Part shown: positions 1 to 64,000 of the stretch, piece by piece
How the letters are laid out: every line of letters starts with the position of its first letter
How positions within the stretch are numbered: position 1 is the first letter of the stretch
Origin: Sphingomonas sp. ATCC 31555
GTDB taxonomy: Bacteria; Pseudomonadota; Alphaproteobacteria; Sphingomonadales; Sphingomonadaceae
DNA: 64,000 nucleotides
Assembly (NCBI RefSeq): GCF_000282895.1
Contig: NZ_ALBQ01000053.1
Location: forward strand, 62,001 to 126,000
Reading direction: 5' to 3'
The notes under the pieces: model-generated
What the model was told of the DNA's origin: nothing
What the model saw: only the letters and a program-made list of their open reading frames with translations
The model's database searches: none
Made by a program: the position numbers and the translations under genes

Positions 1-60
1 ACCGTGCCGGCGAACGGCATCGGCTGGGCCCGGTCGATCAACGGCCGGACGATCTCGGTC

Positions 61-783
61 TCAGCAAAGTACAGCTTCTGAATCGGTAAAGGCAGGCTCC
101 GGTGCGATCGGAGCCAGCCAGCCACTCAGCCGATCGAAGCGGCACAAGGTCACGGCTTCCTCCGCATCGATATGGACCAGCCGGCCGGAATAGGGTTCGG
201 CACGACCGGAGGCGATGTTGCGATCGATCGTCCGGACCGCCTGTTCGATATCGGTGAAGTCCGCATCGTCGAGGGCACTCAGGCCGTAGTTCCACCATTG
301 CAGTCGCATCAGCTCGGCAATGATGTCGGGTGGGAAACGCGTTTTGATGGGCTTGGCGGGTATGCCGCCGACGATCGTATAGGGCCGCACATCCTTCACC
401 ACCACCGCGCGAGACGCGATCACCGCGCCATCGCCGATCGTCACGCCGCGCCGAATGAAGGCGCCCTCGCCGATCCAGACATCGTTGCCGACGACGATCT
501 TGTCAGCCCGGCCCTGCACCCGCGTGCCCGCAAGTGCCGCGGCCTTTGCGATCGCCGGCGCGTTTCGCGCGCGGAATTCGCTTAGCTGTGGCCAATCGAA
601 CTCACCTTCGAACAGCGGATGGGCCGAAAGATAATCGGTCGGGTGCTCAACCTGCCCCATGACGACGTTGTTGGCGATCGAACAGAAGCGGCCGATGCTC
701 GCGACATGCCGGAAGATGGATGCGCCGCCGCCAAGATAGGTGAAGCCGCCGATGAAATCGGCGAGGTACCTGCCTGACTGCAA
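61..783 (-). CDS. Hexapeptide-repeat (XAT/CatB-like) acetyltransferase, possibly 5'-truncated
   Basis: The 240-residue product is a left-handed beta-helix acyltransferase. Hexapeptide repeats run at about residues 15-42 and again at 96-130 (VGNDVWIGEG... IGDGAVIAS), followed by the family's GGIPAKPI turn near 139-146. His47 in VEHPTD sits where xenobiotic acetyltransferases carry their catalytic histidine. The likely reaction is acetyl-CoA-dependent O- or N-acetylation of a sugar or small molecule; the substrate is unknown. The start used is a TTG without an obvious ribosome site. The same frame continues upstream through one TGA (826-828) to an ATG at 921 that has a strong AGGAGG, so this may be the body of a longer, interrupted gene. 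It is divergent from crtY and need not belong to the carotenoid pathway. Confidence 0.7.
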   Translation of the reverse strand: MQSGRYLADFIGGFTYLGGGASIFRHVASIGRFCSIANNVVMGQVEHPTDYLSAHPLFEGEFDWPQLSEFRARNAPAIAKAAALAGTRVQGRADKIVVGNDVWIGEGAFIRRGVTIGDGAVIASRAVVVKDVRPYTIVGGIPAKPIKTRFPPDIIAELMRLQWWNYGLSALDDADFTDIEQAVRTIDRNIASGRAEPYSGRLVHIDAEEAVTLCRFDRLSGWLAPIAPEPAFTDSEAVLC

Positions 784-825
784 GTTGGCGGGCCCCTCGA
801 TCAGCGTTTCGCCTTTCGCCCCAGC

Positions 826-921
826 TCAGCCGAAGCAAACGTCCTGAGCGATGCCGCCGCCGATCTTCCGGCAGATTTGCCGTGCCTCTTCAGCAAGCTG
901 GTTCTCGTTCTTCGGCGACAT
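826..921 (-). other. Leader reading frame (31 codons) in frame with the acetyltransferase, ended by TGA
   Basis: An ATG at 921 opens a 31-codon frame (begins MSPKNENQLAEEARQIC, ends DVCFG) closed by TGA at 826-828. It is exactly in frame with the acetyltransferase downstream; between the TGA and the TTG start lie 14 more open codons (AGAKGETLIEGPAN). The ATG has the best ribosome-binding site of the region. The simplest reading is one protein of about 285 residues broken by a single nonsense change or base error. A genuine 31-residue upstream peptide is possible but less likely. Confidence 0.5.
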
Positions 922-925
922 GAAA

Positions 926-931
926 CCTCCT
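926..931 (-). promoter_or_regulatory. Strong Shine-Dalgarno AGGAGG for the frame starting at 921
   Basis: Minus-strand AGGAGG lies four bases before the ATG at 921. It is the perfect anti-16S match and argues that translation of the acetyltransferase locus was meant to begin here rather than at the TTG at 783. Confidence 0.6.
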
Positions 932-1046
932 GCCTTCCTTATAGCAAGAGATCAGGTGCGGCAGTCGGCATGTACGCGCCCCGCTTCGGCGCGCGGGTCC
1001 TACGCGCGGGGTTCCCACACCCCCGGGGTTGAGCTAGGCGACGGAC

Positions 1047-2204
1047 ATGCCTTCAACCATCAGTTGCGACGTCGCCATTGTCGGCGGCGGCCTTGCGGGC
1101 GGGCTTATCGCGCTCGCAATCCGGAAGAAGAAACCACATTGCTCCGTCCGGCTCATCGAAGGCTCGGCGCGGATCGGCGGCAATCATCTCTGGTCGTTCT
1201 TCGCGGACGACGTGGCGCCCGAGCATCGCTGGCTCGCTGCGCCGCTGATCAGCCATGGCTGGTCGAACTATGATGTCGCATTCCCCGGTCACAGCCGGAC
1301 GCTGCCGGCGCGCTACTATTCGGTGGAATCGGAGCATTTCGATCGCGTCGTGCGCGAGGCGCTGGGGCCCAAGGGCCTGCTGCTCGGCCGCGAGGCGGCG
1401 GACATCACGCCCAACGCCGTCGCGCTTGCCGATGGCGATCTGGTCGAAGCGGATGGCGTGATCGATTGTCGCGGCGTGGGCGACACCAGCGCGCTGCAGC
1501 TCGGCTGGCAAAAATTCCACGGAGCCGAGCTCGCGCTCGCCGCGCTCAACACGGTGCAACGGCCGCTGATCATGGACGCAACGGTGCCGCAGATCGACGG
1601 TTATCGCTTCGTCTACTGCCTGCCGTTCAGCCCGACGCGGATGTTCGTCGAAGATACCTATTACAGCGACACGCCATCGATCGACCTGCTTGCCACCGGC
1701 GCGCGGATCGAAGCCTATGCCGATGCGGCAGGCTGGCAGGTGGAGCGCGTGCTGCGCGAAGAAGTGGGCAGCCTTCCGGTGGCGATGGGCGGCGACCATG
1801 CCGCCTATTGGGCCGCCGGCGGTCGCGGCATCGCCAAGGCGGGCATGAAAGCCGGGCTGTTCCACCCGATGACCGGCTATTCCTTCCCCGACGCAGTGCG
1901 GACCGCCGCGCTGATCGCCGAGGAAAAGGATTATTCCGGCGAGGCGCTGCACCAAATGCTGTATGGCTATTCGCGCGGGCTATGGCGCAAGCGCGGCTTC
2001 TATCGCATGCTCGCCGCGATGCTGTTCAAGGCGGCCGAACCCGAGGAGCGCTATCGCGTGCTGGAACGTTTTTACCGTCTGGATGCAGGTCTGATCCAGC
2101 GCTTCTATGCCGGGCAGTCGACCTGGGGTGATCGCGTGCGCGTGCTTTCGGGCAAGCCGCCGGTGCCGATCGGCCGCGCCCTTTCTGCGATCTGGAACCG
2201 CTGA
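1047..2204 (+). CDS. crtY: Lycopene beta-cyclase CrtY
   Basis: This 385-residue flavoprotein should close both ends of lycopene to beta-ionone rings, giving beta-carotene. The N-terminus carries the dinucleotide fold glycines (VAIVGGGLAGG, residues 9-19), followed by an RIGGNHLWSFF segment typical of bacterial CrtY. Length matches the family. Its TGA overlaps the crtI ATG by one base (TGATG), so the two are translationally coupled. It heads the plus-strand carotenoid run crtY-crtI-LOG-crtB and shares a 125-base, GC-rich divergent gap with the acetyltransferase. Known for the family: membrane-associated, needs FAD and reduced NAD(P). Confidence 0.93.
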   Translation: MPSTISCDVAIVGGGLAGGLIALAIRKKKPHCSVRLIEGSARIGGNHLWSFFADDVAPEHRWLAAPLISHGWSNYDVAFPGHSRTLPARYYSVESEHFDRVVREALGPKGLLLGREAADITPNAVALADGDLVEADGVIDCRGVGDTSALQLGWQKFHGAELALAALNTVQRPLIMDATVPQIDGYRFVYCLPFSPTRMFVEDTYYSDTPSIDLLATGARIEAYADAAGWQVERVLREEVGSLPVAMGGDHAAYWAAGGRGIAKAGMKAGLFHPMTGYSFPDAVRTAALIAEEKDYSGEALHQMLYGYSRGLWRKRGFYRMLAAMLFKAAEPEERYRVLERFYRLDAGLIQRFYAGQSTWGDRVRVLSGKPPVPIGRALSAIWNR

Positions 2205-3682
2205 TGCGCCGCGCAGCCGTGATCGGCGCCGGATTCGGCGGCCTCGCCCTTGCCATCCGACTGCAGTCCGCCGGCGTGGACACCACGCTGATCGAGGCGC
2301 GCGACAAGCCCGGCGGCCGCGCCTATTATTGGGACCGCGACGGCTTCATCTTCGACGGCGGCCCGACGGTGATCACCGATCCGGACGCGCTGAAGGAGCT
2401 GTGGCGCCTTTCGGGCCACGATATCTCGGAAGACGTTACGCTGAAGCCGGTCACGCCCTTCTATCGCCTGTCCTGGCCGGACGGCACGACCTTCGACTAC
2501 ACCAACGACGACGCCGTGCTCGCGGGCGAGATCGCGAAGCTCGATGCCAGCGACATCGCCGGCTATCGCAAGTTCCTGGAATATTCCGAACGGGTCTATC
2601 AGGAAGGCTATGTGAAGCTGGGCGCGAAGGCGTTCCTGGACTTCAAGTCGATGCTGAAGGCCGCACCCGCGTTGATGCAGAACCAGGCCTGGCGCTCGGT
2701 CTATTCGATCGTCTCCAGTTTCGTGAAGAACGAGAAACTGCGCGAGGCGCTGTCGTTCCACACCCTGCTCGTCGGCGGCAATCCGATGGCGACCAGCAGC
2801 ATCTATGCACTGATCCACAAGCTGGAGCGCGACGGCGGCGTGTGGTGGGCCGAAGGCGGCACCAACCGGCTGGTCGCCGGCATGATCCGCCATTTCGAGC
2901 GGCTGGGCGGCGCGGTGCGGATCGGCGACCCGGTCGACGAGATCCTGACGCTGGGCGATCGGGTGACCGGCTTGCGCACCAAGAGCGGCTTCGAACTGGA
3001 AGTCGATGCGGTGGCGAGCAATGCGGACATCGTCCACAGCTATCGCGACCTGCTGCGCAATTCGCGGAGCGCGCGGCGAACGGCAGGGCGGCTCGTCAAC
3101 AAGCGCTTTTCGCCGTCGCTGTTCGTGGTGCATTTCGGACTGCGCGGCACCTTCCCCGACATTCCGCACCATATGATCCTGTTCGGCCCGCGCTATAAGG
3201 GTCTGCTCGACGACATCTACACGCATGGCGTGATCAGCGAGGACTTCTCGCTGTATCTCCACCATCCGTCGGCTTCGGACGCCAGCATGGCGCCGGAGGG
3301 ACATTCGACCTTTTACGTGCTCGCGCCGGTGCCGCATCTCGGCAAATTCCCGGCAGACTGGAGCGAAGTGGGTCCAATTCTAGAGCAGCGCATCCTTGCC
3401 GAGGTGCAGCGTCGGCTGATCCCGGATCTGGCGGATCGAATCGTCACCAAGTTCCACTATGCGCCCACCGACTTCCGCGACGATCTTGCCGCGCATCACG
3501 GATCGGGATTCAGCCTGGAGCCGATCCTGACGCAGAGCGCGTGGTTCCGCGTGCACAATCGCGATGACGCGATTTCGAACCTGTATTTCGTCGGCGCGGG
3601 AACGCATCCGGGCGCGGGTATTCCGGGCGTGGTGGGGAGCGCCAAGGCAACTGCCGAGCTGATGCTGGGCGAAATGGTCTGA
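2204..3682 (+). CDS. crtI: Phytoene desaturase CrtI
   Basis: The 492-residue FAD-dependent desaturase converts phytoene to lycopene. The Rossmann motif GAGFGG is at residues 8-13, followed by the IEARDKPGGRAYYW segment, and the C-terminus has the family signature GAGTHPGAGIPGVVGSAK. Length is normal. The start codon overlaps the crtY stop. A near-perfect palindrome lies just after the stop. With CrtB supplying phytoene and CrtY using lycopene, the cluster should make beta-carotene; ring hydroxylases (CrtZ, CrtG) are not in this window. Confidence 0.95.
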   Translation: MRRAAVIGAGFGGLALAIRLQSAGVDTTLIEARDKPGGRAYYWDRDGFIFDGGPTVITDPDALKELWRLSGHDISEDVTLKPVTPFYRLSWPDGTTFDYTNDDAVLAGEIAKLDASDIAGYRKFLEYSERVYQEGYVKLGAKAFLDFKSMLKAAPALMQNQAWRSVYSIVSSFVKNEKLREALSFHTLLVGGNPMATSSIYALIHKLERDGGVWWAEGGTNRLVAGMIRHFERLGGAVRIGDPVDEILTLGDRVTGLRTKSGFELEVDAVASNADIVHSYRDLLRNSRSARRTAGRLVNKRFSPSLFVVHFGLRGTFPDIPHHMILFGPRYKGLLDDIYTHGVISEDFSLYLHHPSASDASMAPEGHSTFYVLAPVPHLGKFPADWSEVGPILEQRILAEVQRRLIPDLADRIVTKFHYAPTDFRDDLAAHHGSGFSLEPILTQSAWFRVHNRDDAISNLYFVGAGTHPGAGIPGVVGSAKATAELMLGEMV

Positions 3683-3691
3683 AGCATCTCA

Positions 3692-3717
3692 AGCCCCTCC
3701 TCCTTGGAGGAGGGGTT
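3692..3717. repeat. Palindrome after crtI (terminator or dispersed repeat)
   Basis: CCCCTCCTCC at 3694-3703 pairs perfectly with GGAGGAGGGG at 3706-3715, and A-U and G-U pairs extend the stem by two. The central TT implies some inner pairs open to form a loop. No T-run follows, so it is not a classic intrinsic terminator. GC-rich palindromes of this kind followed by GGGGTGAAGGG-like sequence recur between genes in sphingomonads (from general knowledge). It could attenuate readthrough from crtI or protect the transcript 3' end. Confidence 0.55.
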
Positions 3718-3853
3718 GGGGTGAAGGGTTTCCGGAACGAAAGTAGGTCTCGGTGAGACACCGCGCCATCCCATTCCCCTGAAGGTGCGGCGCTAAGTAC
3801 CCCCTCTTCCTCCCCGCGAAAACACGCTATCAGCCCCGCCACAGGAGCACATA

Positions 3854-4435
3854 ATGAAGCGTATCGCCGTCTATTGCGGTTCGGCCAGCCCGGCCAATCC
3901 GGTCTATATCGAAGCCGCCCGCACCTTGGGCCGCACGCTTGCCGAGCGCGGCATCGGTGTCGTCTATGGCGGCGGTCGGCTCGGCCTGATGGGCGCGGTC
4001 GCCGATGCAGCGCTGGAGGCTGGCGGCGAGGTGATCGGGGTAATCCCCACCCTGCTCGTCAACGCCGAGGTCGCGCATCGCGGCCTCACCTCCCTCGAGG
4101 TGTGCGAGACGATGCACGAGCGCAAGGCGCGCTTCACCGAGCTGGCCGACGGCTTCGTCAACCTGCCCGGCGGCACCGGTACGATGGACGAACTTTGGGA
4201 AGCAATGAGCTGGGCGCAGCTCGGCTACCACGCCGATCCGATCGGTCTGCTCAACATCGCCGGCTATTACGACAAGCTCGTCGAGTTCTGGGAGCATATG
4301 GGAACGGTTGGGTTCGTGCGGTCGCAGCACCAGGGCCTGTTGCTGGTCGACAGCACGATCGACGGCCTGCTGGCCAAGATGGCCGATGCCCAGCCGATCG
4401 TGCCGATCGCCCAGTTGCGGCGCGACCAGCTGTAA
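3854..4435 (+). CDS. LOG-family (TIGR00730) nucleoside 5'-monophosphate phosphoribohydrolase
   Basis: The 193-residue protein has the hallmark LOG/lysine-decarboxylase-like motif PGGTGTMDE at residues 105-113, the GGGRLGLMG loop at 39-47 and MHERK at 87-91. Known family members cleave the N-glycosidic bond of AMP or cytokinin riboside monophosphates, releasing the free base; many older entries are misnamed lysine decarboxylase. An AGGAG sits seven bases before the ATG. Its stop overlaps the crtB start (TAATG), so it is coupled to carotenoid synthesis. No direct biochemical link to carotenoids is established, so the placement is notable. Confidence 0.85.
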   Translation: MKRIAVYCGSASPANPVYIEAARTLGRTLAERGIGVVYGGGRLGLMGAVADAALEAGGEVIGVIPTLLVNAEVAHRGLTSLEVCETMHERKARFTELADGFVNLPGGTGTMDELWEAMSWAQLGYHADPIGLLNIAGYYDKLVEFWEHMGTVGFVRSQHQGLLLVDSTIDGLLAKMADAQPIVPIAQLRRDQL

Positions 4436-5358
4436 TGCGCTTTCCCGGCCGCGATGCGATCGTCGCCACCGCCGGCGAATCGATCGCCCGCGGCTCGCGC
4501 AGTTTTGCCGCGGCCAGCAAACTGTTCGATCCCAAGACGCGGGAGCGTGCCTGGCTGCTTTATGCCTGGTGCCGCCGCTGCGACGATATCGCCGACGGTC
4601 AGGATCACGGCCATGGCATGACCGTGGTCGAGGATCCCCAGGCCCGCTTGGCGGAAGTGCGCGAACGCACCGCTGCGGCACTGGCGGGCGAATGGGTCGG
4701 CGATGCAGCGTTCGACGCACTACGCATCGTAGCGCAAGAGACCGGCATGCCGCATCGCTTCGCCTGGGACCTGATCGACGGCTTTGCGCTCGATGCCGAT
4801 GGCTGGCAGCCGACAAATGAGGACGATCTGCTGCGCTATTGCTACCATGTCGCCGGCGTGGTCGGCTGCATGATGGCGGTGGTGATGGGCGTGCAGCCTG
4901 AGGATGAGGCGGTTCTCGATCGCGCGTGCGACCTGGGCCTCGCCTTTCAGCTCGCCAATATCGCGCGCGACATTGGCGAGGATGCTGAAGCCGGCCGCTG
5001 CTACCTGCCCGCCGCCTGGCTCGCGGAGGTGGGGCTGACCGCCGACAACCCGCTCGCCGATCGCAGCGCGCTCGCCATCCTCGGCACGCGGCTCGCCGAC
5101 CGGGCGGAAGCCTATGAGATCAGCGCGCGGGGCGGGGCGGCGGCGCTGTCGTTCCGCTCGGCCTGGGCGGTACTGGCCGCCGCCGACATCTATGGCGGCA
5201 TCGCCCGCAAGGTTCGCGCGCGGGGCGCAGGCGCGTGGGAGAGCCGCACCACAACGTCGGGCGGCGAGAAGCTCGCCGCGATCGGCGGGGCCTGGATCGC
5301 GGCATGGAAGCGGGCGCCGACGCCACGGCCGGCAGGACTGTGGACGCGGCCGCGATAA
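4435..5358 (+). CDS. crtB: Phytoene synthase CrtB
   Basis: The 307-residue trans-isoprenyl diphosphate synthase joins two geranylgeranyl diphosphates to make phytoene. The first aspartate-rich site is CRRCDDIAD (about 46-54) and the second is LANIARDIGED (about 173-183), followed by GRCYLPAAW, the standard squalene/phytoene synthase pattern. Its ATG overlaps the stop of the LOG-family gene, and no separate start with a ribosome site is evident, so translation probably depends on coupling. It is the last gene of the crt run and converges on plsC with only a 6-base gap. Confidence 0.93.
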   Translation: MRFPGRDAIVATAGESIARGSRSFAAASKLFDPKTRERAWLLYAWCRRCDDIADGQDHGHGMTVVEDPQARLAEVRERTAAALAGEWVGDAAFDALRIVAQETGMPHRFAWDLIDGFALDADGWQPTNEDDLLRYCYHVAGVVGCMMAVVMGVQPEDEAVLDRACDLGLAFQLANIARDIGEDAEAGRCYLPAAWLAEVGLTADNPLADRSALAILGTRLADRAEAYEISARGGAAALSFRSAWAVLAAADIYGGIARKVRARGAGAWESRTTTSGGEKLAAIGGAWIAAWKRAPTPRPAGLWTRPR

Positions 5359-5364
5359 CTTTGG

Positions 5365-6054
5365 TTATTGGGCGTTCAGCGCGTTGATCGCGGCATGCAC
5401 CCGCGCTTCAACTTCGCGTCGCGGAAGGCCAGGCGGAATCGGCTCGCCAAAGCGGAACACGATGTCGCCTTTGTGCATCAGCCCTTTGCGGGGCCAGACA
5501 TGCCCGCTCTTCACCGCCACTGGAACCACCGGCAGATCGAGGGCACGGTACAGGCCGGCAAAGCCGGAACGGAGCGGGGGTGCCTCACCGGGCAGCACGC
5601 GGGTGCCTTCCGGAAAGATCAGCACCGATCGGCCGCTGGCCAGCGCGGTTTTCGCGTCTCGCATCAACGCCCGCAGGGCGCTGGCGTTTGCGGCCCGGTC
5701 CACCACGATTGTGCCATAACGCTGCGCCGCCCAGCCCCAGATCGGGATCTTGGCCAGTTCGCGCTTCATCACGGTTGCCGGGCTGTCGAGCATGCGCGTG
5801 AGTTCCAGCGCCTCGTAATAGCTTTCGTGCTTGCCGGCGAAGAGCAGCTGCCCGCTCGGTATCGTGCCTTCGACGCGCAGCCGCGCGCCCATGATCGCGC
5901 CGACCGACCATTGCATCAGCCATGCCCACAGATTCGAGTGCGCCCGCAGCGCTCGCCCGCCGAACAACGCGACGATCGGCACCAGCAACACCATCACGAC
6001 GGAGATGCTGTAGAAGAACAGGCGAAAAGCCCAGGTTCGCAGCACGTCCATCAA
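5365..6054 (-). CDS. plsC: 1-acyl-sn-glycerol-3-phosphate acyltransferase (PlsC family)
   Basis: The 229-residue membrane enzyme should transfer an acyl chain to lysophosphatidate in phospholipid synthesis. An N-terminal hydrophobic segment covers about residues 10-31. The catalytic block reads KHESYYE (75-81), a His-X4-Glu variant of the usual NH-X4-D motif, and the substrate block IFPEGTR (146-152) is intact. It overlaps the upstream ydcF-like gene by ATGA and is last in the ftsE-ftsX-ydcF-plsC run. A related lyso-lipid or ornithine-lipid acyltransferase role cannot be excluded. Confidence 0.85.
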   Translation of the reverse strand: MMDVLRTWAFRLFFYSISVVMVLLVPIVALFGGRALRAHSNLWAWLMQWSVGAIMGARLRVEGTIPSGQLLFAGKHESYYEALELTRMLDSPATVMKRELAKIPIWGWAAQRYGTIVVDRAANASALRALMRDAKTALASGRSVLIFPEGTRVLPGEAPPLRSGFAGLYRALDLPVVPVAVKSGHVWPRKGLMHKGDIVFRFGEPIPPGLPRREVEARVHAAINALNAQ

Positions 6055-6587
6055 TCCACCCCCACGAGCAGCGCCCCCCGGCGCACCAGATATTTGTGGT
6101 ATTCCTGCAGCAACATGCGCCAGCGGAGGCGGCTCGGCACGCCGTCTCCCACGATCGTCACACCGCCCAGCACATGGGCAAGCTCCAGTCGGGCGCGCGG
6201 CATGTGCCAGTCGGACGTGACCAGCCGCACGCTGCGATACTCGTGCTCGCGCACCCAGCGGACGGTCTCGTCGGCGTTGGAACGCGTGTCGACCGCCTCA
6301 TGGCCCAAATCGACGCAGCAGCGGAACAGCGCGCGATCGGCCGGAAACTGCGCCGCCAGCTCGCGCGGGCGAACGTCCGGATTGACGCCGCTCACCAGCA
6401 TGCGCCGTGCATCCTGCCGACGCAGCGCATCCAGCCCGCGCTGGATGCGCCCGGGCCCCCCGGTCAATACCACCACCGCATCGGTGGGATGCGCGCCCAG
6501 CGGCTTGCCCAGGCTCAGCAAGAAGACGCCAAAGCCGACGGCCCAGGAGAACGCGACCAGCAACAGCAGCAGGAACAGCCGCCGCAT
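6051..6587 (-). CDS. YdcF/ElyC-like DUF218 membrane protein
   Basis: The 178-residue protein begins with one strong hydrophobic anchor (residues 4-26), followed by a DUF218 domain with VVVLTGGPGRIQRGLDAL near residues 37-55 and LVTSDWHMPRARLE near 121-134. DUF218 proteins are linked to envelope polysaccharide or lipid-carrier metabolism (for example ElyC/SanA), and the globular domain probably faces the periplasm. It is coupled on both sides: one base overlaps ftsX and four overlap plsC. The exact reaction is unknown. Confidence 0.75.
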   Translation of the reverse strand: MRRLFLLLLLVAFSWAVGFGVFLLSLGKPLGAHPTDAVVVLTGGPGRIQRGLDALRRQDARRMLVSGVNPDVRPRELAAQFPADRALFRCCVDLGHEAVDTRSNADETVRWVREHEYRSVRLVTSDWHMPRARLELAHVLGGVTIVGDGVPSRLRWRMLLQEYHKYLVRRGALLVGVD

Positions 6588-7471
6588 CAGAGCTGCCCCG
6601 CCAGCGCGCGCAGCACCGCGATTCGCGCCGCCCCCGTCGCGAGCAACGCAAACGCCACGGGCAGTAGGATCAGCAGCGCCCAGTCGACCGGAGCCAGCCC
6701 GGTGCCGCCCAGAATGCCGGAGCCGATCTGCACCAGCCGCGCCTGCAGCAGCACGATCAGCGCCAGGGCCAGAATCGCGCCCGCGGCTCCGCCCAGGAGC
6801 GTGTCGAAAGCAATCCGCCGCTGGAACAGGCGGGCAATCTGGTGATCGGTGGAGCCGAGCATATGCAGCACTTCGATGGTATCGCGGTGCGTGTCCAGCC
6901 CCGCGCGCGTCACCAGCAGCACAACGCCGGCCGCCGCCGCCGCAATCACCAGCACCAGCCCTGCGGCGACGGCGCCCAGCGTGGCGAGGAAGCGGCGCAC
7001 CGGCGCCAGCCAGGCGGCGCTGCGATCGACCCGGATGCCCGCCGCCACCGATCGCGCCGCGGCGATCACCGCCTCCGCGCGCTCAGCCGGCACCTCGACA
7101 TCGATCAGCACCGGCATCGGCAGGTCGGGATCGAGACCGGCATCGCCCAGCCACGGTCGGAGCAGCGCCGCCAGCCGATCGCGATCCGCTTCCACGACCC
7201 GGCGCACGCCCGGCATCGCCTTCAGCCGCCCCACCAAGGCCGCCGCGCGCCTGTCGCGCAGCCGGGCATCGGGTTCGACCAGTTGCACCACCAGCTTGCC
7301 GGCAAAGCCGCGATCGAGGTCGCCCACCGCGCGCGTGACGCCCAGCCCGAGCGCTGCGCTCAACACCGTCAGGAACAGCATGATGCCCATGATGCCGATC
7401 ATGATCCGCGCGTGCTGGCCGCGATCGAGCAGTTGGCGATCGATCGTGCGATCCGGGGCCAGGCGCATCAT
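6587..7471 (-). CDS. ftsX: Cell-division ABC permease FtsX
   Basis: The 294-residue integral membrane partner of FtsE transmits ATPase activity to periplasmic peptidoglycan hydrolases during division. TM1 is at about residues 24-45 ([20 protein letters not shown]). A periplasmic domain spans roughly 50-160, and three further helices lie in the C-terminal half, with the FtsX-like [14 protein letters not shown] segment between TM2 and TM3. I chose the ATG at 7471 (an ATGATG doublet) because it overlaps the ftsE stop by four bases; longer upstream frames lie inside ftsE. Confidence 0.88.
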
Positions 7472-8169
7472 GCCGCTCCCGGCGGATGCAGCAGCACGCC
7501 CGTCGGATCGACCAGCCGGCCCTTCTCCACCCGCATCCGGTGCGCATGGGGTATCCGGCCGATGAGGTGCAGGTCGTGCGTGGCCATCACCACCGTCGTG
7601 CCCAGCCGGTGCAGCGCTTCGAACAGGTGGAGCAGCCGATCGGCCATGTCGGGATCGACATTGCCGGTAGGCTCGTCGGCCACCAGCAATTCGGGGCGGG
7701 CGATAACGGCGCGGGCGATGGCGATGCGCTGCTGCTCGCCGCCGGAAAGCGTGGGCGGCCGTGCAGTGACGCGCGCGCTCAGCCCCACCCATTCGAGCAT
7801 TTCCCGCACGGGCGCGTCGATATCGCTTTCCCGAACGCCCGCGAGGCGCAGCGGCAGCGCGACATTGTCATAGGCGGAAAGATGCGGGACGAGGCGGAAA
7901 TCCTGAAACACGACGCCGATCCTGCGACGCAGCGCGGGCAGCCGCCGTCGCGGCAGCGCGCCGGCATCCTCGCCGAACAGCCGGATGACGCCGCGCGTCG
8001 GCCGCTGCGCCAGATAGAGCAGGCGCAGCAGCGATGTCTTGCCCGCGCCCGAGGCGCCGGTGAGGAAATAGAAGCCGCCCTTGGCGAGCGTGAAACTGAC
8101 GTCCGACAGCGTTTCTACCCCGGTGCCGTAGCGCAGGCCGACCTTCTCGAAGTGCACGATGTTCGCCAT
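7468..8169 (-). CDS. ftsE: Cell-division ATP-binding protein FtsE
   Basis: The 233-residue ABC ATPase has Walker A GASGAGKT at 38-45, signature LSGGEQQR near 138-145 and Walker [11 protein letters not shown] near 158-167. It forms the FtsEX complex with the next gene. The ATG at 8169 gives the family's usual N-terminus ([15 protein letters not shown]); the open frame upstream adds 54 residues with no family likeness. The 160-base gap to the divergent zinc-ribbon gene should hold both promoters. Confidence 0.92.
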
Positions 8170-8329
8170 GCGCCGTGCGGCCCATCCCATCCCTTGATCC
8201 GCTTGAGCGGCCGCCATCGCACAGCACCCGATGGCGCTCAACCCGCCGCCAAGCCGCTTGCTGCCCGGAATCGGCGCGGCTAGGCTTCGCGTCCGGCGCG
8301 TCTTCGGCCGGGGTAGAGGGGCGGACAGC

Positions 8330-9031
8330 ATGATCTTGGAGTGTAGCCAGTGCGGATCGCGCTATGATGTGCCGAGTTCCGCGATCGGCCCGGACGGGCG
8401 GACCGTGCGGTGCGTCAACTGCAAGCACAGCTGGTTTCAATCGCCCGAGCCGCTAGAGCTGACGACACCCGCCGAAGAAAGAGCGGCGCCGCAGCTCGAC
8501 GCCGTGGAAGAACCGGCGCTGCCTGTGCCCGCTGAGGCCGTCGAGGCAGTAGATGCCGAGCCGGAGGCCTATGATCCGTTCGCCGATCCGCCGCCGCCGC
8601 CCCGGCGGGGACGGCTGCGCTGGACGATCGCGGCGATCGTTGCCACCCTGTCGGTGCTGCTGGGCGGTGCCGCGCTGCTCCACTGGAAGGCGCCCGGCGT
8701 GGCCGCGAAGCTGGGGCTCAACTTCGGGGCAGGCGAAACGCCGCTGCTGTTCAGCGAGAAGAATGTCGAGCTGAAGACCCGCACCGACGGCAGCCGCCTG
8801 TTCATCGTTTCCGGCAAGGTGCTCAATCCCACCGGCAGCGCGCAGCACGTGCCCGATATCCGCATCCGGCTGATGGATGGCCAGGGCCGCGAAGTCTATG
8901 GCTGGCGGATCACGCCGGCGGCGCGGACGTTGGACGCGCAGGCGGCGATGGAATTCAACGGCGCCAAGGTCGACGTGCCGGCCGAAGCGAAGGTCGCCCG
9001 CCTCAGCTTTGCGAGCGAAATCGGCGAGTGA
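8330..9031 (+). CDS. Zinc-ribbon membrane protein with DUF3426 domain
   Basis: The 233-residue protein starts with an MJ0042-type zinc ribbon (Cys5, Cys8, Cys28, Cys31), then an acidic, Pro-rich linker, one membrane helix (about 97-118) and a C-terminal DUF3426 domain with the FIVSGKVLNPTG and VPDIRIRLMDGQG stretches typical of that family. The ribbon should be cytoplasmic and DUF3426 periplasmic. The gene is divergent from ftsE, an arrangement that suggests an envelope or division role, but no function is established. I used the ATG at 8330; the frame to 8231 lacks ribbon-family residues. Confidence 0.75.
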   Translation: MILECSQCGSRYDVPSSAIGPDGRTVRCVNCKHSWFQSPEPLELTTPAEERAAPQLDAVEEPALPVPAEAVEAVDAEPEAYDPFADPPPPPRRGRLRWTIAAIVATLSVLLGGAALLHWKAPGVAAKLGLNFGAGETPLLFSEKNVELKTRTDGSRLFIVSGKVLNPTGSAQHVPDIRIRLMDGQGREVYGWRITPAARTLDAQAAMEFNGAKVDVPAEAKVARLSFASEIGE

Positions 9032-10361
9032 CCTGGATCAGCCGCCCGCCGTTCAGCAGCGCGGCGGCCACCATGCCGAGCCCAGAGGCGAGCACCAGAC
9101 CCTGCGCGCTATAGCCACCGTGCACCAGGAGCAGTCCCAGTCCGCCGGTGACGATGAAGAAGGCGACGATGCCGTTGACGCCCGCCGCCACCTGATCGCC
9201 GAGCGAGCGCAGCGCATAGACGAACACCACCTGGATCCCGTCGAACAGGATGAAGGGCGCCCACAGCATCAGCATCGACGCGGCAATGGCATGAACCTGG
9301 GCGCTGGCGGGGAACCCCTGCACCGCAAGCATCGGCGCAAGGATCAGGCCGATCGCTAGAAGCCCGGTGGCGATCGCCGCCAGCACCGCGGCGATCGCGG
9401 TGCGCTTCGCCGCCACCTGCGGCACCCCTTCCCCCACCGCATTGCCCACGCGTACGCCCGCGGCGGATCCCAGGCCAAGCGCCACCGCAAAGGTGACGTT
9501 GTGGATCGAAAACACGATCTGGAAGGCGTGCGCGGTCGATTCTCCCAACTGGGTGGAGAGCACGATCAGGATGGAGAAGCCGACCAGTTCCAGCCCGGAC
9601 GCGATCGCCGGCACGACGCCGAACCGCGCCAGCGCCCAGGCCCCGGCCCAGTTGCCCGGCGCCGCCCAGGAACGCAGCGCACGCACGCCGCGCGCCTGTG
9701 CACGCGGCAAGGTCCATGCGGCGGCGACCATCCCCACTGCGCCCAGCGCGGAGGCAATAGCGGTAGCCGCCGCCGCGCCTGCCGCACCCCAGGCCGGCAA
9801 TCCTCCGGCGCCGGTGGCGAGAAGCCAGGCGAGCAGACCGTTGACAGGCAGGATGGCCAGATTGACGGTGGTGACGCGGCCCGGCCGGCTCACCCCCTCC
9901 AGGAAGAAGCTCGCGGCGATCGTCACCAGTTGAAACGGGTAGGCCAGCGCCATCATCCGCACCACCGGCGCCGCCACCGGCACCAGATCGGGCGCAACCC
10001 CGACCATCGCCAGCAACGGTGCGGCGAATCCGAACAGCAGTGCGCCGCTCACCAGACCCAGCATCAGCGCGAGCAGAAGGCCGCGGTGCAGGACGCGGCC
10101 GGTGCCGGGCAGATCGCCGGCGCCGTCCGCCCGCGACACATGCACCAGCACGCCCGAAAGCGCGCCCAACCCCATCACGATGCCGGGAAAGGTGATCGTG
10201 CGGCTGGCGCCCAGCGCCGCCACCTGATGCGTGCCCGTCAGCCCGACCACGATCACATCTGTGACGTGCAGGATCGTCCAGTTCAGGCCCGTCAGAATGA
10301 CCGGCCATGCCAGCGCAAGGATCCGGCGCGTCTCCGCAGCAAGGGGCGTTGTGGCAGCCAT
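9003..10361 (-). CDS. MATE-family multidrug/sodium extruder
   Basis: The 452-residue polytopic protein has about twelve hydrophobic helices in two related halves, beginning with ALAWPVILTGLNWTILHVTD, the usual MATE opening. Known members export cationic drugs or metabolites using a Na+ or H+ gradient. Its 3' end overlaps the zinc-ribbon gene by 29 bases in convergent orientation. Substrate and ion cannot be read from the sequence. Confidence 0.85.
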   Translation of the reverse strand: MAATTPLAAETRRILALAWPVILTGLNWTILHVTDVIVVGLTGTHQVAALGASRTITFPGIVMGLGALSGVLVHVSRADGAGDLPGTGRVLHRGLLLALMLGLVSGALLFGFAAPLLAMVGVAPDLVPVAAPVVRMMALAYPFQLVTIAASFFLEGVSRPGRVTTVNLAILPVNGLLAWLLATGAGGLPAWGAAGAAAATAIASALGAVGMVAAAWTLPRAQARGVRALRSWAAPGNWAGAWALARFGVVPAIASGLELVGFSILIVLSTQLGESTAHAFQIVFSIHNVTFAVALGLGSAAGVRVGNAVGEGVPQVAAKRTAIAAVLAAIATGLLAIGLILAPMLAVQGFPASAQVHAIAASMLMLWAPFILFDGIQVVFVYALRSLGDQVAAGVNGIVAFFIVTGGLGLLLVHGGYSAQGLVLASGLGMVAAALLNGGRLIQVTRRFRSQS

Positions 10362-10489
10362 GCCCGGGGCATAGGCGCAAGCGGCGTCGCAAGAAAGCCG
10401 AACAAGGCGGGTTGCCAGCCCGGTTTCGCTTTGCTAGGGGCCGCTGCCTTACCAGCCGCCGGAACGAAAATGCCGGCGGAAATTCACGT

Positions 10490-10576
10490 GCGGTCGTGGC
10501 GGAACTGGTAGACGCGCAACGTTGAGGTCGTTGTGGCCGAAAGGCCGTGGAAGTTCGAGTCTTCTCGACCGCACCA
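10490..10576 (+). tRNA. tRNA-Leu (anticodon GAG)
   Basis: The acceptor stem GCGGTCG (10490-10496) pairs with CGACCGC (10566-10572), followed by A and an encoded CCA. The anticodon stem CAACG/CGTTG encloses loop TTGAGGT with GAG at 10524-10526, reading CTC and CTT codons. A long variable arm (GGCCGAAAGGCC region) marks it as a class II tRNA, as expected for leucine. A strong terminator follows. Confidence 0.96.
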
Positions 10577-10588
10577 GTGAACAAGACG

Positions 10589-10612
10589 ATGGGGGCTCCG
10601 GCCCCCATTTTC
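10589..10612 (+). terminator. Intrinsic terminator after tRNA-Leu
   Basis: ATGGGGGC (10589-10596), loop TCCG and GCCCCCAT (10601-10608) form a perfect 8-bp hairpin, directly followed by a T-run. It ends the tRNA transcript and separates it from the receptor gene at 10748. Confidence 0.85.
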
Positions 10613-10747
10613 GCATCTGCATCCTGCGCTGCGACATTTATCTTATATTTTGGCACAGTTTTGCGACATGTGCGTCGTACCCGGCGAATGAAGAAGGGCG
10701 GGCCTGCGGGCCCGCTTGTGATTCGGTAACAAAGGGACGGAACAACG

Positions 10748-13309
10748 ATGAAGCGACTGGGGACCACCCTGGCAGGTCTGTTGGCAGGCGTATCGCCGCT
10801 GGTGGCGCAGGCACAAACTACGGCCCAGCCACAGCAGGGCAGCCGCCCTGCCCAGGCGCCCGCGCAGGAAGCCGATCCCTATACCGATGAAATCGTCGTC
10901 ACCTCCTCCGCCCCACGCGGCGCGGTGCAGAGCGACATTCCCCCTGAAATTCAGCTCAATCAGGCGGACATCCGTGCCTATGCGGTGTCGTCTATTTCCG
11001 ATCTGCTCAACGAGTTGGCGCCGCAGACGGGCAGCGGGCGCGGCAGCGGCAGGCCGGTGGTGCTGCTCAACGGCCGCCGCATCTCCAGCTTCGCCGAGAT
11101 TCGCGACCTGCCGACCGAGGCAATCGAGCGCGTCGACATCCTGGCGGAGGAAGTGGCGCTGAAGTTCGGCTACTCGGCTGATCAGCGCGTCGTCAATTTC
11201 GTACTGCGCGAGCGTTTCCGCGCCCTCACCACCGAGCTGGAAGGCGGCGGCCCCACCGAGGGCGGCAACAGCAGCCAGGAAGTGCAAGCCGACATCCTCA
11301 AGATCAACCGCGATCGTCGCGTCAATCTGGACGTGAAATATGAGGGCAATTCGGCGCTGCTCGAAAGCGAGCGCAACGTGCTGCCGACGGTCACCGACAG
11401 CAGCGGCGTCAACCAGGCGCCCTATCGCACGCTGGTATCCCCGAGCCAGGATCTGACGATCAACAGCTCCTATGCGCGCGACCTTAATCCAAAGCTGGGC
11501 GCGACGATCAACGGCACGCTGGAAGTGCAGCAGAGCGAGGCGCTGCGCGGCCTTGCGCTTTCGCAGACGGCGGCCCCGATCGCGCTGCCCAGCGAGCCCA
11601 ATCCGCTCACCGCCAGCAGCCGCACGATCACCGCGCATCTCGGCACCACGCTGAACGGCGATGGCCTGCCTTGGGGCAATGCGTGGAGCTGGTCGGTGAT
11701 CGGCAATTACGATCGCGTGACCAGCAACACCATCACCGATCGCGGCTTCGATACCGCCGGGCTGGCGCGCCCCGCAGATCAGGGCCAATCCGTGTCGAAT
11801 GTCGGCGCGGTCGATGCGCTGCTGCGCGGCCCGCTGTTCCGGCTGCCGGCAGGCGATGTTTCCACTTCGCTGCGTCTGGGCGGATCGTTGAGCAGCTTCG
11901 ACAGCACCGCCGTGCGCAACGGCCTGCCGACCGATGCGTCGCTGTCGCGCAACATTGCCAGCAGCCAGCTGAACATCGACGTGCCGATCGCCAGCCGCCG
12001 CCGCGCCGTGCTGAGCGCGATCGGCGATCTGACGCTCAATGGCAATGTCGCCGTCCAGCACCTGTCGGACTTCGGCACGCTGACGACCACGGGCTATGGC
12101 GTGAACTGGTCGCCGCTCAAGCCGCTGCGGCTGATCGCCTCCTGGACCGATACCGAGGACGCGCCGACCACGGGCCAGCTCGGCAATCCGGTAATCGCCA
12201 GCCCCAATACCCGTGTGTTCGACTATCGTACCGGCCAGACGGTGACGATCACTACGATCACCGGCGGCAACCCGCTGCTCACCGCCGAGAACCGGCATGT
12301 GATGAAGCTGGGCCTGGAACTGCGCCCGTCGGAAAAGACCGATCTGTCGTTCCGCGCCGATTACGTGACCACGCGCATCCGCAACGACATCGCCACGCTT
12401 CCTTCCGTGACCGCGCCGATCGAAGCGGCGTTCCCCGATCGGTTCGTCCGCGATGCCGATGGCGATCTGGTGAGCATCGACAACCGTGCTGTCAATTTCG
12501 CCGAGAACAACACCCAGCAGCTCCGCTGGGGCTTCAACCTTTCGGTGCCGATCCGGTCGTCCGTCGAAAAGAAGATCGCTGCGATGCGCGCCCAGCGCGA
12601 AGCCGAACGCGCCGCGGCCGTTGCCGCCGGAAAGCCGCTGCCGGCGGAAGGGCAGGCGGGCATGTTCGGGCAGCAACAGGGGCAGAACGGCCAGCAGCCC
12701 CGTCCGCCCGGCGGCGGCAGCCTCTTCGGCCCGCCCCCTGGCGCGGGCCAGGGGGGGCCTGGCGGTCCCGGCGGCGGCTTCCGCGGTGGGCGTGGTGGCT
12801 TTGGCGGGCCGAACGGCGCGCTCGCCGGTCGCGCGCAGTTCAGCCTCTATCATACCTGGTATTTCAAGAATCAGATCAAGATACGCGATGGCGTGCCGAT
12901 CCTCGACCTGCTGAACGGCGATGCCGCCGGCAACAATGGTGGCCAGCCGGCCCACCAGATCGAAGGACAGGCGGGCTTCACCAAGGACGGCGTGGGCATC
13001 CGGCTCGGCTATAAGTGGCAGAGCAGCACCACCGTCTTCACCGGCTTGAACAACACCGATCGGCTGAATTTTGGCGATCTCGGCACGTTCAACCTGCGGC
13101 TGTTCGCGGATCTGGGCCGACAGTTCAAGCTGGTGCGCGAGCATCGCTGGCTGCGCGGTACGCGTGTGAGCTTGGGCGTTTCCAACCTTCTCAACACCCG
13201 GCAGCGCGTGACCGACCAGACCGGCACGATTCCGGTCAACTATCAACCCGACCTGCTCGACCCGACGGGCCGGACGGTGACCCTGAGCGTCCGCAAGCTG
13301 TTCTTCTGA
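10748..13309 (+). CDS. TonB-dependent-receptor-like outer-membrane protein with Gly-rich insert
   Basis: The 853-residue protein has a Sec signal peptide (cleavage near AQAQ, about residue 23), a TonB-box-like DEIVVTSS (47-54), and a plug domain with VVLLNGRRISSFAEIRDLP and AIERVDIL. A beta-barrel follows, ending in Phe, the usual BamA recognition residue. Residues about 605-695 are a low-complexity block: an Ala/Arg/Glu-rich helix, then Gln- and Pro-rich, then Gly/Arg-rich sequence (GGFRGGRGGFGGP). The ligand is unknown. A GC-rich inverted repeat (GCGGGCC/GGCCCGC) sits about 30 bases before the start. A secreted peptidase gene follows on the same strand. Confidence 0.8.
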   Translation: MKRLGTTLAGLLAGVSPLVAQAQTTAQPQQGSRPAQAPAQEADPYTDEIVVTSSAPRGAVQSDIPPEIQLNQADIRAYAVSSISDLLNELAPQTGSGRGSGRPVVLLNGRRISSFAEIRDLPTEAIERVDILAEEVALKFGYSADQRVVNFVLRERFRALTTELEGGGPTEGGNSSQEVQADILKINRDRRVNLDVKYEGNSALLESERNVLPTVTDSSGVNQAPYRTLVSPSQDLTINSSYARDLNPKLGATINGTLEVQQSEALRGLALSQTAAPIALPSEPNPLTASSRTITAHLGTTLNGDGLPWGNAWSWSVIGNYDRVTSNTITDRGFDTAGLARPADQGQSVSNVGAVDALLRGPLFRLPAGDVSTSLRLGGSLSSFDSTAVRNGLPTDASLSRNIASSQLNIDVPIASRRRAVLSAIGDLTLNGNVAVQHLSDFGTLTTTGYGVNWSPLKPLRLIASWTDTEDAPTTGQLGNPVIASPNTRVFDYRTGQTVTITTITGGNPLLTAENRHVMKLGLELRPSEKTDLSFRADYVTTRIRNDIATLPSVTAPIEAAFPDRFVRDADGDLVSIDNRAVNFAENNTQQLRWGFNLSVPIRSSVEKKIAAMRAQREAERAAAVAAGKPLPAEGQAGMFGQQQGQNGQQPRPPGGGSLFGPPPGAGQGGPGGPGGGFRGGRGGFGGPNGALAGRAQFSLYHTWYFKNQIKIRDGVPILDLLNGDAAGNNGGQPAHQIEGQAGFTKDGVGIRLGYKWQSSTTVFTGLNNTDRLNFGDLGTFNLRLFADLGRQFKLVREHRWLRGTRVSLGVSNLLNTRQRVTDQTGTIPVNYQPDLLDPTGRTVTLSVRKLFF

Positions 13310-13391
13310 TCCCGGCGGCGGCGCGGCGCGTGGTTGCGCGTCGCGCCCGCTTGGCCCATCACGCCCCCGCAACCGAACGGGGGAAGTGCGA

Positions 13392-14738
13392 ATGAGGCGT
13401 GGGTATCTGCTGGCGGCATGGGCTGCAGTGAGCGTGCTGGCCGTGCCAGCGGCGGCGCAGCAGGCAGAGGTAAGCAGCACATGGGTGCGTGCGCACGAGA
13501 CCTTCCTCGCCGGCGACGAGCTACGCGGGCGCGGCAGCGCGACACCCGATGAGGCGATCGCCGCCGCCTATGTCGCCGCGCAGTTCCAAGGCGCCGGTCT
13601 GCAACCTGCGCCTGGCATGAACGGCTATCTGCAAAAGGCCGAAATCGTCCGCCTCAAGCTTCAGGCGCCGATCACGCTGACGGTGGACGGCACGCCGGTC
13701 GCCGGGGCCGCGCTGCTGATCGGCGACGGCAAGGGCGTGGAAGGGGCATTGCGCGTTGTTCCCGCCAAGGCGCTGTCGCGCGCTGCGCCTGCCGACGCAA
13801 TGATCGTTACCGGCGATCAACCGGCGATGCAGGTCTATCGCACTGCCAGCCAGCTGAAGAGCGCCCGCCTGGTGATTGTCCGCGAGAGCGCCGACACCAA
13901 GGCGTTGGCGGAGCGGCTGGGCGGCGAACCCCGCTTGCCCGGCTATTTGCGCGGCACCGTGCCGGAGGGCCGCCCCGCCCTTGTGGTGCTGCCGGCGGCA
14001 GCGTTCGACGCGCTGGCAAAGCAGGGCGGCGCACGCGCCGTGCTGACGGTGCCGGTGGCGGAAGCGGCCAGCGTCACCACCAACGCGGTGGGCTGGCTGC
14101 CCGGCACCGATCCCAAGGCGGGCGTTCTTTTGCTCAGCGCGCATCTCGATCATCTTGGGGTTCAGCCCGACGGCACGGTGATGCACGGCGCGAACGACGA
14201 TGCCTCGGGCACCACGGCGGTGCTCGAACTCGCACGCACCCTCGCCTTGAAGGGCCGCACGAAGCGCGGCATCCTGTTCGTCGCCTATGGATCGGAAGAG
14301 ATTGGCGGCTATGGCGCGCGTCATTTCATCGCCCATGCGCCGGTGCCGCTCGACCAGATCGTTGCCAACATCGAAGTCGAGATGATCGGCGCGCAGGATC
14401 CCAAGCTGCCCGCCGGCACGATGATGATGACCGGCTTCGAACGCTCGACGCTGGGCGAGACGCTGAAGGCGCACGGCGCGCTGGTGACGTCCGATCCCTA
14501 TCCGGAACAGAACTTCTTCCAGCGATCGGACAATTACGCCCTCGCGCTGAAGGGAGTCGTCGCCCATACCATTTCTGGCTGGGCGGTGGTGCCGACCTAC
14601 CACAGCAAGGAGGATACGGTCGCAAATATCGACATCGCCTTCATGACCCGCGCGATCCAGTCGCTGGTCGAACCGCTCCATGCCCTGGCGAACAGCGATG
14701 CCAAGCCGGAATGGAAGCCCGGCGGCAAACCCGAATGA
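13392..14738 (+). CDS. Secreted M28-family zinc metallopeptidase
   Basis: The 448-residue exported peptidase has a signal peptide (cleavage near AAAQQ, residue 23). M28 metal ligands are present: HLDHLG (His251), GANDDASG (Asp269-270) and SEEIG (Glu302-303), with a later His in VPTYHSKEDT. A protease-associated-like insert covers the N-terminal half. It probably acts as an aminopeptidase on peptides in the periplasm or outside. I chose the ATG at 13392 because GGGGAAG lies seven bases upstream; a GTG two codons earlier is also open. It follows the receptor gene by 82 bases and may be co-transcribed. Confidence 0.85.
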   Translation: MRRGYLLAAWAAVSVLAVPAAAQQAEVSSTWVRAHETFLAGDELRGRGSATPDEAIAAAYVAAQFQGAGLQPAPGMNGYLQKAEIVRLKLQAPITLTVDGTPVAGAALLIGDGKGVEGALRVVPAKALSRAAPADAMIVTGDQPAMQVYRTASQLKSARLVIVRESADTKALAERLGGEPRLPGYLRGTVPEGRPALVVLPAAAFDALAKQGGARAVLTVPVAEAASVTTNAVGWLPGTDPKAGVLLLSAHLDHLGVQPDGTVMHGANDDASGTTAVLELARTLALKGRTKRGILFVAYGSEEIGGYGARHFIAHAPVPLDQIVANIEVEMIGAQDPKLPAGTMMMTGFERSTLGETLKAHGALVTSDPYPEQNFFQRSDNYALALKGVVAHTISGWAVVPTYHSKEDTVANIDIAFMTRAIQSLVEPLHALANSDAKPEWKPGGKPE

Positions 14739-14785
14739 CGTTCCCCAAGCTGGCGCCCCGCGCCGGCTTGCTCTAGCGAGTATTC

Positions 14786-15322
14786 ATGCACACGCCTCAC
14801 ATCGTCGCGCTGGGCGGCACCCTGCGCGCCCAATCCAGCACCGGCAAACTGCTTGCCGCCGCCCTTTCCCGGGCCGAGGCGCGCGGCGCGCGCACCACCC
14901 TGCTCACCGGACCGGACATCGTCTTCCCACATTACGAGCCCGAACATGGCGAGAGCGACGCCAAGGTGATCCGCTATGTCGAGGCGCTGCGTACGGCCGA
15001 TGCGGTGATCATCGGATCGCCAGGCTATCACGGCACGCTTTCAGGGCTGGTGAAAACGGCGCTCGACTATGTCGAGCTGCTGAGCCGCGACAAGCGCGTC
15101 TATTTCGACGGACTCCCAATCGGCTTGATCGCGACGGCGGCCGGCTGGCAGGCCTCGGTCGCGACGCTGCAGGCGCTGCGCACCATCACCCACGCGCTGC
15201 GAGGATGGCCGACGCCGATGGGAATCGCGGTCAACACCGTGGAGACGCCGGACGTAGAGGCGCATTGCCAGGGCGCGCTCGACGTGATGGTCGGGCAGAT
15301 CTTCGAGTTTCTGAACCGCTGA
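14786..15322 (+). CDS. NADPH-dependent FMN reductase family protein
   Basis: The 178-residue flavodoxin-fold protein has ALGGTLRAQSSTGKLL near the N-terminus (phosphate-binding loop for FMN) and the diagnostic GSPGYHGTLSGLVKTALDYV stretch at about residues 76-95. Family members reduce FMN, quinones, azo dyes or chromate with NAD(P)H; some are SsuE-like partners of monooxygenases. No monooxygenase is adjacent, so the role stays open. Confidence 0.8.
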   Translation: MHTPHIVALGGTLRAQSSTGKLLAAALSRAEARGARTTLLTGPDIVFPHYEPEHGESDAKVIRYVEALRTADAVIIGSPGYHGTLSGLVKTALDYVELLSRDKRVYFDGLPIGLIATAAGWQASVATLQALRTITHALRGWPTPMGIAVNTVETPDVEAHCQGALDVMVGQIFEFLNR

Positions 15323-15333
15323 CGTTCTTCCGC

Positions 15334-15358
15334 CCTCCCGGCCTGCGCCGGCGCGACC
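15334..15358. repeat. Degenerate GC-rich palindrome between convergent genes
   Basis: The short gap between the flavin reductase and the ZntB-like gene holds CTCCCGGCCTGCGCCGGCGCG, in which CCGGC/GCCGG-type arms surround CTGC. It resembles worn copies of the short intergenic palindromes common in this group and may serve as a bidirectional terminator. The stem is imperfect. Confidence 0.3.
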
Positions 15359-15361
15359 ATC

Positions 15362-16330
15362 TCATTCGAACCAGTGCCGATAGACGAAATAGCCCGCGAT
15401 CCCGCCGGACATCGTCACGCACACAGCCACCACGCCCCAGAATGCCCAGGGTTCGTGCGCGAAGGGGATGCCGTCGACATTCATGCCGAGCAAGCCGGTA
15501 AGAAAGGTCAGCGGCAGGAACACCATCGCGACGATGGCGATCACGAGCGAGCGCTGGTCGAGCAGTTCGCCGCGCAGATCGGTGAGCGTTTCATGCGTCA
15601 GCGCAGCGCGCTCGCGAATGCTCTCCACTTCCTCGGCCATGCGGGCCGCGCGATCGGCGGCGGCGGCGAGGTGGAGGCGATCGTCCTCGCGCAGCCATTC
15701 GCCGGGCAGGCCGGCCAGCTTTTCGATCGCGGCGCGCTGGGGATTGAGAAAGCGGCGATAGCCGATCGCCTGCACCCGGACGCGGTTGACCATCCGCCGC
15801 AACTCGAACGCGCGGTGCGCGGAAAGCTGCTCCTCGCAATCATCGAGCGAGTCGCCGAGCTCGGCGACGACCGGATCGAGCTCTTCGGTGATCTGCGAGG
15901 CGATCGCCGCGATCAGGTCGCCCGGATCGAGAATCTTGTGCGATTCCACTTCCTCGCGGACCGGCTGCAGCGCGTTGAGATGCTTGCGCGTCACCGAGAA
16001 CACGCAGCCGCCCATCGCATAGATGCGGATTGAAGCCAGGGGATCGGAGGCGGTCGTCACTTCAGACGAGAGCCCACGCAGGTTGATCATCGCGCCTTCG
16101 CCCACCGCGTCGCAGCGCGGCCGCGTCTCGGTGGCGGTCAGCGAATCGATCACATATTGCGACAGCTTCGCCTCGCCGCCGAGCCAGAGCTGGGCCCGCT
16201 CGTCATTGGTGGTGAGGTGGATCCAGGTGAGCCCGCCACGCGCCTCGAGCGCCGCGCGCATCGTCGGCTGCTCGACCTTCCCGTCCTTCACGACATAGGC
16301 AAAGCCGCTCAACCCGCCATCTCCAGCCAA
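15362..16330 (-). CDS. zntB: CorA-superfamily divalent cation transporter, ZntB type
   Basis: The 322-residue protein has a large cytoplasmic N-terminal domain with a long helical region (about 140-250) and two C-terminal helices (about 258-281 and 298-317). The signature GMNVDGIP at residues 282-289 contains the GMN pore motif; the following residues resemble ZntB (GMNVGGIP) more than Mg2+-type CorA. The likely substrate is Zn2+, though metal choice is uncertain. The start overlaps the siroheme-synthase gene by 22 bases. Confidence 0.82.
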   Translation of the reverse strand: MAGDGGLSGFAYVVKDGKVEQPTMRAALEARGGLTWIHLTTNDERAQLWLGGEAKLSQYVIDSLTATETRPRCDAVGEGAMINLRGLSSEVTTASDPLASIRIYAMGGCVFSVTRKHLNALQPVREEVESHKILDPGDLIAAIASQITEELDPVVAELGDSLDDCEEQLSAHRAFELRRMVNRVRVQAIGYRRFLNPQRAAIEKLAGLPGEWLREDDRLHLAAAADRAARMAEEVESIRERAALTHETLTDLRGELLDQRSLVIAIVAMVFLPLTFLTGLLGMNVDGIPFAHEPWAFWGVVAVCVTMSGGIAGYFVYRHWFE

Positions 16331-17064
16331 AGCGACAGGCCTTCGCCAGGATCGGCGGGGGGACGGGCAAGGATGCGCGCGGCGTCGGCGCGCGCGCGGT
16401 TGAGGATGGCGTCGGGCACGTCGCCTAGATGGAAAAGCCGGTCAGCCTGCGCAAGCAGCCGGGCGTGACGCAGCGTGAGGTCCTCGGGGTCCGGCGAGGT
16501 CAGCCGCAGCGATACGAGCTGCGCCTGCGGTGCGGCTCCCTGCGCCAACCAGCGATCGACATCGCCGTCGCCTGCCAGCAGGTCGAGCATCCCGCCCTCG
16601 CTCAGCGCATCGGCCAGGGCGCGGCGACGGGCCCCCGCATCGGGCCAGCGCGTCTTCATCGCAGCGCGGCTGCGGCCCAGTCCCTTGGCGAGCGTGCCAA
16701 GGCTTGCCGGCAGCAACGCCTCCAGCCGCTGGCGCAGTGCCGCCGCCAGCCCCGCCGAGACCCCGCCGGTGCCGATTGCGATCAGCACGGGATCGCGGTC
16801 GACAATCGCCGGCAGGGTGAAGTCGCACAGCTCGGGCCGGTCGACGCAATTGACCAGCACGCCCCGCGCCTTGAGCCGCGCGACCACGTCCTCGGGATCA
16901 TCGAGTGCGACGATGGCGAGCGCGGCGGCATCGCCCTCGCCCACCACCTGCGCGCCGGCGCGGTCGAGCAGGCGGCGCTTGGCGTCCGCCGGCTCGCCCT
17001 CGCCGACCAGAATCACCGGCCGCCCCGCCAGCTTCACGAACAGGGGCAGCGCGGCGAGCGTCAC
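16309..17064 (-). CDS. Precorrin-2 dehydrogenase/sirohydrochlorin ferrochelatase (CysG N-half) with SUMT remnant
   Basis: The 251-residue protein matches the N-terminal half of CysG: LPLFVKLAGRPVILVGEGEP at 6-25, VNCVDRPELCDFTLPAIVDR near 72-91, then IGTGGVSAGLAAALRQRLE and the dimerisation domain. It should oxidise precorrin-2 and insert iron to form siroheme, the cofactor of sulfite and nitrite reductases. The last 70 residues (SPDPEDLTLRHARLLAQAD) look like the first strand and helix of the SUMT methyltransferase domain with its glycine loop lost and the rest missing. A separate CobA must supply precorrin-2. It overlaps lysA by four bases. Confidence 0.85.
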   Translation of the reverse strand: MTLAALPLFVKLAGRPVILVGEGEPADAKRRLLDRAGAQVVGEGDAAALAIVALDDPEDVVARLKARGVLVNCVDRPELCDFTLPAIVDRDPVLIAIGTGGVSAGLAAALRQRLEALLPASLGTLAKGLGRSRAAMKTRWPDAGARRRALADALSEGGMLDLLAGDGDVDRWLAQGAAPQAQLVSLRLTSPDPEDLTLRHARLLAQADRLFHLGDVPDAILNRARADAARILARPPADPGEGLSLWLEMAG

Positions 17065-18320
17065 TTCAGCCAGTCCGGCACCTGCTCGGCGGCCATGATC
17101 TCCTCGGCGGAGATGCGGCCGGCGACGATGGCGTAGCGGTCACCCGAGACCAGCACCTCGGGCACCAGCGGGCGGCTGTTGTACGTGCTGGCCATGGTCG
17201 CGCCGTACGCGCCGGCGGTCTCCAGCACGGCGAGGTCGCCGGCCTTCACCGCGTCGATCTCGCGCGCCTTCACGAACACGTCGGTGCTTTCGCACACCGG
17301 CCCGGCGACGTTCGCGACGAAGCGCTCGCCATTGGGCTTCACCGCCGCAAAGCCGTGATAGGCATCGTACAGCGCCACGCGGGCAAGGTCGTTCATCGCC
17401 GCGTCGACCACCACCCAGGGATGGACCTGCCCCGGCTTCACCCACAACACTTCCGTCACCAGCACGCCTGCGCTGCCGGCGATGGTGCGACCCGGCTCGA
17501 ACATCAGTTCGACGTCCCAGTCCTTGGTCACCCGCGCGACCATCTCGGCATAGGCCTCCGGCGTCGGCGGCACCTCGCCGGGACGATAGGCGACGCCCAA
17601 GCCGCCGCCGAGATCGACATGGGTGATGGTGTGGCCATTGGCGCGCAGTTCGGCGAGCAGCCGGCCGACGCGCTCGAACGCGGCCTCCAGCGGCGCGAGG
17701 CCGAGCAGCTGGCTGCCGATATGGACCGCGATGCCGTGCAGATCGAGCCCAGGCAGCTTGCCGAGCCGATCGAAGATCTCCGGTGCCTCGCCGATCGGCA
17801 AGCCGAACTTGTTCTCCGCCTTGCCGGTCGAAATCTTCTCGTGCGTGCCGGCATCGACATCAGGGTTCACGCGCAGCGCCGCCCGCGCGGTCAGCCCGCG
17901 CTCCGCCGCGAGCGCCGCCAGCACTTCGCCTTCCTCGACCAGCTCGAGATTGAACTGGCCGATGCCGGCCTCCAGCCCCTTCACCAGCTCGCCCCTTGTC
18001 TTGCCGACGCCGGAGAAGACGATGTCCTTGGGCGCCACGCCCGCCGCCAGCGCCCGCGCCATCTCGCCGCCGGAGACGACATCGGCGCCGAAGCCCTCGT
18101 TCGCCAGCAGCTTGAGCACCGCGAGGTTGGGGTTGGCCTTGATCGCGAAGGCGAGGTGGATGCGTCCCAGCGGCTTCAGCGCGTCGCGAAAGGCGCGGGC
18201 ATTGGCCTGGAAGCGTTCGGTGGAATAGACATAGATGGGCGTACCCACCTCGGCGGCGATGCGCGCGAGGGGCAGCGATTCGACGTGCAGTTCGCCGTCG
18301 ATCATCGAGAAATCGGTCAT
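17061..18320 (-). CDS. lysA: Diaminopimelate decarboxylase LysA
   Basis: The 419-residue PLP enzyme of alanine-racemase fold catalyses the last step of lysine synthesis, meso-DAP to L-lysine. The PLP lysine is Lys61 in FAIKANPN. Other family blocks are VSGGEMARAL, LRVNPDVDAGTHEKISTGK and EPGRTIAGSAG, and a C-terminal CESTDVF motif supplies the active-site Cys. Length is standard. It lies 34 bases after the lptM-like gene in an argH-lptM-lysA-siroheme synthase-zntB run. Confidence 0.96.
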   Translation of the reverse strand: MTDFSMIDGELHVESLPLARIAAEVGTPIYVYSTERFQANARAFRDALKPLGRIHLAFAIKANPNLAVLKLLANEGFGADVVSGGEMARALAAGVAPKDIVFSGVGKTRGELVKGLEAGIGQFNLELVEEGEVLAALAAERGLTARAALRVNPDVDAGTHEKISTGKAENKFGLPIGEAPEIFDRLGKLPGLDLHGIAVHIGSQLLGLAPLEAAFERVGRLLAELRANGHTITHVDLGGGLGVAYRPGEVPPTPEAYAEMVARVTKDWDVELMFEPGRTIAGSAGVLVTEVLWVKPGQVHPWVVVDAAMNDLARVALYDAYHGFAAVKPNGERFVANVAGPVCESTDVFVKAREIDAVKAGDLAVLETAGAYGATMASTYNSRPLVPEVLVSGDRYAIVAGRISAEEIMAAEQVPDWLK

Positions 18321-18354
18321 GGGCCTCTGGGTGCGGCGCGAATGGCCGCCAAAA

Positions 18355-18594
18355 TTAGTTGGGTGGCAGGTCGAACTCGTCGCTCCGCCGCGCTTCGGAC
18401 GCCTGGATCAGGTCGTCGCTGCGCGCCGGGCGGGTCTGCGGCTCGGGTTTGAGAAGGTCGGGAGGCGTGGGCGTTGCGCGGGCGCCATAGGGCGCCACCG
18501 GCAGCGAAGCACCCGGCCGCGGGGCCAGGGGTTCGCGTGCACCGCAACCGCCGAGCGCGAGCACCAGGCTCGCGAGCAGCATTTGCCTCCTCAT
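18355..18594 (-). CDS. lptM: Small LptM/YifL-type lipoprotein
   Basis: The 79-residue lipoprotein has a signal peptide ending in ALGGC (lipid-modified Cys18), followed by a Pro-rich, low-complexity tail. Its ATG overlaps the argH stop (ATGA). A very small lipoprotein between argH and lysA is a conserved feature of proteobacteria; the enterobacterial counterpart (YifL, now LptM), beside dapF, assists LptD-LptE assembly in LPS transport. The assignment here rests on size, lipobox and position, not on tail similarity, which is weak in this family. Confidence 0.65.
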
Positions 18595-19967
18595 GCTTCC
18601 TCCTCGCGACCCTTGCGGGCCGCCGCTATCGCCGCACGAACCCGTGCGGGCGCCGTGCCGCCGAAGCTCGTCCGGCTGTTCACCGATGCATCGACGCTGA
18701 GAACGCCGTACACGCGTTCGTCGATCCGCGCATCGATTTCCTTGAGCGCGTCGATCGGCAACTGGTCGAGCCGGATGCCGCCCGCTTCCGCCTTCGCCAC
18801 CGCGCGGCCGGTAATGTGGTGCGCCTCGCGAAACGGAATGCCGCCCTCGCGGACCAGCCAGTCGGCCAGGTCGGTCGCGGTCGAGAAGCCGGCCTCGGCT
18901 GCGGTGCGCATCCGCTCCAGCCGGAAGGTCGCGCTTTCGACCATGCCGGTCATCGCCGCGATGCTGAGGCCGAGCAGATCGTGCGCCTCGAACACCGGCG
19001 GCTTGTCGTCCTGCATGTCCTTCGAATAGGCGAGCGGCAGGCCCTTCATCGTCATCATCAGGCTGAACAGCGCGCCGCTGATCCGTCCCGAATGGCCGCG
19101 GACCAGCTCGGCCGCGTCGGGGTTGCGCTTCTGCGGCATGATCGAGCTGCCGGTCGACCATTGATCCGAAAGTGCCACGAAGCCGAAGGGCTGGCTCGCC
19201 CAAATCACGAATTCCTCGGCCAACCGACTGAGGTGGAGGCTGCACTGCGCGGCGGCCGTCAGGTAATCGAGCGCGAAGTCGCGGTCTGACACCGAATCGA
19301 GCGAGTTACGGGTCGGGCCGTCGAAGCCCAGCGCCTTGGCCGTCATCTCGCGGTCGAGGTTGAAGCCGGTACCGGCCAGCGCCGCCGAGCCCAGCGGGCA
19401 CAAATTCATCCGCGCCCGCGCATCCTTCAACCGCGAGCGGTCGCGCGCGAACATCTCGAAATAGGCCATCAGATGGTGGCCCAGGGTCACCGGCTGCGCG
19501 ACCTGGAGATGGGTGAAGCCCGGCATCACGCTGTCGGCGTGCTGCTCGGCGCGCGCCAGCAGCGCGTCCTGCAGCGCGCCCAGCGCCGCATCGGCCTGGT
19601 CGATCGCGTCGCGCACCCAGAGGCGGAAATCGGTCGCGACCTGGTCGTTGCGCGATCGCGCGGTGTGCAGGCGGCCCGCCACGGGGCCGATTTTCTCTGC
19701 CAGCCGGCTTTCGGAGAGCATATGGATGTCTTCGAGCGCGAGATCCTCGGGCACGCCGTGCGCGGCGAAGTCCTCGGCGACCTGATCCAGACCCGCGCCG
19801 ATCGTCGCGGCATCCTCCGCACCCACGATCCCCTGCTGGCCCAGCATCGCGACATGCGCCTTGGAGCCGCGCAGATCCTGTTGCCACATCCGCTTGTCGA
19901 AGGGGATGGAGGCGTTTATCTCGCGCATCACCGCGGACGGGCCTTCGGCGAAGCGCCCTCCCCACAT
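18591..19967 (-). CDS. argH: Argininosuccinate lyase ArgH
   Basis: The 458-residue fumarase/aspartase-superfamily enzyme splits argininosuccinate to arginine and fumarate. It starts [11 protein letters not shown] as usual and carries the signature [12 protein letters not shown] at about 273-284; the catalytic His is in [10 protein letters not shown]. Length is typical. Its start codon shares the CATG at 19965-19968 with the start of the divergent thioredoxin-like gene, so no intergenic promoter space exists and its promoter must lie inside that gene. Confidence 0.96.
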
Positions 19968-20550
19968 GGAATTGGAGCTGTCCTTGCGCTCGGTGATCGG
20001 TCTTCTCCTTCTGGGCGCCCTCGCAATCGCGGGGTGCGATACGCAAACGCAGCCGTCTCAGCAAGCGAACGAAACTTCGGCCCCGGCAAACGCCGCTGCA
20101 CCCGCGCCCGTCAGCAAGGTCGATCGCAGCCACGCAGGCGAGACCGCGCCGAGCCTGCCGTTCACGGATGCGGCCGGCAAGAAGCTGTCGCTGGCCGATT
20201 TCCGCGGCAAGCCGGTGCTGCTCAACCTCTGGGCCACCTGGTGCATCCCGTGCATCAAGGAGATGCCGACGCTCGATGCGCTGGCCGGCCGCACGGGTGA
20301 CGCGCTGGTGGTCCTGCCGCTCAGCCAGGATCTTAAGGGAATGGAGGTCGTAGGCCCCTTCTTCCAAAAGAACGGCTACCAGGCGCTGAAGCCCTATCTC
20401 GATACGGATACGGCATTCAGCGTGGAGCTCGGCGCCAATCTGCCGACCACGATCCTCTACGATGCCGCAGGGAAGGAAGTGTGGCGTGTTGCGGGCGAGT
20501 TCGACTGGTCCGGCGAGCAGGCCTCGGCGCTGATCGCCGAGGCCAAATAA
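19966..20550 (+). CDS. TlpA-like thioredoxin-fold lipoprotein
   Basis: The 194-residue exported protein has a hydrophobic leader ending in a lipobox-like AIAGC (Cys24), a Pro/Ala linker and a thioredoxin fold with active site WATWCIPC (Cys93, Cys96) near 89-96 and a cis-Pro in LPTTILYD. It probably reduces periplasmic disulfides, for instance in cytochrome c maturation. The ATG at 19966 overlaps the argH start; a TTG six codons later (LRSVIGLLL) would also give a good signal peptide and might be the real start. Confidence 0.8.
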
Positions 20551-20552
20551 GG

Positions 20553-22499
<1,947 letters not shown>

Positions 22500-22654
22500 G
22501 CGCTAGAGGCTCCGAAAGAGGGAAGCGGCGGGGCGCACGAATCCATGCCACTGCTGCACGCAGTGGTCCGTCCGGATCAGCATAGGCACCCTCGCCGTCG
22601 CATTGCCGCCACCGTGGCACCGGCGCTCGCGAAAGAACAGGGCTTTCCCTCGGG

Positions 22655-24253
22655 TCAGCCGCGGAACAGCCCGCCCAGCACGCCGCGCACCACCTGGCCC
22701 AGCACACCCCCGCCGCTTTTGCTGCCGAACACCGCCTTGCTCACTTCGTTCGCCACCGCCCGGCCGGCGGCGGAGGACGCGGACCGCGATGCCGATCGGA
22801 TCGCCCGGTTCAGCGGATGGTTCGCCGCCTCGCGCTCGGCGGCGATGCGGGCGCGCTCCGCCGCCTTGGCGCGACGGGCATCCTCCTTCGCCTGCGCGGC
22901 GGCGGCCTTCTCGGCGGTATCGCGCGCCTGAATCTCGGCGGCGGCAGCGCTGGCCTCGGCGCGCTTGGCGGCCAGCAGTTCCTCGGCGGATTCGCGATCG
23001 ATCGTCACGTCGTATCTCGATCCGATCGCGTCGGTTTCGACGAGGATCTTGCGCTCATCCGGTGCCAGCGGGCCGGCGCGCGAGGCAGGGGGCCGGATCA
23101 ATGTGCGCGAAACCGGCGCGGGGGCGCCATCGGCCTGGAGCAGCGAGACCAGCGCCTCGCCCACCGCCAGCTCGGTGATCGCAGTCGCCACGTCGAGGCC
23201 GTCGCGTGCCCGGAAGGTCTCGGCCGCCGCGCGGATCGCCTTCTGGTCGCGCGGCGTGAAGGCACGCAGCGCGTGCTGGACGCGGTTGCCGAGCTGGGCG
23301 GCCACATCTTCGGGTATGTCGATCGGGTTCTGGGTGACGAAATAGACGCCGACGCCCTTGGAGCGGATCAGCCGCACCACCTGCTCGATCTTCTCGAGCA
23401 GCGCCTTGGGCGCGTCGTCGAACAGCAGATGCGCTTCGTCGAAGAAGAAGACGAGCACCGGCTTGTCGGGATCGCCGATCTCGGGAAGCGTTTCGAACAG
23501 TTCGGAGAGCAGCCAGAGCAGGAAGCTGGCGTAGAGCCGCGGGCTCGCCATCAGCTTGTCGGCGGCGAGGATGTTGATCACGCCGCGCCCGCTGTCGTCC
23601 AGCGCCAGGAAATCCTGGATGCTGAGCGCAGGCTCGCCGAAGAAGTGCGCTCCGCCCTGGGTGCGCAGCTGAAGCAGCTGGCGCTGGATCGCGCCGACGC
23701 TCTGCTTCGAGACATTGCCATAGGTGGTGCCGAGTTCGTCGGCGCGTTCGGCGCAATGCGCCAGCATCGCCTGGAGGTCGTCGAGGTCGAGCAGCAGCAG
23801 CCCCTCGGCATCGGCGACATGGAAGGCGATGGTCAGCACGCCTTCCTGCACTTCGTTCAGGTTCATCAGCCGCGCGAGCAGCAGCGGGCCCATTTCGGAC
23901 ACGGTGGCGCGGATCGGATGGCCCTGCTCGCCGAAAAGGTCCCAGAGCTGCACCGGCATCGCGCGGTACTGCCAGTCGCCGTCCGCGATCGCCCGGGCGC
24001 GCTCGGCGAAGGTCGTGTGGGGCTTGGCGAGCGGCGATCCGGCCATGCCCAGGCCGGCGAGATCGCCCTTCACGTCCGCCACGAACACCGGCACGCCGGC
24101 GGCGGAGAAGCCTTCCGCCAGTCCCTGCAACGTCACCGTCTTTCCGGTGCCTGTCGCGCCCGCGATAAGCCCGTGACGATTGGCGCGCCGCAGGTTGAGG
24201 TTGATCCGCTCACTGCCTGCTGCGCCCACGAAAAGGCCCGCTTCCTGCGCCAT
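22655..24253 (-). CDS. HerA-like (DUF853/YjgR) ATPase
   Basis: The 532-residue P-loop ATPase has Walker A GATGTGKT at 32-39 and Walker [14 protein letters not shown] at about 260-272, then the DUF853 segment [20 protein letters not shown]. The C-terminal 100 residues form an Ala/Arg/Glu-rich likely coiled coil (about 425-475), ending in a Gly-rich tail. YjgR-type proteins are hexameric motor ATPases of unknown role; homology to HerA suggests DNA or protein translocation. No NurA nuclease gene is nearby, which argues against an archaeal-type end-resection function. Confidence 0.82.
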
Positions 24254-24319
24254 GTTCTACTCCTTGTCCGGAGCAGGCATAGGCAAAAAGCGGGGCCTGG
24301 TCAGCCGCTTTGCGGCGAA

Positions 24320-25837
24320 TCAGTTGCCGGTGATACCAAGCGGGAAGTAGTTGCCCTGGTTCCGGCGCTGAACGAAAACAACGATCTGCCTGCGCCCGGC
24401 GGCCTTCGCTGCCGCGACAATCCGGCTGAGGTCGGCAGCTGTCCGAACCGGCTGCTGGTTCGCCGTGACGATCACGTCGCCGCGCTGCAGACCCTTGCCC
24501 GCCGCGTCGCTGCTCGGATTGACGCCCAGGATCACCAGGCCGCCGATCGACGGATCGACGCCGACGGAGCGCGCAATTTGCGGGGTCAGCGGCGTCACGC
24601 CAATGCCGAGCGCGGCGCTGGGCGCCGTCGCCGAGCTGTCGTCGCCATCTTCGCCCTGCCCGCCGTCCTGGTCGTTGGGGTCGAACTGGGCAAGCTGCTC
24701 ATCCGGCGGACGCGTGCCGACGGTGACGGTCACGGTCTGGCGCTTGCCGTCGCGAATGAGCTCCACCGGTACGCGCGTGCCCGGCGGCACATTGGTAACG
24801 ATGTAGGACAGCGTCTGTTCGGGGGTCACGTCCTTGCCATTGACCTTGACGATAACGTCACCTTGCCTGATGCCCGCCTTCTCAGCCGGCTGGCCCGGCT
24901 CGACGCGCGCGACCAGGGTGCCGCGATCGGAGGGCAGGCCGAAGCCGGCCGCCAGATCCTTGGTCAGATCCTGCATCGCGATGCCGAGATAGCCGCGGGT
25001 GATCGACTGGCCCTTCATCAGCTTGTCGATGATCGGCTTGGCTTCCTCGGCCGGAATCGCGAAGCCGATGCCGACATTCCCGCCGGTGGGCGACAAAATC
25101 TGCGAGTTGATGCCGATCACGTTGCCGTTCAGATCGAACATGGGGCCGCCCGAATTGCCGCGGTTGATTGAGGCATCGGTCTGAATGAAGCGATCATAGG
25201 CCCCTGCGCCGGTGACGCGGTGCGTAGCCGAGATGATGCCCGAGGTGACGGTGCCGCCCAGCCCGAACGGGTTGCCGATCGCAACGATCCAGTCGCCCAC
25301 GCGCGCGCGGCTCGAATCGCCGAACTTCACAAAGGGCAGCGCCGCACCGTCGATCTTGAGCACCGCGAGGTCGGACGCGGCATCGTGGCCGATCAACTTG
25401 GCCTTGAAGTCGCGGCCGTCCGCGAGCGTGACGGTGATTGATTCAACCACCGCTCCGCGCGCACCGGCGGAAATCACGTGGTTGTTGGTGACGACATAAC
25501 CATCGGCGGAGATGATGAAGCCGGAACCGAGCGACTGCGCCTCGCGCGTCACCGGCTGGCCCTGGCCGCCGCCAAAGCCGAACATTTCGAGCGGCGTGCC
25601 CGCGAAGGGATTGGCATTCACCTGCACCCGCTGGGTAGTGGAGATATTAACCACCGCCGGCTGGAGGCGCGCCACCAGATCGGCGAAGCTCATCGGTGCA
25701 CCGGCCTTGGGCGCGACCGCCTGGATGGTGCCCGGTTCGTTCTGCGCGGTCTGCGCGCCGGCCGGCTGGTTGAGCGAAAGCGCAGTGGCGGCGCCACCCA
25801 GGAGAACCGCAGTAGTCAAGGCGTAGGCGTAACGCAC
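24320..25837 (-). CDS. degP: Periplasmic Do-family serine protease (DegP/HtrA)
   Basis: The 505-residue trypsin-like protease/chaperone has an N-terminal signal sequence. The catalytic triad is visible as VTNNHVIS (His), DAASDLAVLK (Asp) and INRGNSGGPMFD (Ser), with two PDZ domains in the C-terminal half (GYLGIAM... and ALGIGVTPL...). It degrades or refolds damaged envelope proteins. I chose a GTG at 25837 because AGAGGA lies about nine bases upstream and it gives a clean signal peptide (VRYAYALTTAVLLGG). An ATG 13 codons earlier lacks a ribosome site. hflK-hflC lie just upstream on the same strand, as in many proteobacteria. Confidence 0.9.
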   Translation of the reverse strand: MRYAYALTTAVLLGGAATALSLNQPAGAQTAQNEPGTIQAVAPKAGAPMSFADLVARLQPAVVNISTTQRVQVNANPFAGTPLEMFGFGGGQGQPVTREAQSLGSGFIISADGYVVTNNHVISAGARGAVVESITVTLADGRDFKAKLIGHDAASDLAVLKIDGAALPFVKFGDSSRARVGDWIVAIGNPFGLGGTVTSGIISATHRVTGAGAYDRFIQTDASINRGNSGGPMFDLNGNVIGINSQILSPTGGNVGIGFAIPAEEAKPIIDKLMKGQSITRGYLGIAMQDLTKDLAAGFGLPSDRGTLVARVEPGQPAEKAGIRQGDVIVKVNGKDVTPEQTLSYIVTNVPPGTRVPVELIRDGKRQTVTVTVGTRPPDEQLAQFDPNDQDGGQGEDGDDSSATAPSAALGIGVTPLTPQIARSVGVDPSIGGLVILGVNPSSDAAGKGLQRGDVIVTANQQPVRTAADLSRIVAAAKAAGRRQIVVFVQRRNQGNYFPLGITGN

Positions 25838-25933
25838 GGGATCATTTCCTCTCGAAAGGAACAGTCTTCGTCTCATCGCGCGCTTGTACGCAGCGCGGCT
25901 GAACCGGAATTGAATATGAACGGCCGGACAGGC

Positions 25934-26785
25934 TCATCGTTGCCCGGTGAACTCCTTCAGATACGCATTGTTCGGTGAAAGAATGATCTGCGACTCGCCC
26001 TTTGCGTCAGGGCTCAGGAAGGTCGTCCGGTACGACTGCATGGCGCGGTAAAAATCGTAGAACTTCGGATCCTTGTTGAACGCCGCCGCATAGATTTCCG
26101 CCGCCTGCGCCTGCGCGTTGGCGCGGATGATCTGCGCGTCCTTCAAGCCCTGCGCCTTGATCGTTTCCGCTTCCTGCCGACGGGCGCTGGCCATGCGGGT
26201 CAGCGCACTGTCGAGCGGGGAGCCCGAGGGCAGCTCGGTCTGCTTGATCCGGACATCGACGATCGCGACGCCGTATTGGCTGGCAAGGCGCTGCAGCGAT
26301 GCCTGGATATTGTCCATCACCTGCCCGCGTTCGGGGCTGAGCAGCACTTCCGAACGGCGGCGGCCCAGCTCGTTGCGCAGCGACGAGCGCAGCAGCGGCT
26401 GCAACTGCTCGCGTAACCGCTCCTCATTGCCGACCGTAACCACCATCCGTAGCGGATCAGTGATGCGATAGCGGGCATAAGCATCGATCTCGAGCCGCAG
26501 CTGGTCTGTCGACAGCACCGGCTCGCCGGGAAGATCGACATCGAGCACGCGCTTGTCGACCCAGACTAGGCGATCAACGAACGGAATGCGGAACACCGGT
26601 CCGGCGCCCGTGCGGCCGAAATTCTCGCCCGTCTGATAGGCGTTGACGGTGCGATACGGCTTCTCCAGCCGCAGAACCACCGCCTGCTTGGTCTCCGGCA
26701 CGATCGACACCGTGCTCATCAGCAGGACGAGCAGCAGGATCACCGCGACGACGAGCGAGATCGGGTTGCGAATCCAACCGGTCAC
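25934..26785 (-). CDS. hflC: HflC, SPFH-domain subunit of the FtsH modulator
   Basis: The 283-residue protein is anchored by one N-terminal helix (about 8-27), then a prohibitin/SPFH domain and a long helical region (about 160-235, AQAQAAEIYAAAFNKDPKF). With HflK it builds the cage around the FtsH protease and moderates its activity. The family-typical TKQAVVLRLEKPYRT follows the membrane helix. The start overlaps the hflK stop by ATGA. Confidence 0.93.
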   Translation of the reverse strand: MTGWIRNPISLVVAVILLLVLLMSTVSIVPETKQAVVLRLEKPYRTVNAYQTGENFGRTGAGPVFRIPFVDRLVWVDKRVLDVDLPGEPVLSTDQLRLEIDAYARYRITDPLRMVVTVGNEERLREQLQPLLRSSLRNELGRRRSEVLLSPERGQVMDNIQASLQRLASQYGVAIVDVRIKQTELPSGSPLDSALTRMASARRQEAETIKAQGLKDAQIIRANAQAQAAEIYAAAFNKDPKFYDFYRAMQSYRTTFLSPDAKGESQIILSPNNAYLKEFTGQR

Positions 26786-27858
26786 TTGGCATCTCCCTTC
26801 GCGGCATCACCTTCGGCCTGCTGCCGGTTACGCAGCTGCGGCAGCGGCAGATAGCTGTTCACGCCGGGCGCCTCGATGATGGTCTTGTTGGTGCGAGCCA
26901 GCACGGACTCCATGGTTTCATAGTAGAGCCGGCGCCGGGTAACTTCGGGCGCAAGCCGATATTGTTCGTAGATCTTGTCGAACTCGGCCGCCTCGCCTTG
27001 CGCCGCTGCGATCACGCGCTGGGCATAGGCATTGGCGTTGTTGCGGTTCGATTCGGCTTCCTGGCTGGCGGCCGTCACTGCCTTGAAATCCTCATCGACC
27101 TGGCTGGGTGCCGCGGCCTTCTGCACCGCCACGCCCTGGATGCGGATGCCGGACTGATATTCGTCGAGGATGCGCTGCATTAACACCTGCGCCTCCGCCT
27201 CGATCTGCGATCGGCCTTCGCCGATCGCCTCGTTCAGCGAGGTATTGGCGATCACCGCGCGCATCGCGCTTTCCGCCGTCGCGCGCACCGTTTCGCGCGG
27301 ATCGGCCAGCTGAAACACGTAAAGCGGCGCGCTGCGCACGTCCCAGCGTACCGAATAGGCCAGATCGACGATGTTCTGGCCGCCGGTGAGCACCAGATTT
27401 TCGCCGCTGGCCGGGAAGTTCTCGGTGCGGATGTTGCCCACATCGACGACTTCGACCAACTGGAACGGCGCCGGCAAAGTGAATTGGATGCCTGGATCGA
27501 GCGTGCCCGAATAGCGGCCCAGAAACGTCACCACGCCCTTTTCGCGTGGCCCGATCGGATGGATCGAGGTGAACAGCACCCAAATGCCGATCAGCGCTGC
27601 GAGTATCAGCAGCCACAGACGCGATCCGCTGGGTACGCCGGGGAAACCGCCGCCCCCGCCATTGCGGGCGCGGCGCCACAGTTCGTCGATCGCGCTGGGG
27701 CCGCTGCCGCCCGTTCGCCGGCCGCCGGGCGGCACGGACCAGGGATTGCGCGGCCCGCCGCCCTTGTCGCCGCTGCCATTGCCGCTGCCCCAGGGGCTTT
27801 TCGGCGCCTCATTGTGGAAGGTGCCGGACAAGATATCGCGGCCAGAACTATTCGCCAT
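26782..27858 (-). CDS. hflK: HflK, SPFH-domain subunit of the FtsH modulator
   Basis: The 358-residue partner of HflC has a Gly/Pro-rich cytosolic N-terminus (residues about 15-75), one membrane helix (about 83-100), then the SPFH domain (PIGPREKGVVTFLGRYSGTL) and a helical tail. The N-terminal Gly-rich tail is typical of HflK and distinguishes it from HflC. It is first in the hflK-hflC-degP run and divergent from the Mrp gene across a 73-base gap. Confidence 0.93.
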   Translation of the reverse strand: MANSSGRDILSGTFHNEAPKSPWGSGNGSGDKGGGPRNPWSVPPGGRRTGGSGPSAIDELWRRARNGGGGGFPGVPSGSRLWLLILAALIGIWVLFTSIHPIGPREKGVVTFLGRYSGTLDPGIQFTLPAPFQLVEVVDVGNIRTENFPASGENLVLTGGQNIVDLAYSVRWDVRSAPLYVFQLADPRETVRATAESAMRAVIANTSLNEAIGEGRSQIEAEAQVLMQRILDEYQSGIRIQGVAVQKAAAPSQVDEDFKAVTAASQEAESNRNNANAYAQRVIAAAQGEAAEFDKIYEQYRLAPEVTRRRLYYETMESVLARTNKTIIEAPGVNSYLPLPQLRNRQQAEGDAAKGDAK

Positions 27859-27931
27859 GCCAGCCTTTATAAGGATGGATCTGCGGATTTACAGTGGCAG
27901 CCGACGATTGTCTCCCTATGTGTCCGGCGCC

Positions 27932-28888
27932 ATGACCATGCCAGACAGTCTTTCCGCCGCGCTCGCCTCCGTTTCCGCCGGCCGCGCCACAGCCCGCTTG
28001 GCCGGAAGCCGCGTCGATATCGTCCTCGACGTGACCGGCCTCGCGCCAGAGGTTCAGGCGGCGCTGGAGGAAGATGTGCGCGCCGCCGCCGCCGCCCTGC
28101 CGGAGGTGGCGGAGGTGCGCGTGCTGCGCACCAGCGAGCGGCGCACCCGACGCATCCTTGCCGTGGCCAGCGGCAAGGGCGGCGTGGGCAAATCGACCGT
28201 GGCCGCCAATCTCGCCATCGCACTGGCGCGCAGGGGCCTGAAGGTCGGGCTGGTCGACGCCGATATCTATGGGCCGTCCCAGCCAAAGCTGATGGGGGTT
28301 GAAGGCGTGCGACCGCAGGCGCGCGAAAAGACGCTGCTCCCTGTGGAGACTCCGCACGGCGTGCGGCTACTTTCGATGGGCGGCCTTGTGGCCGAAGGGC
28401 AGGCGATCGCATGGCGGGGGCCGATGGCGGGCGGCGCGCTGGGCCAGCTGGTCGATGCCGATTGGGGCGATACCGAGCTGCTGGTGCTCGATCTGCCGCC
28501 AGGCACCGGCGACGTGCAACTGACCATGATCCAGAAGCACAAGCCTGCCGGCGCGGTGATCGTTTCCACGCCGCAGGATCTGGCGCTGATCGACGCCACC
28601 CGCGCGATTGATCTGTTCAACAAGGCGGGCGTGCCGATCGTCGGGCTGGTCGAAAACATGGCCGGCTATTGCTGCCCACATTGCGGCGGCATTTCGGATC
28701 CATTCGGCAGCGGCGGAGCGGAGGCGGCGGCCGGCACGCTCGGCATCCCGTTCCTCGCGCGCATCCCGCTCACCATGGCGATCCGCGCCGCCTCCGATGC
28801 GGGCACGCCGCCCGCGGCCGGCGACGGCGATACGGCGGCGCCATTTGGCGCCTTGGCCGATTCCGTCTATGAATGGGTCAAGAGGTAA
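27932..28888 (+). CDS. Mrp/ApbC Fe-S cluster carrier ATPase
   Basis: The 318-residue P-loop ATPase of the Mrp/NBP35 family has deviant Walker A GKGGVGKST at 81-89 and the conserved CPHC cluster motif at 248-251. An N-terminal 65-residue MIP18/DUF59-like region precedes the ATPase. The role is delivery of Fe-S clusters to apoproteins. Start choice between ATG 27932 and 27938 is open; an ATG at 27857, overlapping the hflK start, is also in frame but would add residues without family likeness. It is followed one base later by a CoA-binding protein gene. Confidence 0.9.
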   Translation: MTMPDSLSAALASVSAGRATARLAGSRVDIVLDVTGLAPEVQAALEEDVRAAAAALPEVAEVRVLRTSERRTRRILAVASGKGGVGKSTVAANLAIALARRGLKVGLVDADIYGPSQPKLMGVEGVRPQAREKTLLPVETPHGVRLLSMGGLVAEGQAIAWRGPMAGGALGQLVDADWGDTELLVLDLPPGTGDVQLTMIQKHKPAGAVIVSTPQDLALIDATRAIDLFNKAGVPIVGLVENMAGYCCPHCGGISDPFGSGGAEAAAGTLGIPFLARIPLTMAIRAASDAGTPPAAGDGDTAAPFGALADSVYEWVKR

Positions 28889-28889
28889 C

Positions 28890-29321
28890 ATGATGCCGCT
28901 GACTCGCGACGAAGACATACGGGCACTGCTCGAAGAAACGCGGACCATTGCGATGGTTGGCGCATCCGATCGACCGAATCGGCCGAGCAACGGCGTGATG
29001 CTGCTGCTCCAGCGCCACGGCTATCGCGTGATCCCGGTGAACCCGCAGATTACCGGTGAACATATCCACGGCGAGTTCGTCTTCCGCGATATCGGTCAGA
29101 TCGGCGTCCCGATCGACATGGTCGATATCTTCCGTCGCTCGGAACAGGCAGGCGAAGCGGTGGATGCCGCCATCGCTGCCGGGGCCAAGTCGGTATGGAT
29201 GCAGCTGGACGTAGTGGACGAAGCCGCGGCGGCCCGCGCGGAAGCCGCTGGCCTCAAGGTGGTGATGAACCGCTGCCCGGCAATCGAGATCCGTCGCCTG
29301 GGCCTCGCTCCCGTCGCCTAG
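28890..29321 (+). CDS. YccU-type CoA-binding (Rossmann) protein
   Basis: The 143-residue single-domain protein has the family motif MVGASDRPNRPSNGVM (about 21-37) and VIPVNPQITGEHIHGE. It resembles the CoA-binding domain of succinyl-CoA synthetase and E. coli YccU. The biological function is unknown. It starts one base after the Mrp stop with an ATGATG doublet, so the two genes are one unit. The stop abuts the convergent kynU stop with no gap. Confidence 0.8.
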   Translation: MMPLTRDEDIRALLEETRTIAMVGASDRPNRPSNGVMLLLQRHGYRVIPVNPQITGEHIHGEFVFRDIGQIGVPIDMVDIFRRSEQAGEAVDAAIAAGAKSVWMQLDVVDEAAAARAEAAGLKVVMNRCPAIEIRRLGLAPVA

Positions 29322-30446
29322 TCAAAGCCGGGCAAGCGCGGCGCCAAGCCGCGCCACGTCACGGCTGTCCTGATACAGGCCCAGCCCGATGCGCAGCACG
29401 TCACCGCGTACGTCGGTTACGATCTCCTCCGCTGCCAGCGCCGCTTGCCAGGCGGCGGCATGGCGCGAACGCAACGCCACGAAGCGCGCCTGCGGTGCAT
29501 CCGGCGCGGCAGGATTGATTTGTTCGGCGTCGAGGGGAAATTGATCCAACAGTTGCGCGCGCAGCGGTGCGACATGAGCGTTGATCGCGCCCGTCGTCAA
29601 ACCTTCACGCGCCAGCATCTCGCGCACCGCAAGGAACCGGTATAGCCCGGACGGATCGAACGTCGCGCCCAAGAAGCGCCGGGCATCGGGCGCATAGCCG
29701 ATTGTGCCTGGCGGCAGCGCCAAATCCTCGAATTCGGCATACCAGCCGGTGAGTTCCGGCCGGAGCCCGAACCCCGGCGGCGCATGGAGAAAGCCGACGC
29801 CTTCGCCCGCCATCGCATATTTATAGCCGCCGGCGACGTAGAACAGCCGATCGGCCACCACCGACAGATCGGTCTCGACCGCCATGAACCCGTGATAGCC
29901 GTCGATCAGTACCCAAGGCCCGTCGGGCCGGGCGAGCGCGGCAAGATCGGCGATGCCGTCAAAGATATGTCCGGTGCCGAACTGGACGTGGCTGGCCACG
30001 ATCAGGTCGAAATCGCCCCCCGCTGCCGTCGCGACGATCTGCGCGATCGGCACGCGCGTCACCCTGGCCGTGCCCGCTTCCTCCCAGCGCAGCGACTGGC
30101 GGCGGAAGCTGTGGAACTCGCCGTCGGTTGCCAGGATGCGCAGCGGCCGGCGCGGCGCCATCGCCGAGACGACGCGCAGCAGCAATTCGTGCGTGTTGGC
30201 GGCAAACACCACGGTGGATGGATCAGGCAGGCGCAGTTCGGTAGCGACTTCGGCCTGAGCCGCCGGCCAGATCTCGTCCATCACGCGGCCCCATTTGCGA
30301 TCGGCGAGGCGCGCAGCATCGTCCCATGCCGCCTGCTGCCCCAACCACGACGCATCGGGCCACAGATGGTGGCTGTGCGCGGCGAAATGCAGCCGATCGG
30401 GGGCAGCGGCGATGGCGCGCTGGAACAGATGCTTCCAGCCGCTCAC
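29322..30446 (-). CDS. kynU: Kynureninase KynU
   Basis: The 374-residue PLP enzyme of the aminotransferase fold cleaves kynurenine to anthranilate and alanine. The PLP lysine is Lys209 in GGYKYAMAGEG, preceded by LIDGYHGFMAVE with the cofactor Asp. The N-terminus LHFAAHSHHLWPD differs from classical KynU but matches the class found next to kynA in sphingomonads and xanthomonads (from memory). The start overlaps the kynA stop by four bases. Confidence 0.85.
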   Translation of the reverse strand: MSGWKHLFQRAIAAAPDRLHFAAHSHHLWPDASWLGQQAAWDDAARLADRKWGRVMDEIWPAAQAEVATELRLPDPSTVVFAANTHELLLRVVSAMAPRRPLRILATDGEFHSFRRQSLRWEEAGTARVTRVPIAQIVATAAGGDFDLIVASHVQFGTGHIFDGIADLAALARPDGPWVLIDGYHGFMAVETDLSVVADRLFYVAGGYKYAMAGEGVGFLHAPPGFGLRPELTGWYAEFEDLALPPGTIGYAPDARRFLGATFDPSGLYRFLAVREMLAREGLTTGAINAHVAPLRAQLLDQFPLDAEQINPAAPDAPQARFVALRSRHAAAWQAALAAEEIVTDVRGDVLRIGLGLYQDSRDVARLGAALARL

Positions 30447-31207
30447 AGGTCCGTCCTGAGCGACCAGAGTTCGGGAAAAGCGCGCTTGGCCAGCGTCGAT
30501 TCCAGATAGGAAACACCGGCGGTGCCGCCGGTGCCGGGCTTGCCGCCGATCACCCGGCTCACCGTGAGCACATGCTTGTGCCGCCAGGTGGCCAGCGCAT
30601 CGTCAATATCCACGAGCTTCTCGGCGAGCTGGTACAGATCCCAATGGCGAGTCGGGTCGCGATACACCTCGGCCCAGGCGGCACGCACCGCTTCGCTGGG
30701 TGCATAGGGCTGCGGCCAGTCCCGCGCCAGCGCCTCCGCCGGAAGCGGAAAGCCGGCAGCGGCCATCGCCGCATTCGCATCGTCCCACAGGCTGGGCTCG
30801 GCGGCGGCCGCGGTGGTCAGCGGCCCCGGCACCCCGCCACCGCGCAGACCGAGCATCGTCTCCACCGCGCGAAACTGATCGGATTGGAAGCCGGAACTGG
30901 GGCCCAGCACTTGGCGAAACCGGGTATAATCGCTGGGCGTCATCGTCGCCAGCACGTCCCAGCTGAGCGTCATCACCGCCTGGATGCGGCTGATGCGCGC
31001 CAGCCCCTTGTAGGCCTCGATCAGCTTGCCGTCACGCACCAGCGCCTTGGCGAGCCGCAGTTCCGCAAGTATCTGCTTGAGCCACAATTCCTTGGTCTGG
31101 TGGATGATGATGAACAACAGCTCGTCGTGCCGGTCCGAACGGGGATGCTGGGCGGCGAGCAGATCGTCGAGCGCCAGATAGCGCCCATAAGTCATCGCTT
31201 CGGTCAT
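30443..31207 (-). CDS. kynA: Tryptophan 2,3-dioxygenase KynA
   Basis: The 254-residue heme dioxygenase oxidises L-tryptophan to N-formylkynurenine. It has IIIHQTKELWLKQ (substrate-site His36), SSGFQSDQFR, and the C-terminal WRHKHVLTVSR-IGGKPGTGGTAG stretch, in which His212 aligns with the heme ligand. It is translationally coupled to kynU. The intermediate formamidase KynB is not adjacent. Confidence 0.92.
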   Translation of the reverse strand: MTEAMTYGRYLALDDLLAAQHPRSDRHDELLFIIIHQTKELWLKQILAELRLAKALVRDGKLIEAYKGLARISRIQAVMTLSWDVLATMTPSDYTRFRQVLGPSSGFQSDQFRAVETMLGLRGGGVPGPLTTAAAAEPSLWDDANAAMAAAGFPLPAEALARDWPQPYAPSEAVRAAWAEVYRDPTRHWDLYQLAEKLVDIDDALATWRHKHVLTVSRVIGGKPGTGGTAGVSYLESTLAKRAFPELWSLRTDL

Positions 31208-31247
31208 CCCGCAAGGCTAGCTTGCAATGCCGAATGGGTCGAGCCGG

Positions 31248-32183
31248 TTATCGGCCGGCCAGCACCGCCCGCAGCCATGCTTCGGTCTGCGCCGCGTGCG
31301 TCACCGGCAGCATGTGGCCGCCATCGATCAGCGTCAGCCGCGCGCCGACGATCTCCCGTGCCGTGCGCTCGCCGTGGCGCGCGGGATCGAGCACATTGTC
31401 GTTCCGGCCGAACAGGATCGATACCGGCAGCGTGATCTCGCCGTAGCGTGGGACGAGCGTCTGCATCGCGCGCGTCGCCATATTCACTTCGAAGCTGCCC
31501 ATCTGATAGGCTTGTGGCCGCGCGGCCAGCGCGCCGCCGCCGGCCGTGGCGAAATCACGGGGGACCGGATCGGGGGCAAACACCTCTGCCGCATTCCGGC
31601 GTGCCCGCGCCAGCGCAGCCGGCACCGCGATCGTCCAGGACAGCAACTCGCGCAGCCCCGGCGGCGTCATCAGCCCGCGAAATGCCGGCGGCAGGCGCTC
31701 CGCCACCTGACTGAGCGGCGCGATGAGCGCGAGGGCGTGCGGCACCGCCGGGAAGTCGAGCGCCAGCGACAGCGCCACCGCGCCGCCCATCGAATGGCCG
31801 ACGACCAGCGGCTTCACCAACCCTAGTCGATCGATCAGTTCCGCGATCATGCGCGCCTGCCCCGCCAGATCGGGACGGGGGCCGGCTAGGTGCGAATGGC
31901 CCCAGCCGGGGCGATCGACCAGAAGCACCCGATGGTCTTCCGCCAGCCGCCCGGCGAGCGAGTGGCTGAAGTTCCGGAGCTGGCCCATAAGGCCGTGAAT
32001 CATCACGATCGCGGGGCCTTCGGCATGGGCTGGGCCAAGCTCGACGACATGCAGCCGCGCCCCGGCGATGTCGACGAAGCGGCCGTCCGGTGGCACCATC
32101 TCCTCCGCCTTGCGTGCTACCCATGCAGACCAGCCGGCCAAGCCCAATATGCCGATCCCGGCGGCTCCGAACGGTATCAGCAT
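31248..32183 (-). CDS. Alpha/beta hydrolase
   Basis: The 311-residue hydrolase is probably membrane-anchored by residues 2-20 (LIPFGAAGIGILGLAGWSAW). The oxyanion segment IHGLMG and nucleophile elbow GHSMGG are clear, with a catalytic Asp in FGRNDNVLD and a His in DGGHMLPV near the C-terminus. The substrate is unknown. The ATG at 32183 has GGGAGA seven bases upstream; an earlier ATG would overlap the next gene. It lies 40 bases upstream of kynA on the same strand, so a formamidase role is conceivable but not indicated by motif. Confidence 0.75.
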   Translation of the reverse strand: MLIPFGAAGIGILGLAGWSAWVARKAEEMVPPDGRFVDIAGARLHVVELGPAHAEGPAIVMIHGLMGQLRNFSHSLAGRLAEDHRVLLVDRPGWGHSHLAGPRPDLAGQARMIAELIDRLGLVKPLVVGHSMGGAVALSLALDFPAVPHALALIAPLSQVAERLPPAFRGLMTPPGLRELLSWTIAVPAALARARRNAAEVFAPDPVPRDFATAGGGALAARPQAYQMGSFEVNMATRAMQTLVPRYGEITLPVSILFGRNDNVLDPARHGERTAREIVGARLTLIDGGHMLPVTHAAQTEAWLRAVLAGR

Positions 32184-32229
32184 CCGCTTGTCTCCCAATC
32201 CGGCCAACGCACCCGGCACCGATCCGTGC

Positions 32230-33099
32230 CTAGCGGATATAGCCATTCTTGCGCAGAAGGGCCTTCAAGTCTGCCGGAAACGGCTTCCTGTCCCAGGTCG
32301 CGCTTCGATCGTAATGCGCGAGCATCAGCTTCCACGCCGTCGCGAACTGCCCGGTGCGCGCCGCATTGGCGACATAGCCCGCGCAGGCGCCGTTGCGCTC
32401 GCTGTCTTGCGACGCAGGCGCCGTGCAATAGGCACGCGCCTCGGCCATCTTCATCAGGAACAACGGCCGCATGCCCGGCGCTTTCGAAACGTCGACGGTG
32501 CGTCCGCCGCGGATGTTCAGCACCAGCGGCGGCGGCATGCTGCCGGCATAGCTGGAGAAGCGGTACAGGAACGCATCGTCCGTCAGCACGAAATCGGCAA
32601 TCCCGTCACCGGACAGGTCGATGGGAAAGGCGTCGAGCACGGCATCGAACATGTCGCTTATCCGGCCGTCAACGCCACGATGGCGGAGGCGCACCGCGCG
32701 GTAGGCTTTGCCCATCGGCACCGCCACCTCGATCACGCTGCAGCAATGCGCGCCGCCGGTAAAGCTCTGCAGCAGCACCGCCGGTGCTTTCACCCGCGCA
32801 TCCACCTGCCCGATGCCGAACTGCCAGGCGAGACCCGGCGCGCCGCGCAGCGTCACCGGCGCCATGCCGGTCCGCGTGATCGTGACGACCGGCACGCGAT
32901 CCTCCGGCTGGCCCGCATCGCTGGGCGTGATCGTCAGGCGCAGCGCCCCGCTGGCATAGCTGACAACACCGTCCTTCGGCCGCCATTCCAGCAGGCTGCG
33001 CCACGGCATTGCCTGCGGTTCGGAAGCCTTCGGCCTCGCCGCGGCAGGAGATACGCTTACAACCACGGCGGCAAGCAAGGCGAGGACAAGGGCGCGCAC
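32230..33099 (-). CDS. Secreted protein of unknown function
   Basis: The 289-residue protein has a signal peptide (MRALVLALLAAVVVSVSPAAA). No family was recognised. A DLSGDGIADFVLTD stretch at about 161-174 resembles a single FG-GAP/calcium-loop repeat, and a CysCys pair occurs in TGGAHCCSVIEV. Two further cysteines near the C-terminus could form a disulfide. It sits between a hydrolase and an ABC exporter, all on the minus strand. Periplasmic location is inferred from the leader only. Confidence 0.6.
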   Translation of the reverse strand: MRALVLALLAAVVVSVSPAAARPKASEPQAMPWRSLLEWRPKDGVVSYASGALRLTITPSDAGQPEDRVPVVTITRTGMAPVTLRGAPGLAWQFGIGQVDARVKAPAVLLQSFTGGAHCCSVIEVAVPMGKAYRAVRLRHRGVDGRISDMFDAVLDAFPIDLSGDGIADFVLTDDAFLYRFSSYAGSMPPPLVLNIRGGRTVDVSKAPGMRPLFLMKMAEARAYCTAPASQDSERNGACAGYVANAARTGQFATAWKLMLAHYDRSATWDRKPFPADLKALLRKNGYIR

Positions 33100-33187
33100 G
33101 GATGAGGCTCCGATTCGGGAAACGCCGTCACGCTACTGCAGCCAATCCGCTCCGTCTATCGACAGAATCGCACGGCTTGCCGCGGCG

Positions 33188-35008
33188 TTAGTTAGCGACG
33201 GAGGTGTCGCCTTCCTCGCGTTCCTGTGCCTGCCTAGTCCACATTTCGGCATAGATACCGCCTCTGCGCAGCAAATCGGCATGGGTGCCCTGCTCGACGA
33301 CGCGGCCAGCCTCTAGCACGACGATCCGGTCAGCATGAACCACGGTGGAGAGCCGATGGGCGATGACGATGGTTGTGCGGCCCTCTTCAATCGCTTCCAG
33401 CGTCGCCTGAATGTCTGCCTCGGTGCGGCTGTCGAGTGCGCTGGTTGCTTCGTCGAGGATCAGAATCGGCGGGTTCTTCACCAGCGTGCGGGCGATCGCC
33501 ACGCGCTGCTTCTCGCCGCCCGAGAGCTTGAGCCCACGCTCGCCCACGCGCGTGTCGAGCCCGTCGGGCAGCGCCTGGATGAAGTTCGCGATCGAGGCGC
33601 CGCGCACCGCCTCGGCGATCTCCTCGGGGGTCGCGCCCTCGCGGCCATAGGCAATGTTGTAGCCGATCGTTTCGTTGAACAGCACGGTATCCTGCGGCAC
33701 GATGCCGATCGCGGCGCGCAGGCTAGCCTGAGTTACCGCGCGGATATCCTGCCCGTCGATGGTGATGCGGCCGCCGGTCACGTCGTAGAAGCGGTACATC
33801 AGCCGGGCGAGCGTCGACTTGCCCGCGCCCGAGGGACCGACCACCGCGACGGTGGCGCCGGCCGGGATGTCGAGATCGATGCCCTTCAAGATCTGGCGAT
33901 CGGCGTCATAGCCGAACTGCACGCCCTCAAACCGGACATGCCCCTGCCGAATCGCAAGGGGGCGGGCGTCAGCGGCGTCGGTCACTTCGGCATTGGTATC
34001 GAGCAGGTCGAACATTGCGCCCATGTCGATCACGCCCTGGCGGATCGTGCGATAGACCCAGCCGAGCATGTCGAGCGGACGGAACAACTGGCTGAGCAGC
34101 GTCGACACCAGCACCACGTCGCCCGGGGTGAAGCGCCCGCTCGCCCAGCCGAACACCACCAGGGCCATGCCTGCGGCGAGCATCAGATTGGTGATCACCG
34201 CCTGGCCGATGTTGAGCCACGCGAGCGAATTCTCGCTGGTGACGGCGGCGGTCATATAGGCCGACATCGCCTTGTCGTAGCGGGCGCTCTCGCGCGCTTC
34301 GGCGTTGAAATATTTGACAGTTTCGAAGTTGAGCAGCGAGTCGACGGCATGCGCGACCGCGCCGGTATCGAGGTCGTTCATCTTTTCGCGCAGCTTCGAT
34401 CGCCAGTCGGTCACCCAGCGGGTGAAGGCGATGTAGATCACCACCATCGCCAGCGTACCGGCGACCAGCCACATGCCGAAGCGCGTGCCGAAAATGCCGA
34501 GTACCATGCCGAGCTCGAGAATAGTCGGCGCGATGTTGAACAGCAGGAAGTAGAGCATCGTGTCGATGCTTTTGGTGCCCCGCTCGACCACCTTGGTAAC
34601 CGCGCCGGTGCGGCGGTTGAGGTGGAAGCGCAAGCTCAGCTGATGGAGATGGCGGAATACGTCCGAGGCGAGCCGGCGGGTCGCATCCTGCCCCACCCGC
34701 TCGAATACCGCGTTGCGCAGATTGTCGAACAGCACCGTGCCCAGCCGCGCGGCGGCATAGCCGGTGACGAGCGCGACGATCAGCCACACCGCGTCGCGCG
34801 GGCCCGAGGCCATCCGGTCGATCGCGCCCTGCAGCGCGAAAGGCGCGCCATAGACCTGCACTAGCTTCGAGCACAGCACGAGCAGCAGCGCGAGTACGAT
34901 CCGCACCCGCAGCCCCGGCGCGTGACGCGGCCAGAGATAGGGCAGGAAGCGCTTCATAGTGCCGAGCATGGGCCGCTCGGGTGCGGAGGACAGTGTTTCG
35001 GGAGGCAT
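33188..35008 (-). CDS. Atm1/HMT1-type ABC exporter (fused permease-ATPase)
   Basis: The 606-residue half-transporter has an N-terminal membrane domain with six helices and a C-terminal ATPase with GPSGAGKS (Walker A), LSGGEKQR (signature) and ILDEATSALD (Walker B). The LRFHLNRRTGAVTKVVERGTKSID segment is characteristic of the Atm1/HMT1/ABCB7 branch, which exports glutathione-linked sulfur or metal conjugates. The ATG at 35008 is preferred to a TTG at 35044 used by the longest frame. Confidence 0.85.
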   Translation of the reverse strand: MPPETLSSAPERPMLGTMKRFLPYLWPRHAPGLRVRIVLALLLVLCSKLVQVYGAPFALQGAIDRMASGPRDAVWLIVALVTGYAAARLGTVLFDNLRNAVFERVGQDATRRLASDVFRHLHQLSLRFHLNRRTGAVTKVVERGTKSIDTMLYFLLFNIAPTILELGMVLGIFGTRFGMWLVAGTLAMVVIYIAFTRWVTDWRSKLREKMNDLDTGAVAHAVDSLLNFETVKYFNAEARESARYDKAMSAYMTAAVTSENSLAWLNIGQAVITNLMLAAGMALVVFGWASGRFTPGDVVLVSTLLSQLFRPLDMLGWVYRTIRQGVIDMGAMFDLLDTNAEVTDAADARPLAIRQGHVRFEGVQFGYDADRQILKGIDLDIPAGATVAVVGPSGAGKSTLARLMYRFYDVTGGRITIDGQDIRAVTQASLRAAIGIVPQDTVLFNETIGYNIAYGREGATPEEIAEAVRGASIANFIQALPDGLDTRVGERGLKLSGGEKQRVAIARTLVKNPPILILDEATSALDSRTEADIQATLEAIEEGRTTIVIAHRLSTVVHADRIVVLEAGRVVEQGTHADLLRRGGIYAEMWTRQAQEREEGDTSVAN

Positions 35009-35098
35009 TGCGCCTAACTTGGGACGCGAAGAGACGCGATGCAACGCCGGGAACAGGCCGGACGTCCGTCCGTTGATTGCGGTAGGAGGTCATTCGCC

Positions 35099-35335
35099 AT
35101 GGACCAACTGCTCTACGTACTGGCCATCATGGGCTGCAGCGACGATTCGCAGGCATGCCGCCAGGTTCGCCTGGAACCCACCCGCTATACGTCGCAGGTC
35201 GCCTGCCAGGAAGCCATGGAAGGCGCGCTTCGTCGCGCCACCGATGTCGACTATCCTGTCGTGGAGGCGGCGTGTCAGCAACAGGGCGAACGGATGGTGG
35301 CGAGAGAGCCGCAGCGGCCGGTGACAGGAGGCTGA
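35099..35335 (+). CDS. Small cysteine-containing protein of unknown function
   Basis: The 78-residue product has four cysteines (13, 20, 36, 59) and no clear signal peptide, though residues 3-12 are hydrophobic. TAGGAGGT lies about ten bases before the ATG, which supports expression. No family was recognised. It is divergent from the ABC exporter across 90 bases. A thiol-rich small protein beside a glutathione/metal-conjugate exporter is suggestive but unproven. Confidence 0.6.
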   Translation: MDQLLYVLAIMGCSDDSQACRQVRLEPTRYTSQVACQEAMEGALRRATDVDYPVVEAACQQQGERMVAREPQRPVTGG

Positions 35336-35417
35336 CCTTTCCCAGCGCTTCGTCATCCCGCAAAGGGGATCTATGGGCGCTGAAGCAAAGGTTCGTTCCC
35401 GAGCGTCGCAGCAAATG

Positions 35418-35439
35418 AATTCCTGCCTTCGCGGGAATT
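35418..35439. repeat. Short interspersed palindromic repeat (VIPAKAG-type)
   Basis: AATTCCTGC (35418-35426), loop CTTC, GCGGGAATT (35431-35439) forms a 9-bp stem with one G-U pair. On the minus strand it would translate as IVIPAKAGIH, the tell-tale spurious peptide of a widespread proteobacterial intergenic repeat. The 144-base gap 35336-35479 holds nothing else; both flanking genes converge on it, so it may act as a terminator. Confidence 0.65.
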
Positions 35440-35479
35440 ACGATTGTATGGACGGACGCCGGTTCCCGCGGCGCCAACC

Positions 35480-36388
35480 CTATTCGTGCGAACGGCCGAA
35501 ATCCGGCCGGGCATCGTCTTGTCCCTGGTCAATGATCGAGCGGCGGATTGCGCGGGTGCGGCTGAACAGGTCGAACAGTTCGTCGCCCTTGCCCCAGCGG
35601 ATCGCGCGCTGGAGCGCGGTCAGGTCCTCGGTGAAGCGCTGAAGCATATCGAGCACCGCCTCGCGGTTGCTCAGGAACACGTCGCGCCACATCGTCGGAT
35701 CGGATGCGGCGATCCGGGTGAAATCGCGAAAGCCGCCCGCGGAGTATTTGATCACCTCGGACTGGGTGACTTCCTCCAGGTCCGAAGCGGTGCCGACGAT
35801 CGTATAGGCGATCAGGTGCGGCAGATGGCTGGTCACCGCCAGCACGCGATCGTGATGCGTCGGCTCCATCGTCTCGACCATCGCGCCCAGGCGCCGCCAG
35901 AACTCGCTTACGCGCTCCACCGCCAGCGGATCGCTGCCCTCCGGCGGCGTGACGATGCACCAGCGATGATGGAACAGCGAGGCGAAGCCGGCAGTAGGCC
36001 CACTATTCTCCGTGCCCGCCACCGGGTGCGCCGGGATGAAGGTTGCCAACGGCAACGCCGCCCGCACCGCCTCGATCACGCTTTCCTTAGACGAACCGAC
36101 GTCGCTGACGATCGCGTCCGATGGCAGATCGGAGGCGAATTCCGCCGCCACCGCGCCCATCGCACCCACCGGCACGCACAGGATCACCAGATCGGCGTCG
36201 ATCACCGCGGTGCCGGCGCTGTCCGCCACGTCGTCGCACAAATCGATCGCCATCGCCGTTTCGCGCACAGACGGATCGGCGTCATAGCCAGTCACGCGCA
36301 CGCTGGGCATGTGCTGGCGGACCCCCCGGGCGATCGACGAGCCGATCAGCCCCAGCCCGATGATGGTGACACGTGCGAAGGGCAGCAT
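35480..36388 (-). CDS. Prephenate/arogenate dehydrogenase (TyrA/TyrC family)
   Basis: The 302-residue enzyme of tyrosine synthesis has an N-terminal NAD(P) fold (VTIIGLGLIGSSIARGV, residues 7-23) and an all-helical C-terminal domain. The catalytic-region motif AHPVAGTENSG (His in FIPAHPVAGTE) matches the TyrC branch. No chorismate mutase or ACT domain is fused. Its ATG overlaps the hisC stop by one base, and hisC-like enzymes often double as aromatic aminotransferases, so the pair may form a tyrosine unit. Confidence 0.9.
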   Translation of the reverse strand: MLPFARVTIIGLGLIGSSIARGVRQHMPSVRVTGYDADPSVRETAMAIDLCDDVADSAGTAVIDADLVILCVPVGAMGAVAAEFASDLPSDAIVSDVGSSKESVIEAVRAALPLATFIPAHPVAGTENSGPTAGFASLFHHRWCIVTPPEGSDPLAVERVSEFWRRLGAMVETMEPTHHDRVLAVTSHLPHLIAYTIVGTASDLEEVTQSEVIKYSAGGFRDFTRIAASDPTMWRDVFLSNREAVLDMLQRFTEDLTALQRAIRWGKGDELFDLFSRTRAIRRSIIDQGQDDARPDFGRSHE

Positions 36389-37482
36389 CAGGCGCCGAGC
36401 AGCCGGCGCAGCGACGCCGCCACGCCCTGGATCTCGTCCTCGGTGCCGATGGTGATGCGCAGGCCGTGCGGCAGGCCCTGCCCCGGCAGCCAGCGGACGA
36501 TATAGCCGTCCTCCATCAACTGCTTATAGGCTTGCTCGGCGTTCACCTCGCCCTCGAACAGGACGAGCTGGAAATTCGCCTTGGAAGGCACAGCGCGCAC
36601 GCCCTTGTTGCCCATGCTCGCAATCTGGTCGGCGAACCAAGCACGCCACTTGGCGTTGTGCGCGCGGCTGTGCTCGACAAAATCCTTGTCGCCAAGTGCC
36701 GCGATCGCTGCGCGGCCTGCCCCGATGCTGAACGCGAAGGGCGCGCGGATGCGGTGCATCGCCGCGATGATGTCCGGGTGCGCATAGCCCCAGCCCACCC
36801 GCTCGGAAGCGAGCCCGAAGATCTTCGAGAAGGTGCGCGTCACCAGCACGTTGGGCTGGGTGCGGGCGAGATCGAGGCCGCCATCGTCATCCTCGGGCGC
36901 CAGATATTCGGTGTACGCCTGGTCGAGCACCAGCAGAACGCTCTTGGGCAGTGCCGCGTGCAGCCGGGCGATTTCCTCGCGCGCTGTGTAGGTGCCGGTC
37001 GGGTTGTTCGGATTCGCGAGGAAGACGACCCTGGTCTTTTCGGTCACGCAGGCGAGGATCGCGTCGACGTCGGTCGCATAGTCGCGATCGGGGGCCACCA
37101 CCGGCGTCGCGCCGACGCGGCGGGCGGCGATATCGTACACCGCGAAGCCGTAGCGGACATAGATGATCTCGTCGCCCACGCCGGCAAAGGCGCCCGCTGC
37201 GAGGTGCAGCACCTCGTCCGAGCCGGTGCCGTAGACGATCCGCTCGGGCTCCACCCCGTAATGTGCGCCCAGCGCCTCGCGCAGCGCGACCGCGCCGGCA
37301 TCGGGATAGCGCTCCAGCTCGGTCGCGGCGGCGGCATAGGCGTCGCGCGCGGCCTGGGGCGTGCCGAACGGATTCTCGTTCGACGAGAGCTTGGCGGCGG
37401 GCTTGCCCGAATCGGTGGTGGCGCGGCCCGGGACATAGGGGGCGATGGCCATCACCCAGGGCTTGGGGACGGGTGCGTTCAT
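36388..37482 (-). CDS. hisC: Histidinol-phosphate aminotransferase HisC
   Basis: The 364-residue class I/II PLP aminotransferase has the internal-aldimine lysine in [17 protein letters not shown], and [10 protein letters not shown] near the N-terminus is the HisC signature. It converts imidazole acetol phosphate to histidinol phosphate and can transaminate aromatic keto acids. The ATG at 37482 (MNAPVPKPW) is favoured; 12 more codons are open upstream without support. It is divergent from metX across 89 bases. Confidence 0.92.
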
Positions 37483-37571
37483 GCGGCGCGGATTGGCGGA
37501 ATGGCGGCCGATTGGCAAGCCGTGCGGCGGGGAAGCTTGAACACCGGCCCTACCCGGCTTAACCGCCGGAT

Positions 37572-38696
37572 ATGTCCGATGATCCGCGTTTCGGCCTTCG
37601 CCGCTCGGTAACGCTGCCGGGGCCGTTGCGCCTCGATGGCGGCGTGCTGTTCTCGCCGGTAGACATCGCCTATGAGACCTATGGCACGCTGAACCCGCAA
37701 GCGAGCAACGCCATCCTCGTCTGCCACGCGCTGACCGGCGACCAGCACCTCGCCTCCGAGCATCCCGTCACCGGCAAACCCGGCTGGTGGAGCCGCATGG
37801 TAGGTCCCGGCAAGCCGATCGATACAAACCGCTGGTTCGTGGTCTGCTCGAACGTGCTGGGCAGCTGTCTCGGCTCGTCGGGCCCGGCGACGATCAACCC
37901 CGCGACCGGCCAGCCCTGGGGCATGCAGTTCCCGGTCATCACCATCCGCGACATGGTCCGCGCGCAAGCCATGCTGCTCGATCATCTCGGCATCGATCGC
38001 CTGTTCGCGGTGGTCGGCGGGTCGATGGGCGGCATGCAGGCGCTCAGCTGGGCGGCGACCTTCCCCGAGCGGGTGCGCGCCGCGGTGGTGATCGCATCCG
38101 CCGCACGGCATTCGGCGCAGAACATCGCCTTCCACGAAGTCGGTCGCCAGGCGATCATGGCGGACCCGAAGTGGCGCGGCGGCGCCTATTACGAGGCGCA
38201 GGATCCCCCCGCCGCCGGCCTCGCCGTCGCCCGGATGGCGGCGCACATCACCTATTTGTCCGAAGCCGGCCTCACCGCAAAGTTCGGCCGCAAGCTGCAA
38301 GGTCGCGAAACCAAGACCTTCGGCTTCGACGCCGACTTCCAGGTCGAGAGCTATCTGCGCCACCAGGGGCTGGCCTTCGTCGACCGCTTCGACGCCAACT
38401 CCTATCTCTATATCACGCGCGCCTTGGATTACTTCGACTTGGCCGAGGAGCATGGCGGCCTGCTCGCCAACGCCTTCCGCCAATCGCAGGCCCGATTCTG
38501 CGTGGTGAGCTTTGATACCGACTGGCTCTACCCCACCGCGGAATCGCGCAGCATCGCCCATGCGCTCAACGCCGCCGGGGCCCCCGCCAGCTTCGTCGAA
38601 CTCAGCTCGCCCTTCGGCCACGACGCCTTCCTGCTGGAGAGCCCGGAGCTCGACCGCGTGATCGGCGGCTTCCTTGCCGCGGGAGAACGGCCATGA
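37572..38696 (+). CDS. metX: Homoserine O-acetyltransferase MetX
   Basis: The 374-residue alpha/beta-hydrolase-fold enzyme acetylates homoserine for methionine synthesis. The nucleophile is Ser151 in [10 protein letters not shown], with the acid in FDTDWLYPT and the His in FGHDAFLLE. Some members of this family are succinyltransferases; the distinction needs active-site modelling. It overlaps metW by ATGA, the usual alphaproteobacterial pair. Confidence 0.93.
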
Positions 38697-39286
38697 CGCT
38701 CCGCCCCGACCTCGCGATCATCGCGTCCAATGTGGATCGCGGCGCACGCATCCTCGACGTCGGCTGCGGCGACGGGGCGCTGATGGCGGCGCTGCGCGAC
38801 GACCGCGGCTGCGATGCGCGCGGCCTCGAGCTGGAGCCGACCAACGTCGCCGCAGCGGTGGGCCGCGGCCTATCGGTGATCCAGGGCGACGCCGATACCG
38901 ACCTTGCCGACTATCCCGACGACAGCTTCGACTATGCCATCCTCAGCCAGACGCTGCAGACCACCAGGCGGCCCGACTGGGTGCTGGAGCAGCTGCTGCG
39001 GATCGGCCGCCATGCCTTCGTGTCGTTCCCCAATTTCGCCCATTGGCGGGTACGCGCCTCGCTGCTGTTCGGGGGGCGGATGCCGGTCACGCGGCTGCTG
39101 CCGATCGCCTGGTATGCGACGCCCAACATCCACCATGTCACCGTCGACGATTTCCGCGCGCTGGTGAAGGAACGGGGGATCGCGATCGAGGGCGCCTGGT
39201 TCCTCTCGGGTGATCAGCAGACCGGCTCCGGGCTCGCCAATCTGCTCGCCGAACACGCCGTTTTCCTGTTGAGGCACGATCGATGA
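38693..39286 (+). CDS. metW: MetW methyltransferase-like protein
   Basis: The 197-residue class I methyltransferase fold has [16 protein letters not shown] (about 16-32), the SAM loop. In proteobacteria MetW is required together with MetX for homoserine acylation, although its own reaction is unsettled. It overlaps metX at its start and the pirin gene at its end, each by four bases. Confidence 0.92.
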
Positions 39287-40146
39287 CCGACGTCACCCTG
39301 CTCGCCACCCATGCGGCGTACCGCGACGATATCGGCGACCTCGTCACCCGCCGCCCCGTGCCGGGGCCAGGGCTGGAGCGGATCGGCGCCTTCCTGTTCC
39401 TCAACCATCACGGGCCGCAGCGCTATCGGGCGAACAATCGCGGCCTCCCCTTCGGCCCGCACCCGCATCGCGGTTTCGAGACAGTGACCTTCATCCTCGA
39501 AGGCTCGCTCGCGCACACCGATTCGGCGGGGCATGAAAGCATCATCCGGGCCGGCGGCGTGCAGTGGATGACCGCCGGGCGCGGCATCGTCCACGCCGAG
39601 GTCTCGCCGGACGAGTTCAAACGCGACGGCGGGCCGATGGAGATCCTGCAGCTCTGGGTGAACTTGCCCAGCCAACTGAAAATGACCGCGCCGCGTTATG
39701 TGGGGCTGCAATCCGATGCTTTTCCCGCCGTGCAGGCCGGGCAGGGCACGACGGTGCACCTCGTCTCCGGGCGCTTCGACGGCCAGACCGGACCAATCGA
39801 GTCGCTGACCGGCTTGTTCCTCTGCTGGGCCGAACTGGCGCGGGGCGCCACCCTGAGCTTCGACGGCATCGGCGGGCGGGACCTGTTCCTCTACGCGGTG
39901 CGCGGCGGCGTGCGCGTGGGCGAGCGGAGCCTGCCGCAATGGCACCTCGCGAACCTTTCGGCGGGCGACACGCTCACGCTCACTGCCGACGATCCGGCGC
40001 TGGTCCTGTTCGGCCACGCCGCGCCGATTGCCGAACCGGTCGTCGCGCATGGCCCGTTCGTGATGAATTCGGTGGAGGAAATCCGCCAAGCCTATGCCGA
40101 TTATCAGCGCGGCAGCTTTGGCGTAGCGGAGATCGTCGCCGGCTGA
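39283..40146 (+). CDS. Pirin-family bicupin protein
   Basis: The 287-residue bicupin has the metal-binding block PFGPHPHRGFETVTFILEG (about 61-79) and the second histidine group GRGIVHAEV near residue 100. Pirins bind Fe2+ or other metals; some show quercetin 2,3-dioxygenase activity or act as redox-dependent regulators. It is coupled to metW by a four-base overlap, so it is made with the methionine genes, with no obvious functional reason. Confidence 0.88.
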   Translation: MTDVTLLATHAAYRDDIGDLVTRRPVPGPGLERIGAFLFLNHHGPQRYRANNRGLPFGPHPHRGFETVTFILEGSLAHTDSAGHESIIRAGGVQWMTAGRGIVHAEVSPDEFKRDGGPMEILQLWVNLPSQLKMTAPRYVGLQSDAFPAVQAGQGTTVHLVSGRFDGQTGPIESLTGLFLCWAELARGATLSFDGIGGRDLFLYAVRGGVRVGERSLPQWHLANLSAGDTLTLTADDPALVLFGHAAPIAEPVVAHGPFVMNSVEEIRQAYADYQRGSFGVAEIVAG

Positions 40147-40155
40147 GCGACTTGG

Positions 40156-40617
40156 CTAGGTGCCCTGTCCCCAGTTGACCGTCACGCGGGTGCGGCCGTT
40201 CCGCGCGTCGACGACGATCATCAGGCTACGCTCCGCTTCGTCGCCGGCGGCATAGAGGGTTTCCGTCTCGCGACCGAAGCGCAAGCCGGAGGCATTGGCC
40301 TGGGCGCGCGACCAGCCGAGTACCTCCTTTGCGCTTGCCCCCGTCTCATAGACAATCGTGCCGCTCACATGACCCTTGGCGATCCCGTCCTCGCTGGCGA
40401 TGCACTGCGTTATGAGCGCATCGGCATAGATCGGCACGAAATCCGGCCGATTGCTGCAATCCACCGCCGCGGCAACATTCGCCGGCGTGCCCTCCGCCGC
40501 AGCGGAGGCGACATTCTGCGCGACCGGATCGTCGGTCGTGCGCTCGCCTCGTCCGCAGGCCGCGAGCAGAAACAGGGCCAAGGCTGCGCCGATGTGGTTC
40601 CGCCAGGGATATGCCAT
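40156..40617 (-). CDS. Lipoprotein of unknown function
   Basis: The 153-residue protein has a signal sequence ending in a good lipobox (FLLAAC, Cys21). The mature part is small, with two cysteines (about 54 and 72) that could pair. No family was recognised. It converges on the pirin gene with a 9-base gap and lies 69 bases after the convergent side of the sugar-oxidation cluster, on the same strand as that cluster. Confidence 0.6.
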   Translation of the reverse strand: MAYPWRNHIGAALALFLLAACGRGERTTDDPVAQNVASAAAEGTPANVAAAVDCSNRPDFVPIYADALITQCIASEDGIAKGHVSGTIVYETGASAKEVLGWSRAQANASGLRFGRETETLYAAGDEAERSLMIVVDARNGRTRVTVNWGQGT

Positions 40618-40686
40618 GCGCGCCTGCCTTTCGCCCCTGCCGGGGAATGGGTGATGGCGGCAGAACGCACCTGCCGCCCTTTCGGC

Positions 40687-42363
40687 TCACCCCCGCTGCA
40701 ACTGTCGCACCGCATGGTCGGCAGCGCGCACCGTCAGCGCCATGAAGGTCAGCGACGGATTCACGCACGAGATCGAGGCCATCTGCGCGCCATCGGTGAC
40801 GTAGACATTGGGCGCATCGTGCGTGCGGCTAAAGCCGTCGAGCACCGAATTGCGCGGATCCGTGCCCATGCGCGCGCCGCCCATCTCGTGGATCGCATCG
40901 CCGGGAACGTGCTCGCCTTCGGAGCTGCGCACGTTGATCAGCCCCGCGGCCTTCAGCATTGCTTCGCCCTGCGCCCGCGCATCCGCCATCATCCGCAGTT
41001 CGTTTTCGCGGAAAGTGACGTCGAACCGCATCAGCGGCACCCCGAACCGATCCACCTTGCTCGGATGGAGCGACACGCGGTTATCCTTGTAGGGCAGGCA
41101 TTCGCCGAATGCGCCCATCGAAAAGCGCCAAGGGCCATAGCGGCGCATGCCGTGCTTCATGGATTCGCCAAAGCCCACCGGTGCCGCCACGTCGCGCCGC
41201 GCGCTGCCCTGATAGCCATAGCCGCGCCGGAAGCCCACGCCTTCCTCGCCGCCGACATTGCGGAAGCGCGGAATATAGACGCCTCCGGGACGACGACCAT
41301 ATTCGATCAGATCAGTCATCCCCGGAATCTCGCCTTCCACACCCACGCGGAAGATGTGATCCATCACATAGCGGCCCAGCGTGCCGCTGCTGTCGAAATA
41401 GCTGCGGTCGCTGCCTGGCGCGCGGGAGTTCATCAGGATCTGCGTCGATGCCATTGCCGATGCGCAGACGAAGACAAGATCGGCCTGCACCACTTCCGCC
41501 TGGCCGCTCTTGGCGTCGACATAGCGGACGCCCGTCGCCCGCTTCTTCACGGGATCATATTCAATGTTGGTGACGACCGCGTCGGACTTCAGCGTCAGAC
41601 GGCCCGTCGCCCGCGCCGCCGGCAGCGTTACCGCCTGGGTGGAGAAATAAGCGCCGAACGAGCAGCCATTGCCGCACTGGTTGCGCAGCTGGCATTTGGT
41701 GCGGCCCTGTTCGGGTTTGTCCTCGGTCAGGTTGGACAGGCGGGTATGGATCAGCTTGCGGCCCGGGAACTGCGCCTCCAGCCGCTGCTTCAGCCATTTC
41801 TCGGCGACGTTCATCGGCATTGGCGGCTGGAAGTTGCTGTCCGGCAGATGCGGCAGGTTCTCGCGGGACCCGGAAACGCCGATATAGTCTTCCACCCGCG
41901 CATACCATGGGGCGATGTCGTCATAGCCGATCGGCCACACGCCATCGACGCCCTCGCGCTTGTTCGCGTCGAAATCCTCCTGGCTCCAGCGGAAGCTCCA
42001 ACGGCCCCAGATCAGCGATTTGCCGCCGACGGCGCCGGGACGGATCCAGTAAAATTTGCTCCCCTCGTCATAGGCATAGGGGTTCAGCCGGTCGTTATTG
42101 TAGAAGCCCATGCTGCTCGGCTGAACATAGCCGAAGCGCGCGATGAAATAGTCCTTTTCGACCAGCGGTCGGGGCATGGCGTTACGGGCGGGCACCTCGA
42201 AGGCAGGCTTGCCGTCATAAGGGTAGCCCTCGCCATGCTCGACCATGCGGCCGCGGTCGAGCATCAGCACGCGCAGCCCTTTTTCGGTCAGTTCCTTGGC
42301 GGCGAAACCGCCGCTTACGCCGGAGCCAATGACGATCGCATCGAACCTGTTGGTTGCAGCCAT
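40687..42363 (-). CDS. GMC-family FAD sugar dehydrogenase, large subunit (LacA-like)
   Basis: The 558-residue flavoprotein has FAD motif VIGSGVSGG at 11-19, GGKSLIWGRWSFRW (flavin-contact region), a three-Cys hinge KCQLRNQCGNGCSFGA that in FAD-glucose dehydrogenases holds a 3Fe-4S cluster, HEMGGARMG with the catalytic His, and NPSLT with its Asn partner. It has no export signal, so export would rely on pairing with the Tat-bearing subunit-3 protein two genes upstream. Related complexes oxidise C3 of glycosides or C1 of glucose. Its neighbours favour the C3 reaction. It is the last gene of the nine-gene run. Confidence 0.85.
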   Translation of the reverse strand: MAATNRFDAIVIGSGVSGGFAAKELTEKGLRVLMLDRGRMVEHGEGYPYDGKPAFEVPARNAMPRPLVEKDYFIARFGYVQPSSMGFYNNDRLNPYAYDEGSKFYWIRPGAVGGKSLIWGRWSFRWSQEDFDANKREGVDGVWPIGYDDIAPWYARVEDYIGVSGSRENLPHLPDSNFQPPMPMNVAEKWLKQRLEAQFPGRKLIHTRLSNLTEDKPEQGRTKCQLRNQCGNGCSFGAYFSTQAVTLPAARATGRLTLKSDAVVTNIEYDPVKKRATGVRYVDAKSGQAEVVQADLVFVCASAMASTQILMNSRAPGSDRSYFDSSGTLGRYVMDHIFRVGVEGEIPGMTDLIEYGRRPGGVYIPRFRNVGGEEGVGFRRGYGYQGSARRDVAAPVGFGESMKHGMRRYGPWRFSMGAFGECLPYKDNRVSLHPSKVDRFGVPLMRFDVTFRENELRMMADARAQGEAMLKAAGLINVRSSEGEHVPGDAIHEMGGARMGTDPRNSVLDGFSRTHDAPNVYVTDGAQMASISCVNPSLTFMALTVRAADHAVRQLQRG

Positions 42364-42389
42364 GGTGTTCCCCTCCAGGGATCTTGTTC

Positions 42390-43235
42390 TTAGAAGCGCA
42401 GTGCGCGGAGCGTTTTGAAGCTGGTGGTAATGTCGGGCAAATAGGGCGCGGGCGCCTGATCGTTCTCGACATAGAAGTGGCGCACGCCGGCCCCGGCCTT
42501 GCGCTTGAACAGCGCCGCGAAGTCGATCGTGCCGGCGCCTACTGCCGTCATGCTGCGGTCGGGGCGCATGTCCTTCACATGATAGGCATAGATCCGGCTG
42601 CCGAGCCGATCGATCAGCGCTGACAGATCCTGTCCGGCGAATTTCGCCCAGTAGAGATCGAGCTCGATCTTCACCAAGGTGGGATCCGTTTCCTTCAGGA
42701 ACCGCTCGTACAGGCTCACGCCGCCGGGTTGGACGGTGAACTCGAAATCATGGTTGTGATACGCGAAGCCAAGGCCCGCCTTCTTCAGATCGGCGGCGAA
42801 GCGGTTGAAGTTGGGTAGCGCCTTCTGCCAGCCTTCTTCGGTACGATGCTCTGCGGTCATGTACGGCAGCACCACCGTATCGGCGCCCAGCGTCTTCGCC
42901 CGCGCTACCGACTGCTCGAACTGGCCGAGCAACGCATCATAGCCGACATGGATCGATGGGGAACGCAGGCCGACGCGGTCCATCGTCTGGCGCAGCATCG
43001 CGGCATCCATCGCCTCATAGCCACCGCCACCGAATTCGACCTCGCGATAGCCGATGCTTGCGATCGCTTCGAGCGTGGCGGCCGGATCCTTCTGGAAGAG
43101 ATCGCGCACCGTGTAGAGCTGGATGCCGATCGCCTGGAGGCTGGCGGCGTGCGCCGGCGGCACGACCCGGTCGAGCAGGAGCACGGCCGCAGCGCCGCCG
43201 GCGCCTGCGAGCAGAGTACGACGGCTGATCATCAT
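42390..43235 (-). CDS. Tat-exported TIM-barrel sugar epimerase/isomerase-like protein
   Basis: The 281-residue xylose-isomerase-like TIM barrel carries a Tat signal (MISRRTLLAGAGG, cleavage near AHA). Metal-site residues appear as YREVEFGGGG, AYHNHDFEF, KIELDLYW and YHVKDMRP. In known 3-keto-glycoside pathways such proteins act as epimerases, lyases or hydratases on 3-keto sugars. It overlaps the subunit-3 gene by four bases and is 26 bases from the GMC gene. Confidence 0.85.
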   Translation of the reverse strand: MMISRRTLLAGAGGAAAVLLLDRVVPPAHAASLQAIGIQLYTVRDLFQKDPAATLEAIASIGYREVEFGGGGYEAMDAAMLRQTMDRVGLRSPSIHVGYDALLGQFEQSVARAKTLGADTVVLPYMTAEHRTEEGWQKALPNFNRFAADLKKAGLGFAYHNHDFEFTVQPGGVSLYERFLKETDPTLVKIELDLYWAKFAGQDLSALIDRLGSRIYAYHVKDMRPDRSMTAVGAGTIDFAALFKRKAGAGVRHFYVENDQAPAPYLPDITTSFKTLRALRF

Positions 43236-43792
43236 GCGCTGTACACCTTGTTGACCTGAGAATAGGGAAAGGCGCCGTTATATTCGCCGGGCACCGGCAG
43301 ATATTCGCGCTCCTGCGTGATGCCGATCTCCGACGTGTAATATCCTGCGATCACCATCTGCCGGAATGCATCGAAGAAGGGCTTGCCACCCTGGATCTCG
43401 CCGTTCATCGCCAGTGTGAGCAGCGCATCGTGCTGCGCGGGAGTCGCCTTGGTCGCGGCAATCTTATAGTCCTGCTGGCACCGTGCCTCGATTGCGTCGA
43501 GGCCGGCCAGGATCGGGATGCGATCATCCGGCGCCGCCCAGTCGGCGAGCAGCTTCTCGATGAACGCAGGAACGCCCGCAGCGATCGCGCCGGGCGTGTC
43601 CGTGGTCGGGATCACGCGCTCGCTCAGCGCCGTCATCAACGTCCGCTGGGGAGGGTTGAACACCGCGACGCTGGGCGGGCCGTCGCTGATCAGCTCGGTG
43701 GCCGCCACCTGGGCCGCGCGCGCTAGGGGCGCGAACAAGCCCGCACCGAACATGGCGGCAACACCGGCCAGCGCCGTTCTGCGATCGATCAT
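43232..43792 (-). CDS. Gluconate 2-dehydrogenase subunit 3 family protein (LacC-like)
   Basis: The 186-residue protein has a Tat-type signal (MIDRRTALAGVAAMFGAG). The domain includes LMTALSERVIPTTDTPGAIA, the standard opening of the subunit-3 family. Such small subunits bind the GMC catalytic subunit and carry it through the Tat system. It overlaps both neighbours by four bases. Confidence 0.88.
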   Translation of the reverse strand: MIDRRTALAGVAAMFGAGLFAPLARAAQVAATELISDGPPSVAVFNPPQRTLMTALSERVIPTTDTPGAIAAGVPAFIEKLLADWAAPDDRIPILAGLDAIEARCQQDYKIAATKATPAQHDALLTLAMNGEIQGGKPFFDAFRQMVIAGYYTSEIGITQEREYLPVPGEYNGAFPYSQVNKVYSA

Positions 43793-44616
43793 TTGCCTGC
43801 TCCCGGAAGGTCTTGCGCGATCGCTGCCTCGGGCAGCGGGCGGACCCAGATGTTGCGGAACGAAACCGGCGAGTCATGGTCCTGCAGCTGGATCGGCAGG
43901 GCATCGGCATGCGCCGTATATTCGGCGACGTGGCGCCAGTTGGTGGTGCCGAGCATCGCCTGATGGTTCTGCACCAGCACGCCGTTCAGAAAGGCCGTGA
44001 TGTACGCCGGTCGCAGCAGCTTGCCATCGGCGGCAAAGCGGGGGCGCTCGAAGACGATATCGTAGCTCTGCCACTCGCCGGGCTTGCGCGACGGGTTCAC
44101 CAGCGGCGGCTTCCAGCCGTAGACTCCGCCGACGGTGCCGTCGGCGTAGGTGGGGTTCTGATAGCCGTCGAGGATCTGGATCTCGTAGCGCTGCATGAAC
44201 CAGATGCCGCTATTGCCCCGATCCTGCGAACTCTTAGTCGGCGGGTTGGGCGAACGGAACTCCAGATGGAGCTGGACGTCGCCGAAGCTCCGCTTGGTGA
44301 TCAGCGCATTCTCGCCGCCGCTGCTGGCGCGCGTGGGAACAGTGAGTACGCCGTTGGCAACCGGCCAAAGCTTGCGCTGGGCCTGCCAGGCATCGAGAGA
44401 GCGGCCATCGAACAGCATGATCGCATCCGAAGGCGCGCCGCCGGGCTGGGCGGCGGGAGTCACGACGCTGGGGTACGGCCGATCGCTGTCATGGACGTGC
44501 CAGTTCCCGCCAGGCAGGATCGGGGTGTCCTTAAACCCCGGTTTCTCCTGCGCGACCGCCGGGGTGGCGGCAAGTGCCGCCAGTCCGGCAAGCAGCAGGG
44601 TGCTGCATCTCGACAT
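43789..44616 (-). CDS. Secreted DUF1080 (3-keto-disaccharide hydrolase) protein, copy 1
   Basis: The 275-residue concanavalin-like beta-sandwich protein has a Sec signal (cleavage near AVAQE). Family residues include IMLFDGRSLDAWQ, LHLEFRSPNPP, GNSGIWFMQRYEIQILDGY and PISFRNIWVRPL-like SPVSFRNIWVRPL. Family PF06439 contains enzymes that hydrolyse 3-keto glucosides or disaccharides. It would cleave the product of the GMC complex in the periplasm. It overlaps the subunit-3 gene by ATGA. Confidence 0.85.
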   Translation of the reverse strand: MSRCSTLLLAGLAALAATPAVAQEKPGFKDTPILPGGNWHVHDSDRPYPSVVTPAAQPGGAPSDAIMLFDGRSLDAWQAQRKLWPVANGVLTVPTRASSGGENALITKRSFGDVQLHLEFRSPNPPTKSSQDRGNSGIWFMQRYEIQILDGYQNPTYADGTVGGVYGWKPPLVNPSRKPGEWQSYDIVFERPRFAADGKLLRPAYITAFLNGVLVQNHQAMLGTTNWRHVAEYTAHADALPIQLQDHDSPVSFRNIWVRPLPEAAIAQDLPGAGK

Positions 44617-44629
44617 CTTTTCTCTCCCC

Positions 44630-45532
44630 TCAGACGGCGTCGATCGTGCGATAGGCGGCGACCAGCCGCTCTTCGCCTGCGCGCCCCTTGATCGAATTGC
44701 CGTGTTCCATCCCGATCACGCCGGCATAGTTCCGCCCGCGCAGCCAGCGGACGATGGTTGCATAGTTGACTTCGCCGCTGCCCGGCTCGTTGCGACCGGG
44801 ATTGTCGCCGAACTGGATATAGCCGATCTCGTCCCAGCACATGCCGAGCGTCGGGATCAGGTTCCCGGACTGGATCTGCTCATGATAGAGGTCGGCGAGG
44901 ATCTTGGTGCCCGGGCTGTTCGCCCCGCGCGCCACGGCGTAGCCCTGCGCGATCGTCTGCATATACACGCCGGGATGGTTGGTGCGGGTGTTGAGCGGCT
45001 CCATCACCAACGCCATGTTGTGTGGGGCGACAATGTCGCCGGCCCGGCGCATCACGTCGATCACTCGCGCCGTCTGGATGTCGATCGGCACCTTTGGGTC
45101 CATGAACCCGGTCACCACCGTCATCCGCGTCGCGTTCAGCCGCTTGGCGACATCGATGGACTTGCGGATATCCGCGAGGAACGCCTCGCGCTCCGCGCCG
45201 TCGTTCGCACCGAGGATTGGCCGCGACTGCGACCATTTCGGCATGCTGGCGACGAACACGCCCATCTTCATGCCGCGGCTGGACAGCGCCTTGGCCATCT
45301 GGGTCTGCTCGTCGACCGTGCGGCCGGCGGCTTCATTGTCCTCCCAGGCGGTGAACCCCTGGTCCGCGGCGAAGGCGATCTGTTCGATTCGCCCGCCGCG
45401 GCTGGCGAAGCTGCCCTCGTGCGGAGCATAGTGCATCGAAAAACGCGCGGCGTTCGATTGGCCGCGCGCGGCGGAGGCGACCAGCGGGGCAGCGGCGGCC
45501 CCTACCAAAACGGTGCGGCGCGACACGCTCAT
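44630..45532 (-). CDS. Tat-exported TIM-barrel protein (hydroxypyruvate-isomerase-like)
   Basis: The 300-residue xylose-isomerase-like TIM barrel has the signal MSVSRRTVLVGAAAAP. MEPLNTRTNHPGVYMQT and GMEHGNSIKG resemble hydroxypyruvate isomerase and 2-keto-sugar isomerases. It is the second exported isomerase of the cluster and only distantly like the one at 42390. The ATG at 45532 overlaps the cytochrome c stop by four bases; the longer open frame upstream is inside the cytochrome gene. Confidence 0.85.
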   Translation of the reverse strand: MSVSRRTVLVGAAAAPLVASAARGQSNAARFSMHYAPHEGSFASRGGRIEQIAFAADQGFTAWEDNEAAGRTVDEQTQMAKALSSRGMKMGVFVASMPKWSQSRPILGANDGAEREAFLADIRKSIDVAKRLNATRMTVVTGFMDPKVPIDIQTARVIDVMRRAGDIVAPHNMALVMEPLNTRTNHPGVYMQTIAQGYAVARGANSPGTKILADLYHEQIQSGNLIPTLGMCWDEIGYIQFGDNPGRNEPGSGEVNYATIVRWLRGRNYAGVIGMEHGNSIKGRAGEERLVAAYRTIDAV

Positions 45533-45894
45533 TTGCCGCTTGCCGCCTTGAGATAGGCGATGATCTGCGCACGCTTTGCGGCATCGGCCATGCCGATCGG
45601 CATTCGCGTACCAGGAACCTTCTTCATCGGCGCGGCCAGGAACTGGTCCAGCGTCGCCGCATCCCATTGCAGCTTCGAATTCTTGAGCGCGGTGGAATAG
45701 TTGAAGCCGGGCAGCGAGGCGGCCGGACGGCCGACGACACCGTTGAGGTTGGGGCCGACACCGTTCCTACCGCCCTTTTCGACGGTGTGGCACGCCTTGC
45801 ACGCCGCGAAGGCCGGGGGGGCTGCGGTCTGTGCCCAGGCGGCCGGGCTGGCCGTCAGCGCCGCAGTCGCGGCAAGCGCCATCCAGAACTTCAT
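45529..45894 (-). CDS. Periplasmic class I cytochrome c (LacB-like)
   Basis: The 121-residue protein has a Sec signal (cleavage near AWAQT), heme motif CKACH at 32-36 and likely sixth ligand Met98 in GTRMPIGM. The HTVEKGGRNGVGPNLNG segment matches mitochondrial-type small cytochromes c. In this cluster it is the probable electron acceptor of the GMC dehydrogenase. It overlaps both neighbours by four bases. Confidence 0.92.
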   Translation of the reverse strand: MKFWMALAATAALTASPAAWAQTAAPPAFAACKACHTVEKGGRNGVGPNLNGVVGRPAASLPGFNYSTALKNSKLQWDAATLDQFLAAPMKKVPGTRMPIGMADAAKRAQIIAYLKAASGK

Positions 45895-47039
45895 TCACGC
45901 TCTCCAGAAACGATTTCGGTCCATTTGTGGTCGGCATGCGCGTTGGCGATCATCGCCTCGACGAACGCCATGGTGCGCAGGCCATCCCGCACGCCTGGGC
46001 AGCCGCCGCCCTGCTCGCCGCGGATCGCCGCCGCGAAGCCGCGGTACAGATTGGCGAACGCCTCGACATAGCCTTCGGGGTGCCCGGCGGGGGTTCGCAG
46101 CAGCAGCTTGGTGCTCGGCCCCAGGCCTGGTCCACCCGCGCGCAGCGTTTCCGCCGGGCGATCGAGCCAGCGTAGGGTGAGCGTGTTCGGCTCCATCTGC
46201 GCCCATTCCAGCCCGCCGCGCTCGCCATGGATGCGCAGGCGCAGCCCGTTTTCCTCGCCAGCGGCGACCTGCGTCGCCTTGAGCGTCCCGCGTGCGCCAC
46301 CGGCAAAGCGAAGCAGCGCACTGACATCGTCGTCGAGCCGGCGGCCCGGCACATGGATCGCGAGTTCGGCAGCCAGCGTTTCGACGCGCAAACCCGAAAC
46401 ATGCTCGGCAAGGTGAAAGGCGTGGGTGCCGATGTCGCCCAGGCAACCGCCCAACCCGGCGCGGGCCGGATCGGTGCGCCATTCGGCCTGCTTGTTGCCT
46501 TCAGTGTCTAACGGCGCGCTCAGCCAGCCCTGGATATATTCCACCTGCACGAGCCGGATCGCTCCGAAATCACCGCGAGCGACGCGGGCTCGCGCCTCTT
46601 CAACCAGCGGGTAGCCGCTATAGGTGAAGGCGAGACCGAACTGCTTGCCGCTCGCTGTCGCCGCGCCGGCAATGGCGCGGGCCTCGTCGCCGTTCATCGC
46701 CATCGGCTTTTCGCAGAAGACGTGAAAGCCGGCGTTCAGCGCAGCAATAGCGACGGGAGCGTGGAGATGGTTGGGGGTGACGATTGCCACCGCATCAATC
46801 CGCTCATTTTCCGGCAGCGCCGCTTCGCCCGCGAGCAGTTCGCCATAGGTGGCATAGACCCGCGCCGGATGAAGACCGAGCAGGTCGCCGGTACGCGCAT
46901 TCTTGCCCGCATCGGTGCTGAACGCGCCCGCCGCCAGTCGCCAGTCACCGTCGAGCGCCGCCGCCATGCGGTGCACGGCGCCGATGAACGCGCCTTCGCC
47001 ACCGCCGACCATGCCGAGCTTGAGCGGATGCCGGATCAT
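45891..47039 (-). CDS. Gfo/Idh/MocA-family NAD(P) oxidoreductase
   Basis: The 382-residue protein has an N-terminal Rossmann domain ([17 protein letters not shown]), the family EKP motif in [14 protein letters not shown] (Lys at about 116), and the catalytic-region DIGTHAFHL near 210. It has no signal, so it is cytoplasmic. In 3-keto-sugar pathways such enzymes reduce or oxidise keto-sugars (3-keto-glucose reductase, for example). It is coupled by four-base overlaps to the cytochrome and TIM-barrel genes. Confidence 0.88.
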
Positions 47040-48100
47040 GCCCGCCCACGCTCCAGCCCGAGCAGCGTGCGGATCGCGTCCTTGTCGACGCCACTCGAGG
47101 CGAAATCGTCGAACGCACGGCCGGTGACGCGGATGATATGGTCGCGAATGAATGGCGCGCCTTCACGGGCGCCGTCCTCGCTGTTCTTTAGCGCGCATTC
47201 CCATTCGATCACCGCCCAGCCGCGATAGCCATATTGGGCGAGCTTGCTGAAGACGCCGACGAAATCGACCTGCCCGTCGCCGGTCGAGCGGAAGCGCCCG
47301 GCGCGGTCCGCCCAGCTCTCATAGCCGCCATAGACGCCGCTGCGCCCGGTGGGATTGAACTCGGCATCCTTGACGTGGAAGCACGAGATGCGATCGTGAT
47401 AGCGATCGATGAAGTCGAGATAGTCGAGCTGTTGCAGCACATAGTGCGACGGATCGAACAGGATACGCGCTCGAGGATGGTTGCCCACCGCCGCCAGGAA
47501 GCGCTCCCAGGTCGCGCCGTCGTGGATGTCCTCGCCCGGATGGATTTCGAACGCGCAATCGACGCCGGCATCTTCAAACACGTCGAGAATCGGCAGCCAG
47601 CGGCGGGCGAGTTCGGCGAATGCCTCTTCCACCAGCCCGGCCGGGCGCTGCGGCCACGGATAGACATAGGGCCAGGCGAGCGCGCCGGAGAAAGTGGCAT
47701 GCGCCTTCAACCCCAGCCGGGCGCTGGCGCGCGCGGCGAGCTTAACCTGCTCGACGGCCCAAGCCTGGCGCTCGGCCGGCTTGCCGTGGAGCTCGGCAGG
47801 CGCGAAACCGTCGAACAACGTGTCATAGGCCGGGTGCACCGCCACCAGCTGCCCCTGCAGGTGCGTCGACAGCTCGGTCGGCTGGATGCCGAACTTGTCG
47901 AGCCGGGCGCGGAGATCGTCGCAATAGGCTTGGCTTTCGGCCGCTTGCTTCACATCGATCAGGCGCGGATCGCACGGGATCTGCACCCCGACATAACCGA
48001 GCCCTGCGGCCCATTCGGCCAGATGATCGAGCGTGTCGAACGGCGCCTGGTCGCCGAGGAACTGGGCGAGGAAGATGGCCGGGCCCTGCATCGCGGTCAT
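47036..48100 (-). CDS. Cytoplasmic TIM-barrel sugar isomerase/epimerase
   Basis: The 354-residue xylose-isomerase-like barrel has FEIHPGEDIHDGATW, ILFDPSHYVLQQLDY and CFHVKDAEFNP as metal-site strands, and ends with WAVIEWECALKN. There is no export signal, unlike the two Tat-tagged relatives in this cluster. The probable role is isomerising the imported sugar before or after the Gfo/Idh reaction. The ATG at 48100 gives the four-base overlap with the transporter gene; a longer frame upstream lies in that gene. Confidence 0.87.
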   Translation of the reverse strand: MTAMQGPAIFLAQFLGDQAPFDTLDHLAEWAAGLGYVGVQIPCDPRLIDVKQAAESQAYCDDLRARLDKFGIQPTELSTHLQGQLVAVHPAYDTLFDGFAPAELHGKPAERQAWAVEQVKLAARASARLGLKAHATFSGALAWPYVYPWPQRPAGLVEEAFAELARRWLPILDVFEDAGVDCAFEIHPGEDIHDGATWERFLAAVGNHPRARILFDPSHYVLQQLDYLDFIDRYHDRISCFHVKDAEFNPTGRSGVYGGYESWADRAGRFRSTGDGQVDFVGVFSKLAQYGYRGWAVIEWECALKNSEDGAREGAPFIRDHIIRVTGRAFDDFASSGVDKDAIRTLLGLERGRA

Positions 48101-49344
48101 GCGCGCGCCTCCTTGGCGGGATTTTTGAAGGTGATCTGGAAGAGCAGCGCGATGACCGCTGCCGCGACCGCCGGGTACCACCAGAGCTGGTGCCAGTCGG
48201 CCGGCATCGCATTAGCCGGCAGCTGCGCATAGAGCAGTCCGCCGATCTGCGAGCCGAGCAGCATGCCCACGCCATAGGTGAACAGCGTCAGCATCCCCTG
48301 CGCCTGAGCATTGACACCCTTCGGCGTTGCGATGGTGCCGGTGTAGATTGCGCCGGCGACGAAAAAGAAATCGTAGCAAACACCGTGAAGCGCAACGCCA
48401 AGATAGATCGCCCAGATCCCGCCGGCGCCGTCGCCGATCGCGAACAGGGCATAGCGCAGCGCCCAGGCGATCATGCCGACGAGCAGCAGCGGCTTCACGC
48501 CGAAGCGGCGATACAGCCACGGCATCGAGAACATGAAGACCAGTTCGGACATCTGCCCGATCGCCAGCGTGCCGCCGACATTCTCGATCCCCGCCGCACC
48601 GATAAAGGGCGAAGCATAGGCATAATACATCGCCAGTGGGATCGAGATCAGCGTGGCGCAGAGCATGAAGACGAGGAAGGAACGGTTGCGCATCAGGCCG
48701 AAGGCTTCGGTGCAGAACACCTCGGCAACAAGGCTCTGGCCCTGCGGGGCATCGGGCTGAACGTTCGGCAGAGTGACGCTGTACAGGCCGAGCGCAAGCG
48801 ACACCACGCCGGCGACCTGGAAGATCTGCGGACTGGCAGAAAGCCCGGCCCAGCCGATGATCAGCCCCGCGACGATCCAGCCGAGCGTGCCGAAGGCGCG
48901 GACAAAGGGGAAGCGATCCACGCGTTCGCCGAAGCTCTTGAGCGCAATGGTGTTCGCCAAGCCCACGGTGGGCATGTAGAGGATCATATACCCAAGCAGC
49001 AGCCAGACGAAGCTGGCGCCATGTTCCGGCGTGAGCAGCGTCGGCAGCACGAACAGCAGAGCGCCCCCGACGAGGTGCAGCACCACCATCAGCATCTTGG
49101 GGCTGAGGAACCGTGCCGCCGCCATGCCGAGCAGGAAAGATCCGACGATCGAGGCAATCGGGCCGACGGAAAAGGCGTTGGCGATCAGGCTACCGACACC
49201 CATGGTCTGCATTACCAGGCCCAAGGTTACGTTCCACGCCCCCCAGACGAAGAATTGCATGAACATCAGCGCGCTGAGGCGCCCCGTTAGCAAACCCGAT
49301 GCCGGGCCTGCGGTGCCCGCACTTGCCCCTTCTGCAGCGACCAT
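48097..49344 (-). CDS. MFS transporter, nucleoside:H+ symporter (NupG-like) family
   Basis: The 415-residue protein has 12 predicted helices. It opens LSALMFMQFFVWGAWNVTLG and contains VRAFGTLGWIVAGLIIG, both typical of the NHS/NupG family, whose members take up nucleosides; relatives in sugar clusters probably carry sugars. It is the first gene of the nine-gene run and faces the LacI gene across a 126-base gap with a palindromic operator. It should import the keto-sugar product. Confidence 0.85.
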   Translation of the reverse strand: MVAAEGASAGTAGPASGLLTGRLSALMFMQFFVWGAWNVTLGLVMQTMGVGSLIANAFSVGPIASIVGSFLLGMAAARFLSPKMLMVVLHLVGGALLFVLPTLLTPEHGASFVWLLLGYMILYMPTVGLANTIALKSFGERVDRFPFVRAFGTLGWIVAGLIIGWAGLSASPQIFQVAGVVSLALGLYSVTLPNVQPDAPQGQSLVAEVFCTEAFGLMRNRSFLVFMLCATLISIPLAMYYAYASPFIGAAGIENVGGTLAIGQMSELVFMFSMPWLYRRFGVKPLLLVGMIAWALRYALFAIGDGAGGIWAIYLGVALHGVCYDFFFVAGAIYTGTIATPKGVNAQAQGMLTLFTYGVGMLLGSQIGGLLYAQLPANAMPADWHQLWWYPAVAAAVIALLFQITFKNPAKEARA

Positions 49345-49409
49345 GCGCTATCCTCTCCCCGAACGCGGCGTTCCCGCTGTCGAATCGCAGCCTAGGCACC
49401 ACCGCCGAT

Positions 49410-49427
49410 GATGTAAAGGATTACATC
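49410..49427. promoter_or_regulatory. LacI-family operator palindrome
   Basis: GATGTAAAGGATTACATC is a perfect 7-bp inverted repeat (GATGTAA/TTACATC) around AGGA. The inner TGTAA-N4-TTACA layout has the size and arms of common LacI/CytR-type operators, which more often have a CG centre. It lies in the divergent gap, 44 bases before the lacI-family ATG and 66 bases before the transporter ATG, well placed to control both. Confidence 0.65.
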
Positions 49428-49470
49428 GTTTCCTATCGACACGCTTGTCGCCAAGCGACATGACGAGCGG

Positions 49471-50472
49471 ATGACGACGATCATCGAAGTCGCGGCCGCC
49501 GCCGGCGTTTCGACGGCCACCGTGTCGCGCGTGCTCAGCCAGCCCGATCGGGTGGCAGCGGCAACGCGGGTGCGGGTGCTCGAAGTCGTTGATGCGCTTG
49601 GATATCGCCCCAATGTGGCGGCCCGTACGCTGCGCACGCTGCGCGCCGCGAAGATTCTGCTGACGGTGCCCGATATCTCCAACCCGTTCTTCGCCAGCGT
49701 GATTCGCGGCGCGGAGGAAGCGGCCCGCGACGCCGGCTATGCCATGGTGCTGGGCGATACGCGCCACGACGCGCAGGTCGAGGATCAATATGCCGAAATG
49801 CTGTCGCGCCGCGAAGTGGACGGGCTCGTCTTTCTCGGCCATCGCCTGCCGGCCAGCCTGGCGCCGCTGGTCGCCACCAGTGGCGGCATCGCGCCGATCG
49901 TCAATGGCTGCGAATATAGCCCCGATCTGGGCGTGCCCAGCGTGCATATCGACAATGCCGCCGCCAGCGCCGACGCAATCGAGCATCTCGTCGCGCTCGG
50001 CCACCATGCGATCGGCATCCTCACCGGCCCGCCGATCAGCCCGATCAGCCGCGATCGCCTGGCGGGCGCGATGCGCGCGGCCGAACGCCATGGGATTGCC
50101 GGGCAGATGCAGATCCGCGTCGGCGACTATTCGGCCGATTGCGCCTGCCGCGAGGCACGGTTCCTGCTCGCGGCTGGCGTGACGGCGATCTTCTGCTTCA
50201 ATGACGAAATGGCCGTCGGGGCGATCAGCGCCATCGACGAGGCGGGTCTGCGCTGCCCTGTCGACGTGTCCGTCATGGGTTTCGACGATCTGCCGCTGTC
50301 GCGCTTCTTCCATCCGCCGCTGACCACCATCGCCCAGCCCAAGGCGCTGATCGGCCGCCACGCCGTTGAACTGCTGGTCGATATCCTGCGTGGCGGCGTG
50401 CCGCGCGAGCGACAAGTGACGCTCAAGCACGAACTGATCGTACGGCGCAGCACCGCTGCGCCGCCGCGCTGA
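49471..50472 (+). CDS. LacI-family transcriptional regulator
   Basis: The 333-residue regulator has an N-terminal helix-turn-helix (IIEVAAAAGVSTATVSRVLS, about 4-23), hinge helix region PNVAARTLRT and a periplasmic-binding-protein-like effector domain (VPDISNPFFASVIRGAEEAA). It probably represses the divergent transporter operon and itself via the palindrome in the gap, relieved by a sugar. Its stop is one base from the convergent DUF1080 gene. Confidence 0.93.
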   Translation: MTTIIEVAAAAGVSTATVSRVLSQPDRVAAATRVRVLEVVDALGYRPNVAARTLRTLRAAKILLTVPDISNPFFASVIRGAEEAARDAGYAMVLGDTRHDAQVEDQYAEMLSRREVDGLVFLGHRLPASLAPLVATSGGIAPIVNGCEYSPDLGVPSVHIDNAAASADAIEHLVALGHHAIGILTGPPISPISRDRLAGAMRAAERHGIAGQMQIRVGDYSADCACREARFLLAAGVTAIFCFNDEMAVGAISAIDEAGLRCPVDVSVMGFDDLPLSRFFHPPLTTIAQPKALIGRHAVELLVDILRGGVPRERQVTLKHELIVRRSTAAPPR

Positions 50473-50473
50473 A

Positions 50474-51412
50474 TCAGTCACGCGCCGCCACGATCCGCGG
50501 CAGGCTGCGGATCGGTTCGATGGTGATGCGGCGGAACCAGGTTTCGGCGCCTTCCGACTGCAACTGAATCTGGCCATGGGTCAGCGGCGTGCGACTGCCG
50601 TCGGGCGCCACCACTACCAGATCGCGCACCTCGGCCACCGGCACGCCGTTCACCACATGCACCGCCCGGTTGCCGAGCACGTACAAGTCGAGCGTGTTCC
50701 ATTCGCCGACCGGCTTTTCCGCGTCGACAGCGGCCTCTACGTTCCAGGTGGGCGTGCCGTTGATCATCTCGACGGTGCGACCATCAAGGCGGAACCGCAG
50801 ATGCGGGGCAATCAGCGCTGGATCGACCACCGCATTCGTCTGCGCGCGTACCTGGCGGCCGACCATCACGATCATGCCCGTCGAGCCGCGCATGATCTCG
50901 AATTCGGCCGAGGGGCGCCAGGTGCCGAACACCTCTCCCGCCCGTCCATGCGTGTGATAGAGCAGGCCGTTATTCTGCGGCAGGCTTTTGCGCGGGGCGA
51001 AGGTATGCGTGCCCCATTTGAACTGCAGCCGCAGATGATAATCGCGCAGATCGCTACGGTGGACCAGGCTACCCCAGGTCTCGCCCTTGATCCAGATCGC
51101 CGGTTCGCCATCGACATTGCGTACGGCGAAATCGCCGCTGGTGTCGCGGCTGGTGCCGATCGGCGTGGCGCTGCTATCCGCGCGATAGGTGATCGCAGGA
51201 TCGGCATAGCCCAGCCAGGGCTGCCAATCGCCAAGCGTTCGCCCGTCGAACAGCGTTGTCGCCTTGCCAGCGGGCTTGGGGATGTCGGCAAGCACCAGGC
51301 GCTGCGGCTTGCCCGCCGGAGCCCCCGCCACGGCGCGGGCCTGATCCAGCGATTCCTGGCCCGCCGCCGATCCGGCCGGCAGCACCAGCAGCAACGCCAA
51401 GCTTCGTATCAT
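50474..51412 (-). CDS. Secreted DUF1080 (3-keto-disaccharide hydrolase) protein, copy 2
   Basis: The 312-residue protein has a Sec signal (cleavage near SAAGQE). Domain residues include TLFDGRTLGDWQPWLG, LRLQFKWGTHTFAPRK, EFEIMRGSTGMIVMVGRQ and GQIQLQSEGAETWFRRI, placing it in PF06439 but clearly diverged from copy 1. It lies outside the nine-gene run, convergent with the regulator and with its own upstream region. Two hydrolases suggest either two substrates or a split of binding and catalysis. Confidence 0.82.
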   Translation of the reverse strand: MIRSLALLLVLPAGSAAGQESLDQARAVAGAPAGKPQRLVLADIPKPAGKATTLFDGRTLGDWQPWLGYADPAITYRADSSATPIGTSRDTSGDFAVRNVDGEPAIWIKGETWGSLVHRSDLRDYHLRLQFKWGTHTFAPRKSLPQNNGLLYHTHGRAGEVFGTWRPSAEFEIMRGSTGMIVMVGRQVRAQTNAVVDPALIAPHLRFRLDGRTVEMINGTPTWNVEAAVDAEKPVGEWNTLDLYVLGNRAVHVVNGVPVAEVRDLVVVAPDGSRTPLTHGQIQLQSEGAETWFRRITIEPIRSLPRIVAARD

Positions 51413-51558
51413 GTGCCTGCATCCCCCTTCGCGCGCGCCAGCGTAACGCGCTGACGGGCTTATGCAATTTTCGCCGCAATCGGTCGCGCGGGGGATGGTA
51501 GCGCTATCCGTTGGCCGTGCAACCCACCAAAGGTGGTAGATCGAGCCGTTGCGGCCCA

Positions 51559-51584
51559 GCGCCGGACCTGGTCCGGTCCGGCGC
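51559..51584. terminator. 10-bp GC hairpin downstream of ssb
   Basis: GCGCCGGACC (51559-51568), loop TGGTCC, GGTCCGGCGC (51575-51584) is a perfect stem 12 bases after the ssb stop (reading the minus strand). No T-run follows, so termination may be weak or factor-assisted. Confidence 0.5.
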
Positions 51585-51595
51585 GGACCGACGCA

Positions 51596-52153
51596 TCAGA
51601 ACGGTACGTCGTCGTCCAGATCGTCCGGGAAGCCGCCGCCAAAGCCGCCGCCGCTCGTCGCACCGCCGCTGCGCTGGCCGCCCCCGTTGAAGGTACCGCC
51701 GCGGCCGCCCGACGCACCGCCCCCGCCAAACGACTCGTCCGCGCCCCAATCGTCGCCGCCGCTGCTACGGCCGCCACCCATGCCCGCACCCTGGCCGCCG
51801 CCGGGTCCGTCGAGCAGCACCATCTGCGCGTTGAAGCCCTGCAGCACGATTTCGGTCGAATAGCGATCGGCGCCGCTCTGGTCCTGCCACTTGCGGGTCT
51901 GCAGCTGACCTTCGAGATAGACCTTGCTGCCCTTGCGCAGATAGCGCTCCGCAACGTTGGCGAGACCTTCGGAGAAGATCTTCACCGTGTGCCATTCGGT
52001 CTTCTCGCGCTTCTCGCCGCTGCTGCGATCCTTCCAGCTTTCCGACGTGGCGATGCGCAGTTCCACCACCTTGCCGCCATTCTGGAACGACCGCGATTCG
52101 GGGTCGCGCCCCAAATTGCCGACCAGGATCACTTTGTTGACGCTGCCCGCCAT
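51596..52153 (-). CDS. ssb: Single-stranded DNA-binding protein SSB
   Basis: The 185-residue protein has an OB fold in the first 115 residues ([39 protein letters not shown]), a Gly-rich flexible linker (about 122-175) and the acidic tip DDLDDDVPF that docks partner proteins. It is essential for replication and repair. Confidence 0.96.
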
Positions 52154-52216
52154 GCTTCAAAAACTCCGATGATTGGGTGGTGCGCCCACGCGGCGGGGCG
52201 CTAAAAAGACTCTGAT

Positions 52217-52402
52217 ATGGCCGAGATCATTAACCTGAACAAAGCGCGAAAAGCGAGAGCGAAAGCGACGGCCGAGGCACAGGCCGTGGCCAACCGCGCC
52301 CGCTTCGGCCGCACCAAGGCCGAAAAGGCGCGGGACGCGGCGGAGGCCGAACGCAAGCTGCGCACGCTCGACCAGGCCAAGCGCGAGACGCCGGAGGACT
52401 GA
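52217..52402 (+). CDS. DUF4169 family small protein
   Basis: The 61-residue Lys/Arg/Ala-rich protein begins MAEIINLNKARKARAKA, the DUF4169 signature found across alphaproteobacteria. It is predicted wholly helical and basic. Function is unknown. It is divergent from ssb. No ribbon-helix-helix companion gene was seen after it; the following 193 bases contain only a rod-like inverted repeat. Confidence 0.8.
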   Translation: MAEIINLNKARKARAKATAEAQAVANRARFGRTKAEKARDAAEAERKLRTLDQAKRETPED

Positions 52403-52417
52403 CGCCAGCTCTGCTGT

Positions 52418-52491
52418 CCGGGGCAAGAGGGATCGGGCGAGACTGGGCGCCCTCACCGTTCCCCCGGGTCGCGGCTCCCGCTCTTTGCCGG
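52418..52491. other. Rod-like imperfect inverted repeat, possible structured RNA or terminator
   Basis: GGCAAGAG (52422-52429) pairs with CTCTTTGCC (52481-52489) with one bulged base. Inside it GGGA/TCCC and GCGA/TCGC pairs continue the rod, and GGGCGCCC lies near the tip. The 193-base gap between the DUF4169 gene and the helicase gene has no supported ORF. The structure could be a terminator or a small RNA; no known RNA family was recognised. Confidence 0.3.
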
Positions 52492-52595
52492 GGGGCATTC
52501 ACACCCTTTCGAATGGAGGTTGAGAGCGACCGGCGCATGCCGCGCGCTTTCGAAGCTCACCCCACCGCTTTGCCGCTGTCAAAGCGGAACGCATC

Positions 52596-55343
52596 ATGTA
52601 CAACGGCCACAGACCGATGCAGCCGCCGCTCCCCTATCCCGCCCTGCATGCCAGCCATTCCGGCGTGTGGATCGCCACGGCCGAAGGAACGCGCGGGCTG
52701 AGCCGGGGCGAGGCCATCCGGATCGCGGCGGACACGCCGGTACTGCTGCTCAACGCGCCGCTGGTCGGCCAGCGGCTCGGCCATCCCGAGCTAAGCGGGC
52801 TGGATCTGCTCGAGCTGTTCGCCTTTCTACGCCCTGCCCGCTTCATGGTCCCGACACCCAAGGGCCTTGCCCGTGCCTGTGGCCTGGAGCCGCCGAAGGA
52901 CGATGCGGAGGTCGCCGCCTTTCTCCGCGAGGCGGCCGCTGCGCTGCTGGCGCTGCCCGAGGGCAACTGGCCCGAGCGCGAAGGCGCATGGCACGGGCTG
53001 CAATCGCTCGCCCGGCTCCGCTGGCCCTGGGCCGCCCCACTTGGCCAGCGCGTCGCCAAGCCGGAACGGGCCGAACGCTGGCTGTTCTCCAAGCTTCCCG
53101 AATGGGAGGAAAGCGCGCCGCGACCGGCGCCGCGCACCATCACCCTCGACCCCGTTGACGTCGCCGAGCGCCTGGCCCGCTTGACCGGCAATGGCGCCGA
53201 ACGCCGGCAGGGCCAGCGCGACTATGCCGAAGCGGCGGCGCAGGCCTTCGCGCCGCGGAGCGTGCCGGATACGCCCAATCTGGTGCTGGCCGAAGCCGGC
53301 ACCGGCATCGGCAAGACGCTCGGCTACCTTGCCCCCGCCTCGGTCTGGGCAGAGCGCTCGGGCGGGCCGGTATGGGTCTCCACCTTCACCAAGGCGCTGC
53401 AACGCCAGCTCGGCAAGGAAGGCGAGCGGCTGTTTCCCGATGCCGAGCAGCGCCGCGCGCGCATCGTGACGCGCAAGGGCCGCGAGAATTATGTCTGCCT
53501 GCTCAACCTGGAGGATGCGCTGCAGGGCGGCTTTGCCGGGCGCGCAGCGATCCTCGCGCAGCTGGTGGCGCGCTGGGCCGCCTATACCGCCGATGGCGAC
53601 ATGGTCGGCGGCGACCTGCCCGGCTGGCTCCCCACCCTCTTCCGCCGCAACGGATCGACCGCGCTGACCGATCGGCGCGGCGAGTGCATCTATGCCGGCT
53701 GCCCGCATTATCGGAAATGCTTCATCGAGCGCGCCGCCCGCGCCAGCGCCGATGCCGATATCGTTATCGCCAACCATGCGCTGGTGATGGTCAACGCCGC
53801 GCGCGGCCGCGAGAACCAGACGCGCCCCACCCGCTATGTGTTCGACGAAGGCCATCACCTGTTCGACGCCGCCGACGCGATGTTCTCGGTCGCGCTCACC
53901 GGGCAGGAATCGATCGAGCTCCGCCGCTGGCTGACCGGCCCCGAGTCCGGCTCGCGGGGACGCCGGCGGGGCCTCGCCGCGCGCCTCTCCGACGTCGCCA
54001 GCTATGACGATGCCGGCGGCCGCGCCATTTCCGAAGCCGTGGACGCTGCCCGCGCGCTGCCAAGCGACGGCTGGCTGCAGCGGCTGAACGAAGGCGAACC
54101 GTTCGGACCCGTGGAAGCGCTGCTCGCAGCCGTGCGCGGCCTGGTCTATGCCCGCGACGCCAACGGCTCGGCGGACGCCGGCTATGGGCTCGAAACCGAA
54201 CTCACCGAACCCGATGCGGCGCTGGTCGAGGCCGCGGGCATTGCCACGGCGGCGCTCGATGCGCTGCTCCGCCCGATGGTGGTGCTCGGCCGCCGGCTGG
54301 AAGCGGTGCTGGCCGAGGCACCCGACTGGATGGACGGCCCGGCGCGGGCGCGGATCGAAGGGGCAGTGGCCTCGCTCGGCTGGCGGGTCGATACGGTTGG
54401 CGCCTGGCTGGCCCTGATCGCGCGGATCGGCGGGCCGGCCGATCCCGAATTCGTCGACTGGCTTGCCGTCGATCGCGTCGATGGCCGCGAATATGACGTC
54501 GGCCTGCATCGGCACTGGCTCGATCCCGCCCGGCCGCTGGCGAAGACCGTGCTGGAGCCCGCGCACGGCGTGCTCGTCACTTCCGCCACTCTGCGCGCCG
54601 GCGGCGACTGGGATGTGGCGGAGGCGCGCTCCGGCGCCACCCACTTGCTGCGCCCCGCGCAACGCTTCGAAGCGAAGAGCCCGTTCGACTATCCCAACCA
54701 GGCCGAGGTGCTGATCGTCACCGACGTGAAGCGTGGCGACCTGCCCGCGCTCGCCAATGCCTATGCCCGGCTGATCGCCGCGGCGGGCGGCGGCACGCTC
54801 GGGCTGTTCACCGCGATCCGGCGACTGCGCGCGGTGCATGCCCGCATCGCCGACCGGCTGGCGCGCGACGGGCTGCCGCTGCTCGCCCAGCATGTCGATC
54901 CGATCGACACTGGCACGCTGGTCGATATCTTCCGCGACGATCCGCGCGCCTCGCTGATCGGCACCGATGCGCTGCGCGACGGCGTGGACGTGCCGGGCGA
55001 TTCGCTGCGGCTGGTGGTGATGGAAGGCGTGCCCTGGCCCAAGCCGAGCGTGCTCCACGCAGCCCGACGGCTGGCTGGCGGCGGCTCGGCCTATGACGAC
55101 CGCATCGTTCGCGCGCGGCTCGCCCAGGCGTTCGGCCGTCTGATCCGGCGGGCGGACGATCGCGGCGCCTTCGTGCTGCTCTCCGCCGCCACGCCGTCGC
55201 GGCTGCTCGACGCCTTTCCGCCGGGCACGCGCATCACCCGCTGCGCGCTCGACCAGGCGGTGGAGCGGGTTCGGCTTTCCTTGGGCTCCGGCTTGCGGCA
55301 TGACGCGCCGGCAACCGCCAGCACCAATATCGGGGAAGCATGA
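52596..55343 (+). CDS. DinG/YoaA-type XPD-like DNA helicase
   Basis: The 915-residue superfamily 2 helicase has Walker A AEAGTGIGKT at 232-241 and a DEGHH box at 417-421 (the family form of DEAH). Four cysteines (301, 364, 369, 375) are spaced as in the Fe-S domain of XPD/DinG enzymes. The conserved GTDALRDGVDVPGD and late Arg-finger region QAFGRLIRRADDRG are present. The first 200 residues are an alphaproteobacterial extension of unknown role. It probably unwinds forked or RNA-containing DNA in repair. The start may also be Met8. It overlaps sixA by four bases. Confidence 0.88.
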   Translation: MYNGHRPMQPPLPYPALHASHSGVWIATAEGTRGLSRGEAIRIAADTPVLLLNAPLVGQRLGHPELSGLDLLELFAFLRPARFMVPTPKGLARACGLEPPKDDAEVAAFLREAAAALLALPEGNWPEREGAWHGLQSLARLRWPWAAPLGQRVAKPERAERWLFSKLPEWEESAPRPAPRTITLDPVDVAERLARLTGNGAERRQGQRDYAEAAAQAFAPRSVPDTPNLVLAEAGTGIGKTLGYLAPASVWAERSGGPVWVSTFTKALQRQLGKEGERLFPDAEQRRARIVTRKGRENYVCLLNLEDALQGGFAGRAAILAQLVARWAAYTADGDMVGGDLPGWLPTLFRRNGSTALTDRRGECIYAGCPHYRKCFIERAARASADADIVIANHALVMVNAARGRENQTRPTRYVFDEGHHLFDAADAMFSVALTGQESIELRRWLTGPESGSRGRRRGLAARLSDVASYDDAGGRAISEAVDAARALPSDGWLQRLNEGEPFGPVEALLAAVRGLVYARDANGSADAGYGLETELTEPDAALVEAAGIATAALDALLRPMVVLGRRLEAVLAEAPDWMDGPARARIEGAVASLGWRVDTVGAWLALIARIGGPADPEFVDWLAVDRVDGREYDVGLHRHWLDPARPLAKTVLEPAHGVLVTSATLRAGGDWDVAEARSGATHLLRPAQRFEAKSPFDYPNQAEVLIVTDVKRGDLPALANAYARLIAAAGGGTLGLFTAIRRLRAVHARIADRLARDGLPLLAQHVDPIDTGTLVDIFRDDPRASLIGTDALRDGVDVPGDSLRLVVMEGVPWPKPSVLHAARRLAGGGSAYDDRIVRARLAQAFGRLIRRADDRGAFVLLSAATPSRLLDAFPPGTRITRCALDQAVERVRLSLGSGLRHDAPATASTNIGEA

Positions 55344-55873
55344 AAACACTCCTGGTCCTGCGCCATGCGAAATCGGGGTGGGACGATCCCGTTGCCCGCG
55401 ATTTCGATCGGCCGCTGAATCCCAAGGGCCAGCGCGCCGCCGTGACGATGGGGCGGTATTTGCGCGAGCAGGGGCTGCGGTTCGATCATGTCGCCGCATC
55501 TCCTGCGGTGCGCGTGCAGGAGACGCTAGCGCAGGTGGCGACCGGCTATGGTGCGGCGATCGCGCCGGCCTGGGACCAGAAGCTCTACCTCGCCTCGGTC
55601 GGCACGCTGCTCGACGCGATCGAGGCGTTCCCCGATTCGGCAGAAACGGTGCTGCTGTCCGGCCATAATCCGGGGCTGGAGGAACTGGTGCTCGATCTGA
55701 CCGCCGACAGCGGCGAGTTGCGCGGCGAAGTGGCGCGCAAATTCCCAACCGCCGCTCTGGCCGAACTGCGTTTCACGGTCGATCGCTGGGCCGATGCGCC
55801 GAGTGCGGGCGCCGAGCTGCGGCGCTTCGTGCGTCCGCGCGACCTGGATCCGAGCCTGGGGCCGGACGGCTGA
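55340..55873 (+). CDS. SixA-like phosphohistidine phosphatase
   Basis: The 177-residue histidine-phosphatase-fold protein has the phosphate-binding RHAKSGWDD (Arg8, His9) and a second His in LLSGHNPGLEEL. SixA enzymes remove phosphate from phosphohistidine in phosphotransfer proteins. It starts within the helicase stop and converges on the merR-like gene with a 6-base gap. Confidence 0.85.
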   Translation: MKTLLVLRHAKSGWDDPVARDFDRPLNPKGQRAAVTMGRYLREQGLRFDHVAASPAVRVQETLAQVATGYGAAIAPAWDQKLYLASVGTLLDAIEAFPDSAETVLLSGHNPGLEELVLDLTADSGELRGEVARKFPTAALAELRFTVDRWADAPSAGAELRRFVRPRDLDPSLGPDG

Positions 55874-55879
55874 CAGGCG

Positions 55880-56209
55880 TCAGCCGTCGGCGTCCAGCGC
55901 TTCGGCCAGCGAGTCGCGGATCGCCTGGAGCTCCTCGCCCCGGCCCTTGCCGCGCGCAGCCTTCTCCGAAGCCAGCAGGCGCTGCACGCCGCGAATCGTA
56001 TAGCCTTCCTGGCTCAGCAGATGGTGGATGCGGCGAACCAGTGCCACGTCTTCCGGGCGGTAATAGCGGCGGTTGCCTGCACGGGTGAGCGGCTTCAGCT
56101 GGGGAAACCGCGTTTCCCAATAGCGCAATATGTGCTGTGGCCTGCCGATTTCCGCGGCGAGCTCACCGATGGTTCGCAACGCACCAGCGGCCTTTTCGGT
56201 CGCCGGCAT
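55880..56209 (-). CDS. MerR-family transcriptional regulator
   Basis: The 109-residue protein has the winged-helix DNA-binding region [20 protein letters not shown] (13-32) and [19 protein letters not shown], but no metal- or drug-binding C-terminal domain. This short MerR protein beside ihfA is a constant part of the alphaproteobacterial plsX-fabH-ihfA locus; its target is not known. The ATG at 56209 is 8 bases after the ihfA stop. Confidence 0.9.
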
Positions 56210-56217
56210 GGTCGGTC

Positions 56218-56517
56218 TCAGCTCGCCGAGACGATGCGATCGCGCATCATCTGGCTGGCCCGGAAGGTGAGGACGCGACGCGGCGCGATCGGCACTTCCA
56301 CGCCGGTTTTGGGGTTGCGGCCGATCCGCTCGCCCTTGTCCCGAAGCACGAAGCTGCCGAAGCCCGAGATCTTCACATTCTCGCCTCGGGCAAGCGCCTC
56401 GCACATATGCTTCAGGATCTGCTCGACCAGCCGCGCCGCGTCGGCGCGAGACAGGCCCACTTCCCGATGCAGCGATTCAGCCAGATCTGCTCTGGTGAGC
56501 GTACCTGCAGCACTCAT
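56218..56517 (-). CDS. ihfA: Integration host factor alpha subunit
   Basis: The 99-residue HU/IHF-fold DNA-bending protein has [19 protein letters not shown], the signature [20 protein letters not shown] and [19 protein letters not shown] with the intercalating Pro. It forms a heterodimer with IHF-beta. GGAAGGAAG precedes the ATG. The 135-base gap from fabH leaves room for its own promoter. Confidence 0.93.
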
Positions 56518-56652
56518 CTCGGCAACTTCCTTCCCTTTGATTGGCTACCCGTACCAGATTGTTACGCGCTATCAAGGATGATGTTGAACGCCTAGAAACG
56601 CCTCAGACATACTCTGGAAAAACACGTAATCTTCGTCTTTTCGCCGGCAACG

Positions 56653-57624
56653 TCAGAACCGCACGACCGCGGCACCCCAGGTGAAGCCGCCGCCCATCGC
56701 CTCCAGAACGAGCAGGTCGCCGCGCTGAATGCGCCCGTCGCGCACCGCTGTGTCCAGGGCGAGCGGCACCGACGCGGCCGAGGTGTTGGCGTGCCGATCC
56801 ACGGTGACGATCACCTTTTCCGGGGCAAGGTCCAGCTTGCGCGCCGTCGCGTCAAGGATGCGGGCATTGGCCTGATGCGGCACGACCCAATCGACGTCGC
56901 CCGGCTGTAGCCCGGCTGCGGCAAGCGATTCCTGCATTACAGAAGCGAGATTTACCACCGCGTGGCGAAACACTTCGCGCCCCTTCATCCGCAGCTTGCC
57001 GACGGTGCCCGTGGTCGAAGGGCCGCCATCGACATAGAGAAGGTCGTTATACCGGCCATCGGCGTGGAGCTTGGTGGCAAGGATGCCCTGCGGCGATTCG
57101 CCATCGGTGTCCTGCGCCTCGAGCACGATCGCGCCGGCGCCATCGCCGAACAACACGCAGGTCGTGCGGTCCTCCCAGTCGAGAATGCGGCTGAACGTTT
57201 CCGCGCCGATCACCAGTGCGCGGCGATGCGCGCCGGCGCGCAGCATCGAATCGGCGACCTGCACCGCGTAGAGAAAGCCCGAGCACACCGCCGCCACGTC
57301 AAAGGCGACGCAATCGAGGATGCCGAGCGCGCTCTGCACGCGGGTGGCGGTGGCAGGGAAGGTCTGGTCCGGGGTGGCCGTCGCCAGCACGATCAGATCG
57401 ATGTCGGTCGCAGCGATCCCCGCCGACTCCAGCGCCGCGCGCGCCGCCTGCGTGGCCAGCGTGCCGGTCGATTCGTCTGGTCCGGCGATGTGGCGAAAGC
57501 GGATGCCGGTCCGCTCGACGATCCATTCGTCGCTGGTATCGACACGCTCCGCCAGCTCCGCGTTGGAAACACGCTGTGCCGGCAGGGCCGAACCCGTGCC
57601 GAGAATCACCGATCGTACGGTCAT
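56653..57624 (-). CDS. fabH: Beta-ketoacyl-ACP synthase III FabH
   Basis: The 323-residue enzyme starts fatty-acid elongation by condensing acetyl-CoA with malonyl-ACP. The catalytic triad is Cys114 in [12 protein letters not shown], His in [10 protein letters not shown] and Asn in [14 protein letters not shown]. The ATG at 57624 gives the canonical [15 protein letters not shown] start; the longer frame intrudes on plsX. It lies 22 bases after plsX. Confidence 0.95.
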
Positions 57625-57646
57625 GCGACCCCTTCTTACCCCGTCT

Positions 57647-58678
57647 CTACGCGGCCTTGGCCTCGAAGTTCCCCAGATCCTCGGCAATGCGCCGGGTGAG
57701 TTCGTCGCGCACCATCTTGGCGGCAAAGCCGATCGCGGTATCCACACCGATCTCGTTCGCGCCGCCATGGCTCTTCACAACGATGCCGTTCAGCCCGAGG
57801 AAAACGGCACCATTATGATTATTCGGGTCGAGATGGTGGCGCAGGAGATCGGTCGCCGGCTTGGAGATCAGAAAGCCGACCTTTGAACGCAGCGAACTGC
57901 TGAACGCGCGGCGCAGCAGGTCCGCCACGAACCGCGCGGTGCCTTCCGCCGTCTTGAGCGCGATATTGCCGGAAAAGCCGTCGCAGACGATCACGTCGAC
58001 ATCGCCGCGCGACAGCCGATTGCCTTCGATGAAGCCGGTGAATTCCAGCGGCAGATGCTTCGCCGCACGCAATTGGGCGGCAGCATCGCGGATGCTGTCG
58101 GTGCCCTTCATCTCTTCCGTGCCGATGTTGAGGAGCGCCACGCGGGGGCGTGAAAGATCGAGCGCGGTGCGCGCATAGGCAGCGCCCATCACCGCGAACT
58201 GCACCAGGTTGCGCTCGTCCACCTCGGTATTGGCGCCGAGATCGAGCATCACCGTGTCGTTCGCACCCAGCGAGGGCATCAGCGCGGCAAGCGCCGGCCG
58301 GTCGATCCCCGCCATGGTGCGGAGCGACAGCTTGGCCATCGCCATCAGCGCGCCGGTGTTGCCCGAAGAAACGGCGGCGCCGGCGCGGCCCTGCTTCACC
58401 AGATCGATGGCAATTCCCATCGATGTGGTCTTGGCGCGGCGAATCGCCTGGCTGGGCTTGGCATCGGCCGCGACGACTTCGGCCGCGTGGACGATCTCGC
58501 ACGCGGCTGCCAAGTTGGGATGCGCCTTCAAAGCGTCCCGGATGCGCGGCTCGTCGCCGACGAGAAGGAATTCCATCCCGTCGAAGCGACGCCGTGCGCG
58601 TGCGGCGCCAGCCAGCATGACGGCGATCCCCTCATCGCCGCCCATTGCATCGACGGCGATCCGCGAGGGAACAGTCAT
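57647..58678 (-). CDS. plsX: Phosphate acyltransferase PlsX
   Basis: The 343-residue enzyme makes acyl-phosphate from acyl-ACP for glycerophospholipid synthesis. It starts [13 protein letters not shown] and contains [14 protein letters not shown] and the [13 protein letters not shown] and [14 protein letters not shown]-like [14 protein letters not shown] blocks. It follows rpmF by 29 bases and precedes fabH, the standard order. Confidence 0.95.
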
Positions 58679-58707
58679 ACCGGCAACCCCCCGTTGCGGA
58701 ACGTCGC

Positions 58708-58887
58708 TCAGCCCTCGACCGAAACGATCTCGCGGCCGTTATAATGGCCGCAGGCGTTGCAGAGGTTATGCGGACGCTTCAGTTCGCCGCAGTTCGGGCA
58801 TTCTTGGAACGACTCGACGGTCAGCGCGTCGTGCGAGCGGCGCATGCCGCGCTTCGACGGCGAGGTCTTTCTCTTCGGAACGGCCAT
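58708..58887 (-). CDS. rpmF: 50S ribosomal protein L32
   Basis: The 59-residue protein begins [20 protein letters not shown] and has a four-Cys zinc site (Cys30, Cys33, Cys43, Cys46) in ECPNCGE and [17 protein letters not shown] precedes the ATG. It is the first gene of the rpmF-plsX-fabH-ihfA-merR series, which couples ribosome and lipid synthesis in many bacteria. Confidence 0.96.
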
Positions 58888-59089
58888 CTCGGCACCTTCA
58901 ATAAGCTACAGAATCAATAAAGTCGCGATACGCCCACAGGGTTGTTCGGGCAAGCGACGGCTAGGCCGGCCGCTCGCCGGACCAGCAGGCAGGTCACGAA
59001 GCGAGCCCGCGCGTATAGCGATTCTCGTCCGCGTTGCAAGCAGAAGCCGCACGTGGCAGGGGTTTCCACCTCGGTTTCAGGGGACGCGC

Positions 59090-59491
59090 ATGTTTTTTCT
59101 GCCGGTTACACTCACCAGTGCGGGCGCCGCGGCGCTGATCAACCTGTGGCTGGCGATTCGCGTCATTCAGCTGCGCTATGCCGACAAGGTGCTGACCGGC
59201 GACGGCGGGAGCCCGCGACTTCTCGCGCGCATGCGCGCGCAGATGAACTTCGTCGAATACACGCCTTTCATCCTGATCCTGATCGGCCTGATCGAGCTGG
59301 CCCAGGGCACCCGATTCTATCTGTGGGTGATCGCCGCCGTGTACCTGCTCGGCCGCGTGCTGCACGGCTTCGGCATGGACGGCTGGCAGCCCGGCCGTGC
59401 GATCGGTGCGCTGACCACCTTCCTCACACTCGCGGGCTTGGGCCTCTACGCCGCGTGGCTCGGCTATACGGGATCGAACCCGCTGCATTGA
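59090..59491 (+). CDS. MAPEG-family membrane protein
   Basis: The 133-residue integral membrane protein has four hydrophobic helices (about 3-25, 54-72, 77-95, 104-125). RMRAQMNFVEYTPFILILI is the MAPEG signature, with the Glu/Asn of the glutathione site. Bacterial relatives have glutathione transferase or peroxidase activity, mostly untested. It is divergent from rpmF across about 200 bases that hold both promoters. Confidence 0.85.
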   Translation: MFFLPVTLTSAGAAALINLWLAIRVIQLRYADKVLTGDGGSPRLLARMRAQMNFVEYTPFILILIGLIELAQGTRFYLWVIAAVYLLGRVLHGFGMDGWQPGRAIGALTTFLTLAGLGLYAAWLGYTGSNPLH

Positions 59492-59502
59492 TCCGCCCCT
59501 TC

Positions 59503-59530
59503 CGTCGTCCCGGCAACAGCCGGGATGACG
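59503..59530. repeat. Interspersed palindrome (CCCGGC-AACA-GCCGGG)
   Basis: CGTCGTCCCGGC (59503-59514), loop AACA, GCCGGGATGACG (59519-59530) gives a 12-bp stem with one G-U pair. It sits between convergent genes and so may end both transcripts. Its layout (stem then ATGACG) recalls short repeats common in sphingomonad intergenic DNA. Confidence 0.6.
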
Positions 59531-59551
59531 GCCATTGATCGGTGCCTCGAC

Positions 59552-60235
59552 TCAGGCGCGCGCCAGCACCGAATCGGCAACGAACGGATTGGTACGGCGC
59601 TCCTGACCGAAATTGCTCGGCTGGCCGTGGCCGGGGACGAACACCGTCTCATCCCCCAGCGGCCACAACCGGGTGGTGATCGCGTCGATCAGATCCTGAT
59701 GATTGCCCAAGGGGAAATCGGTTCGCCCGATCGAACCTTGAAACAGCACGTCGCCGACGATCGCCAGCTGCGATGCGGGGTGGTGGAACACGACATGGCC
59801 GGGGGTGTGGCCCGGACAATGATAGACATCGAGCACCAGTTCGCCCACCGTCACCTGATCGCCCTGCTGCAGCCAGCGGTCGGGCTCGAAAGGCTTTCCG
59901 GGCACGCGATAGGCGCGGCCGTCGTCCTCCAGCCGTGCGATCCAGTAGCGATCCGCTTCGTGCGGCCCTTCGATCGGCACGCCCAGCTCCTCGGCAAAGA
60001 TCCCGGCCGATCCGCAATGATCGATATGGCCATGGGTGATCAGCAGCTTTTCGATCGTGACCCCGTGCTGCTTTGCCGCCGCTCGCAACCGATCAAGGTC
60101 GCCGCCCGGATCGACAAAGGCGCCGCGCATCGTGTTGGTGCACCAGAGCAGGGTACAGTTCTGCTGAAGCGGCGTAACGGGCACGATCGCCGCACGAAGC
60201 GGCGGCTGGGCAGCGGAAGAATGCGAGGTTGCCAT
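59552..60235 (-). CDS. Metallo-beta-lactamase-fold hydrolase (glyoxalase II-like)
   Basis: The 227-residue protein has the dinuclear-zinc motif THGHIDH at 67-73, later His in HCPGHTPGHVVFH, Asp in IVGDVLFQGSIGRTD and His in FVPGHGQPSN. The IGRTDFPLG stretch is typical of YcbL-type glyoxalase II enzymes, which hydrolyse hydroxyacyl-glutathione. Exact substrate is uncertain. It is divergent from the PabB-PabC gene. Confidence 0.88.
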   Translation of the reverse strand: MATSHSSAAQPPLRAAIVPVTPLQQNCTLLWCTNTMRGAFVDPGGDLDRLRAAAKQHGVTIEKLLITHGHIDHCGSAGIFAEELGVPIEGPHEADRYWIARLEDDGRAYRVPGKPFEPDRWLQQGDQVTVGELVLDVYHCPGHTPGHVVFHHPASQLAIVGDVLFQGSIGRTDFPLGNHQDLIDAITTRLWPLGDETVFVPGHGQPSNFGQERRTNPFVADSVLARA

Positions 60236-60291
60236 GCCCCTTCGCTACTCCGGCCGGACGCGCGCGGCAACCAAGGCTTGCCCTGTGCCGC

Positions 60292-62085
60292 ATGGCTCTG
60301 CATTCCAGCCGGCTGATGGTGTTGCATCCCCCCTTTGTCCTGCTCGACGACGCGCGCGCCGATGGGTGCGGCGCGCGCCTCTATGTCGATCCTGTCGAGA
60401 TCGTCGTCGCGCAGCAGCTCGACGAGATCGTCCCGGCGCTGGACCGACTGCGCACCGCCCTTGGCCGCGGCTTGGACGCCGCCGGCTGGCTTTCGTACGA
60501 AGCAGGTGCCGCGCTCGAACCCGCCGCTCCGCCACGCGAGACCGATGGTCCGCTGCTCTGGTTCGGCCTGTTCGGCGGGCACCGGAAGCTCAGGCCGGAC
60601 GAGGTTCCTCAGCTGCTCCCCGATCCCGCCGGCGCCTGGGCCGGGCGCCCCCGCCCGCTGCTCGACCGCGCGGCCTATGATGCCGCCCTCGCGCGCGTGC
60701 TGCACTATATCCGTGCAGGCGACATCTATCAGGCAAACCTGACCTTCCGGGCCGAGGTGCCGGTCGCGGGTCATCCCGCCGCGCTCTATGCGCTGCTCCG
60801 CGCCCGCGCCGCCGCCGGGCACGGCGCGCTGGTCGCAACCGGTACGCAATGGCTGCTGAGCCTCTCGCCCGAATTGTTCTTCACGCTTGAAGACGGCATG
60901 CTCGCCGCCCGCCCGATGAAGGGCACCGAGCGCCGCGATGCCGATCCCGCTGCGGACGCCGCGTGCGCTCTGGCGTTGCAGGCCGATCCCAAGCAGCGCG
61001 CCGAAAACCTGATGATCGTCGATCTGATGCGCAACGATCTCGGCCGGATCGCCCGCCCGGGCAGCGTCGCCGTGCCGCAGCTCTTCGCGGTGGAAACCTA
61101 TCCTACCGTCCATCAGATGACTTCGACGATCACTGCCAGCCTTGCAGACAGGCTGGGAGCCGTCGACGCGCTCGCGGCGTTGTTCCCCTGCGGATCGGTG
61201 ACGGGTGCGCCGAAAATTCGCGCAATGCAGGTGATTGCCGAAGTCGAGCCCGATTCACGTGGGCCCTATACCGGCGCGATCGGGAGGATGGATGCCGATG
61301 GCAGTGCCGAATTCAACGTCGCGATCCGCACGCTCGTGCTGGCCCAACCGGGTCGGGCGACGCTGGGCCTCGGCTCGGGCGTGGTCGCCGATTCGAACGC
61401 GGTCGACGAATGGAGCGAATGCCTTGCCAAGGGGGCGTTCGTGACGGCAGGCGAGCGCGGCTTCGACCTGATCGAGACGATGCGGTTCGATCCCGAGGAC
61501 GGCCTGCTGCTGCTCGAGCGTCACCTCGATCGCATTCGGGCCAGCGCCGCCATCTTCGGGTTTCCGTTCGATCGCCACGTCGTCCGCAATGAGCTGCAAG
61601 CCGCCACCTTCCGCCTGCGCGATGCGGCCAAGGTGCGGCTGCTGCTCGGTCCCTCGGGCGCGGTCGCGATCGGCATCGCCCCGCTCCCCCCGCCGCCGCC
61701 CAGGCAGGCCACGGTCAGGATCGTGCCCCATTCGGTACCGCGCGTCGATTTTCGCCTTGCCCACAAGACCACGCGACGGTCGATCTACGACGCGCCGCGC
61801 CGCGCTGCCGGTACCTGGGAAGTCGTGTTCACCGATGCCGACGGCTATTGCACCGAAGGCAGCTTCACCTCGTTGTTCGTCGAGCGCGACGGCGTGCTGG
61901 TGACGCCGCCGCTGTCGCGCGGACTGCTTCCCGGGGTGCTCCGTGCCGAACTGCTCGCCACCGGCCGCGCAGTGGAGGGGGACCTGCGGCCGGAGGATCT
62001 CGCGGGCGGCTTCCTGCTCGGGAACGCGCTGCGGGGACTGGTTGCAGCGGTTACAGTTGCGGAAAGCGCCGAAGCGGACCTATAG
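60292..62085 (+). CDS. pabBC: Aminodeoxychorismate synthase component I fused to 4-amino-4-deoxychorismate lyase
   Basis: The 597-residue fusion has an N-terminal PabB domain (about 1-380) with ARPMKGTERR, whose Lys distinguishes ADC synthase from anthranilate synthase, IVDLMRNDLGR and FPCGSVTGAPKIRAM. A C-terminal PLP lyase domain PabC (about 395-597) follows, with Lys in LAHKTTRRSIYD and GYCTEGSFTSLFVE. Together with a glutaminase (PabA, not here) it makes p-aminobenzoate for folate. An ATG at 60316 (MVLHPPFVLLDD) is an equally plausible start; neither has a clear ribosome site. Confidence 0.9.
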   Translation: MALHSSRLMVLHPPFVLLDDARADGCGARLYVDPVEIVVAQQLDEIVPALDRLRTALGRGLDAAGWLSYEAGAALEPAAPPRETDGPLLWFGLFGGHRKLRPDEVPQLLPDPAGAWAGRPRPLLDRAAYDAALARVLHYIRAGDIYQANLTFRAEVPVAGHPAALYALLRARAAAGHGALVATGTQWLLSLSPELFFTLEDGMLAARPMKGTERRDADPAADAACALALQADPKQRAENLMIVDLMRNDLGRIARPGSVAVPQLFAVETYPTVHQMTSTITASLADRLGAVDALAALFPCGSVTGAPKIRAMQVIAEVEPDSRGPYTGAIGRMDADGSAEFNVAIRTLVLAQPGRATLGLGSGVVADSNAVDEWSECLAKGAFVTAGERGFDLIETMRFDPEDGLLLLERHLDRIRASAAIFGFPFDRHVVRNELQAATFRLRDAAKVRLLLGPSGAVAIGIAPLPPPPPRQATVRIVPHSVPRVDFRLAHKTTRRSIYDAPRRAAGTWEVVFTDADGYCTEGSFTSLFVERDGVLVTPPLSRGLLPGVLRAELLATGRAVEGDLRPEDLAGGFLLGNALRGLVAAVTVAESAEADL

Positions 62086-62115
62086 GCGCGCATCTTCCCC
62101 GGAAAAGGCGTCTAG

Positions 62116-63318
<1,203 letters not shown>

Positions 63319-63365
63319 ACCGACGCCCGTCTTCCGCGGGAGCCGCAGCGACCCTAGAAAGGGCC

Positions 63366-64000
63366 ATGATGACCCGACGCTCGTTCCGGCTCCCGCTTAT
63401 CGTCGCCCCTCTCGTTGGTGGGGCGTTGTTGCTGCTCGCCGCCGGTGCGCCGTCGATCGAGAGGGCCGTGGCGGTGCCGCTGCCGGCGCTGGACCTGCCC
63501 AAGGCCAAGGGTCCGCAGGTGGCGGTGCTCGCTGGCGGCTGCTTCTGGGGCATGGAGGCGGTGTTCCAATCGGTGAAGGGCGTTCAATCCGTCACCAGCG
63601 GCTATGCCGGCGGCAGCGGGGCCACCGCGACGTATGCTCAGGTCTCGACCGAAAGGACCGGCCATGCCGAGGCGGTGCGTATCGTCTATGATCCGTCGCG
63701 CGTGAGCTTCGGCACGCTGTTGCGCATCTACTTCGCCGTGGCGCACGATCCGACGCAGCTCAACCGCCAAGGTCCGGATCGCGGCCCGAGCTATCGCTCG
63801 GCAATCTTCCCCCAGAATGGCGAGCAGCGGCGGGTGGCGGAGGCGTATCTCGGCCAGCTCAGCCGCTCGAAGGCCTTTGCGCGCCCGATCGTGACGCGGA
63901 TCGAAACGGGCCGATTCTATGCGGCGGAAGCATATCATCAGGATTTCTTCTGGCGCCATCCGACGCATCCCTACATCACGCGCTGGGACAAGCCGAAGGT
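63366..64000 (+). CDS. msrA: Exported peptide-methionine (S)-S-oxide reductase MsrA (3' end cut by window)
   Basis: At least 211 residues are visible; the frame is still open at the window edge. A hydrophobic leader (about 8-28) marks it for export, and the MsrA domain starts near residue 52 with catalytic Cys59 in GGCFWGME, then GYAGGSGATATYAQVSTERTG and AYHQDFFWRHPTHPYI, with the usual substrate-site residues. It repairs oxidised methionine in periplasmic proteins. The ATGATG start lies 47 bases after the aminotransferase stop. Confidence 0.88.
   Translation, partial: MMTRRSFRLPLIVAPLVGGALLLLAAGAPSIERAVAVPLPALDLPKAKGPQVAVLAGGCFWGMEAVFQSVKGVQSVTSGYAGGSGATATYAQVSTERTGHAEAVRIVYDPSRVSFGTLLRIYFAVAHDPTQLNRQGPDRGPSYRSAIFPQNGEQRRVAEAYLGQLSRSKAFARPIVTRIETGRFYAAEAYHQDFFWRHPTHPYITRWDKPK

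What the first reader, a model, noticed from the sequence alone, without database searches (positions are those of the whole stretch)
49345..49470. Palindromic operator in the lacI-transporter divergent gap
GATGTAAAGGATTACATC is a perfect 7-7 inverted repeat placed between the two divergent starts. The TGTAA-N4-TTACA arms match LacI-type operators but the centre AGGA is not the usual CG, so this regulator may use a variant central step.
Basis: partly seen in the sequence, partly recalled or inferred. Interest (0 to 1): 0.55.

Follow-up and report, generated by a model that had tools for sequence, protein, structure and literature searches.

The report
LacI-type operator fused to transporter promoter
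This short mirror-image DNA site is very probably the landing site of a sugar-pathway repressor in Sphingomonas bacteria, and its odd centre is at least partly explained because half of it also appears to be part of the neighbouring transporter gene's promoter.

Summary
The palindrome GATGTAA-AGGA-TTACATC is real (window 49410-49427) and is the only match with up to 2 mismatches in the window (0.03 expected).

Comparative evidence makes it the operator of the adjacent LacI-family regulator. Of 295 Sphingomonas-genus genomes, 80 carry the regulator at 70% identity or more. All 80 have TGTAANNCTTTACA (transporter strand) upstream of it.

The centre is GG in 77 of these and GC in 3, never CG, although the hinge leucine usually paired with CG is kept.

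The odd centre is at least partly a promoter effect. On the transporter strand the site reads TGTAATC|CTTTACA, with TTTACA 17 bp from a conserved TAG-type -10. In 18 genomes that have the transporter but no such regulator, CTTTACA-N17-TA survives in 18 of 18, TGTAATC in 2 of 18. The non-canonical central C is therefore also a promoter base.

Some relatives have GG/CC centres without this overlap, so the protein family tolerates them. Non-CG LacI operators are a known minority (49 of 1251 regulators with even palindromes, plus 29 degenerate; PMC4052901). No copy precedes the second DUF1080 gene. New member of a known kind; binding is untested.

The parts
49410..49427 (.). Palindromic operator GATGTAA-AGGA-TTACATC
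   Evidence: core conserved upstream of 80/80 orthologous regulators in the genus
49412..49418 (-). Promoter-side half-site CTTTACA; its last six bases TTTACA are the inferred -35 hexamer of the transporter promoter
   Evidence: Invariant in 54/54 and 80/80; kept in 18/18 genomes with the transporter but without the orthologous regulator
49419..49425 (-). Distal, operator-only half-site TGTAATC
   Evidence: Kept in 2/18 genomes without the orthologous regulator; all six centre variants among the 54 aligned gaps change this half only
49389..49394 (-). Inferred -10 element TAGGCT of the transporter promoter, 17 bp from TTTACA
   Evidence: T and A each 52/54, G 53/54 at a fixed distance; TA in 39/39 further regulator-bearing genomes and 18/18 without it
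49471..50472 (+). LacI-family (CytR-like) regulator, 333 aa
   Evidence: PF00356 and PF13377; best NCBIfam model CytR, below its cut-off
48097..49344 (-). Nuc_H_symport MFS transporter, first gene of the divergent cluster
   Evidence: PF03825, E 1.4e-83
40687..48181 (-). Downstream cluster: TIM barrel, Gfo/Idh dehydrogenase, TIM barrel, 3-keto-disaccharide hydrolase (DUF1080), Gluconate_2-dh3 subunit, TIM barrel, GMC oxidoreductase
   Evidence: Pfam hits; co-transcription with the transporter inferred from order and strand; the first ORF's start is uncertain (it overlaps the transporter)

Best explanation
The palindrome is the operator of the adjacent LacI-family regulator, and it is a composite element. 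One half (TGTAATC on the transporter strand) is a pure operator half-site. The other half (CTTTACA) is both the second half-site and the -35 region of the transporter promoter CTTTACA-N17-TAGGCT. Without inducer (probably a glycoside or 3-keto-glycoside, judging from the enzymes) the dimer binds with a recognition helix in each TGTAA arm and the hinge helices at the centre. This would cover the -35 region and block sigma-factor binding, so the transporter and the 3-keto-glycoside-type cluster are off; the regulator's own start, 44 bp away, is probably also controlled. Inducer releases it. The centre reads CC/GG instead of CG at least partly because its promoter-side base is held by the promoter, and the regulator accepts this. 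Shown: conservation, co-occurrence with the regulator gene, fixed -35/-10 geometry, survival of the promoter half where the orthologous regulator is absent. Inferred: binding, repression, inducer, autoregulation.
For: (1) Core site upstream of 80/80 orthologous regulators: 41 in the first 151-genome sample and 39 more. In that first sample a TGTAANGSNTTACA site occurs anywhere in 41/41 genomes with the orthologue and 10/110 without (Fisher p about 1e-27; the genomes are related, so this is no true probability). (2) Recognition helix and site change together: the four 55% relatives whose loci were read have SRATAAR for STATVSR and no match of 10 or more of 12 arm bases in 14 kb. (3) The TTTACA to -10 distance is fixed at 17 bp: T and A each 52/54, TA 39/39. 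(4) In the 18 of 97 transporter-bearing genomes without the regulator orthologue, CTTTACA-N17-TA is kept in 18/18, TGTAATC in 2/18, TGTAAC[C/G] in 4/18, neither in 12/18. In the 12 the base next to the central C is A, C or T while the C is constant. (5) All six centre variants among 54 gaps are scattered tips and change only the distal half. (6) Two genomes have the same element, again 17 bp from TA, upstream of a TonB receptor gene.
Against: No binding, footprint or transcription data. TTTACA lacks the TTG of -35 elements mapped in a relative (TTGNNN in Zymomonas), and a strict sigma-70 scan finds no promoter here. GG/CC centres also occur without CTTTACA: G207 (59% regulator), four sites in L090, two TCCA sites in each of three 43%-group genomes, so promoter overlap is not the whole reason. 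G046 and G219 keep the full site before the transporter without the orthologue; both hold a 41% relative that might serve it, but G128, G132 and G135 hold a 43% relative and lack the distal half. Four more regulator-less genomes keep TGTAAC[C/G]CTTTACA. The regulator-less cases are only about three independent groups in a tree of 17 of the 18. One centre variant (L069, AGCG) coincides with a hinge change (A51 to P).
Confidence: 0.75

Rival explanations
1. The regulator itself has switched its central preference from CG to GG/GC (a protein-driven variant central step), and the promoter overlap is incidental.
For: 0 of 80 orthologues have CG. CC/GG centres appear in relatives without CTTTACA: G207, L090 (four sites), the 43% group. 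Another LacI-type element in the genus, TGTAACCGGTTACA, keeps CG (a listing that was cut off). In L069 an unusual centre (AGCG) goes with an unusual hinge.
Against: Hinge leucine 54 is kept and A51 is canonical except in L069; apart from L069 I saw no hinge change tracking the centre, judged by eye. The 43% group has TCCA, TCCA and TCGA in one apparent regulon. The central C is kept in 18/18 promoters without the orthologous regulator.
Confidence: 0.25
2. The site belongs to a different regulator of the transporter, and the LacI gene is just a neighbour.
For: G046 and G219 keep the site before the transporter without the orthologue; four other such genomes keep a TGTAAC[C/G]CTTTACA form.
Against: TGTAANN next to CTTTACA is present in 80/80 genomes having the LacI gene and lost in 12/18 transporter-bearing genomes lacking it; the arms match the family's operator form; the 55% relatives with a changed recognition helix lack the site.
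Confidence: 0.1
3. The palindrome is a chance feature or a purely promoter element with no operator role.
For: CTTTACA-N17-TA persists without the regulator.
Against: 0.03 expected matches in the window; the distal TGTAA is invariant in 54/54 although it lies outside the -35 and -10, and it tracks the regulator gene.
Confidence: 0.04

Closest known systems
LacI-family operators with even palindromes and a central CG (survey PMC4052901)
   Same: Arms TGTAA-N4-TTACA, two-fold symmetry, position between divergent regulator and target genes, TVSR recognition motif, hinge A51 and L54 in the window's regulator
   Different: Centre GG (or GC), not CG; one half doubles as an inferred -35 region. The survey (passages read) records CG for 1173 regulators, another pair for 49 and a degenerate one for 29, among 1251 with even palindromes
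EbgR-like LacI-family operators with a single central C or G (PMC2329647)
   Same: LacI-family operators without a CG centre
   Different: Those have one central base and their regulators lack the hinge leucine (passages read); here spacing is even and the leucine is present
CytR of Escherichia coli
   Same: Best NCBIfam match of the regulator (293.9 bits); neighbour is a Nuc_H_symport transporter
   Different: Below the CytR cut-off of 436 bits; the gene cluster looks glycoside-oxidising, not nucleoside catabolism

Membership tests
LacI-family operator (even palindrome) | Inverted repeat with TGNAA-N4-TTNCA-type arms next to a LacI-family gene | tested here: met
LacI-family operator (even palindrome) | Central CG pair | tested here: not met
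   GG here; 0 of 80 orthologues have CG. The survey lists another or a degenerate pair for 78 of 1251 regulators, so this does not exclude membership
LacI-family operator (even palindrome) | Conservation and co-occurrence with the orthologous regulator | tested here: met
   80/80; 2/18 transporter-bearing genomes without it keep the full site
LacI-family operator (even palindrome) | Bound by the regulator | not testable with these tools
   Needs an experiment
LacI-family regulator | LacI HTH plus periplasmic-binding-like domain | tested here: met
   PF00356, PF13377; aligned to CcpA chains over residues 3-330
LacI-family regulator | Hinge alanine 51 and leucine 54 | tested here: met
   NVAARTLRT in the window's regulator; among the 53 named orthologues L54 is kept, and A51 is changed in L069
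CytR equivalog | NCBIfam NF008269 cut-off (436 bits) | tested here: not met
   293.9 bits
Sigma-70-type promoter | -35 and -10 hexamers about 17 bp apart | tested here: inconclusive
   TTTACA-N17-TAGGCT with conserved geometry, but the -35 lacks TTG and the strict scan finds none

The most novel reading that the evidence does not exclude
A lineage of LacI-family regulators with the standard leucine hinge recognises operators whose central step is GpG/CpC, an asymmetric step, and the asymmetry is set by merging one half-site with the target promoter's -35 region, so that operator and promoter evolve as one element.
Probability: 0.3. Interest if true: 0.5.

Novelty: new member of a known kind. 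Interest (0 to 1): 0.36.

Why it matters
It assigns a regulator, its operator and the likely core promoter to a 3-keto-glycoside-type gene cluster found in a large part of Sphingomonas. It also warns that an unusual operator centre need not reflect altered protein specificity: overlap with a promoter can fix it. Genomes that keep the transporter without the regulator form a natural experiment that separates operator bases from promoter bases.

Tried and rejected
Auxiliary in-gene operators: two 3-mismatch matches lie in the same cluster, at window 41354-41369 (GMC gene, a palindrome with a GG centre) and 48974-48989 (transporter gene). Across orthologues the GMC match varies at synonymous positions (16 loci). 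The transporter match follows a conserved amino-acid stretch and is poorly palindromic (53 loci tried, 52 mapped). Both are treated as coding coincidence.

Hinge residues tracking the centre: none seen apart from L069, judged by eye, not tested statistically.

A promoter for the regulator itself on the plus strand could not be assigned. A strict sigma-70 scan of 49300-49500 found nothing; the transporter promoter rests on conservation and spacing.

Literature: searches listed no paper on this regulator that I could recognise. Most subscription journals are not held. PMC4052901, PMC2978694, PMC2329647, PMC7566282 and PMC8407463 were seen as passages, plus section 7 of PMC2978694; other papers only as listings.

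Not done: structure prediction, fold searches. The promoter geometry of the 43%-group and L090 sites was judged by eye.

A miscount mended: I first counted 17 regulator-less transporter genomes; a recount found 18 (G219), which I then fetched and searched. The tree holds 17 of the 18 and 28 regulator-bearing rows.

Full report
OBSERVATION. The stretch GATGTAAAGGATTACATC lies at 49410-49427, between the transporter start (49344, minus) and the regulator start (49471, plus). With up to two mismatches it is the only match in 64 kb; shuffles average 0.03. In the window's own genome TGTAANNNNTTACA occurs twice: this site, and TGTAACCGGTTACA on another contig. The finding's coordinates 49345-49470 are the gap; the site itself is 18 bp.

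NEIGHBOURS. The regulator has a LacI HTH and a periplasmic-binding-like domain. Its best NCBIfam model is CytR, below cut-off. The divergent cluster encodes a Nuc_H_symport transporter, a TIM barrel, a Gfo/Idh dehydrogenase, another TIM barrel, a DUF1080 3-keto-disaccharide hydrolase, a Gluconate_2-dh3 subunit, a third TIM barrel and a GMC oxidoreductase. I read this as 3-keto-glycoside metabolism; the substrate is inferred. The second DUF1080 gene (50474-51412) has no copy of the motif in front of it.

CONSERVATION. In 53 orthologous gaps from named genomes (of the 80 loci; the other 27 are more distant relatives) plus the window, all 54 hold TGTAANNCTTTACA on the transporter strand. Twelve of the fourteen core positions are invariant, the other two are 49/54 and 51/54. 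In the full set of 295 genus genomes, 88 pass the E-value for the regulator: 80 at 70% identity or more, 8 at 55-59%. All 80 have the core: 41 read from the pattern hits and 39 from fetched upstream DNA. On the regulator strand the centres are AGGA 73, AGGT 4, AGCG 1, AGCT 1, AGCA 1; none is CG. The named and unnamed sets overlap, so they are not independent. In the first sample of 151 genomes, 41/41 with the orthologue and 10/110 without have a TGTAANGSNTTACA site anywhere.

HELIX AND SITE. The four 55% relatives whose loci were read (L160-L163) carry SRATAAR where the others carry STATVSR, and show no site with 10 or more of 12 arm bases in 14 kb. Three more (L235-L237) show no TGNAA-N4-TTNCA in about 360 bp upstream. 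This supports the arms being read by this protein. Camas et al. (PMC2978694, passages and section 7) link residues 15/16 and 20 to arm bases and residues 51/54 to the central CG.

WHY THE CENTRE IS NOT CG. On the transporter strand the site is TGTAATC|CTTTACA. TTTACA is followed after exactly 17 bp by TAG: T and A are each 52/54, G 53/54, and TA is 39/39 in the further genomes. Relatives have 17 bp as the commonest spacer, and in Zymomonas -35 TTGNNN and -10 TANNNN (PMC7566282, passages; PMC8407463, passages). Here the -35 lacks TTG, and a strict sigma-70 scan finds nothing. The main comparison is the 18 of 97 transporter-bearing genomes that lack the regulator orthologue (one search scored at most 7 candidates per genome, so a missed orthologue is possible; for G219 all 19 were scored and the best is 41% identical). 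CTTTACA-N17-TA is kept in 18/18, TGTAATC in 2/18 (G046, G219), TGTAACC or TGTAACG in 4/18, and neither in 12/18. On a transporter tree with 17 of the 18 and 28 regulator-bearing rows these fall in about three places among regulator-bearing lineages; many forks are weakly supported and the root is distant. In the 12-genome group the base next to the central C is A, C or T while the C is constant. So the C that spoils the CG centre is kept without the regulator. Among the 54 gaps the six departures in the centre (L047, L069, L074, L075, L078, L079) are scattered tips and all lie in the distal half. In 5 of the 12 a different palindrome with a CG centre, TGAAACCGGTTACA, sits just upstream of CTTTACA, in 3 a one- or two-base variant of it, in 4 neither, as if another LacI-type operator had replaced this one off the -35.

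EVIDENCE THE OTHER WAY. GG/CC centres also occur without CTTTACA. The 59% relative G207 has TGTAATCCATTACA. L090 has four TCCA/TGGA sites in one locus. Three 43%-group genomes have two TCCA sites beside the regulator and one TCGA about 10 kb away, in L153 before a TonB receptor. So the protein family tolerates GG/CC, and overlap is not the sole cause. Among more distant relatives with a recognisable site, two Phenylobacterium/Caulobacterales loci have TCGA and acidobacterial ones mostly TCGG, but others differ (L107 ACAA; L089, L092 and L098 have TTGA, TGCT, AGCA and TCCA forms downstream of the regulator). L069 combines an AGCG centre with a changed hinge. G046 and G219 keep the whole site without the orthologue and hold a 41% relative instead. 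Two genomes (G074, G061) have a second AGGA site upstream of a TonB receptor gene, 295 and 828 bp from the predicted start, again with CTTTACA-N17-TA.

KNOWN OR NEW. The LacI survey PMC4052901 (passages) reports a CG centre for 1173 regulators, another pair for 49 and a degenerate one for 29, among 1251 with even palindromes. EbgR-type operators with a single central base go with loss of the hinge leucine (PMC2329647, passages). The present case is even-spaced with the leucine kept. It is a new member of a known minority, with a comparative explanation for its centre.

WHAT IS SHOWN AND WHAT IS INFERRED. Shown: the site, its conservation, its tie to the regulator gene, the fixed spacing, and the survival of the promoter half without the orthologous regulator. 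Inferred: binding, repression by blocking the -35, autoregulation, the inducer.

Noticed in passing
L153, L157, L158 (G135, G132, G128): A 43% relative sits among a GH92 glycosidase, a sodium symporter and a TonB receptor (Pfam run on L153 only), with two TCCA-centred and one TCGA-centred operator: an apparent regulon mixing CC and CG centres.
   Followed up: partly
L160-L163, L235-L237: A 55% relative clade in Sphingomonas; the four read have recognition helix SRATAAR in place of STATVSR. No TGTAA-type site was found in L160-L163 (14 kb) or in the short upstream stretches L235-L237; their operator is unknown.
   Followed up: partly
L148 (3994) and L149 (4060): A second AGGA operator upstream of a TonB-dependent receptor gene in two genomes, suggesting regulon expansion to outer-membrane uptake.
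   Followed up: partly
L180, L181, L228, L229, L230: Where the regulator is missing, a TGAAACCGGTTACA palindrome with a CG centre sits just upstream of the transporter -35, perhaps an operator of another LacI-type regulator.
   Followed up: no
L174:1015-1030 (G078): A second palindrome, ATGTAACTCGTTACAC, lies about 10 bp upstream of the regulator start and also lacks a central CG; G176 (L213) also shows two sites in its gap.
   Followed up: no
L044: A record titled Microvirga sp. SRT01 groups inside Sphingomonas in the regulator tree; the label may be wrong.
   Followed up: no
window 41354-41369: Palindromic ATGTGATGGATCACAT in the GMC oxidoreductase gene; varies at synonymous sites in orthologues, so probably coincidence.
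   Followed up: yes
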